Positions 1 to 35,216 of a stretch of 35,216 nt of DNA are shown here, piece by piece. Where the stretch lies: contig QIAB01000075.1 of NCBI GenBank assembly GCA_003225455.1, positions 45,401 through 80,616 on the forward strand, in the 5' to 3' direction. This DNA comes from Acidobacteriota bacterium. GTDB lineage: Bacteria; Acidobacteriota; Terriglobia; Terriglobales; Acidobacteriaceae. Numbering within the stretch: position 1 is the first letter of the stretch; the number at the start of each line of letters is the position of its first letter. Both the position numbers and the translations under genes were made by a program. Under the pieces are notes generated by a model. That model did not search any database, was not told where the DNA came from, and was given only the letters and a program-made list of their open reading frames with translations.

Positions 1-1
1 G

Positions 2-559
2 CTCGCGACTTGGAACGTGGAATATCGCCGAGTAGGGAATAAAGGTGGAGGATGGCCCGGCACCTTTGAAGATATTGCCTCTGCCTACCGCTTCCTGCCG
101 CAGATCGCGAAACGCTACAACCTCGATCCTGCGCGGGCGATGGTTATGGGACATTCTGCCGGTGGCCAGCTCGGGCTTTCCCTCGCCGCTCACGAGCCAT
201 CCCTCAAACGCGTGATTTCACTTGCCGGGGTGCTTGATTTACAGCAAGCATGGGAATTGCACCTGAGCGACGATGCGGTTGTGGAGTTTCTCGGAGGGAA
301 ACCGAAAGATGTACCCGAGCACTACCACGAAGCAGATCCGATGCAGCTACAAGTCCGGGCTACGCAATGGCTGATTCACGGCGCCGCCGATGACGTCGTG
401 CCGCCTCCATTCAGCCGGCACTATGGTGAAGAAAAGAAGAAGCGCGGCGAAGACGCGCATTACCTGGAAATTTCGACCGCCGGACATTTTGATTTAATCG
501 ATCCCCGCTCCAGCGCCTGGCCCAAAGTAGAGAACACAGTACTGCATATCTTGCAATAA
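2..559 (+). CDS. alpha/beta hydrolase (5' truncated by window edge)
   Basis: The frame is open from the first bases (reading LATWNVEYRRVG), so the true start lies upstream of the window and the GTG at 17 is probably internal. The visible part has the serine hydrolase core: the nucleophile elbow GHSAGG at 134-151 of the protein-coding stretch (Ser47 if counted from the GTG), an acid residue in AADDVVPP (about 125-126) and the catalytic His in AGHFDL (about 157). The WNVEYRRVG...GGWPGTFEDI block is typical of kynurenine-formamidase/esterase-like (BD-FAE type) alpha/beta hydrolases, which hydrolyse small esters or amides. The substrate cannot be told from sequence. It ends in TAA and stands alone; the next gene is on the other strand. 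Confidence 0.85.
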   Translation, partial: LATWNVEYRRVGNKGGGWPGTFEDIASAYRFLPQIAKRYNLDPARAMVMGHSAGGQLGLSLAAHEPSLKRVISLAGVLDLQQAWELHLSDDAVVEFLGGKPKDVPEHYHEADPMQLQVRATQWLIHGAADDVVPPPFSRHYGEEKKKRGEDAHYLEISTAGHFDLIDPRSSAWPKVENTVLHILQ

Positions 560-611
560 CCTGGCAAGCTTTTAAGAACTATCATTTTGAGCAGTGACGG
601 CTTTGGGAAGG

Positions 612-630
612 GCACGACCTTCAGTCGTGC
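612..630. repeat. small intergenic hairpin repeat
   Basis: GCACGAC, a five-base spacer, then GTCGTGC form a perfect 7-bp stem downstream of the hydrolase. About 20 bases further on lies the phrase 'gtcattccgagtgggc...cgaggaatctgc', a boilerplate found between genes in many acidobacterial genomes. The hairpin has no U-run, so it is better read as a dispersed palindromic repeat than a classical terminator. The rest of 560-744 holds nothing else I can support. Confidence 0.5.
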
Positions 631-744
631 TGATAAGTCCTTTTCCTTTTGTCATTCCGAGTGGGCTTCAGCCCGCGAGGAATCTGCTTTCCTGAGTTTT
701 CCGCAGTCTCCTATGCCCGAACTATTTGGCTTACTCGGGAATTT

Positions 745-1218
745 CTATCCGGAGCTCCTGCCCAACTCAAAACACAAATACACCATCTGCCCCACATGAT
801 GATGCAGATGCGTGGCACAGCGCAGGAAAATATTGAATCGATTACTAGCGTCCTCTTCCCGAGCCGCAGTATAGGACTTCGACCAGTCCTCCTCTGATTG
901 CGCGTGAATTGCCCGAAGCACCACCTCAATTGCTCGATCAAAATTTCGCAAAACTTCGGTTTTAGACAAACGCTTCGGCTCGTCAAACTCCTGATCCCGA
1001 TCGCGCACATACCCCGTCCCGGCAATCTCCGTCCCGATGTAATAATTCAAGTTCCCAGTCAAATGCAGCACCAAATGCCCGAAGGTGTTGCCGAACGAGA
1101 AAGGTTTCTGCCAGAACTGTTCTTCACTCAGCTTGGCCGCCAGTTCGCGCACTGTGGTTGCTAGATACGTGTACCGCTCTTCGAGCCCATTAGCGATGCT
1201 GGCGTGCAAGCTGTCCAT
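745..1218 (-). CDS. DinB-like four-helix-bundle protein
   Basis: A 157-residue protein with the look of the DinB/YfiT superfamily: a mostly helical sequence with a first histidine cluster in FGHLVLHLTG (His48, His52) and a C-terminal HLHHHVGQMVYL segment (His137-141). Together these would give the usual three-His metal site. Family members are metal-binding bundles; many are putative thiol-dependent S-transferases or DNA-damage-induced proteins of unknown substrate. The ATG start is preceded by a GAGGGG ribosome-binding sequence. The gene is downstream of and co-directional with the ketosynthase/SDR pair (48 bp after the ketosynthase start-side neighbour's boundary at 1267), so it may be the last gene of that operon. 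A specific function cannot be assigned. Confidence 0.75.
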   Translation of the reverse strand: MDSLHASIANGLEERYTYLATTVRELAAKLSEEQFWQKPFSFGNTFGHLVLHLTGNLNYYIGTEIAGTGYVRDRDQEFDEPKRLSKTEVLRNFDRAIEVVLRAIHAQSEEDWSKSYTAAREEDASNRFNIFLRCATHLHHHVGQMVYLCFELGRSSG

Positions 1219-1266
1219 GACCCCTCACTTCTCCGGAACTCTCTGCGTCCCCTGTGGTTAAGCTGC

Positions 1267-2496
1267 TTAAGCGACTTGCCTCAGCACCAACGCAGAATTC
1301 TTTGACCCAAATGCAATGCAATTACAAATTCGTCCGGCTTCCGGCACGTAATCCAAATCGCATTCCGGATCGGGGTTGTCTAAATTGATCGTCGGCGGAA
1401 CCTGCCCACTCTGCATCGCTACAATCGTGGCTGCCACTCCCGCGGCTCCACACGCTCCCTGTGGATGCCCAATTTGCGACTTCAGCGCCGACATCGGAAT
1501 CTCTTTTGCCCGCTCGCCCAGCGCCAACTTCAGCGCGCGAGTCTCAATGCGATCGTTCAACTGTGTAGACGTGCCATGCAAATTCACGTAATCCACTCCA
1601 CCAGGACCAATCCCCGCCTGCTTCATCGCCAGTTCAATGGCTCTTGCCGGTTCTTCACCACATTCCTGCAAGCGCACTCGATGAAAAGCCTCGCAGGTCG
1701 ACCCATACCCGCAGATCTCAGCCAGAATCCTGGCGCCACGTGCTCGCGCATGCTCGTAGTTTTCCAGCACAAACATCCACGCGCCTTCCGCCAGCACAAA
1801 TCCATCCCGATTCACAGAAAATGGCCGCGATCCGCGCTCCGGCGCGTGATTCCATGAGTCCGTAAGAATTTTCATCAGCAAGAATCCCTTCACAATCCCG
1901 AGCGCAATCGGAGCGTCCGCCCCGCCGCTCAGCACCATGTCCAACCTTCCCGATTGAATCTGCCGCATGGCATATCCCAACGCATCCGTCGAAGACGTAC
2001 ACCCGGTGGTCACAATGTGGCTGGCCCCGCGCAATCCGAATCGCACGCTGAGTTCGCTCGAGAGCGTTCCCATTACGCCGGTAGGGACGCAGAACAAGCT
2101 CATGCTCTTGTATTGCTGATGGAAAAACAGCCGGTACTGCTCTTCGGTGAATTCTTGCGATCCTCCGCCTGATCCCAGGATCACGCCGACGCGGCGTTTC
2201 TGTTCAAGAGGCAGCGAAGGCGCATCAACACCCGCTGCGCCCAACGCCTCCGTAGCTGCGGCGATCGCCAGCGGCAACACGCGCGAAACATGTTTGCGCT
2301 CACGTTTTTCCACCCAGGCGAGCTCGTCGAAGTCGCTTACCTCACCCGCAATCTGCACTGCAATTTCAGAAGCATCAAACCGCGAAATGCGCCGCACGCC
2401 GCTGCGCCCCTCGAGAATGGCGTGTGAGAAAGACGAATTGCCAATTCCATTAGGACTTACCGCTCCCATGCCCGTGATCACGACCCGTCGTTGCAC
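1267..2496 (-). CDS. beta-ketoacyl-ACP synthase II-type ketosynthase (FabF-like)
   Basis: A thiolase-fold condensing enzyme of about 409 residues that would extend acyl-ACP with malonyl-ACP. The catalytic set is complete: Cys in TTGCTSSTDALG, His in NLHGTSTQLND, and Lys plus His in ALKSQIGHPQGACGA. The frame could open at a TTG at 2511, but I prefer the GTG at 2496 because GAGG sits five bases before it and homologues begin at (M)QRRVVITGMG. It lies about 100 bp downstream of a FabG-like reductase on the same strand. A lone KS/KR pair away from acpP, fabD and fabH suggests a specialised lipid or polyketide-like product rather than housekeeping fatty acid synthesis; that is inference. It could also be a second, redundant fabF. 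Confidence 0.88.
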   Translation of the reverse strand: MQRRVVITGMGAVSPNGIGNSSFSHAILEGRSGVRRISRFDASEIAVQIAGEVSDFDELAWVEKRERKHVSRVLPLAIAAATEALGAAGVDAPSLPLEQKRRVGVILGSGGGSQEFTEEQYRLFFHQQYKSMSLFCVPTGVMGTLSSELSVRFGLRGASHIVTTGCTSSTDALGYAMRQIQSGRLDMVLSGGADAPIALGIVKGFLLMKILTDSWNHAPERGSRPFSVNRDGFVLAEGAWMFVLENYEHARARGARILAEICGYGSTCEAFHRVRLQECGEEPARAIELAMKQAGIGPGGVDYVNLHGTSTQLNDRIETRALKLALGERAKEIPMSALKSQIGHPQGACGAAGVAATIVAMQSGQVPPTINLDNPDPECDLDYVPEAGRICNCIAFGSKNSALVLRQVA

Positions 2497-2557
2497 GCAC
2501 ACCTCGATCAATCTGGACTATACCAGCATAGCCACCCAAGCACTTTCTAGTTGTCCA

Positions 2558-2572
2558 CAAAATGTAATTTTG
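2558..2572. promoter_or_regulatory. 15-bp palindrome upstream of ketosynthase
   Basis: CAAAAT-GTA-ATTTTG is a perfect inverted repeat between the SDR stop and the ketosynthase start. It sits in a wider imperfect symmetry that begins TTG and ends CAA. The size and AT-rich arms would suit a dimeric repressor operator, but no regulator is encoded next to it and chance is possible. Confidence 0.3.
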
Positions 2573-2598
2573 GCAAAATCAACAGCGGTTCTGAACTG

Positions 2599-3369
2599 CT
2601 AGCGCGCCGTCCATCCTCCATCAATCAAAATTGTCTCTCCCGTGATAAGCGAAGCCGCCGGCGAGGCCAGAAATACCACCGCTCCTGCAACCTCCATCGG
2701 TTCGCCAATACGATGAAGCCCCGCGATTCGCTCGACTACATCGGTGCGGTTTTCTGGAATCGCAAGAAATTCCTCAGTCCCCGGCGTATGAATGAAAGTC
2801 GGGGCCACCGCATTCACGTTAATGCCATGCTTCCCCCACTCGATTGCCAGGCACTTAGTCAGATGAGCGATCGCCGCTTTGGTCATGCAGTACACCGATT
2901 CTCCCGGCAACGCTGCGAAGCCCGCTTGCGAACTCATGTTGATGATCCGTCCACGTTTTTGACGAATCATCACTCGCCCCGCCGCTTGGCTCGCGAAGAA
3001 CGTTCCTTTCAGGTTCACCGCCAGGGTTGCATCAAAATCCGGCTCGCGGACATTCTCCGCTAGATTCTCCGGAGCAATCCCGGCATTATTCACCAGGATG
3101 TCGAGCTTCCCGAAGCGCGCCACGGTTTCATCTACCGCCCGAAAAATCTGCTCCGTCTGAGCGATGTCCATCTGCAGCGGCAGCGCACGTCGCCCCATGC
3201 CTTCAATTTCGGCGGCAAGTTTACCTCCGGTTGCGGCGTGCCGAAACCCGAGCGCCACATCCGCCCCCGCATGCGCCAGCGCGAGTGAAATCGCTCGTCC
3301 TAGTCCGCGTGCCGCGCCCGTCACCAGCGCCACTTGTCCCTGCAAATCAAATCGTGGGAAGTCATTCAT
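2599..3369 (-). CDS. short-chain dehydrogenase/reductase (FabG-like)
   Basis: A classical 256-residue SDR. The Rossmann cofactor motif TGAARGLG is at residues 17-24, the structural NNAG at 94-97, the catalytic Asn near 119, Ser147 in NMSSQAG, and the YxxxK motif as Tyr160-Lys164. The C-terminal FLASPAASLITGETILIDGG block is typical of FabG and related NAD(P)H reductases. With the adjacent ketosynthase it would reduce the 3-keto product, so the two probably act in one pathway; substrate unknown. There is no clear Shine-Dalgarno before the ATG at 3369. A TATAAT on this strand only about 10 bases upstream suggests a nearly leaderless transcript. The gene is divergent from the UbiD-type gene. Confidence 0.88.
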   Translation of the reverse strand: MNDFPRFDLQGQVALVTGAARGLGRAISLALAHAGADVALGFRHAATGGKLAAEIEGMGRRALPLQMDIAQTEQIFRAVDETVARFGKLDILVNNAGIAPENLAENVREPDFDATLAVNLKGTFFASQAAGRVMIRQKRGRIINMSSQAGFAALPGESVYCMTKAAIAHLTKCLAIEWGKHGINVNAVAPTFIHTPGTEEFLAIPENRTDVVERIAGLHRIGEPMEVAGAVVFLASPAASLITGETILIDGGWTAR

Positions 3370-3378
3370 GCGCGGAGA

Positions 3379-3388
3379 TTATATAATT
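3379..3388. promoter_or_regulatory. palindromic -10 element between divergent genes
   Basis: ATTATATAAT reads TATAAT on both strands in the 67-bp gap between the SDR (minus) and the UbiD-type gene (plus). On the minus strand the expected start point would fall within a few bases of the SDR start codon; on the plus strand it would leave a leader of roughly 40 bases. No good -35 box is visible on either side, so this is tentative. Confidence 0.35.
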
Positions 3389-3436
3389 CGCGCTTCCGGG
3401 AACTGAGAACTCTAATCACTCAGAGCGAGGTATCAT

Positions 3437-5119
3437 TTGCCCTACGACGACCTGCGTAGCTGGATCGCTGCCCTCGACCACGCCGGCGAGCTGAGAAGAA
3501 TAGGCACCGAAGTCGATCCAGTTCTCGAGATCACCGAGATCACAGATCGCGTGAGCAAAGGCCACGTAGGCACAGACGTCTCGTCTGTGCGGGCGAGCAA
3601 CGCTCGCCAGTCTAATGGCATCCGGAAATCTTCGCCCGGCCCAGCCCTCCTCTTTCAAAACATCAAGGGTCATCCCGGTCATCAGCTTCTGATCAACCAG
3701 TTCGGCTCCGCGCGCCGCATGAACCTGGCGCTCGAGGTCGATTCGCTCGACGAGATCGCCGACCGCATTCGCCACTTCATGGACGTGAAATCCCCTCAGG
3801 GTTTTCTCGACAAAGTGAAGATGTTGCCAATGTTGGCGGAAATGGGAAAGTTCTTTCCGAAGACGGTTTCCACCGGCCCGTGTAAAGAAGTCATCCGCAA
3901 AGAAAACTTCTCTCTGGACTGGTTCCCCATCCTTCAGTGTTGGCCGAAGGATGCCGGACGCTTTATAACTCTGCCGTGTGTCATCACCCGCGATCCCAAA
4001 ACTGGCAAGCGCAACGTCGGTTGCTATCGTTTGCAGGTTTATGATGAGCGTACTACTGGATTTCACGCCCAGCGTCAGAAGGTTGCGGCAGAGCATTTTC
4101 GGGAAGCGCTGCGGCGCTCCGCAGCGCAGGACCCTGCCGATGCTCACGTGGGGACGGGCGCCCTCGCCCGTCCGGCCGGGCGAAGCCCGGCTGAGCTCTC
4201 CCGCTCTGCCGTAGACATCATGGCGCGTTCTTCGGGCGGATCGGTGCTCGTTGAAGGTCCCCGTCCATCGGGCAAGATGGAAGTTGCTGTGGCGATTGGA
4301 ACCGACCCGGCGGTGACTTTCTCGTCCATTGTTCCAGCGCCACCAGATGTTGAGGAATATCTGATCGCTGGCTTTCTTCGCCAGAACCCTGTCGAGCTCG
4401 TCAAATGCGAAACTGTTGACCTCGAAGTCCCCGCTTCTTCCGAAATCGTGCTTGAGGGTCACGTGCATCTCGACGAACTCCGTACTGAGGGCCCTTTTGG
4501 CGACCACACCGGTTTTTATTCTCTGGAAGATCTCTATCCCGTGCTTCATCTCTCCTGCATTACGCATCGCAAAAATCCGATTTATGCGACCACCATCGTC
4601 GGCAAGCCTCCCATGGAGGACGCCTGGATGGGCAAGGCCGTCACGCGCATTTTTCTTCCCCTAATGAAGCTCACGATCCCTGAGCTCGTCGATATCAATC
4701 TGCCGGTCGAGGGCATCTTTCACAACCTGATGATCGTCTCGATCAGGAAATCCTATCCCGGCCAGGCGCGCAAAGTGATGAATGCGATCTGGTCGCTCGG
4801 GCAAGCGATGTTCACTAAATGCATTATCGTCGTGGACGAGGACGTCAACGTTCAAGACATCGCCGAGGTCACTCTCAAAGTCCTCAATCACATCGATCCC
4901 GAGCGCGACATCCAGTTCACGCTCGGCCCTATCGATTCGCTTGACCACGCCTCGCGCCTGCCGAACTACGGATCGAAAATGGGCATTGACGCGACCCGCA
5001 AGTGGGCGAGCGAAGGATTTACCCGTCCCTGGCCGGATGAAATCCTGATGGACGCCAAGACCAAAGCTGTCGTCGACATCAAATGGAAAACGCTGGCAAA
5101 AGAGCTGGGGCTGGAGTGA
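3437..5119 (+). CDS. UbiD-family (de)carboxylase with two repeat-encoded insertions
   Basis: A 560-residue prenylated-FMN-dependent decarboxylase of the UbiD family, which acts on aromatic or alpha,beta-unsaturated carboxylates in the cytosol. Family hallmarks are clear: DLRSWIAALDHAGELRRI at the start, ENFSLDWFPILQCWPKDAGRFIT, GKRNVGCYRLQVYDERTTGFH, the catalytic Glu region LRTEGPFGDHTGFYS, and KPPMEDAWMGKAVTRIFLP. The start is TTG, with GAGCGAGG upstream. Two stretches do not look like UbiD: about residues 45-70 and 230-260. Both coincide with hairpin repeats (3570-3608 and 4152-4191) and keep the frame open. The insertions fall near the N-terminal domain border and before the VAVAIGTDPA block, so the fold may tolerate them. 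It could serve quinone or aromatic metabolism; no ubiX partner is in the window. Confidence 0.9.
   Translation: MPYDDLRSWIAALDHAGELRRIGTEVDPVLEITEITDRVSKGHVGTDVSSVRASNARQSNGIRKSSPGPALLFQNIKGHPGHQLLINQFGSARRMNLALEVDSLDEIADRIRHFMDVKSPQGFLDKVKMLPMLAEMGKFFPKTVSTGPCKEVIRKENFSLDWFPILQCWPKDAGRFITLPCVITRDPKTGKRNVGCYRLQVYDERTTGFHAQRQKVAAEHFREALRRSAAQDPADAHVGTGALARPAGRSPAELSRSAVDIMARSSGGSVLVEGPRPSGKMEVAVAIGTDPAVTFSSIVPAPPDVEEYLIAGFLRQNPVELVKCETVDLEVPASSEIVLEGHVHLDELRTEGPFGDHTGFYSLEDLYPVLHLSCITHRKNPIYATTIVGKPPMEDAWMGKAVTRIFLPLMKLTIPELVDINLPVEGIFHNLMIVSIRKSYPGQARKVMNAIWSLGQAMFTKCIIVVDEDVNVQDIAEVTLKVLNHIDPERDIQFTLGPIDSLDHASRLPNYGSKMGIDATRKWASEGFTRPWPDEILMDAKTKAVVDIKWKTLAKELGLE
3570..3608 (+). repeat. composite two-hairpin repeat inside the UbiD-type gene
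   Basis: Hairpin A is GCACAGACG, loop TCT, CGTCTGTGC (3570-3590). Hairpin B is GGCGAGC, loop AAC, GCTCGCC (3592-3608). The same A-then-B layout occurs at 4152, 5183, 5388 (reverse) and 32139. Here it is translated as part of residues 45-58 of the UbiD-type protein. Confidence 0.8.
4152..4191 (+). repeat. composite two-hairpin repeat inside the UbiD-type gene
   Basis: Hairpin A is GGACGGGCG, loop CCCT, CGCCCGTCC (4152-4173). Hairpin B is GCCGGGC, loop GAA, GCCCGGC (4175-4191). Hairpin A is identical to that of the intergenic copy at 5183-5204, so the same element exists both in and out of a gene within 1 kb. It encodes ALARPAGRSPA, which is foreign to UbiD. Confidence 0.85.
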
Positions 5120-5182
5120 AGATTTTTTGATTTTATTTTCCGAGGCAAGTCCCCACGGGATGAGCCGCCACTGCTCGTGTGG

Positions 5183-5223
5183 GGACGGGCGCCCTCGCCC
5201 GTCCAGGTCGAGCGAAGCCCGAC
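5183..5223 (+). repeat. composite two-hairpin repeat
   Basis: Hairpin A (5183-5204) matches the UbiD-internal copy at 4152 base for base. Hairpin B is GTCGAGC, loop GAA, GCCCGAC (5207-5223) with one mispair. It is preceded by the same GTGTGGG/CGTGGGG lead-in. Confidence 0.8.
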
Positions 5224-5387
5224 GGCAAGGCTTGGGCCCTGCTTCGCGGGCGGAGGCGCCCGCGCCACACCTACGTTGATAGCAGTTGCCAGGCTTCCAG
5301 GTACTTCTCATACGCTCCACCGTCCGCGCTTCTTGCCAAGGTATTAAACGAATGAACATATTGCTCAGAATATCCGCGTACGTCGCT

Positions 5388-5427
5388 GCCGAGCTGCGCT
5401 CGGCTGGACAGCCGAGGGCGGCTGTCC
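5388..5427 (-). repeat. composite two-hairpin repeat, reverse orientation
   Basis: On the minus strand: GGACAGCC, loop GCCCTC, GGCTGTCC, then GCCGAGC, loop GCA, GCTCGGC. It is nearly the same as the copy at 32139-32178 some 27 kb away, which is on the other strand. Confidence 0.8.
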
Positions 5428-5587
5428 CTACGCGGTCTGTGGTGAGCGATCAGAGTCACACGAGCGGGACGCTCGCGCCTACATCAAAATGACCCACGCC
5501 GGTACATTCCCCACGTTGCTCGTCAAACGTAAATCCTGAAACACAACCCGCCCTGCGGGATTTGCGTCTGAATTGCGGGAGAGAAGT

Positions 5588-5797
5588 ATGCCACAACGCA
5601 AAAAGTCTGGCGGTAGAAGGTATGGCAAGGCTGCGGGCAAGACCGTAGCGAGCGCCATGCGGCGCAGAAAAAGAGGGACGCTGAAATCCGGCAGGGGCGG
5701 AAAAGGCGGGCAGGTAAAGAGCCGTAAACAGGCCATTGCCATTGGGCTTTCAGAAGCTCGCAAGAAGGGCGCAAAAGTTCCGAAGAAAGCGGCGTGA
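5588..5797 (+). CDS. small basic DUF6496-like protein
   Basis: A 69-residue protein very rich in Lys, Arg and Gly, starting MPQRKKSGGRRYGKAAG and continuing SAMRRRKRGTLKSGRGGK, then KSRKQAIAIGLSEARKKGAK. That last phrase is the signature of the short DUF6496 family found across soil bacteria. The charge suggests nucleic acid binding, but no function is established. ATG at 5588 is preceded by GGGAGA; a TTG five codons earlier is in frame but less likely. It is monocistronic, between a repeat field and the convergent MFS gene. Confidence 0.8.
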   Translation: MPQRKKSGGRRYGKAAGKTVASAMRRRKRGTLKSGRGGKGGQVKSRKQAIAIGLSEARKKGAKVPKKAA

Positions 5798-5844
5798 TGG
5801 CGTGTCCCGCAGAGTCAGCTTGCCGGTGACGTCATCATTTCCTG

Positions 5845-5923
5845 AACCACGAAGGACAGCAAGTTACACAAAGGGTTGAATCCTAAAGGGCCTCTTTGGT
5901 GTTTCTTCGTGCCCCTCGTGGTT
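5845..5923. repeat. large imperfect inverted repeat (acidobacterial boilerplate)
   Basis: AACCACGA (5845-5852) is mirrored by TCGTGGTT (5916-5923), with further partial pairing of ACACAAAGG against CTTTGGTGT nearer the centre. The wording 'cctcgtggttaagtt' recurs as 'cctgtggttaagctg' near 1250 and as 'aaccgcaaaggc' near 32430. It supplies the last 20 or so codons of the MFS gene. Confidence 0.6.
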
Positions 5924-7231
5924 AAGTTCGGACGCTACTAGGTTGCCCTCGGCTGTGGCCAGATTCTGGTGTGGATCGACGATCAGCCACGCTGCCGCTC
6001 CTACCACGCACAATGCAGCAGCAACCAGGAACGATGCGGTCCAGCCGAACTTCAGCGCGATCCAGGGCGTAAGCTGTGCCGTCACAGCGCCGCCGATCTG
6101 CGCGCCCATATTCATGAATCCCGAAACTGATCCGGCGGAGCGCCCGGCAATGTCGGCGGTCACGGACCAGAAGGAACTCTGCGCAAGATAGAGCGCGCCT
6201 GCGCCGCCAGCGAGAACGATACTGGCAACGCGCGCGCTTTCTACTTTTGCTCCGAGAACCAGAAACACGGCGGCGCAGAGAATTACAACGGAGGCCAGAA
6301 TGCAGCGCCCCAAGCGAGGTCCATGGGCGCGAGTAAGGCGGTCGCTAATCAGCCCGCCAATTGTGCAACAGACCGCCATTGCGAGAAACGGAAGCATCGC
6401 GTAAAACGCGCTGGCTTTCAGGTCTAATCCGCGCACCTGGGCCAAGTAGATATAAAACCAACTGAAGAAAATCCAGGCGACATATCCAAAACAAAAATAA
6501 CTCAGCGTCACAGCAAGCACTTCTTTGCTGGTAAGCACGTTTTTCCAGGGGACGAGCTTTGCGTTGTCTTGCACCGCAGTTTTTGCAGTCAGGCCTGAGC
6601 GGATGAACGCCAGCTCTTCGCTGGAAACCCTTGGGTGCTCTGCGGGAGAATCCCGCGCCGTGAGATACCAAACGGCTCCCACAATCAGGCCGAGCGCTGC
6701 GCAAACCCAGAAGGACGCACGCCAACCATAGTGAAGTATCAGATACGTGATCAGGGGAGGCGAAAGGCCTGCGCCTGCGCCCACGCCAGCGAATATCCAT
6801 CCGTTGGCGATGCCGCGCTCCTGGGAGGGAATCCAGCGGGCCACAAATTGATTGGAGGCGGGATAAACCACCGCTTCGCCGGCGCCCAGCAGAAAGCGAA
6901 TTGCGACAAAGAGAATGAGGGCGCTTCCGATGCTTGCAGGAACAGCCGCAGTCATCGCGGTGAATACGCCCCACCAAATGACGCCCATCGTCAGCACTCG
7001 GCGGGGTCCAAAGCGGTCAGCCAGACGACCGCCAAGCGTTTGAAAAAGTGCATAACCCCATAGCAGCGCGCTAAAAACCGTACCCAGTTGCACGTTAGTG
7101 AGGTGATAGGCGGAAGCGATGGAGGCTCCCGCGATCGAGATATTCACGCGATCCAGGAACGCGACGGCGCTCAAAATGAACAGCCAGAAGATAAGAAACC
7201 AGCGGACGTAGCCGGGCTTCGCGCCGGTCAT
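5864..7231 (-). CDS. MFS transporter, anion:cation symporter type
   Basis: A 455-residue inner-membrane permease with the twelve hydrophobic segments of the major facilitator superfamily. The first helix runs WFLIFWLFILSAVAFLDRVNISIAG, the loop 2-3 motif is GGRLADRFGPRRVL, and RFLLGAGEAVVYPASNQFVARWIPSQERG is typical of the ACS family (hexuronate, tartrate, glucarate, phthalate transporters). I start at the ATG at 7231, with GAAGGG six bases upstream, rather than an earlier in-frame codon at 7267. The C-terminal tail LNHEGHEETPKRP is encoded by the intergenic repeat and is probably not functional. It is divergent from the exported RraA gene, so it is the likely uptake system of the adjacent catabolic cluster. 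The substrate is probably a small organic acid. Confidence 0.9.
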   Translation of the reverse strand: MTGAKPGYVRWFLIFWLFILSAVAFLDRVNISIAGASIASAYHLTNVQLGTVFSALLWGYALFQTLGGRLADRFGPRRVLTMGVIWWGVFTAMTAAVPASIGSALILFVAIRFLLGAGEAVVYPASNQFVARWIPSQERGIANGWIFAGVGAGAGLSPPLITYLILHYGWRASFWVCAALGLIVGAVWYLTARDSPAEHPRVSSEELAFIRSGLTAKTAVQDNAKLVPWKNVLTSKEVLAVTLSYFCFGYVAWIFFSWFYIYLAQVRGLDLKASAFYAMLPFLAMAVCCTIGGLISDRLTRAHGPRLGRCILASVVILCAAVFLVLGAKVESARVASIVLAGGAGALYLAQSSFWSVTADIAGRSAGSVSGFMNMGAQIGGAVTAQLTPWIALKFGWTASFLVAAALCVVGAAAWLIVDPHQNLATAEGNLVASELNHEGHEETPKRPFRIQPFV

Positions 7232-7335
7232 CCTTGACCCTTCGTTTCGCAGCCATTGTTGGAACACTGCCGCTGTGTTATTTTCCGCAGCGAATTGCTT
7301 TTCATCTTCGAGCGAAACGGAGAGCGAACGAAGTC

Positions 7336-8238
7336 ATGAAAAAAACTGCACTTGGTATTGCGGTGCTCGTGCTCTTGTCGTCCACCCCGAGTGTTGGACA
7401 ACTTGGGCTTTTCTCCAAAGAACAACGTATCGAGTTTACCCCGGAGTGGCATGGGGAACGCTTCGCGGATGGCCGGCCGAAAGTTGTCAACGGTGTGCTC
7501 GCGCGCTTGAAAGATGTGACCGCAGACGAAGCCTGGGACGTACTGCAGGACGCTGGCTATCGCAATCAATTCGAACCGGGATGGAAAGTGATTAATCCTG
7601 GAGACCGGCTGGTAGGCCGCGTGGTCACTGCGGCGTTCATGCCGCGTCGCCCCGATGTGGACACGATCATTCAGGCCAATGGCAAAAAGGAACAGCGGGT
7701 CGGAGGCGAAAACTCCTGGGTCATCGATATTTTGCAGCCCGGCGATGTGCTGGTAGTGGATTTGTTCGGGAAAATCCGCTACGGCACGTTCGCGGGAGAC
7801 AATCTTTCGACCGCGATTTTTGCCAAGAGCCACAATGGGCTGATTGTGAACGGCGCCGTGCGCGACGTGACTGGCATTGAGCAGATCAAGGGCTTTCAGG
7901 TTTACGTGCGCGGGGTTGATCCATCGGCGCTGGAATCGACGATGCTGATGGGAATCAATGTTCCAATTCGCATTGGCGATGTGACCGTGATGCCGGGCGA
8001 TGTCGCGCTGGGTGATGCCGAGGGCCTTACTTTTATTCCCCCGCAGCTTGCAGAAAAAGTTGCCGCGGATACGGAAATGACGCACCTCGTTGATGAGTGG
8101 GGCCACATGATGCTGCGTGAAGGGAAGTACACTCCGGGAGAAATTGACCGTGAGTGGACACGCGACATGGTCGAACAATTTAACCGCTGGCTGGAACAAA
8201 AGGGATCGAAGCTCCGGATGCCGCTGCCGGTGCGGTAA
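7336..8238 (+). CDS. exported RraA-family protein (aldolase/decarboxylase-like)
   Basis: A 300-residue protein with a Sec-type signal peptide (MKKTALGIAVLVLLSSTPSVGQ) followed by an RraA/HMG-aldolase-like fold. The conserved block ILQPGDVLVVDLFGKIRYGTFAGDNLSTAI...GLIVNGAVRD is present; its final Arg-Asp pair is the substrate and Mg2+ site in the HMG/CHA aldolase branch. RraA relatives are normally cytosolic and either cleave 4-hydroxy-2-oxo acids (releasing pyruvate), decarboxylate oxaloacetate or inhibit RNase E. The export signal rules out RNase E control, so an enzymatic role in the periplasm is more likely. The protein is longer than the usual 160-230 residues, with extra N- and C-terminal segments. 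The start at 7336 is chosen because the signal peptide begins there. A second exported RraA lies at 12648. Confidence 0.85.
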   Translation: MKKTALGIAVLVLLSSTPSVGQLGLFSKEQRIEFTPEWHGERFADGRPKVVNGVLARLKDVTADEAWDVLQDAGYRNQFEPGWKVINPGDRLVGRVVTAAFMPRRPDVDTIIQANGKKEQRVGGENSWVIDILQPGDVLVVDLFGKIRYGTFAGDNLSTAIFAKSHNGLIVNGAVRDVTGIEQIKGFQVYVRGVDPSALESTMLMGINVPIRIGDVTVMPGDVALGDAEGLTFIPPQLAEKVAADTEMTHLVDEWGHMMLREGKYTPGEIDREWTRDMVEQFNRWLEQKGSKLRMPLPVR

Positions 8239-8280
8239 GTGGGTGACGCGGATATGAAGGCAAGGTCGCATTGGCCCGGT

Positions 8281-9511
8281 CTAAGCTGAGTGCTCTTTGA
8301 AAAGCTTCACCAACTGCTCGGCAACAATCTTGTCTTCGCCGGGTTGGAGCATGAAGGAGTTCATGGCCAGACCCGGCTTGCCTTCGCCGCCTCCCATCAC
8401 AATCGACGGCTTGCCGCTCCTCAAAATTGTGGAAGCGTCAGGCGGAGCCAGGTTGATGTGGCCGGGATCCCAGGTGATCTGCATGTGAGGCACATGATTG
8501 GCAATTTCGGGCACGAAGAATGATGTGCTCACGCCCGGCACTTTTGTGATTTGCCGCGAGATGCCCTCCAGGCGGTCCTGCCAGTCTTTGGCGAGCGCGT
8601 CGTGATCTTCGTTGAGAAAAAGTTCCAGAGCTTTGATCATGCCGATAATTTCTTCTTTGCCGACTTTCTGGCTGCGGCCAAGCGTGTCTTCGTGCGGGCT
8701 GTTGTTGAGCAGGGCATTGGCGACCAGATCTTTGTGCCCGATGAGCACCCCAGCGCATTGTGGGCCGCGAATGGCTTTGCCTCCGCTGAAAGTGATGAGG
8801 TCGTAACCCATGTTGGCGTAATCCCAGAGATGCGAAACCGGAGGCGTGTCAGCGGCCGCGTCGTTCATGCAAGGAACGTTGTATTGCTTGGCGAGCTTGG
8901 GCCACTCGTCCACTTTGATCTGTCCGGCGGAGTTCGCGAAGTTAGTGAAGTGCATCATCGCAGTACGTTCGTTGACGGCTTTTTGCAGATCGTCGCGCGT
9001 TTCGATCTCGACCAACTTCACGCCCGTGGAACGCAGTTGATGATCGAATGGGTTGCGGTGCGATTTCTGGATAATGACTTCCGACTTCAAGCCAGTGAGG
9101 TCAGGCAGTTGCTTGATGAATGCCTGCTAAACCAGATTCCATAGCAGCGGCTGCGCCCGAAGTGACGAGGGCGGTATAGCCCTCGGGCAGCTTGAGCATC
9201 TCAGCAATTTTGTTGCCTGCCGCGACCTCCAGCTCGGGAATGCTGACGAAATGGCGGCCAGCCTGCATCATGACCGTCTCCAGTTCAGGGTGAGGCAGCG
9301 ATCCGCCGAGCATGGTCATGGTTCCTTCGCAGTTGATCACCGTGGTCACACCTAACTCTTCATACGGATTGCCCGAGTGGCCGAATCCGCTTATGGCACG
9401 GCTGGAGCTGCGACTGAAAGCAAACAACCTCTTCGGCGCGACGACAGAACTCGCCAGCGCAGCGACGCTTCCGAGGAAAGTACGGCGATTCCAATTTGAG
9501 CTGAGACGCAT
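8281..9511 (-). pseudogene. Tat-exported SelA-like PLP enzyme, frameshifted
   Basis: Two consecutive minus-strand pieces form one fold-type I PLP enzyme of the SelA / D-glucosaminate ammonia-lyase-like group. The first (9511 to about 9101, 136 aa) has a twin-arginine signal (NRRTFLGSVAALASSVVAP) and the segment ELGVTTVINCEGTMTMLGGSLPHPE...LVTSGAAAAMESGLAG. The second (from about 9115 to 8281) resumes at FIKQLPDLTGLKSEVIIQKSH and holds the PLP-site Asp region (MNDAAAD) and Lys region (FSGGKAIRGPQCAG). Between SGLAG and FIKQLPD some seven residues expected in homologues are missing and the frame changes, consistent with a small out-of-frame deletion near 9115-9130. It is downstream of a Tat-exported RidA by 12 bp. 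It may be a real pseudogene, a sequencing error or, less likely, a split protein. Confidence 0.8.
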
Positions 9512-9523
9512 GAGAGATGCTCC

Positions 9524-10018
9524 TTATTTACGCGTGACCGCAGCAATACAGTTGATTTCCAGCAGCGAGTGTCCGGGCACGCCTGCGACTGACACCGTCG
9601 TTCTGGCCGGGCCGCCGTGCGGGAAATAAGTCTTGAAAACTTTGTTCATGCCATCGTAGTCGGCGAGATTGGCCAGGTAAACCGTTAGTTGAAGGATGGT
9701 GTCCATAGATCCCCCGCCGGCTTCCACCAGTTTTTTTACGTTGTTCATGACTTTGGTGGTGTGCGTCTCGATGTCGGCGCCCTGTACCGCGCCCGCGTCG
9801 TTCGCTCCCTGACCAGAAATGTAGATCAAGCCGTTGTGGACGATCAGCGATGTGATCATCTGCGTGCCGTCGGCCGGCTTTCCTTCGTAGTTCAGTTTTT
9901 TTACATCAGAATCCGAGGTTTGGGCAAAAGCGCTCTTGCCGAGGATGGCGCTGCCAATTCCGAGCGCCGAGAACGCCGACATCAGCCGGGCGGCAAATTT
10001 TCTGCGATTGAAATTCAT
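9524..10018 (-). CDS. Tat-exported RidA-family enamine/imine deaminase
   Basis: A 164-residue RidA/YjgF/YER057c/UK114 protein behind a twin-arginine signal (MNFNRRKFAARLMSAFSALGIGSAILG...AFAQ). The core contains LIYISGQGANDAGAV, VKKLVEAGGGSMDTILQLTVYLANLADYDGMNKVF and the catalytic Arg in GGPARTTVSVAGVPG, plus the conserved Glu in LLEINCIAAV. The Arg marks the active deaminase branch, which hydrolyses 2-aminoacrylate-like enamines and imines to keto acids and ammonia. Such intermediates are made by PLP lyases, and the next gene 12 bp downstream encodes one, also Tat-exported. The ATG has AAGGAGAAA ahead of it. Spacing of 29 bp from the PQQ dehydrogenase suggests a common transcript. Periplasmic location is unusual for the family. 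Confidence 0.9.
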   Translation of the reverse strand: MNFNRRKFAARLMSAFSALGIGSAILGKSAFAQTSDSDVKKLNYEGKPADGTQMITSLIVHNGLIYISGQGANDAGAVQGADIETHTTKVMNNVKKLVEAGGGSMDTILQLTVYLANLADYDGMNKVFKTYFPHGGPARTTVSVAGVPGHSLLEINCIAAVTRK

Positions 10019-10047
10019 GATCGATTTCTCCTTTTAGGTCTGAACCT

Positions 10048-11676
10048 TCATGGCAAAGAAAAGCTGAAAATATCACTACCTGCCGCAATGGCGACGTACT
10101 GCTTGCCTCCAACCGCGTAGCTCATGGGGGACGCGCTGAAATCCTGGCCGGTATTGAAATGCCACAGCGGTTTGCCGGTTTGGGCATCCAGGGCCTCCAA
10201 TGAATTGGCGTCGTCGCCGAAGAGGAGCAAGCCTCCAGCGGTCGTCATGGTTCCACCCGAGGAATGGGCATGACCGATTTGCGGATAGCGCCAGGCGAAC
10301 GATTGCGTGTCGAGATTGTATGCCAACAGAATCTTTCGCGACGTTTCCGACGGAATGCGTTTGACACCGGTGGAGTAGAAGGTTTGTCCCTCTTTGAATT
10401 TTTCGGGTTTCAGGAAAAAGGTTTCGCATTCCTCCAAGGCCATGAAATACACCGAGTGTGTGGACTCGTTGTATGAAGGCGAGAACCAGTTGGTGGCGCC
10501 GCCAAATCCGGGGCAGATGCGGGTTCCCTCGGGTGTGGGCTCGACATTTGCGAGGATCGGACGGCCATTGGCGTCGACTCCCTTCGCCCAATTGAGTTTA
10601 TCGACAAACGGCTTTGCGGAAAGGAACTTGCCGTTGGTGCGATCAAGCACGTAGATGAAGCCGTTGCGATTGGCCTCCACCAGGAGCTTGCGAGGCTCGC
10701 CTTTGTAGACGGAATCAACCAGAATTGGAGTCTCGGTCGCGTCATAATCAAAAAGATCATGCGGGGTAAATTGAAAGTACCACTTTAACTTTCCAGTGTC
10801 CGGATCGAGGGCCAGCACGCAGTCGGTATAGAGGTCGTCTCCTGGACGAACTCCGCCTTCAAAATCCGGCGCCGGATTGCTGGTACCCCAGTACAACAGA
10901 TTCAGCTCGGAATCATACGTGCCGGACATCCACGCGGTTCCGCCGCCGTGCAGGTACAGGTCACCCGGCCAGCTTTCGGAACCGAATTCGCCGGGTCCGG
11001 GGATGGTCCAGAAACGCCAGGCAAGTTTTCCGGTGAGCGCGTCGTAGGCTGCGACGAAGCCGCGAACTCCATCATCACCGCCCGAAGTACCGACTATGAC
11101 TTTGTCCTTCACGACCAGCGGTGCGGCGGTCGCGCCGTAATTTTTGTTCCAGTCTGCGTAGGCGATATCCCAAATCAAGTGACCCGAGCGCGCGTCCAGG
11201 CAGAGCAGGTGCGCATTATCGGTTTGGCGATAAATTCTGGAATGCCAAACGCCCACGCCCCGGCTGATGTGGCGCGAGGCGTCGTCAATGAGGCCTTCGC
11301 TGTTGGGGCGAGAATGATGCCAGATCGTGCGGCCAGTGCGCGCGTCGAGAGCGTAGGTGTCGTTGGCGGCCGTAGCGAACATGACGCCGTTCACGACAAG
11401 AGGTGTGACTTCCAGGCGATCTGAGTTTGCGGCGTGGAAGACCCATTCGGTTCGCAACTGGGCAACATTATTCGTGTTGATCTGGGACAAGCTGCTGTAC
11501 CGGCGTCCGGAGTAATCGCCGTTGTAGGTGAGCCAATTCGCACCGAGGGTTCGGGATTGCAACTCCGCAGGAGGAACGTCGATCGAGACTGAAGTGTTGG
11601 GAATTTCCTGCGCAGCAACCAGCATGCAAGCTGGAACGCTCGCTAACAGCAAAGCTGTTGTTCGCCACAATTTCAT
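10048..11676 (-). CDS. PQQ-dependent dehydrogenase (quinoprotein, no cytochrome domain)
   Basis: A 542-residue exported eight-bladed quinoprotein with signal peptide MKLWRTTALLLASVPACMLVAAQ. Repeated blade motifs are visible (DARTGRTIWHH, DARSGHLIWDI, DALTGKLAWRFWTIPGPGEFG, DPDTGKLKWYFQFTPHDLFDYD, DAQTGKPLWHFNTGQ). GNWLTYNGDYSGRRYS-like N-terminal and GGTAWMSGTYDSELNLLYWGTSNPAPDF blocks are typical of PQQ alcohol/sugar dehydrogenases. It oxidises alcohols, aldehydes or aldoses in the periplasm and passes electrons to cytochrome c. It lacks the C-terminal heme domain, so a separate acceptor is needed; a di-heme cytochrome is encoded at 13970. An ATG at 11715 overlaps the IclR stop as ATGA and would couple translation, but would put an acidic extension before the signal peptide, so I prefer 11676. 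Confidence 0.88.
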   Translation of the reverse strand: MKLWRTTALLLASVPACMLVAAQEIPNTSVSIDVPPAELQSRTLGANWLTYNGDYSGRRYSSLSQINTNNVAQLRTEWVFHAANSDRLEVTPLVVNGVMFATAANDTYALDARTGRTIWHHSRPNSEGLIDDASRHISRGVGVWHSRIYRQTDNAHLLCLDARSGHLIWDIAYADWNKNYGATAAPLVVKDKVIVGTSGGDDGVRGFVAAYDALTGKLAWRFWTIPGPGEFGSESWPGDLYLHGGGTAWMSGTYDSELNLLYWGTSNPAPDFEGGVRPGDDLYTDCVLALDPDTGKLKWYFQFTPHDLFDYDATETPILVDSVYKGEPRKLLVEANRNGFIYVLDRTNGKFLSAKPFVDKLNWAKGVDANGRPILANVEPTPEGTRICPGFGGATNWFSPSYNESTHSVYFMALEECETFFLKPEKFKEGQTFYSTGVKRIPSETSRKILLAYNLDTQSFAWRYPQIGHAHSSGGTMTTAGGLLLFGDDANSLEALDAQTGKPLWHFNTGQDFSASPMSYAVGGKQYVAIAAGSDIFSFSLP

Positions 11677-11711
11677 CGCTTGTGTCAGCTCTGGCTCGGC
11701 CCAGGAAAAGA

Positions 11712-12572
11712 TCATCGTGAGGCTGCTGCGGGAATCGCAGTCGCTGAAGGGCTTGCAGCCGGTTTTGACAAGGAATTCTTATCGTTCTGCGCCGCTGCAA
11801 TTTGAAACCCAAGTTCGCGGGAAATCTTCAGCCCCGCCTGTTGCACCAACGGCGCGAGTTGCCGCATTCGGGCCATCGGCATCCGGACCACCGGGCCGGT
11901 AATGCTCAGGCTGGCGTTGACCGCGCCGGTGTGATCCCAAATGGGCGCAGCCACGCAGCGGATGTGCACTTCGTTTTCTTCCAGGTCCCAGGCGTACCCG
12001 TTTCGCCGAACCCGCTGTAAGTGGTTCTGGAGCTCCTGAAGATTGCTGATTGTATTTTGCGTAGCGCGCTTGAGATCTAACTTCGTCAGCATTGCGGCTT
12101 GGTCTTCCAGAGACATGTAGGCCAGCATCACTTTTCCGACGGCTGTGCAGTGAAGGGGAACTGCGGCGCCGATCCGGGAATATATCCGCACCGGCTCCGG
12201 GGAATCCAATTTTTCGACGTACACAGCGGTGAGATCGTGGCGAATAGTGAGATGGATGGTCTCGCGTGTTCTCTGATTGAGTTCCTGCAAATAGGGAAGA
12301 CTCAAGCGTCGGATATCGAGATGCCCGAGAGCAGCCTGACCCACGGCAAAGCAGGCGATCCCGAGATGGAAAGTGCCGTGGCTGCTGGAATTCAGGAATC
12401 CTCCTGATTCCAGATTCACCAGAAAGCGGTGCACGGTACTGGTGGGCAGTCCTGAAAGTTTAGCCACTTGCGTTGCGGTAAGCCCACCCTCGGCCTTGGC
12501 AAACAGGTTCAGTAGTTTCAGGCCGCGTTGTAGCGCGGTGATGTTATAGGTTCGCTTGGGATTTTTTGTCAT
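11712..12572 (-). CDS. IclR-family transcriptional regulator
   Basis: A 286-residue regulator. The N-terminal winged helix-turn-helix is clear (ALQRGLKLLNLFAKAEGGLTATQVAKLSGLPTSTVHRFLVNLESGGFL, about residues 13-62). The IclR effector domain follows (LHCTAVGKVMLAYM, RRNGYAWDLEENEVHIRCVAAPIWDHTGAVNASLSITGP). IclR proteins sense small acids and control sugar-acid and aromatic catabolism; KdgR is a member. It heads a minus-strand run with the PQQ dehydrogenase, RidA and SelA-like genes and lies 75 bp downstream of an exported RraA gene, so it most likely controls this cluster. The C-terminal Ala/Pro/Ser-rich tail is atypical. A pair of ATGAAA direct repeats 21 bp apart upstream may be half-sites. 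Confidence 0.92.
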   Translation of the reverse strand: MTKNPKRTYNITALQRGLKLLNLFAKAEGGLTATQVAKLSGLPTSTVHRFLVNLESGGFLNSSSHGTFHLGIACFAVGQAALGHLDIRRLSLPYLQELNQRTRETIHLTIRHDLTAVYVEKLDSPEPVRIYSRIGAAVPLHCTAVGKVMLAYMSLEDQAAMLTKLDLKRATQNTISNLQELQNHLQRVRRNGYAWDLEENEVHIRCVAAPIWDHTGAVNASLSITGPVVRMPMARMRQLAPLVQQAGLKISRELGFQIAAAQNDKNSLSKPAASPSATAIPAAASR

Positions 12573-12647
12573 GCTGCCGATCCTGCCGCTGCAGAAATGA
12601 AAGTGCGAATTATGGTATGAAAATGAATTTTGCGCAATGGCTGAACG

Positions 12648-13403
12648 CTACAGCCGGCCGAATTTCTTGACCGCCTCCTGGATGGATTTGTATTTCTCGA
12701 TGTACCCGTACATGGAGTGCTCTTGAAAATCCAATTGTTGCGCGAGGCTCAGGACTTCCTCGGCTTTGGCGCGAGGGACGACCACGACCCCGTCGTTATC
12801 GGCGCTGATAATGTCGCCAGGTTGGACCTCTATGCCATCGCATATTATGGGAACGTTCGCGCCGCCGAAACGGTAGTGGTGCACCGAAGTAGATGGCACC
12901 ACGCCCAGCGCAAAAACTGGAAAGCCGATTTTGCGGAGCTGCCCTAGATCACGAACGCCGCCGTCGATCACCGCGCCAGAATATCCGCGGGCTGACATAG
13001 CAGTCCCCATCAAGCCGCCCATTCCGGCAATATTCACTCCGTCTTCGACTACCATGACCCATACCGAATTCGACGTACCCTGGTCGATGGCGGCCAGCAT
13101 TCCATTCAGGGCTGCAGGGTCTTTGTTGCCCTCGTCTTTTTGTAGCTTTACCGTCAGCGCAAAGCCCGCGAATTTGGCCGGGAAGATCGGCTGCATTTTG
13201 TGCGACATGTACATGCGGCGGCCGGTGAGTTGTTCCAGCGCGTCCGAAACCGAGGCGGCTTCCACGTGACGGTATGCGTCGATGAGATCCTGGTCTTTTG
13301 CACCGGGAGTGCCACTGGGAGTGGATTGGGCAAGAACGATGAGCATAAGCAAGACAACCACGGCAGCGATTGCAGCAACGCGCAGCACTCGCGATTTGTG
13401 CAT
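12648..13403 (-). CDS. second exported RraA-family protein
   Basis: A 251-residue RraA-like protein with an N-terminal membrane or signal segment (LRVAAIAAVVVLLMLIVLAQ). The fold signature is strong: SVSDALEQLTGRRMYMSHKMQPIFP, GGLMGTAMSARGYSGAVIDGGVRDLGQL with the key Arg-Asp, GFPVFALGVVPSTSVHHYR, and IICDGIEVQPGDIISADNDGVVVVPRAKAEEVL. This is the HMG/CHA aldolase-like branch: Mg2+-dependent retro-aldol cleavage or decarboxylation of 2-oxo acids. It differs clearly from the copy at 7336, so the two are not a recent duplication. The ATG is preceded by GGGAGA. It is divergent from the RidA/cytochrome pair, sharing a 97-bp region with an operator-like palindrome. Confidence 0.88.
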   Translation of the reverse strand: MHKSRVLRVAAIAAVVVLLMLIVLAQSTPSGTPGAKDQDLIDAYRHVEAASVSDALEQLTGRRMYMSHKMQPIFPAKFAGFALTVKLQKDEGNKDPAALNGMLAAIDQGTSNSVWVMVVEDGVNIAGMGGLMGTAMSARGYSGAVIDGGVRDLGQLRKIGFPVFALGVVPSTSVHHYRFGGANVPIICDGIEVQPGDIISADNDGVVVVPRAKAEEVLSLAQQLDFQEHSMYGYIEKYKSIQEAVKKFGRL

Positions 13404-13471
13404 TGGGTTCTCCCGTTGTATATATGTGCGCGGACTCTAACATTGTTGGTCGAGGATTGGGAAGAGATGAT

Positions 13472-13486
13472 TTTCACTGCGTGAAA
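13472..13486. promoter_or_regulatory. operator-like palindrome TTTCAC-N3-GTGAAA
   Basis: A perfect 6-3-6 inverted repeat in the divergent region between the second RraA and second RidA genes, 15 bases before the latter's ATG. A near copy (TTTCAT-ATC-GTGAAA, 13962-13976) overlaps the start codon of the cytochrome gene. Symmetry and half-site resemble IclR/KdgR-type operators, and an IclR gene lies 1 kb away, so it may be this regulator's site. It also overlaps the AAAGGAG ribosome-binding sequence. Confidence 0.45.
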
Positions 13487-13500
13487 GGAGCAAACGTCCA

Positions 13501-13956
13501 ATGATAAGAAATAAGAACTGGATTTCTGGAGCAGGAATAGTCGTCGTTTTGCTGCTAGTTTCGGGCGCGTCTGACGCACAGGAGAAGCGCGTGATCAAAC
13601 TTCCGGGGACGGAAGCGCTGCCCTTCAGCGATGGAGTGATCGCGGGCAATACGCTCTACCTTGCCGGACAAGAGGGGACAGATGATAAAGGCAAGCTGGC
13701 GTCTGGCGGAATCAGCGCAGAAACGCAAGCGGCGCTGGCGAATATTGAAAGAGTCGTGAAATCAGCCGGATTTGAGCTGAAAGACATTGTTTCTGTGACC
13801 GTGTATTTGGCTGATATTCACGAATTTGGGGACATGAACAAGGTGTACAAGAGTGTGATGCCCGATCCGAAACCGGCGCGTGCCACGGTGCAGGTCGCGG
13901 CATTGGTGAATAATGCACGGATTGAGATTTCGGCGATCGCGGTGAAGCAGAAGTAA
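13501..13956 (+). CDS. second exported RidA-family protein
   Basis: A 151-residue RidA-fold protein with a Sec-type signal (WISGAGIVVVLLLVSGASDAQ). Core features: FSDGVIAGNTLYLAGQEGTDDKGKLASGGISAETQAALANIERVVKSAGFELKDIVSVTVYLADIHEFGDMNKVY, the deaminase Arg in PKPARATVQVAAL and the Glu in ARIEISAIAV. It therefore keeps the catalytic residues of the enamine/imine deaminase branch. Unlike the copy at 9524 it has no twin-arginine motif, so the two RidAs would leave the cell by different routes. ATG at 13501 follows GAAAGGAG. The cytochrome c gene starts 13 bp after its stop, indicating an operon. Confidence 0.9.
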   Translation: MIRNKNWISGAGIVVVLLLVSGASDAQEKRVIKLPGTEALPFSDGVIAGNTLYLAGQEGTDDKGKLASGGISAETQAALANIERVVKSAGFELKDIVSVTVYLADIHEFGDMNKVYKSVMPDPKPARATVQVAALVNNARIEISAIAVKQK

Positions 13957-13969
13957 TCCTTTTCATATC

Positions 13970-14818
13970 GTGAAAGCCCATCGCATAAAAATTACGGGTG
14001 CACCTTGGTTCGTTCTACTCGCCTGCATCGCAAGCGCGAGCCTGCAAGGGCAGCAGAGTAAGCCCTCATCTGCTGCCTTGCTTCAAGGCCGACAGATATT
14101 TTCCTCGAGCTGCGCGGGATGCCATGGCCTCGATGGCCGCGGTGGCGAGCGGGCGCCAGACATCGCCAGCAAACGGGAAGTGCAGCGGCTTTCGAACGCG
14201 GAACTGGCGCGAATCGTGCATGACGGCTTGCCCGGTACCGGCATGCCGTCTTTTCACTTACTCGGGGCATCGCGCATACAGGCGCTCGTGTTGTATGTGC
14301 GCAGTTTGCAGGGACGCGGAGAGCCGGAGCGCCTGCCAGGAAATCCTGCGGCGGGCAAAGGTGTTTTCTTCGGTAAAGCCGGATGCGGTGAGTGCCACAT
14401 GGTCGCGGGAGCGGGGGGATTTATCGGATCAGACCTCAGCAACTATGCGGCGGCGCAATCTGCGAGGGAGATTCGGGATGCAATACTTCATCCTGAGTCC
14501 CAGGCTGACCCTGCAAAGAAGGCCGTAGTCGTGACCACCGCAACGGGAGAGCAGCTTACTGGTCTCGTGCGTAACGAGGACAATTTCTCACTACAGCTTC
14601 AGACGTTGGATGGCGCATTTCATCTCTTCGCAAAATCAGATTTGAAGAGCGTGGAGCATCAGGATCAGTCGTTGATGCTCTCCGACTATGGTTCCCGGTT
14701 AAGCCGCGCGGAGCTTGATGACGTGGTGAGCTATCTGATGAGGGCTGCTCAGAGCGACTTGGCTAGAACAAGGCGGGGTCGCACGGCCAAAAAAACACAA
14801 GGGGAGGAAGAAGAGTAA
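13970..14818 (+). CDS. exported di-heme c-type cytochrome
   Basis: A 282-residue periplasmic cytochrome starting at GTG. After a signal peptide (FVLLACIASASLQGQ) there are two heme c motifs: CAGCH (48-52), with a likely Met ligand in GTGMPSF, and CGECH (139-143). The C-terminal part (REIRDAILHPESQADPAKKAVVVTTATGEQLTGLVRNEDNFSLQLQTLDGAFHLFAKSDLKSVEHQDQSLM...) matches the style of the 'putative heme-binding' C-terminal domain common in Planctomycetes and Acidobacteria. It would accept electrons from the cluster's PQQ dehydrogenase, which has no heme domain; that partnership is inferred from proximity. The tail is rich in Arg, Lys and Glu. The TAA stop lies within a hairpin. Confidence 0.9.
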   Translation: MKAHRIKITGAPWFVLLACIASASLQGQQSKPSSAALLQGRQIFSSSCAGCHGLDGRGGERAPDIASKREVQRLSNAELARIVHDGLPGTGMPSFHLLGASRIQALVLYVRSLQGRGEPERLPGNPAAGKGVFFGKAGCGECHMVAGAGGFIGSDLSNYAAAQSAREIRDAILHPESQADPAKKAVVVTTATGEQLTGLVRNEDNFSLQLQTLDGAFHLFAKSDLKSVEHQDQSLMLSDYGSRLSRAELDDVVSYLMRAAQSDLARTRRGRTAKKTQGEEEE

Positions 14819-14839
14819 TCGCGGCGTCAGCCGCGATTA
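14816..14839. terminator. hairpin between convergent genes
   Basis: TAATCGCGGC, loop GTCA, GCCGCGATTA is a perfect 10-bp stem that begins with the cytochrome stop codon. It lies between convergent genes and could stop transcription from the plus strand. There is no T-run after it on either strand, so it may instead be a dispersed palindrome. Confidence 0.45.
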
Positions 14840-14885
14840 AAATCTTTGAAGCACAGAGCGCAAAGCATGCAGAGGGCCGGGATAG

Positions 14886-15776
14886 CTATTTCTTGACGGT
14901 TACGGCCACGCCATCGCGGATCGGCAGGATCGTGGTAAATAAATCCGGCGAGTTATACAGCAGTCGATTAAATTCCAAAATTGCTTTGGTGGATTTCTCT
15001 GCGGGATTTTTCTGCGCGACTTTGCCGCTCCAGAGCACGTTGTCGGTGACGAAAAGGCCGCCTTTGCGCAGCTTGGGAATGGCGATACGAAAGACTCGCG
15101 GGGAGTCTTCTTTATCCACGTCGTTGAAAATGATGTCGAACTGCTGCTTTTCTTCTGACAGCAGTTCGAGCGCGTCTCCGGTCTTAACAGCGATGCGGTC
15201 ACTGACGCCGGCGCGGTCAAAATACTTTCGTGCACGAGCGGCGTTATTGGAATCGCCATCGGTGTAAATCACCTGGCCGCCACCAGCGATGGCACGCGCC
15301 CACCAGATGGTCGAGTAGCCAATCGCCGAGCCCATTTCGAAAACGTTCTTAGCTTTTGTCATGAGTGCCAGTTGATACAGAAGGCGGCCGACTGCCGGGC
15401 CAACAATCGGGACTTTGTGCCTCGCGGCTTCAGTCTCCATTTCGGCGAGAACCTCATCCCGCGGCGGCAAGAGGGAGTAGATGTAGTCTTCAACGGCAGT
15501 TGTGGTGATTCCGCCCATGCGCCAATAGTCGTTGATCTTCTTTTTTTCCAAAATTGCTTTGGTGGATTTCTCTGCGGGATTTTTCTGCGCGACTTTGCCG
15601 CTCCAGAGCACGTTGTCGGTGACGAAAAGGCCGCCTTTGCGCAGCTTGGGAATGGCGATACGAAAGACTCGCGGGGAGTCTTCTTTATCCACGTCGTTGA
15701 AAATGATGTCGAACTGCTGCTTTTCTTCTGACAGCAGTTCGAGCAAAATCGATATGCCGATCCGATTACCCAACAT
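14886..15776 (-). CDS. SAM-dependent O-methyltransferase with duplicated N-terminal extension
   Basis: From about residue 78 (KKKINDYWRMGGITTTAVEDYIYSLLPPRDEVLAEME) to the end this is an ordinary class I O-methyltransferase of the caffeoyl-CoA/catechol type, about 220 residues. It has the SAM-binding EMGSAIGYSTIWWARA, the acidic YTDGD and the metal-binding FDIIFNDVDKED. It would methylate a hydroxyl of a small molecule with Mg2+. Residues 12-77 are an exact copy of residues 203-268, encoded by a perfect 199-bp DNA repeat, and replace the normal N-terminus. The first ten residues (MLGNRIGISI) look unrelated. The extension lacks the SAM motif and would be a useless half-domain, so the active protein might start at a TTG at 15551. 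Possibly a recent rearrangement or an assembly error. Divergent from hpt. Confidence 0.8.
   Translation of the reverse strand: MLGNRIGISILLELLSEEKQQFDIIFNDVDKEDSPRVFRIAIPKLRKGGLFVTDNVLWSGKVAQKNPAEKSTKAILEKKKINDYWRMGGITTTAVEDYIYSLLPPRDEVLAEMETEAARHKVPIVGPAVGRLLYQLALMTKAKNVFEMGSAIGYSTIWWARAIAGGGQVIYTDGDSNNAARARKYFDRAGVSDRIAVKTGDALELLSEEKQQFDIIFNDVDKEDSPRVFRIAIPKLRKGGLFVTDNVLWSGKVAQKNPAEKSTKAILEFNRLLYNSPDLFTTILPIRDGVAVTVKK
14973..15171 (-). repeat. 199-bp direct repeat, copy 1 (native position)
   Basis: Identical, by base-by-base reading, to 15546-15744. It encodes the core strand region LELLSEEKQQFDIIFN...KAILE in its normal place in the methyltransferase. The two copies are exactly 573 bp (191 codons) apart, so both are in the same frame. 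Confidence 0.95.
15546..15744 (-). repeat. 199-bp direct repeat, copy 2 (displaced, at gene 5' end)
   Basis: An exact second copy of 14973-15171 fused in frame upstream of the methyltransferase N-terminal helix. One boundary is at a T-run (15541-15547) and the other at 'gagc|aaaatcgat'. No target-site duplication or mobile-element end is visible at the edges. Confidence 0.95.
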
Positions 15777-15888
15777 AGGCTGAACGCTGATTGCGCTTCA
15801 TTCTATTGAGCAGAGCAGGCCGAGCGCAACGGCCCGCGGCGAAACCAAAACTTTGACTCGGAGATTTTGGCGAGTAATATGGAGCGCC

Positions 15889-16440
15889 GTGACTGAATTG
15901 AAAATCCTGATTTCGCGCGAACAGATCGCCACCCGGGTGACTGCGATGGCTGCTGACATCACTCGTGATTTTGCTGGCGAGCAGGTAATCTTTGTTGGCG
16001 TACTGAAGGGTGCAGCGATTTTCCTGAGCGATCTCGCGCGGCAGGTCAAGCTGGAGGCTACGTTCGACTTCATAGGAGTCTCGAGTTATGGCAATCGGCC
16101 AAGTCCGGCTCAGGAATTGAAAAGCGGATGGGATTCGACCGGCGAAGTTCGCCTGACCAAAGATGCCGATCAATCTATGCAGGGCAAGAACGTAATTCTC
16201 GTCGAAGATATTCTGGACACCGGGCTTACGCTCACGTATTTGAAGAAGCTGATTCTGGCGCGGCAACCCAAAACGTTTCGCATTGCCGCTCTGCTTGATA
16301 AGCCGTCGCGCCGCAAGCAGCCGATCCAGGCTGATTACGTGGGATTCAGCATCCCCGATGAGTTCGTTGTTGGGTACGGTTTGGATTATGCGGAACGCTA
16401 CCGGAATTTGCCCGATATTTGCGTTGTGCCACGGGAGTGA
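15889..16440 (+). CDS. hpt: hypoxanthine phosphoribosyltransferase
   Basis: A 183-residue type I phosphoribosyltransferase that salvages hypoxanthine (and often guanine) with PRPP. The PRPP-binding motif VILVEDILDTGLT spans residues 102-114. VIFVGVLKGAAIFLSDLAR gives the pyrophosphate loop with the Lys-Gly pair, FDFIGVSSYGN the flexible loop, and the C-terminal LDKPSRRK...ADYVGFSIPDEFVVGYGLDYAERYRNLP is the characteristic HPRT purine site. I start at GTG 15889 because GGAG lies four bases before it and the length then matches the family; the frame is open a little further upstream. It is divergent from the rearranged methyltransferase and 78 bp before the phosphatase gene, with which it may be co-transcribed. 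Confidence 0.93.
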   Translation: MTELKILISREQIATRVTAMAADITRDFAGEQVIFVGVLKGAAIFLSDLARQVKLEATFDFIGVSSYGNRPSPAQELKSGWDSTGEVRLTKDADQSMQGKNVILVEDILDTGLTLTYLKKLILARQPKTFRIAALLDKPSRRKQPIQADYVGFSIPDEFVVGYGLDYAERYRNLPDICVVPRE

Positions 16441-16518
16441 TTTCTTCAACAGGAATTGCCGATCTCCATCATCGCGGTTCAGCATCCTCGAGTCTAATAA
16501 CACGCTGGATCGGCTGAT

Positions 16519-18297
16519 ATGATAAGGGCTGTGGACGTGACTACCGATCAGCCAGAAATTCAGAGCGCAATCGAACCGCTTCTGCTCGAAGTAGCGGATG
16601 TGGTCAACACCACGCTCGATTTGGATACTACGCTGCGGCGTGTGGCCGAGCTGGTGCGCAAGGTTATTGATTACGAGATTTTTGCGATATTGCTGCTCAA
16701 TGAGAAGACTCAGGACCTGCGCTTCCGCTTTCAGGTGGGCTATCCGAAGGAAGTGGCCGATCGCATGCGCATAAAGGTCGGCGATGGTGTTACCGGTCTT
16801 GCAGCGCAGCGGCGTGAGGCGATCTTAGTTGGCGACGTATCCGAAGACACGCGATATATATCCGCCATCTCTGAGGTTCGCTCCGAGCTGGCGCTACCGC
16901 TGATTGTCAAGAACCGTGTGATCGGAGTAATTGACATTGAGTCAGTGCAACCCAACCACTTCACGGAAGAGCACAAGCACTTACTCACGCTTATCGCCTC
17001 GCGGATGGCCGTAGGTATTGAAAACGCGCGGCTCTACACGCGTACCACCCGGCAAGCTCGTATCCTGTTGTTGCTAAATGAAATTGCCCGCGAGCTGACG
17101 TCGATTCTCAATCTCGATCAGCTGCTGAAGCGTATAGCCGAGTTGCTCAGCCGCCTAATTGATTATCAGATGTTCAGCATTCTGTTGCTGGACGCGTCCG
17201 GCGAGAAGCTGCAGCACCGTTTTTCGCTGCGATTTCAGGAAAATATTCAGCTTAAGCACGATGTTCCGCTGGGCAAAGGAATAGTCGGTCATGCTGCCCA
17301 ACACAAGCATACAGTACTGGTTCCGGATGTCAGTAAAGATCCGCGATATGTCCTGGCGAATCCCGAAACCAGGTCGGAGCTGGCGGTACCCCTAATTTAC
17401 AAGGACAAAGTGATTGGGGTGCTGGATTTGGAGCACACGCGCCGAGGTTTTTTTACTGACGACCACAAACGCACCGTGACCACGCTGGCGGCGCAGGTGG
17501 CGATTGCCATTGAGAATGCCCGGCTCTATGAGGAGATTGCCCGGCAGGAGAAACGGCTGGAGCGCGATCTGGAACTGGCCCGCGAGCTGCAATTCCGGCT
17601 GCTGCCGCAATCCCAGCCGAAGCTACCGCATCTGGAGCTGGCGGCAAGGTTCACGCCGGCTCGGGCAATTGGTGGCGATCTATACGATTTCGTCAGCTAC
17701 TCGCTTTCGCGCACCGCGCTGATCATCGGAGATGTGAGTGGCAAGGGCGCTCCAGCGGCGATTTACGCGGCCCTGGTCAGCGGCATTCTGCGCTCCCATG
17801 CTCCCATCGAACCGGGGCCGGCGGAGATGCTGCGGGCAGTGAATTTTTCGCTTGGTGAGCGGCGCATCGACGGCCAGTTCGTATCGATCATTTATGCGGT
17901 TTGGGATGATGAGAATCGCACTTTGCAAGTGGCAAACTCTGGGCTGCCGCGACCGATCTACTGGCACGATGACAAAATTGAAATCATTGAGGCTACTGGC
18001 CTGCCTTTGGGCTTGTTCGATGATGCGGAATACGACGAGTTCACTTTCGACGCGAATCCGGGTGATAAGTTCGTATTCTTTAGCGACGGCATTCTGGACG
18101 CGCGCAATGAAGCGGGCGACTTGTTTGGGCGCTCACGGGTTGAGGAGATCGTGGCCAAATCCGATGGCGTTTCTGCCGAACAATTAGTGGACTCACTCTT
18201 CAAAGCGGTCGCGGAACATGCCGCTGGGGTGGAGACTTTTGATGACCAGACAGTGGTAGTTATCAAGGTGAGAGACGGCTCGGGAAACATCCAGTGA
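16519..18297 (+). CDS. GAF-GAF-PP2C (SpoIIE/RsbU-type) serine phosphatase
   Basis: A 592-residue cytosolic signalling protein. Two GAF sensor domains come first (about residues 25-175 and 190-345), as near repeats: LDLDTTLRRVAELVRKVIDYEIFAILLL... and LNLDQLLKRIAELLSRLIDYQMFSILLL..., each with a LALPLIVKNRVIGVIDIES-like core. A short coiled coil (EEIARQEKRLERDLELARELQFRLLPQ) leads to the PP2C/SpoIIE phosphatase domain. Its metal-binding acidic residues are seen in AIGGDLYDF, GDVSGKGAPAA, FFSDGILDARN and FDDQTVVVI. Such proteins dephosphorylate anti-anti-sigma factors in stress partner-switching, but no such partner is in the window. The stop overlaps the lysA start as GTGA, so the two are translationally coupled, which is a surprising pair. 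Confidence 0.93.
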   Translation: MIRAVDVTTDQPEIQSAIEPLLLEVADVVNTTLDLDTTLRRVAELVRKVIDYEIFAILLLNEKTQDLRFRFQVGYPKEVADRMRIKVGDGVTGLAAQRREAILVGDVSEDTRYISAISEVRSELALPLIVKNRVIGVIDIESVQPNHFTEEHKHLLTLIASRMAVGIENARLYTRTTRQARILLLLNEIARELTSILNLDQLLKRIAELLSRLIDYQMFSILLLDASGEKLQHRFSLRFQENIQLKHDVPLGKGIVGHAAQHKHTVLVPDVSKDPRYVLANPETRSELAVPLIYKDKVIGVLDLEHTRRGFFTDDHKRTVTTLAAQVAIAIENARLYEEIARQEKRLERDLELARELQFRLLPQSQPKLPHLELAARFTPARAIGGDLYDFVSYSLSRTALIIGDVSGKGAPAAIYAALVSGILRSHAPIEPGPAEMLRAVNFSLGERRIDGQFVSIIYAVWDDENRTLQVANSGLPRPIYWHDDKIEIIEATGLPLGLFDDAEYDEFTFDANPGDKFVFFSDGILDARNEAGDLFGRSRVEEIVAKSDGVSAEQLVDSLFKAVAEHAAGVETFDDQTVVVIKVRDGSGNIQ

Positions 18298-19619
18298 GCC
18301 GGACCGCTCGCCGGGGCATTGAGCGCCCACCTGCCTTTATTTATCGCGAACAGCGAAGTGGACTGCTGAGACGCAAATCAGAAAGTCTGGCTCTCTTCTG
18401 CGATGAGATCCCGTTGCAGCGACTCGCCGACAGCTTCGGCACACCTTTGTACGTATACTCCGCAACTGCCATCCGTGAACGCCTGCAGATTTTCCGACAC
18501 GCCTTCCGCAGAGTTCCGCACACGATTTGTTATTCCGTAAAAGCGAATTCAAGTCTTGGCATATTGCGGCTTATCGGTGCAGCGGGCTGCGGATTCGATG
18601 TGGTTTCGGGCGGCGAAATGGAGCGCGTTCTGCGCGTGGATCGGTGCGCCGCAAAGAGAGTCGTCTTCTCTGGAGTGGGCAAAACCTCGGAGGAGATGAC
18701 AGCAGCCCTCAAGGTCCGAATTCTCCTCTTCAACGTCGAGAGTGAATCCGAGTTGTGGGCGCTGGCGGAATGTGCGGCGCGCTCGAAGGAGAAGGCGCGA
18801 ATTGCGTTACGGGTGAATCCGGATGTGCCGGCCAACACGCATCCTTACATCTCTACCGGATTGCAGCAGCACAAATTTGGAGTTCCGATCGGTGAAGCGC
18901 GCAAGCTATACGCGCAGGCGGCTGGGAACAGGTATCTGGAAGTTGCTGGCGTTAGTGTTCACATCGGATCTCAAATTAGCGAGGTTGATCCCTTTTCGGC
19001 CGCAATGGAACGTGTGGCTGACCTGGTCCGCGAGCTTCGCAGAGATGGGCACCGAATCGACTACATTGATGCGGGTGGCGGTTTGGGAATTGCATATGAC
19101 CAATCGGAGAGCGATGATTTTGAGGTGTCCGCGGGCGAATATGCGGAGGGGCTGCTTCGCCCGTTGCGCGGTTTGAGAGTGCATCTGCTGCTTGAGCCAG
19201 GCCGCGCTATTGTCGGGCCTGCGGGTGCGCTCCTTACGCACGTGCTTTACAGGAAAACGAATAAGGACAAGAAATTTGTCGTAGTCGATGCCGCCATGAA
19301 TGACTTTCTCCGACCATCGCTGTATGAGGCTTATCACGAAATTGTTCCACTGCGCTTTAGGAAGCAAGATGCGCTTGAGAAAGTGGACGTGGTCGGGCCG
19401 GTTTGCGAGAGTGGAGACTTTTTCGCGCGTGATCGGGCACTCCCTGTGACTAGTGAAGGGGATGTGTTCGCGATCTTGGATGCTGGAGCTTACGGAATGG
19501 CGCTGGCCTCGAACTACAATACGCGTCCACGGCCTGCTGAGGTGTTGGTGGACGGCGGGTCGGTACGCGTGATCCGGCGCCGGGAGACGATCAGCGATCT
19601 GCTTCGGGGGGAAAGCTGA
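18294..19619 (+). CDS. lysA: diaminopimelate decarboxylase
   Basis: A 441-residue fold-type III PLP enzyme catalysing the last step of lysine synthesis, meso-diaminopimelate to L-lysine and CO2. Key features: the PLP lysine in ICYSVKANSSLGIL (Lys83), GFDVVSGGEMERVL, HIGSQI, the glycine loop DAGGGLGIAYD, the phosphate-binding EPGRAIVGPAG, the substrate motif CESGDFFARDR, and AYGMALASNYNTRPRPAEVLV near the end. The start is GTG inside the phosphatase stop (GTGA), with a 30-residue basic extension before the usual N-terminus. No other lysine genes are nearby, so its position behind a signalling phosphatase is notable. Confidence in the function is high. 19620-19744 downstream holds only a hairpin arm interrupted by the insertion sequence. 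Confidence 0.95.
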   Translation: MSRTARRGIERPPAFIYREQRSGLLRRKSESLALFCDEIPLQRLADSFGTPLYVYSATAIRERLQIFRHAFRRVPHTICYSVKANSSLGILRLIGAAGCGFDVVSGGEMERVLRVDRCAAKRVVFSGVGKTSEEMTAALKVRILLFNVESESELWALAECAARSKEKARIALRVNPDVPANTHPYISTGLQQHKFGVPIGEARKLYAQAAGNRYLEVAGVSVHIGSQISEVDPFSAAMERVADLVRELRRDGHRIDYIDAGGGLGIAYDQSESDDFEVSAGEYAEGLLRPLRGLRVHLLLEPGRAIVGPAGALLTHVLYRKTNKDKKFVVVDAAMNDFLRPSLYEAYHEIVPLRFRKQDALEKVDVVGPVCESGDFFARDRALPVTSEGDVFAILDAGAYGMALASNYNTRPRPAEVLVDGGSVRVIRRRETISDLLRGES

Positions 19620-19744
19620 AGATCAGGCAATAGCTCAGTAAATGATTGCAGCGGCGTCTTGATTAACCAGCCAGGCGGGATGGCACCGCTTTGATTTTCT
19701 TTGCACTCAGCTACAAAATGGCTGCCCCGCCTTTGCTGGTTTTG

Positions 19745-19794
19745 TGTCCAGTCTCATGACATCCTTTACAAAATGTCCCAGGACATCCTTTACA
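19745..19794 (+). repeat. IS481 left terminal inverted repeat
   Basis: About 39 of 50 positions match the reverse complement of the right end by hand alignment. It contains the motif GACATCCTTTACA twice, 24 bp apart (19758 and 19782), which would suit a transposase bound to two sites. Confidence 0.85.
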
Positions 19795-19831
19795 CTCCGG
19801 CGCGAGCGTAGCGAGCGCCGGAGTGTGGTCG

Positions 19832-20983
19832 ATGCCTTGGAAGACGATGGATGTCCAGGAACAACGTGTGAAGTTCGTGTTAGCGGCGGCACGGCAGGAG
19901 AAGCCGTTCGGTGGGTTGTGTCAGCAATTCGGCATCTCGCGTCCGACGGGGTATCGGTGGCGAGAGCGGTATCAGCGGGGCGGGCTGGCGGCAATTGCAG
20001 AACTGAGTCGGCGACCGCACCACAGCCCGCAACGCACCGCGACCGAGTTGGAGCAGCGCGTTGTGGAGATACGACGCCGCTATCCAGACTGGGGCGCGAG
20101 GAAGTTACAAGTGCTACTGGCGCGAGAGGGCAAGGACCTGCGGCGCAGCACGATTCACCGCATTCTGTTGCGCCACGATCTAGTGCGAGACACGGATCGG
20201 CATCAATTGGCGATGCAACGCTTCGAACGCGGTGCACCCAATGAACTGTGGCAGATGGACTTCAAGAGTCCGAAAGGATGGAACGCACCGATCGGGCCGT
20301 TGTCGGTGCTGGATGACCACAGCCGCTACCTACTGGTATTACAGGCGATATGGAGTACGCGCGCCGAACTGGTCCGAGAACAACTGGAAAGCGCTTTCAT
20401 GAGCTGCGGTGTACCTTCGGCGATGCTGATGGACCACGGCATTCCCTGGTGGAGCACGCTGGCGCCGAGCGGTGCGACCGAGTTGACGATCTGGCTGATG
20501 AAACAAGGAATCGAGCTGCACTGGAGTGGGCGGCGGCATCCCCAGACGCAAGGGAAAGTGGAACGCTTTCACGGGGAACTGGAGCGTGCTCTGCAACTGC
20601 GAGGTGCGCCGCGAAAAGAGCCGCAATCTTGGCTGGACGCCTTTCGCTGGGAGCACAATCATGTTCGGCCGCATGAAGCTTTAGGAATGCAAACCCCAGC
20701 CAGTCGCTGGCAGCAAAGTCCACGGCGTTACGATCCGCGGCCCCCAGCTTGGGAGTATCCGGCGGGCACGAAGGTCCGAAAAGTAGACAGCTGGGGCAAG
20801 CTCCATGCCTGGGGCACCACTTGGAACATCAGCAAGGGACTGTGTGGAGAACGAGTGCAACTGGAGCGCATCGGTGACCGGGTACTGGTGTTTTACTGTC
20901 GTACCCTGGTCCGCGAACTCGATCTCACGACCCATCGCTCGACCGCGGTCGAGCGATGGGTCGTGGAACCCGGCTACGAATGA
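19832..20983 (+). CDS. IS481-family DDE transposase
   Basis: A 383-residue integrase-fold transposase. An N-terminal helix-turn-helix (QEKPFGGLCQQFGISRPTGYRWRERYQRGG, about residues 22-51) is followed by a linker and the rve catalytic core with Asp143 (ELWQMDFKSPKG), Asp201 (SAMLMDHGIPWW) and Glu244 (TQGKVERFHGELERAL). The NHVRPHEALGMQTPASRW phrase after the core is standard for IS481. I choose the ATG at 19832 (MPWKTMD); a GTG at 19823 is in frame. The 3' part adds a beta-rich tail (KVRKVDSWGKLHAWGTTWNI) also known in this family. Full length and intact. Confidence 0.93.
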   Translation: MPWKTMDVQEQRVKFVLAAARQEKPFGGLCQQFGISRPTGYRWRERYQRGGLAAIAELSRRPHHSPQRTATELEQRVVEIRRRYPDWGARKLQVLLAREGKDLRRSTIHRILLRHDLVRDTDRHQLAMQRFERGAPNELWQMDFKSPKGWNAPIGPLSVLDDHSRYLLVLQAIWSTRAELVREQLESAFMSCGVPSAMLMDHGIPWWSTLAPSGATELTIWLMKQGIELHWSGRRHPQTQGKVERFHGELERALQLRGAPRKEPQSWLDAFRWEHNHVRPHEALGMQTPASRWQQSPRRYDPRPPAWEYPAGTKVRKVDSWGKLHAWGTTWNISKGLCGERVQLERIGDRVLVFYCRTLVRELDLTTHRSTAVERWVVEPGYE

Positions 20984-20989
20984 AACACA

Positions 20990-21040
20990 TGTAAAGGATG
21001 TCGCGGGACAAACTGTAAGGTATGTCGCGGGACTAGACAT
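20990..21040 (-). repeat. IS481 right terminal inverted repeat
   Basis: It mirrors the left end; the 13 innermost bases (TGTAAAGGATGTC) are a perfect reverse complement of the left copy. The outermost bases read TGTCTAGTC on the minus strand against TGTCCAGTC on the left. Confidence 0.85.
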
Positions 21041-21313
21041 TGGTTTTGCAAAGGTGGGCACCACGGACGCGATCTCAGGTTCATTCGTCACAGTCCACGA
21101 TTGGATATCTATGGTACGCCGGAGGCATGCCGAGCCGGAGCAGTGGAATTCACACTTCGTCCCGAAGTTGAGCGTTCCTCACAAGTGGAATGGTCTGATT
21201 TTGAAAGCGCATTTTCGCGCGACCTCTCGACGATTATTGAGGCTTGGGAAACTCACCACCTTAGTCAGTCGCTCGTGGCATAGTCCGAGAGCTAGCTTGG
21301 ACCGGACCGGTGG

Positions 21314-21344
21314 CCCACTCAAGCCCGGTTTTGGCTTGAGTGGG
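21314..21344 (+). repeat. 12-bp-stem hairpin repeat, copy 1
   Basis: CCCACTCAAGCC, loop CGGTTTT, GGCTTGAGTGGG: a perfect stem. The loop resembles the TGGTTTTG loop into which the IS481 element inserted 270 bp upstream. Confidence 0.75.
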
Positions 21345-21524
21345 GGAGTTCCGTAGTTGGACAGAGCGTTCCCGCTGCGCGTTCGCGTTTCCGTGCCGTC
21401 CATTCGACTCGATCTCTACGCGTCGCTCGCCCCAAAACAACACAAGGTCCCTCCACTCCGCAGATCAGCGTTCTAGCGGTGATCTGCTCCGGTCGGGATG
21501 ACAAGATTGAGAAGATCTGAACAT

Positions 21525-21557
21525 CCCCACTCAAGCCAAAAGCGGGCTTGAATGGGG
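21525..21557 (-). repeat. 13-bp-stem hairpin repeat, copy 2 (inverted)
   Basis: CCCCACTCAAGCC, loop AAAAGCG, GGCTTGAATGGGG with one mismatch. Its reverse complement matches copy 1 at 21314, so this is the same element turned round. It may also act as a terminator for the minus-strand gene's neighbourhood, but there is no T-run. Confidence 0.7.
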
Positions 21558-21616
21558 CACCCGTCGGACCAGGGGGAATTATCTATGTAGAAGCGCCCGC
21601 AGCTTGCGGAGATGCA

Positions 21617-22306
21617 TTATGCGGCTGACACGAGACGGGATGATTCAATCCCGTCCAACGCCCGCCACAGAGTCTGGGCTGTCGCTTCAGCCGCCGATAA
21701 TGCCTTTTCGGACGCTGTAGGATTCGCCTCCACACGTTTCTCCAACTGCTGCCGCCAGACCTGGGCGTGGTAGATGTCCGCGGCGGTGTGGAGATCGAAG
21801 TACGCGCATGCCTTGTCACTTGCAGCGTACTTATCTCGCAGCCCGCGCAGTTTCTCCGTAGCCAGGCGCGGAACTTGTGATTCGTAAGCGTAAAAGGCCG
21901 CCAAGGCTTCCTCTGGCGCGCCGTTACTAGCTACGTCATGGAAAAAAGCAATGAGATCGCTAATGCCCGCCACGGGCTGATGGCCGAGCAGATCGCGGCT
22001 GGCTCCCATTCCCTCGGCGAAATCAAGCCACAGTTCGGCGTGTGGCCTCTCGCCCGCGACTAATCCCTTTTCATCGGCCATGTTTGCCAGAACTGCCTGC
22101 CGCAAGTCGCCGTCGTCGAGTCGCACTGCAAGCTGCGCCAAGTACGTGGGGAATGCCGCCACATGGTGGTAATACTGGCAGGCGTACTCCCGCAAATCAT
22201 CATGAGACAACTCGCCCGCGGCCCAAGCCTTGTAATAAGGGTGGTCTAGCAAGTCATATTTTGCGATGCGCGCGTCCAATTCCTCGAAAAAATGTGCGCT
22301 TTCCAT
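21617..22306 (-). CDS. CADD-family heme-oxygenase-like diiron protein (putative pABA synthase)
   Basis: A 229-residue all-helical protein that reads like Chlamydia CADD along its length: GELSHDDLREYACQYYHHVAAFPTYLAQLAVRLDD, ANMADEKG, HAELWLDFAEGMG, AAFYAYESQVPRLATEKLRGLRDKY and HTAADIYHAQ. The six expected metal ligands are present (Glu79, His89, Glu142, His173, Asp177, His180). So are a Tyr in HPYYKAW (Tyr25) and Lys152 in TEKLRG, the positions used by CADD in its self-sacrificing synthesis of p-aminobenzoate for folate. The family is related to TenA/PqqC. The role here is inferred from these residues. No folate genes are adjacent; a CRP-like palindrome lies 40 bp upstream. It is not PqqC: the pattern fits CADD better, and the nearby PQQ dehydrogenase therefore lacks a local PQQ pathway. 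Confidence 0.85.
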   Translation of the reverse strand: MESAHFFEELDARIAKYDLLDHPYYKAWAAGELSHDDLREYACQYYHHVAAFPTYLAQLAVRLDDGDLRQAVLANMADEKGLVAGERPHAELWLDFAEGMGASRDLLGHQPVAGISDLIAFFHDVASNGAPEEALAAFYAYESQVPRLATEKLRGLRDKYAASDKACAYFDLHTAADIYHAQVWRQQLEKRVEANPTASEKALSAAEATAQTLWRALDGIESSRLVSAA

Positions 22307-22345
22307 AAATGCCCTCTCAAAAAATAAGAATGTTTACCGTGTACG

Positions 22346-22361
22346 TGTGACATTCATCACA
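22346..22361. promoter_or_regulatory. CRP/FNR-type palindrome TGTGA-N6-TCACA
   Basis: TGTGACATTCATCACA is an exact CRP-class core in the 97-bp gap between the divergent CADD-like and IPT-domain genes. It could bind a CRP/FNR-family regulator acting on either gene. No such regulator is in the window. Confidence 0.5.
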
Positions 22362-22403
22362 GAGTATTCCTCGTCAAAGCGAGTAGCTTAAAGCGGGTGC
22401 AAG

Positions 22404-23351
22404 GTGCGGGCATTCTATCAGAAAAGTTGGATCCGGCAGATTGCTGCACGCCGATCGGCAATCAGGAGTGCCCTCTTCATCGCGTGCATAATCTCCGTTG
22501 GCGGTTTTGCCCAAATCGGTTCGCCCGAGATGATCTCGATTTCCCCGACCGTCGGCCCTGAGGGCACAAGACTGGAGATCACGGGGGAAAATCTTGACGG
22601 TGCCACCGCCGTTCTTTTCGGAGCGACTCCGGCCAGCTTCAAGCAAATCTCTCATCGAAAAATCGTCGCGCTCGTCCCTCACAAAGTTTCTACGTCCATG
22701 ATCACTGTCGAAACACCCCGGGGAAGCAGTTCCAGCCGATTTCCATTTATTGTTTATAACGACCCGCGGATTCCAGAAGAAGTCAGTTACAAAGCGGGAT
22801 ATGTAAACGCGGCACCGCGGCCGGCGAATTTCAACTCTGCACGATTGTGGGGGATTGCCATCGCAGACACGCGCGTACCGGCGCACAAAGCAGCTCAGGT
22901 AGAAATTGCCTGGACCCGGCTTTCTTGCCGCATCAATGATAAGGATTTTGTACTCAACGACGATCTCGGCCATGTGAATGGAGGTTTGTATATTCGCCAT
23001 CCCTGGTTCGGTGGCAATGATTACCACGAACCGATGCCGAGCAGCTACAACGAGGCTGAGCATGCCACGGTGATCCGAGTGGGCGAACGCGCAGATCGCA
23101 TCTGGCATTTCTGGAGCCCCTCGCCCAGAGCCACGCTCCCTGTTGGCACTCTCGAAGGATGCGCGGCTAAAGCTCGCGTCAAGATTTCTCCCGGCGCTTT
23201 GCTCCAAGTTGGATTTGACTACTGGCGGAATCCAACCGTCGGTTATGGTTCCGGCGGAAATAATCAAGAGGCTGGCACCAGCAACTGGTATTTTCCGTCG
23301 TCAGAGTGGCAGGAAGCCGAGTTCAGCGATATCGGTGGACCCCAGTTCTGA
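22404..23351 (+). CDS. secreted IPT/TIG-domain protein, unknown C-terminal domain
   Basis: A 315-residue protein with an N-terminal hydrophobic segment (SALFIACIISVGGFA) that should direct export. Residues 40-118 form one IPT/TIG immunoglobulin-like domain (MISISPTVGPEGTRLEITGENLDGATAVLFGATPASFKQISHRKIVALVP), typical of cell-surface and extracellular proteins. Residues 120-315 contain many aromatic residues, two Cys (in LSCRIND and LEGCAAK) that could pair, and motifs such as HPWFGGNDYHEP and RIWHFWSPSPRATLP. I do not recognise this part; its beta-rich character and the RVKISPGALLQVGFDYWRN stretch suggest a binding or hydrolase domain. The start is a GTG at 22404. Its 3' end overlaps a truncated gene on the other strand, so its own terminus may be a recombination joint. 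Confidence 0.7.
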   Translation: MRAFYQKSWIRQIAARRSAIRSALFIACIISVGGFAQIGSPEMISISPTVGPEGTRLEITGENLDGATAVLFGATPASFKQISHRKIVALVPHKVSTSMITVETPRGSSSSRFPFIVYNDPRIPEEVSYKAGYVNAAPRPANFNSARLWGIAIADTRVPAHKAAQVEIAWTRLSCRINDKDFVLNDDLGHVNGGLYIRHPWFGGNDYHEPMPSSYNEAEHATVIRVGERADRIWHFWSPSPRATLPVGTLEGCAAKARVKISPGALLQVGFDYWRNPTVGYGSGGNNQEAGTSNWYFPSSEWQEAEFSDIGGPQF

Positions 23352-23500
23352 TCGAAGCCCAGCTTGGCTCGCATTGCTATGACTGTGGGGTTGTAGATGG
23401 AAAGGAAGTGCGTCAAAGCCTCATCGAGGATGTGCAGCCCCAATGCTGCGCATAGTGCGGCCCAAGCTATCCCGAGTCTGAAGGTGGTGACTTCTCTCAC
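23264..23500 (-). pseudogene. truncated membrane-protein gene
   Basis: The frame starts REVTTFRLGIAWAALCAALGLHILDEALTHFLSIYNPTVIAMRAKLGF, which looks like the first helix and following loop of a larger membrane protein (HILDEALTHF...YNPTV is a pattern I associate with acidobacterial multi-pass proteins). After GF, near 23350, it changes to a Ser/Asn-rich tail read off the antisense of the neighbouring gene. About 45 residues appear genuine. I read it as a 5' remnant left by a deletion whose joint lies at the end of the IPT-domain gene. It could also be a genuine short single-span protein. Confidence 0.5.
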
Positions 23501-23508
23501 GCCAATCT

Positions 23509-24225
23509 CTATGCCCAGTAGTCATGATCGCGCAAAAGATGTCTTTCGTTCCAATAGTTAAACGCTGTTTTCAGAAATAGCCGGGCCACGCGCAAGTGGC
23601 CCATCTTTTGGAAGCGCCGGTTCGTGGTGTACACGCCTCCGCGCACGATGGCGAATTTGCTTCTCGCGACCTGCTTGCTCAAGAGGTAATCCTCTGCAAA
23701 ATGGACTTGTTCGTGAAACCCCCCGAGTTCATCGAAGCGGCGCTTTTCGAACAGCATGAACATACCGGTGCTGAAAGGGTGGTGAATTCGGGAAAGCTGC
23801 TGGAATAGGTTGTTGCCGAAATAGAGTAGCCTGTCCATGGAACCGCCGTCAGGACAGATTATGTTTGTGGTAACGCAATGCAGGTTTTTGCGTTGCGCCA
23901 ACTCGACCGCCCGCCGGATTAGTGAAGGGCTGGCCGGATGCACGTCTGCATCTATGAATAGTACGTAACGCGTATCCGCCAGCGCGGCGCCGGCGTTGCG
24001 TCCAACCGACGGTAATCCGCCGGGAATCACTCCGACGTCCAAGCGATCGCGAAAGCTCATTACGATGTCGGGCATGCCATCGGTGGAGTTGGCGTCAGCG
24101 ACCAACACCTTCGTGTTCCGCATCTGCGGATAATCCTGACTCGCGAGCGAGGTCAGCAAGCGCGGGAACAGCTTGGCCTCGTTCTTCGCGGGAATTACGA
24201 TCGTCAGGTCGCTCGCAGTATTCAT
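23509..24225 (-). CDS. family 2 glycosyltransferase
   Basis: A 238-residue GT-A fold transferase. It has the standard opening DLTIVIPAKNEAKLFPRLLTSLASQDYP, KVLVADANSTDGMPDIV, SVGRNAGAALADTRYVLFIDADVHP with the DxD metal/nucleotide motif, and GGFHEQVHFAEDYLLSKQVA with the acidic acceptor-side ED. A basic C-terminal segment (RRFQKMGHLRVARLFLKTAFNYWNERH) may touch the membrane. It would add a sugar from a nucleotide-sugar to a lipid or polysaccharide. The ATG at 24225 has AAGGAG nine bases upstream; the frame is open further, through the neighbouring phosphoesterase, but that extension is not plausible. It overlaps the metallophosphoesterase remnant by 130 bp, suggesting the two were one operon for envelope lipid or glycan modification. 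Confidence 0.85.
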   Translation of the reverse strand: MNTASDLTIVIPAKNEAKLFPRLLTSLASQDYPQMRNTKVLVADANSTDGMPDIVMSFRDRLDVGVIPGGLPSVGRNAGAALADTRYVLFIDADVHPASPSLIRRAVELAQRKNLHCVTTNIICPDGGSMDRLLYFGNNLFQQLSRIHHPFSTGMFMLFEKRRFDELGGFHEQVHFAEDYLLSKQVARSKFAIVRGGVYTTNRRFQKMGHLRVARLFLKTAFNYWNERHLLRDHDYWA

Positions 24226-24910
24226 GGAGGCGCACTCCTTCTTCGCCGATTGTGATGTACGTCGGACGCGAATCGATCCACCCACCTGAATTGTAGTAAC
24301 AGATCCCATCACACTCCTGTTGCATGGCGGCGTGGGTGTGGCCACAAAAAATTCGGTGGATGCCGTGCGAGCGCGCATGGAACAGAGCGCCGGACGCGAC
24401 TTTTGTGGACATGCGCAACCAACGCGTGTTGAGCCGATCGAGGAAGCGCGCCACCGGTTTGTTTTTTGAATCGAATTTCTGCAACTGGAGATAGAAGAGC
24501 GTTGCGAGATAATTCATTCGCAAACTCTTTACTACAAAGCGATCAAATTGGTGGCCGTGAATCACCCGATGGCGCAGGCCCTCATACTCCCACACATACT
24601 CCTCATACACCTTGACCCCCACCACGTGGGACATGACATCTGTCAGGCCATGGTCGTGATTGCCCTCCACCCATACCGCTCGGCCTTACGGGGTTCGTCC
24701 ACAAAAGCGGTTTGAATTTCCTTCCAGCGATCGCGCAGATTTTCCAACTCAGCGTTGGCCGAAATTCAGATCGGAGAAAATATCGCCCAGCAGAATCAAT
24801 CTGCGAAAACGGTGCCGCCGCAGCATGCGCCGGGCGTCATCGGCGCGGCTTACGTCCGACCCGAGGTGCAGGTCGGAGAGGATGAGCGTGTCGCAAACGG
24901 CAGAACTCAT
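24095..24910 (-). pseudogene. calcineurin-like metallophosphoesterase (LpxH-like), two frameshifts
   Basis: The N-terminal piece (ATG at 24910, stop at 24749) reads SSAVCDTLILSDLHLGSDVSRADDARR...LILLGDIFSDLNF, with the DxH and GD metal motifs. The C-terminal piece (open from about 24685 to 24095) has VWVEGNHDHGLTDVMSHVVGVKVYEEYVWEYEGLRHRVIHGHQFDRFV and IHRIFCGHTHAAMQQECDGICYYNSGGW, giving the GNHD, GH and GHTH motifs. Between them about 60 bases are in a third frame. Joined, they make a UDP-2,3-diacylglucosamine-pyrophosphatase-like enzyme of lipid A type, but two frameshifts (near 24752 and 24685) break it. It overlaps the glycosyltransferase start. Either a pseudogene or two sequence errors. 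Confidence 0.75.
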
Positions 24911-25014
24911 CACTTTAATTTGTACAGAGCGAATGTTAAGGAGTGATGAATAGGTTATTACAAGAGTGTTTCAGAGTATCCGATTGGGTAACCCCTGGGC
25001 CGTGCCGAAAGCGG

Positions 25015-25293
25015 TTATTTCTGTGCCGGAGGCACGTACTCTTTCGGCGGAGCTACTCCCTCTCCGAAGAAATACTGATCCATCTGCTTGACGATGACTT
25101 CCTGGTCCTCGCGCCGTGCCGGATTCAGCCGGTATTCGTTCAGCAGCATTTTGCAGAATTCCGTCCACGAGTCCCACGCTTCCTGGGAGACGTTCTCGTA
25201 GATCTTCCTGCCCAGCTCGGTATCGAAGGGAGGTTCTTCCAGGCCGGGAAGTTCTTTCTTAAGCTTGACGCACAAAACTTTGCGTTCTGCCAT
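25015..25293 (-). CDS. yggX: YggX-like Fe(2+)-trafficking / oxidative damage protection protein
   Basis: A 92-residue protein matching YggX in layout: KVLCVKLKKELPGLEEPPFDTELGRKIYENVSQEAWDSWTEFCKMLLNEYRLNPARREDQEVIVKQMDQYFFGEG. YggX protects labile Fe-S clusters and carries or buffers iron in the cytosol; the conserved N-terminal Cys is present (Cys8). The ATG is preceded by GAGGAG. The C-terminus is extended by a Pro-rich tail compared with enterobacterial YggX. It stands alone between a broken phosphoesterase gene and a secreted low-complexity protein. Confidence 0.9.
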   Translation of the reverse strand: MAERKVLCVKLKKELPGLEEPPFDTELGRKIYENVSQEAWDSWTEFCKMLLNEYRLNPARREDQEVIVKQMDQYFFGEGVAPPKEYVPPAQK

Positions 25294-25365
25294 GACACTC
25301 CTCGCAGTAAGAGCGAGGGGAAATTATCTCACAGACAGAGGACTGCCTTGCGCGCACAAACTTGA

Positions 25366-25383
25366 GGCCCACCGAAGTGGGCC
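25366..25383 (-). terminator. hairpin with UUCG loop after low-complexity gene
   Basis: On the minus strand GGCCCAC-TTCG-GTGGGCC forms a perfect 7-bp stem closed by a stable UUCG tetraloop, 25 bp after the stop of the 25408-26682 gene. The U-tract is weak (TCAAGTTTG), so termination is plausible but not classical. Confidence 0.5.
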
Positions 25384-25407
25384 CAAAGCTGCGAACTCCA
25401 TCCAGCC

Positions 25408-26682
25408 TTATAGCTGAGGCGGAGGGGTTGTGGTCGTGGGCGCGGTGTTGCTCGGAGGAGCCGTTCCATTCGGGGGAACGGTTCCCGGAGTAGTCGGGCT
25501 AGCCGGAGGCGTCGTTCCAGGAGTTGTGCTCGGAGTTGTCGTCGTCCCCGGCGTAGTGCTGGGAGTTGCCTCGGGTGTTGTGCTTGGGGTGGTTTGCGGC
25601 GTGGGAGTCGTGCTCGGAGTACTTTCCGGCATCGCAGTACCCGGCGCCGGTGTCGCGGTGCCAGGGGCTGGCGTTGCTGTCCCCGGCGTTGGAGTCACGG
25701 CACCCGGCGTGGCCTGCGTGCCTTGGGAATTCATGTCTGGCGTCTGAGTTGTATTCGGTGTAGTTCCAGGCGTCTGTGATGTAGAAGGAGCAGTCTGCCC
25801 CGGCGTCGTGGTGGTGGGCGACGTAGTCGTTCCAGTCTGAGGTGTCGTGCTCATGCCGGAATTCGTAGTACTTGTTCCGGTCTGTGGCGAGGAACTCGTG
25901 CTGGAACTGGCGGCTGAACCGGCAGTGGATCCGGTCTGCGGGGCCGAGTTAGAAGCTATCAGCACGGTTGATCCTAGCGACGCAGTCGGACCCCTACCCG
26001 AAGTTGAACAGTGATCCGCAACTTTTGTCACATTGCTAACCTGGAACGAATTTGTACCCGCAGCGCTGGAAGTGTTATTTCCTGCGCCCATACTGCCGGC
26101 GGTTCCAGTGCGATTGCTGGTTGCTCCCGCCTGATGGCTCGGGTTGGCGCCCGGCGTGACAGAGCTCGAAGCTGAAGTTCCATTTGCCGAGCTGTTCGCT
26201 GAAGCATTCATGCCGCCCATTGGTTGCCCAGTGATCTCGACCTGCTCACCGACATGGGTGCGAAGCGCATCCGTGTTGCCCATCAACGTGTACGTGGCGC
26301 CGGTTTGGCTGTCGGTTAATGTGTAATTGCCGCTAGCGGCGGAGCCGTTCAGGCATCCACGAACGGAGTTGCCCGTGGCGTTAGTTCCCGTGTCCGCGCC
26401 GCTTTGGCCAGCCGGACTCGTGGCCGGGGTCGCTTCAGTCTGGCCGCTGGGGCTAGTGCTAGAAGTCGCGCCACTCTGGGTGCTCGGGTTGGCCGTGCTC
26501 TGGCCATACGAGCTTTGGTTTCCATTAGTATCGGTTTGGCCGGTGGATGAACTTTGACTGCTGGATGTTCCCTGGTTGGACGTCGAACCGCTCTGAGATG
26601 TGCTTCCGGGGGTTGTGGTCTGAGCGATTGCCCAGCTCGCCCCCAAAAGCAACACAAAGAGAAATGTCGCTCTGGCTGTCAT
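25408..26682 (-). CDS. secreted Ser/Thr/Pro/Gly-rich low-complexity protein
   Basis: A 424-residue protein with signal peptide MTARATFLFVLLLGASWAIAQ. Residues 22-105 and 160-424 are almost only Ser, Thr, Gly, Gln, Asn, Pro and Ala. Near the end there are short repeats (PGTATPAPGTATPAPGTAMP, TTPSTTPEATPSTTPGTT). In the middle sits one ordered island of about 50 residues (SVRGCLNGSAASGNYTLTDSQTGATYTLMGNTDALRTHVGEQVEITGQ), resembling a small OB-like domain seen in many acidobacterial secreted proteins, and a second short island with KVADHCS. The two Cys could be linked. It is likely an extracellular or envelope protein, with the flanks acting as flexible and perhaps glycosylated linkers. No enzymatic motif is seen. 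Confidence 0.75.
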   Translation of the reverse strand: MTARATFLFVLLLGASWAIAQTTTPGSTSQSGSTSNQGTSSSQSSSTGQTDTNGNQSSYGQSTANPSTQSGATSSTSPSGQTEATPATSPAGQSGADTGTNATGNSVRGCLNGSAASGNYTLTDSQTGATYTLMGNTDALRTHVGEQVEITGQPMGGMNASANSSANGTSASSSVTPGANPSHQAGATSNRTGTAGSMGAGNNTSSAAGTNSFQVSNVTKVADHCSTSGRGPTASLGSTVLIASNSAPQTGSTAGSAASSSTSSSPQTGTSTTNSGMSTTPQTGTTTSPTTTTPGQTAPSTSQTPGTTPNTTQTPDMNSQGTQATPGAVTPTPGTATPAPGTATPAPGTAMPESTPSTTPTPQTTPSTTPEATPSTTPGTTTTPSTTPGTTPPASPTTPGTVPPNGTAPPSNTAPTTTTPPPQL

Positions 26683-26940
26683 AAACTTATTCTCCCTCCG
26701 AGGGATATTTAGAATGCAAACCCAAGCTTAGGCAGATCGGAAGGTCACTAGAATCCGGTAAACGGGGTAACTCTAATCAGGGCTTACGGTACAGCGATTT
26801 TTCCAGCTCGTATGCAAGTATTACGTGATTCGGAATAGGTGGCCAGCTCCGGACTTGAGAAAATGTTAAGGCTTTGACAGGCAAGGAATTGGAAGGTAGC
26901 TGCCTTCAGTCGGATGGATGCTCTGCTTAGGAGAACGAGT

Positions 26941-27279
26941 ATGGCGAAGAAGATCACAATTCTTCTGGTGGCGGTCCTGATAGTGGCTTTAGGTGCGGTC
27001 AGGCTGAAATCGGGCTTCAAGGCTCACGGCCACCATCGTGTGAACCTCAACTGGCAAGCGCCAGCCGGGAAGCCTGGTGCGCCGGTGAAGAGTTACAACG
27101 TGTACCGCAGTACCACATCGGGCAGCCAATACGTGAAGATTGCTTCGGGAGTGCCCGAAGCACGCTATGTTGACACCACGGTAAGCAGCGGCAAAACTTA
27201 TTACTACGTTGTGACCAGCGTAGACGACGTCGGGCACGAAAGCGGATTCTCGGCGGAGATTAAGGCGACAGTGCCTTGA
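26941..27279 (+). CDS. membrane-anchored fibronectin type III protein
   Basis: A 112-residue protein. The first 20 or so residues form a signal or membrane anchor (KKITILLVAVLIVALGAV). The rest is one FN3 domain: HRVNLNWQAPAGKPGAPVKSYNVYRSTTSGSQYVKIASGVPEARYVDTTVSSGKTYYYVVTSVDDVGHESGFSAEIKATVP, with the typical Trp, the YNVYRS strand and the YYYVVTSVD strand. It would sit on the outer face of the inner membrane or be secreted, for protein or glycan contact. ATG at 26941 follows AGGAG by eight bases. The 258-bp region before it holds a TTGACA at 26875 but no convincing -10. No partner is evident; the tRNA gene follows on the other strand. Confidence 0.82.
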   Translation: MAKKITILLVAVLIVALGAVRLKSGFKAHGHHRVNLNWQAPAGKPGAPVKSYNVYRSTTSGSQYVKIASGVPEARYVDTTVSSGKTYYYVVTSVDDVGHESGFSAEIKATVP

Positions 27280-27311
27280 GTCGCGCGGCTTGGTGAGTGA
27301 AGCGCAGTTTG

Positions 27312-27387
<76 letters not shown>

Positions 27388-27546
27388 GCCGATGATTTCG
27401 GAAACCTTTCTTGAGCAACTGTAGCGGAAAGCGTGAGGTCGAGCAATGCTTCCCGGGCACAAACTGAGAGGACGAACTCTACTGCTCCTCTGCCTCGCAA
27501 TTCGTGGCTGATCGACCACTAGCGGTCGGGCTCGCCGCTAAAGCGT

Positions 27547-28275
27547 CTACCCCTGCGGATACCAGTTCAAGAGCCTGACCTCAATGCCAGTTCCTTCCAA
27601 TGCCTTTTGAAATATTTTGAGATCTGATCCGCGGTAGTGATACGGGATCACGATTTTTGGATGAAAGGCTTTGACAGCCTCTGCAGCTTCCTCGGGCGGC
27701 ATCGTGTATGGCAAGTTCATGCACACGAAGGCCACGTCGATGTCCTTGAGGGCGGCGCGCATTTCCGGAACGTCTTCGGTGTCACCCGAGAAATAGAAGC
27801 GCTTGCCGCCGTAGGTGAGAACGTAGCCGTTGTCGCGTCCTTTAGGGTGAAAGAGTTGTCCGGGCGCGGGGCCGCGCTTCAGGTTGTATGCCGGGACAGC
27901 CTCAATGGTCCATCCCTGCCAGTTCTTGGTTTCTCCATTGGACACCGGCTTGGCGCTGGTGACGGTATCGACGACAGATTGCGCCGCTAGAATCTCCGTG
28001 CCTGCCTTGCTGATTTCCTTGATCGAATCGGGGTCCATGTGGTCCGGATGAATGTGGGTAATCAGAATGAGATCGGCTTTGGGCAGCCCTGAAAGTTTCG
28101 CTGGCTTGGCGGGATCGAGATAGATTGTCTTTCCTCCAGCCTCGATCAGCGTGCTGGCGTGATAAAGGGGCGTGATTTTGACCGGACCTGCGGATGTAGA
28201 AAAGATTTGCGTGTCGGTCGCGCCAGCAAGAGTCGTCACGGCAAGAACTCCGATAAGAATCAGCAACAGCTTCAT
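27547..28275 (-). CDS. exported metallo-beta-lactamase-fold hydrolase (UPF0173-like)
   Basis: A 242-residue protein with signal peptide MKLLLILIGVLAVTTLAGA. The MBL-fold signature HxHxDH appears as THIHPDHMDP, preceded by the sheet KTIYLDPAKPAKLSGLPKADLIL. Further metal-site residues are in YFSGDTED and a terminal VIPYHYRG. This is the UlaG/UPF0173 style of metal-dependent hydrolase, usually cytosolic; here it is exported. The substrate is unknown. The ATG at 28275 has GAGG five bases upstream. The frame is open 77 codons further upstream, but the signal peptide fixes the start. A C-terminal half rich in Pro (PYTMPPEEAAEAVKAFHPK) is normal for the family. Confidence 0.87.
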   Translation of the reverse strand: MKLLLILIGVLAVTTLAGATDTQIFSTSAGPVKITPLYHASTLIEAGGKTIYLDPAKPAKLSGLPKADLILITHIHPDHMDPDSIKEISKAGTEILAAQSVVDTVTSAKPVSNGETKNWQGWTIEAVPAYNLKRGPAPGQLFHPKGRDNGYVLTYGGKRFYFSGDTEDVPEMRAALKDIDVAFVCMNLPYTMPPEEAAEAVKAFHPKIVIPYHYRGSDLKIFQKALEGTGIEVRLLNWYPQG

Positions 28276-28359
28276 TTTGACCTCGCGTCCAAGTCTTGGA
28301 TGTCTCTCGTGGACGTTGAAAGCTGATTGTAGTTGAGATGGGTCGCCAGTGGCTGCTTC

Positions 28360-28389
28360 TTGACAATGTGACACATAATGTGTCACATT
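28360..28389 (+). promoter_or_regulatory. promoter with 25-bp perfect palindrome (antitoxin operator)
   Basis: TTGACA (28360-28365) runs directly into a perfect palindrome at 28365-28389: arms AATGTGACACAT and ATGTGTCACATT around a central A. It ends seven bases before the antitoxin ATG. This arrangement fits autoregulation by the antitoxin-toxin complex. The -10 would lie within or just after the right arm. Confidence 0.6.
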
Positions 28390-28396
28390 TGTATCT

Positions 28397-28633
28397 ATGC
28401 CATCGGTAAACATGCGCCAGCTTCGCGACACCCGCCGCCTAAAGGCTTGGCTCCGCGCCGGAAAGACGGTCGAACTGCGCGACCGCGACCGTCCCATTGC
28501 GCGCATCGTCCCGGAGAAGCAGGAAGAAAAACCCGTGAAGTGGCCCGATTTCGCCGCCCGCCGCCAAAAAATATTCGGAGATCAAGTCCTGACGATAGTA
28601 GATGACTTGATAAAGGACCGAGGACGCTTCTGA
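28397..28633 (+). CDS. Phd/YefM-type antitoxin
   Basis: A 78-residue antitoxin. The N-terminal part MPSVNMRQLRDTRRLKAWLRAGKTVELRDRDRPIARIVPEK is the DNA-binding Phd/YefM fold, slightly shortened. The C-terminal region (KWPDFAARRQKIFGDQVLTIVDDLIKDRGRF) would wrap the toxin. It would neutralise the PIN-domain nuclease encoded next and repress the operon through the palindrome just upstream. No Shine-Dalgarno is visible before the ATG, and the gap to the operator is tiny, so the message may be nearly leaderless. The stop (TGA at 28631) overlaps the toxin start. Confidence 0.88.
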   Translation: MPSVNMRQLRDTRRLKAWLRAGKTVELRDRDRPIARIVPEKQEEKPVKWPDFAARRQKIFGDQVLTIVDDLIKDRGRF

Positions 28634-29058
28634 CCGTCTACGCTGACAGCAGTTTCCTCGCCGCGCTCTACGTCGAAGATTCGCATTCCGCAGTCACGCA
28701 GGAGTGGATGCGACAGAATCCACGCGTTTGGTTTACTCCACTCAACTTAGCTGAATGTTTTCATGCTATCGCCAAGCAGGTCTTCTATCGCAAGATTTCC
28801 CAAACTGCCGCTGCCGCTATCTTCCAAATCTTGCAGCGTGACCGCGCCGACGGCTTATACCTTGAGACTGCGATGCCGGAAAATGCCTTTAATCTTTGCG
28901 CCGAACTCGGTCGCCGCTATGGACCGAAGCTTGGGATGCGCACACTCGACACCCTGCATGTCGCATGCGCACTGGAATTAAAGGCGGAACGCTTTTGGAC
29001 GTTTGATGAGCGGCAGGCGAAGTTGGCTAAGACTGCAGGGTTGAAAACTACGGAATAA
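28630..29058 (+). CDS. VapC-type PIN-domain toxin (apparent CTG start)
   Basis: A 142-residue PIN-domain ribonuclease. Active-site acids are in place if translation begins at CTG 28630: Asp5 (VYADSSFLAALYVED), Glu42 (LNLAECFHA), Asp107 (MRTLDTLHVACALE) and Asp126 (FWTFDERQAKLA). The next ATG (28708) would delete the first catalytic Asp, and there is no ATG, GTG or TTG in frame between. CTGA overlaps the antitoxin stop exactly as ATGA does in related operons, so CTG is the probable start, giving weak, coupled translation. The toxin would cleave RNA, often tRNA, when the antitoxin is lost. Confidence 0.88.
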   Translation: MTVYADSSFLAALYVEDSHSAVTQEWMRQNPRVWFTPLNLAECFHAIAKQVFYRKISQTAAAAIFQILQRDRADGLYLETAMPENAFNLCAELGRRYGPKLGMRTLDTLHVACALELKAERFWTFDERQAKLAKTAGLKTTE

Positions 29059-29066
29059 TAGTGTTT

Positions 29067-29094
29067 CTATACTTTTGTCTATAATGCTATACTT
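29067..29094 (+). promoter_or_regulatory. repeat-rich promoter of second TA module
   Basis: CTATACTT occurs twice (29067 and 29087) around CTATAATG, which contains a consensus TATAAT at 29080-29085, eighteen bases before the antitoxin ATG. The repeats could be antitoxin binding sites. It lies in the 44-bp gap between the two TA modules, so the second module probably has its own promoter. Confidence 0.45.
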
Positions 29095-29102
29095 GATGTG
29101 CT

Positions 29103-29357
29103 ATGGCGATTAGTATCAAGAGTATAGAGACGGAGCAGCTAGCCCGCGAGATTGCAGCCAAGACCGGGGAAAGCCTAACCGGTGCCATTCAGAAAGCGTT
29201 GGAAGAGCGGTTGGAGCGGCTCAAGAATAACCGCCGGAGCCAGGCCCTCGCAGCCCAACTCGATGACATTTTGCGGCGTGTGGATGAAATGCCCGATCTC
29301 GATTCTCGCACTCCAGACGAGATAATCGGATACGACGAAGATGGTCTCCCTCGTTGA
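29103..29357 (+). CDS. vapB: VapB-type antitoxin (PSK/Rv0623-like)
   Basis: An 84-residue antitoxin: MAISIKSIETEQLAREIAAKTGESLTGAIQKALEERLERLKNNRR is the ribbon-helix-helix-like N-terminus of the Rv0623/PSK family. Then comes an acidic C-terminal tail (DDILRRVDEMPDLDSRTPDEIIGYDEDGLPR) that would occupy the toxin active site. It precedes its toxin by 12 bp. A different family from the antitoxin at 28397, so the two modules are not a duplication of each other. Confidence 0.9.
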   Translation: MAISIKSIETEQLAREIAAKTGESLTGAIQKALEERLERLKNNRRSQALAAQLDDILRRVDEMPDLDSRTPDEIIGYDEDGLPR

Positions 29358-29369
29358 GGCGGGAATGCA

Positions 29370-29762
29370 ATGGTCATAGATACCTCCGCCTTGGCGGCAA
29401 TCTTTTTCCATGAAATGGAGCGCGATGTCTTCCGCGCCGCGATTCTAGCCGCAAACACTCGCCTGATCTCTGCCGCGACCGTGCTGGAAACGGGCATGGT
29501 AATCGAAGCTCGCCGCGGAGAAGGCGCGGGCCGCGAATTCGATCTGTTTGCCGTGCGCGCCCTTCAAATCGTCGCCGTGGATGCGGAACAGGCCGAACTG
29601 GCGCGCTCCGCCTGGCGCAAGTACGGGAAAGGTCGTCACCCTGCGGCACTCAACTTCGGAGACTGTTTCGTGTACGCTCTGGCGAAAGCCACTGGCGAGC
29701 CCGTCCTGGCCAAGGGCACTGAATTCGCTCGGACAGATGTTGAAGTATGTGCCACTACTTAA
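29370..29762 (+). CDS. vapC: VapC-type PIN-domain toxin
   Basis: A 130-residue PIN ribonuclease: MVIDTSALAAIFFHEMERDVF (Asp4), SAATVLETGMVIEARRG (Glu40), HPAALNFGDCFVYALAKATGEPVLAKGTEFARTDVE (Asp98). The fourth acidic position, usually Asp in a GxDF motif, is Glu118 in GTEF. It would be an RNA-cleaving toxin neutralised by the preceding VapB. Start at ATG 29370, following GGCGGGAATGCA. 29763-29991 downstream holds no gene I can support. Confidence 0.92.
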   Translation: MVIDTSALAAIFFHEMERDVFRAAILAANTRLISAATVLETGMVIEARRGEGAGREFDLFAVRALQIVAVDAEQAELARSAWRKYGKGRHPAALNFGDCFVYALAKATGEPVLAKGTEFARTDVEVCATT

Positions 29763-29991
29763 AGTTCGGCAAGTCACCTGTCAACACTTATCAATTCGAT
29801 GCTTCCTTCATCCGCGACCGCATCCTCAAAATCCTGCCCGTCTTTTCCGACCGGCACCCTGTCTTTTTCTGCCTGATCGAAATATTTCTTGGAACAGTCG
29901 TTGAACAACAACTCGACTGCTTTATTCATTTCGATTGGCCTATCTGGGCTCACGGTTACCCCTCCGTTTCACCAGTCATCTTGACGACCCG

Positions 29992-32097
29992 CTACTCTTC
30001 CTCCTCTTTCACTTCCCCCCTCTCCGCCTTCGCCTTCTCGATGATTTTCTCCTGCAATTGCGACGGCACAACATCGTAATGGTGCATCTCCATGTTGAAG
30101 CTGCCACGGCCCTGGGTCATCGATGTTAGATCGGCGCCGTAAGTGAGCATCTCGGACATTGGCACTTCGGCTTTGACGACAGTGTTTCCACCTTTGTTGT
30201 CCATGCCCTGAATGCGGCCACGGCGGCTGTTCAAGTCGCCCATGATTGAGCCGGCGAATTCGTCCGGCACGGTGATTTCGACGTTCATGATGGGTTCCAG
30301 CAGCGTGGGTTTGGCCTGTTCCATGGCTTTTTTGAACGCGATCCGGCCCGCCAACTGGAATGAGAGATCGTTCGAATCGACATCGTGATACGAACCATCG
30401 TAAAGGACCACTCTAAAATCCACTACTGGATAACCAGCTAGATATCCTCGAGAAGCAGCGTCTTTGATTCCCTTTTCTACCGCAGGAATAAAGTTTTTAG
30501 GAATGGCGCCCCCGAAAATGTCGTTCACAAACTCGAATTCAGAACCGCGCGGCAGCGGCTCCATCTTGATTTTGCAGTCACCGTACTGCCCGTGGCCGCC
30601 GGTCTGCTTCTTGTGGCGGCCCTGAACATCGGCGCGTCCGCGGATAGTCTCCCGATAAGGAACTTTGGGTGCTTTGAGATTCACCTCCGTGTGATACCGC
30701 TTCTTCATCTTCGAGACGGCTACTTCGATATGCTGCTGCCCAGTGCCAGCGATCAGGAATTCTTTCGTTTGGGGATCGCGGAAGAAGCGCAGCATGGCGT
30801 CTTCTTCCATTAACTTATGAATGCCGGGGCCCAGCTTGTCTTCGTCGGCACGCGTCTTCGGCTCGATCGCGAATGTAATCGCTGGCTCGGGCAGTTTCAC
30901 ACGGGGATATTGAATCGGCGCAGACTTGTCACCAAGCGTATCGCCGGTCAACGTGTCTTTCAGCTTCGCGACTGCTCCAATGTCGCCCGCGTGCAACTCA
31001 GTGATGGGCACCGCAGTTTTACCTTGCATGATAGAAATGTGCGCCAGCTTCTCCTGTGTGCTGCGGGTGAAGTTTTGCAGCGAGGCATCGTTCTTCAGCA
31101 CGCCGGAAAAGACTTTAAAGTATGAAATGCGGCCGGCAAAGGGATCGGAAACCGTTTTGAAGACATACAACGAGACGGGCTCAGAGTCTGATACCTTGCG
31201 CTGTGGCGGCTCGCCATTGCCGGAAGTCACATCGCCGCGGATAGCTTCATGCTCGGTCGCTGCCGGAGTGAACTCTACGATGAAGTCCATGAGCCGGTCA
31301 GTGCTGATGTTGCCTAGGCCCGACGCGAACAAAACCGGGAAAATCCTGTCCTCGCGAATGGCATCGTGCAGAGCAGGGATCAGGTGCTCCTCGGGAATCG
31401 TGCCCTTATCAAAGAATTCCTCCATCAGAGCATCGTTGCCTTCAGCGATCATTTCGACCAGCTTTTCATGGGCTGCCTGGGCGACCTCTTTCATAGTGGC
31501 AGGAATCTCGCCTTCTTTTCCTTTGCCGTTCCCGCCGAGTTCGTAGGAGTACGCCTTCATGCGGACCAGATCGACCACGCCGCTCAGATTCTTCTCTTTT
31601 CCGATTGGCAACTCGAGAGGGATGACGGTTCGTCCGAAAGCATTGGTAAGGGATTCGAGCACTCGATCCGCGTCTGCGCGCTCGCGATCCATGCGGCTCG
31701 CGACGATCACGCGCGGCGTGTTGTATTCCTCACAGTAATTCCAAACCCTCTGCGTTACCACTTCCACGCCGGCCACGCCATCTACAACGATTAAAGCCGC
31801 ATCGACGACGGGCAACACCATCTTGGCCTCGTGGACTAACATGTTGAAGCCGGGCGTATCCAGCAAATTGATCTTGGTCTTGCCCCACTCGGCGTGGGCC
31901 AGACCCGCAGAAATCGACATCTTCCGCGCAATTTCCTCGTCGTCGTAGTCCGTAGGAGCGCTTCCGTCATCCACACGCCCCATGCGCTGGGTGGTGCCCG
32001 CCGTGTACAACATGGCTGAGACGAGCGAGGTCTTGCCCGCGTGCCCGTGGCCCATCACAGCTACGTTACGGATATTTGCGCCTTCATAAACTTTCAT
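29992..32097 (-). CDS. divergent elongation factor G paralogue (FusA2-like)
   Basis: A 701-residue translational GTPase with all EF-G domains in order: G domain (1-290), domain II (VSLYVFKTVSDPFAGRISYFKVFSG), domain III, domain IV (VPYRETIRGRADVQGRHKKQTGGHGQYGDCKIKMEP) and domain V (EPIMNVEITVPDEFAGSIMGDLNSRRGRIQGMD). The P-loop is GHGHAGKTS (16-24) instead of AHIDAGKTT. The G3 motif is DTPGFNML (80-87) with Phe in place of the catalytic His of DTPGH. G4 reads SRMD (134-137) instead of NKMD. These features mark a paralogue, not the housekeeping fusA; such paralogues are common but ill-defined. Start at 32097, with GAAGGAG eight bases upstream. The tail is Glu-rich (KEEEE). Confidence 0.92.
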   Translation of the reverse strand: MKVYEGANIRNVAVMGHGHAGKTSLVSAMLYTAGTTQRMGRVDDGSAPTDYDDEEIARKMSISAGLAHAEWGKTKINLLDTPGFNMLVHEAKMVLPVVDAALIVVDGVAGVEVVTQRVWNYCEEYNTPRVIVASRMDRERADADRVLESLTNAFGRTVIPLELPIGKEKNLSGVVDLVRMKAYSYELGGNGKGKEGEIPATMKEVAQAAHEKLVEMIAEGNDALMEEFFDKGTIPEEHLIPALHDAIREDRIFPVLFASGLGNISTDRLMDFIVEFTPAATEHEAIRGDVTSGNGEPPQRKVSDSEPVSLYVFKTVSDPFAGRISYFKVFSGVLKNDASLQNFTRSTQEKLAHISIMQGKTAVPITELHAGDIGAVAKLKDTLTGDTLGDKSAPIQYPRVKLPEPAITFAIEPKTRADEDKLGPGIHKLMEEDAMLRFFRDPQTKEFLIAGTGQQHIEVAVSKMKKRYHTEVNLKAPKVPYRETIRGRADVQGRHKKQTGGHGQYGDCKIKMEPLPRGSEFEFVNDIFGGAIPKNFIPAVEKGIKDAASRGYLAGYPVVDFRVVLYDGSYHDVDSNDLSFQLAGRIAFKKAMEQAKPTLLEPIMNVEITVPDEFAGSIMGDLNSRRGRIQGMDNKGGNTVVKAEVPMSEMLTYGADLTSMTQGRGSFNMEMHHYDVVPSQLQEKIIEKAKAERGEVKEEEE

Positions 32098-32548
32098 GAG
32101 TTCGCTCCTTCGGCAGGCAGCCTCTACAGACCACGTAGGGACAGCCGCCCTCGGCTGTCCGGCCGAGCGAAGCTCGGCATGTTTCGCGGGAAACACGGAT
32201 CTAAAGCTACGGCGGGCACATAAGATCCAGAGAAGAAGAGGATGATCTGCCTACCGCAATCAGACAGCCTGTCAAAACCTAAAATCCTAACACACAGGAA
32301 TTTCACGGCTCAACCCACCGCGCAGGGCGGTGGTGGGTTAGTTTGAGGGTAATGATGAAAAGCCGCGACACACGAAAGATATCTTTGCGTGCTTTGGGAG
32401 ACCTTTGTGAGCTTTGCGGCAAAAGCTCTTAACCGCAAAGGCCGCGGAGCATTCGCCAAGGGCGCAAAGTAGCCACTACCCGCAACAGGGTTCATGCGTA
32501 TTGCTCACGAGCTACTCTTGGGCGTAGCGTCAGGTCTTCGGAACCTCC
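32098..32548. other. gene-free stretch with hairpin repeats
   Basis: It holds the composite repeat (32139-32178), a hairpin with arms AACCCACC and GGTGGGTT (32312-32339), and boilerplate of the 'ttaaccgcaaagg' kind around 32420-32470. Short frames across it only translate these repeats. The promoters of the EF-G paralogue and the DoxX gene must lie here, but no clear box stands out. Confidence 0.7.
32139..32178 (+). repeat. composite two-hairpin repeat
   Basis: Hairpin A is GGACAGCC, loop GCCCTC, GGCTGTCC (32139-32160). Hairpin B is GCCGAGC, loop GAA, GCTCGGC (32162-32178). It is the forward counterpart of the copy at 5388-5427. Confidence 0.85.
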
Positions 32549-32950
32549 ATGTTCCCTCAACTTGCCCGCTTTACTGATTTCGGACTGCTCCTGCTTCGTG
32601 TGATGGCTGGTATTGTTTTTATCAGCAGCGGCTGGGCCGATCTCAAAGATTCTGAAGCGCGCAGCAAGAGCATCGGTATGAGTAGGGGTTTCACAATTTT
32701 TCTCGGCATGGCCGAAGTGCTCGGCAGCTTAGGAATCATGTTTGGCGTTTTGACTCAACTTGCTGCGCTGGGTCTAATTCTGCTGATGCTCGGGGCTATC
32801 CACGGAAAGATTCTCGTCTGGCATACCGGATTTTGGGGAGAAAAGGCGTCCGGCTGGCACTACGACCTGATTTTCCTAGTGATGTGCCTCGTGATCCTGT
32901 TCACTAACGGCGGACGCTGGGTACTTTGGAAGTGGGATTCCAGCAAGTGA
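32549..32950 (+). CDS. DoxX-family membrane protein
   Basis: A 133-residue inner-membrane protein with four predicted spans: FGLLLLRVMAGIVFISSG, FTIFLGMAEVLGSLGIMFGVL, LAALGLILLMLGAIHGKIL and YDLIFLVMCLVILFTNGG. The FGLLLLRVMAGIVFISSGWADLKD opening and GMAEVLGSLGIMFG are characteristic of DoxX/DoxD relatives, linked in some bacteria to redox homeostasis. The specific role is unknown. Start ATG at 32549; no strong Shine-Dalgarno is visible. It is co-directional with the small Cys-rich protein and the TonB receptor gene, but gaps of 82 and 125 bp leave the operon question open. Confidence 0.85.
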   Translation: MFPQLARFTDFGLLLLRVMAGIVFISSGWADLKDSEARSKSIGMSRGFTIFLGMAEVLGSLGIMFGVLTQLAALGLILLMLGAIHGKILVWHTGFWGEKASGWHYDLIFLVMCLVILFTNGGRWVLWKWDSSK

Positions 32951-33032
32951 GAAAGTTGCATCTGATAGGTTCGTGACCTATCCTTGTCTGGTCGATCTTT
33001 AGAGTGATTGATTTCGCTTTAGCAACACTCTC

Positions 33033-33374
33033 ATGAATCGCTGGACAGCCAGAATTTTGCTGTTGCTCATGCTGACGGGCACCTTCGGTCCCGTCGCTCT
33101 GGCGATCTCTGCTACGTCCCCGCATGCTTGTTGCGTGCGCAAGCCCATGCGCCATTCTGGGAATGAGAGCGCGTTTCAAGCGGTTTCACACCAGGATCAT
33201 CGCTGCTGCACATCGCTGGCAACTACGCATTGGACGCAGGCGCCCGTAGCGCTCCCAACCCATATCGCACTTGGTGTGACTCCTTTTAATGCAGGCATAC
33301 AGCAAGCCTTTCCCATGCGGCACGCCGAGAAATCCGTCTCGGCTCGGGCACCTCCGCAATTCACCATTTCCTGA
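33033..33374 (+). CDS. small secreted Cys/His-rich protein
   Basis: A 113-residue protein with signal peptide (ARILLLLMLTGTFGPVALA). The mature part has two Cys-Cys pairs with histidines nearby: SPHACCVRKPMRHSG and QDHRCCTSLATTHW. That layout suggests metal binding, perhaps copper or zinc, or disulfides. It lies 125 bp before a TonB-dependent receptor on the same strand, which would fit an accessory or metal-sensing role for that receptor's substrate; this is inference from proximity. I cannot name a family. It is not an enzyme by any motif I can see. Confidence 0.65.
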   Translation: MNRWTARILLLLMLTGTFGPVALAISATSPHACCVRKPMRHSGNESAFQAVSHQDHRCCTSLATTHWTQAPVALPTHIALGVTPFNAGIQQAFPMRHAEKSVSARAPPQFTIS

Positions 33375-33499
33375 CAGTTCACTAAGCCCCGCCCTAAGGC
33401 ACATTCGATTCAATAGTGTCGTCGTTGCGTTATGGGCGCGGAGCTATTCCTTGCAGTCGTTGCCAGGATTTCGGCGAACCAATTCGCCTAGGAGAACTC

Positions 33500-35216
33500 A
33501 TGTTCAAGATTCGCGTTGCGCTGCTTGCGATTTTGCCGCTCTTAGCGAGCACGGCCGGAGCTTCGATTTTTGGATCAATCAGCGGACTCATTCACGATCC
33601 GCAGCACCGGCCCGTCCAGGGCGCGCAGGTCACTTTGCGCTCGACAACTTCGGATTGGAATAAATCCGCCGTTTCCGACAACGCAGGCGAGTTTCGCTTC
33701 GACAGTGTGCCGTTGGGAGATTATCGGATTGCAGTTGAACTCGCCGGCTTTGCGACTCAAGCGCAAAAGCTTACGGTGACTTCTGGCCGCGACGCCCGTC
33801 TGCATTTCCCTCTGACGATCGCACAATCCAGAGAGACCGTCGAAGTCAGAGACACTGCGTCGACGGTCAATCCGCAATCTTCCACCACGCAGAGTGTAAT
33901 CAGCCGGCAGCAGATCGCCTCGACGCCCGGCGCCGACCAAACCAATAGTCTTGCGATGATTACGAATTACGTCCCCAGCGCATACATGGTGCATGATCTG
34001 CTCCATATTCGCGGCGGGCATCAGGTGAGCTGGCTGCTTGATGGCGTACCGGTTCCAAACACGAGTATTGCTTCCAACGTTGGGCCGCAGTTTGATCCAA
34101 AAGATATTGATTATCTCGAGGTGCAACGGGGCGGTTATTCCGCAGAATACGGCGATCGCACTTATGGCGTGTTCAACGTTGTTACCCGCTCCGGTTTCGA
34201 GCGCAATCGGGACGCTGAGCTTGTCACCAGCTATGGAAGTTTCAACAACACAAATGATCAGATCAGCTTTGGAGATCACACCGAGCGCTTCGCTTATTAC
34301 GGAAGCCTTTCGGGCTATCGGACGGATCTAGGTCTGGAGACGCCGGTTCCCCGAATCATCAACGATCAAGCTGCGGGATTAAGCGGTTTTGGATCGATTA
34401 TCTTCAACAAAACGCCCGCCGACCAGCTTCGTCTCACTACCTCGGCTCGCGGCGATCACTATCAAGTACCGATCGATCCCGCGTCCAGCGACACTGTCCA
34501 CGATGTCGAGAACGAGCGCGACGATTTCGCCAATTTTTCCTGGTTGCACACGGCGGCGAATGAAGTTCTGATCACCATCTCACCATTTTACCACTTCAAC
34601 CAGGCTCATTACAGTGGAAGTCCAGAAGTCGCGATCCGCTCGGAATACGATCGCGGATCGAATTACATTGGCGGCGTTACAACCGTAGGAGTGGTGCGTG
34701 GGCGGCACAATTTCCATGCCGGCCTCCAGGTTTTTGGCGAGCGGGATAATCAGCTCTATTCGGTAGTGGATAACTCGGGAGCGGGCGGCAGTGTCGCGCC
34801 GCAGCGAACCACCCCTTGGGCTAGCGTGGAAGCGGTCTTTCTGGAAGACCAATTCAAAGCGGCGAGCTGGCTAACCCTGAATGGAGGTCTTCGCCTGACG
34901 CACTACGGCGGTCCAGTGAATGAGAACGCTGCCGATCCACGAGTCGGCGCGGCGATTCAGATTCCACACCTCAATTGGGTCTTGCGTGCGTTTTATGGAC
35001 GTTATTATCAGGCTCCGCCGCTGGTCACAGTTACGAATCCGTCGTTGAATGCCGATCAGTCTTTTCTACCGCTTCGTGGCGAGCGGGACGAGCAGCGCGA
35101 ATTTGGCCTGACAATTCCGCTTAAAGGCTGGACTTTCGATGTAACAAATTTTAGAACCGGCGCCAGGAATTTTTTCGATCACGACGTGCTGGGAAACTCC
35201 AATGTGTTTTTTCCGC
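33500..35216 (+). CDS. TonB-dependent receptor with carboxypeptidase-regulatory-like domain (3' truncated by window edge)
   Basis: The frame is open from ATG 33500 (GGAGA upstream) to the end of the window, 572 codons. A signal peptide (FKIRVALLAILPLLASTAGA) is followed by the carboxypeptidase-regulatory-like domain (FGSISGLIHDPQHRPVQGAQVTLRS...NAGEFRFDSVPLGDYRIAVELAGF), about residues 22-110. The plug domain then has LLHIRGGHQVSWLLDGVPVPN and IDYLEVQRGGYSAEYGDRTYGVFNVVTRSG, about 120-240. The remaining part alternates strands typical of the outer-membrane barrel. It would import a siderophore, metal complex or glycan using TonB energy; the substrate is unknown. This architecture is abundant in Acidobacteriota. 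The barrel end is outside the window. Confidence 0.92.
   Translation, partial: MFKIRVALLAILPLLASTAGASIFGSISGLIHDPQHRPVQGAQVTLRSTTSDWNKSAVSDNAGEFRFDSVPLGDYRIAVELAGFATQAQKLTVTSGRDARLHFPLTIAQSRETVEVRDTASTVNPQSSTTQSVISRQQIASTPGADQTNSLAMITNYVPSAYMVHDLLHIRGGHQVSWLLDGVPVPNTSIASNVGPQFDPKDIDYLEVQRGGYSAEYGDRTYGVFNVVTRSGFERNRDAELVTSYGSFNNTNDQISFGDHTERFAYYGSLSGYRTDLGLETPVPRIINDQAAGLSGFGSIIFNKTPADQLRLTTSARGDHYQVPIDPASSDTVHDVENERDDFANFSWLHTAANEVLITISPFYHFNQAHYSGSPEVAIRSEYDRGSNYIGGVTTVGVVRGRHNFHAGLQVFGERDNQLYSVVDNSGAGGSVAPQRTTPWASVEAVFLEDQFKAASWLTLNGGLRLTHYGGPVNENAADPRVGAAIQIPHLNWVLRAFYGRYYQAPPLVTVTNPSLNADQSFLPLRGERDEQREFGLTIPLKGWTFDVTNFRTGARNFFDHDVLGNSNVFFP

Follow-up and report, generated by a model that had tools for sequence, protein, structure and literature searches.

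An exact copy of an internal segment of an O-methyltransferase gene lies directly in front of that gene in the window (the whole stretch of 35,216 nucleotides that was analysed, from a draft genome of soil-type Acidobacteria), and the copy was probably produced by a recent, local, templated insertion, with the loss of a neighbouring hydrolase gene either preceding or following the copying. That the arrangement is a real rearrangement rather than an artefact of assembly is judged quite likely. The event is of an ordinary kind, and nothing points to a switch. The features on which the argument turns are the following.

14886..15551, minus strand: complete O-methyltransferase (PF01596 class), 221 amino acids from the inferred ancestral TTG at 15551-15549, placed by the PF01596 match, the alignments of relatives and the position of the TTG.
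14973..15171, minus strand: native (source) copy, covering the second half of the Rossmann core (FNDVDKED ... TDNVLWSGKV); the sole match sits here in 80/80 relatives.
15546..15744, minus strand: displaced identical copy, directly upstream of the methyltransferase; no second copy occurs in 80/80 loci.

The two copies are identical over 199/199 bp (100% identity), as found both by a repeat search and by a separate scan of the window. They are offset by 573 bp, which is 191 codons, and are parted by 374 unique bases; an exact template for an insertion is thereby present in all 199 bases at a distance of 573 bp. A single open frame of 296 amino acids runs through both copies on the minus strand from 15776 to 14886, and within it the repeat occupies amino acids 12-77 and 203-268, 191 residues apart. 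The exact in-frame duplication of 199 bp, spaced by 573 bp or 191 codons, which was the core of the original prediction, is thus recovered by the repeat search and the open reading frame alike. The absence of any difference in 199 positions bounds the divergence of the copies at less than about 1.5% (95% bound), as against 84% protein identity to the nearest methyltransferase among the relatives. The prediction had taken zero divergence to mean a very recent event, gene conversion or a misassembly, and what stands of this is an exact partial duplication that is either very recent or artefactual.

The pair is the sole exact direct repeat of at least 100 bp in about 265 kb of the 4.99-Mb genome, scanned stretch by stretch. 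The scan covered the window and 20 stretches of its genome (299,798 bases, or about 265 kb once the overlap between the window and contig C181 is subtracted, with N excluded), and repeats were sought inside each stretch, never between stretches. The next-longest exact direct repeats in the same sequence, from a minimum of 40 bp, measure 87, 64 and 51 bp, and the 87-bp match belongs to a 78-bp tandem array. The longest exact direct repeat inside the 80 relative loci (487,764 bases) is 56 bp.

Repeated sequence of other kinds is found elsewhere in the window. A GC-rich REP-like family is present at 4136-4173, 5167-5204, 5387-5440 and 32123-32179, and its copy at 4136-4173 falls inside a UbiD-type decarboxylase frame (3437-5119) whose PF01977 match is split in two stretches. 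An IS481-family transposase occupies 19823-20983, and about 320 bp downstream of it are the 47-nt arms of an inverted repeat (21305-21351 and 21519-21565). Two PIN-domain proteins (PF01850) are encoded close together at 28708-29058 and 29370-29762; a small ORF at 29103-29357 precedes the second, an arrangement like that of VapBC-type pairs.

The identification of the native copy requires a comparison with loci in which the duplication is absent. Such a comparison with orthologues lacking the extension, which the original prediction had proposed, gives a uniform answer: the copied peptide occurs in exactly one place in 80/80 relative loci, always at the native position, with the reservation that three of these loci (L029, L053 and L066) have less than 200 bp of upstream sequence, in which an upstream copy could not have shown. 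A separate set of 19 loci, drawn in part from the same genomes as the 80, also contains the peptide in one place in 19/19 cases. Since the relatives have the segment only where the native copy lies, it is the copy at 15546-15744 that is new.

The gene behind the new copy is whole. The PF01596 match scores 181.4 bits against a curated cut-off of 22 and extends over amino acids 107-295 of the open frame and positions 8-203 of the 204 in the profile, and the 19 best relatives align from amino acids 68-87 onward. Matches to the frame are found in 56/61 genomes and in 318/398 genomes, counts that both include the window's own genome and many distant paralogues; the methyltransferase protein of the nearest relative is 84% identical. 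Seven residues (E147, G149, G153, D219, D221, D245 and N246), which we take to be the expected SAM- and metal-site residues, are common to 42/42 aligned sequences (the window and 41 of the 80 loci). The best solved relative by sequence is 3cbg, which aligns over residues 19-220 of the 220-residue core, and a search of NCBIfam with the methyltransferase gave no match above cut-off. AlphaFold2, run with 42 sequences, gives a confident core with a mean pLDDT of 84.3 (five models, 63.9 to 84.3). The original prediction was right that the second copy is fused in frame at the 5' end of the gene, and mistaken that a partial core had replaced the start: the whole catalytic domain is present and the TTG is still at the joint, so that the copy was added ahead of an entire gene.

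The position of this TTG agrees with the starts of the relatives. In all 13 of the relatives picked from the 80, for which start codons were assigned by the analyst, a TTG or GTG start lies 7-10 codons ahead of a conserved W and is preceded by a Shine-Dalgarno-like site whose pairing measures -6.0 to -12.1 kcal/mol (13/13). A search for the motif NDYWR, intended to place the starts, returned 0 matches in the relatives because the motif is not conserved; a search with another motif returned 27 matches, two of them in the window's own genome. The TTG at 15551 lies 9 codons ahead of the W, as in 8/13 relatives. What lies upstream of it is the sequence of the copy, where pairing with the ribosome reaches only -2.9 kcal/mol. 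The TTG at 15746 has Shine-Dalgarno-like pairing of -4.1 kcal/mol, and none was found upstream of the ATG at 15776. To judge from the sequence, the ancestral start codon would have been retained and the usual ribosome-binding site lost, and with that site missing translation is uncertain.

That the extension is a functional N-terminal domain, or part of an on/off arrangement maintained by selection, we consider very improbable. The 75 codons ahead of the TTG do stay open, but the chance of an in-frame copy is about one in three. AlphaFold2 assigns block means of 77-85 to amino acids 11-50, but these better values may merely mirror the identity of this part with the core, and the pLDDT falls below 50 at amino acids 59-81. 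The copied part contains FNDVDKED and TDNVLWSG and lacks the SAM-binding motif EMGSAIGYS (amino acid 147), the ATG has no detected ribosome-binding site, and 0/80 relative loci have the extension. As the original prediction foresaw, 573 bp and most of the catalytic domain would be lost in a crossover between the copies. Such a loss of one unit would leave 105 amino acids, without the SAM motif, which can be counted in favour of an on/off arrangement. That loss is irreversible, however, whereas phase variation by repeat recombination must be reversible and the lost 573 bp could not be regained, and the sequence shows a single state; the switch proposed in the prediction is not supported, the deletion being one-way and a second copy being present in 0/80 relative loci. 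It is likewise scarcely to be expected that expression of the in-frame copy gives the methyltransferase a half-Rossmann domain at its N-terminus and alters how the enzyme folds, pairs or chooses its substrate; were this true, the domain would represent an early stage of a new protein, in which part of a gene has been copied onto its own start after the loss of an upstream gene.

The difference between the window and its relatives lies in the region upstream of the methyltransferase, from which both the hydrolase gene and the usual ribosome-binding site are missing. This region contains three further features.

15745..15776, minus strand: leader codons of the extended open frame, with an ATG start (MLGNRIGISIL...); resemblance to the hydrolase is weak.
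15745..15888, no strand assigned: intergenic leader separating hpt from the methyltransferase; a relaxed motif scan places a promoter-like TTGCGC-18-TAGAAT on its minus strand.
15889..16440, plus strand: hypoxanthine phosphoribosyltransferase (hpt), the divergent neighbour, with TIGR01203 above cut-off and PF00156; the start at 15889 is the analyst's choice, the list of open reading frames giving 15853.

The contig reaches hpt in 67/80 relative loci, and in 63 of these 67 a metal-dependent hydrolase (NF001911, as named on L032) lies between hpt and the methyltransferase. Two of the loci that reach hpt, L023 and L026, have no match to the hydrolase, and in two others it is broken, by an internal deletion in L033 and by the survival of the first 21 codons only in L059. 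Of the 13 loci that stop short of hpt, 11 contain the hydrolase and the other two have less than 100 bp upstream; L012 and L021, which belong to the separate 19-locus set, show no hydrolase. A search of the window's genome found no close match to the hydrolase and two distant ones, with 30 and 34% identity. The assembly is about 95% complete, and the absence could reflect its incompleteness.

A tree of 42 sequences (the window and 41 of the 80 loci) joins the window with L033 at a fork with support of 96/92; L025 and L022 join with less support, and L023 and L026 form a group of their own. The hydrolase is carried by L022, L025 and L033, in the last in broken form. A single loss shared with L023 and L026 was considered and rejected, since the window groups elsewhere, with the fork between the window and L033 the only one of these that is well supported. 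Separate losses in the window and in L023/L026 are the likelier course, though this falls short of proof, and loss or breakage of the hydrolase has probably occurred repeatedly.

The leader itself has no evident source. It occurs in single copy, with no second place in the genome, and a search for its origin in the relative loci gave 15-base words at best (E 0.09) and no convincing match; aligning the leaders with MAFFT gave no useful signal. The relaxed promoter motif occurs in 25/79 loci, a count that includes the window and for which no chance level was computed, and a stricter promoter scan did not report TTGCGC-18-TAGAAT. The possibility that MLGNRIGISIL is a remnant of the hydrolase was rejected: it resembles the start of the hydrolase (e.g. 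MKLNGIKITWL) at a few positions and lacks the common L3, G5 and W10, its profile score is negative, 86/6605 ATG-started 11-mers score at least as high (with the window region partly double-counted), and 7.0% of permutations do so as well.

The following course of events would account for these observations. The ancestral order would have been hpt (divergent), the metal-dependent hydrolase and then the O-methyltransferase, which would have started at TTG or GTG behind a ribosome-binding site of its own. Loss of the hydrolase in the window's lineage would have brought the leader up against the TTG. A DNA end may then, in the course of repair or replication, have annealed by way of ATTTTG(GAA), which is found both at the start of the methyltransferase and inside the gene; about 195 bp of the gene would have been copied before a return, leaving the exact internal segment between the leader and the start codon. 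The copy would be in frame by chance, giving the 296-residue frame with the whole enzyme encoded behind it, and its effect is probably neutral or slightly deleterious. We infer in this way the mechanism, the order of events, their recency, the presence of the arrangement in the organism and its effect on expression.

The joints of this templated insertion read as follows. In the sense of the gene, the leader ends in ...CGATTTT, and the copy begins with G and ends in ...CAATTTTGGAA, followed by AAAAAGAAG, so that the insertion is 195 bp bordered by ATTTTG at either side. The last bases of the displaced copy form the first two codons of the methyltransferase, counted from its inferred start, an end point explained by the presence of TTGGAA at both places. 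When the same search box, fixed only once the match was known, was applied to 4000 random positions of the window, 1.7% of them gave a match of at least 6 bases; a wider box contains one more 6-base match, AGAAGA. The ATTTTG match modestly favours a pre-existing site and a template switch that would have used the like sequence inside the gene. Genes for Ku and a LigD polymerase domain are present in the window's genome, which makes end joining possible and does not tie it to this event. A variant of the templated insertion, which we regard as rather improbable, would compress the history into one event in which the hydrolase and the leader of the methyltransferase were deleted and the 199-bp copy served as filler at the joint; the copy does occupy the place from which hydrolase and ribosome-binding site are absent, but the ATTTTG match across the insert then becomes a coincidence, at the 1.7% of the post-hoc box.

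It must also be considered whether the second copy was made by the assembler, perhaps in bridging a place of low coverage where the hydrolase really lies, and we hold this to be a possible but less than likely explanation. The assembly is a draft of 195 contigs; of the 20 stretches scanned, 10 contain N bases and 8 contain runs of at least 10 N. A wrong bridge would leave out a stretch such as the missing hydrolase, the copies show 0 differences, and errors of local assembly, along with identical sequence falsely repeated, are described for metagenome assemblies (PMC7111523). All 80 of the relative records are titled metagenome-assembled genomes, and the window's genome is therefore probably one too. 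Against this, the joints share 6-9 bases with the source, presumably fewer than the usual word lengths of assemblers, so that the assembler would have required reads spanning each joint; the 35-kb window is without N, and the stretches scanned (about 265 kb) contain no further exact direct repeat of at least 100 bp. The kind of error described is moreover the concatenation of one sequence, whereas here unique bases part the copies. Systematic duplication by the assembler was rejected, none being seen in the 265 kb of this genome or in the 80 relative loci.

The templated insertion offers a modest but legible case in which an upstream region has been rewritten, with a neighbour missing, a segment of the gene itself inserted and the usual ribosome-binding site gone, in a lineage of Acidobacteria that bears Ku and LigD. 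No new domain family should be founded on such an annotation: a 296-residue methyltransferase whose N-terminus looks novel may owe it to a scar of repair or to an error in the draft.

Three known systems invite comparison. The repeats made by assembly, as PMC7111523 presents them, resemble the present one in that identical sequence of hundreds of bases is repeated in a draft, but the copies in the window are not head to tail and lie 374 unique bases apart. Microhomology template switching of the MMBIR type has been proposed for human copy-number changes (PMC2621351), and it shares with the window a short match at the joint, an exact nearby template and possibly the loss of neighbouring DNA; the present case differs in being short, in coming from a bacterium and in being inferred from a single draft. 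Finally, the class I SAM-dependent O-methyltransferases (Methyltransf_3, PF01596) are matched here by a whole domain, to which the window adds a duplicated half-core, in frame and in front.
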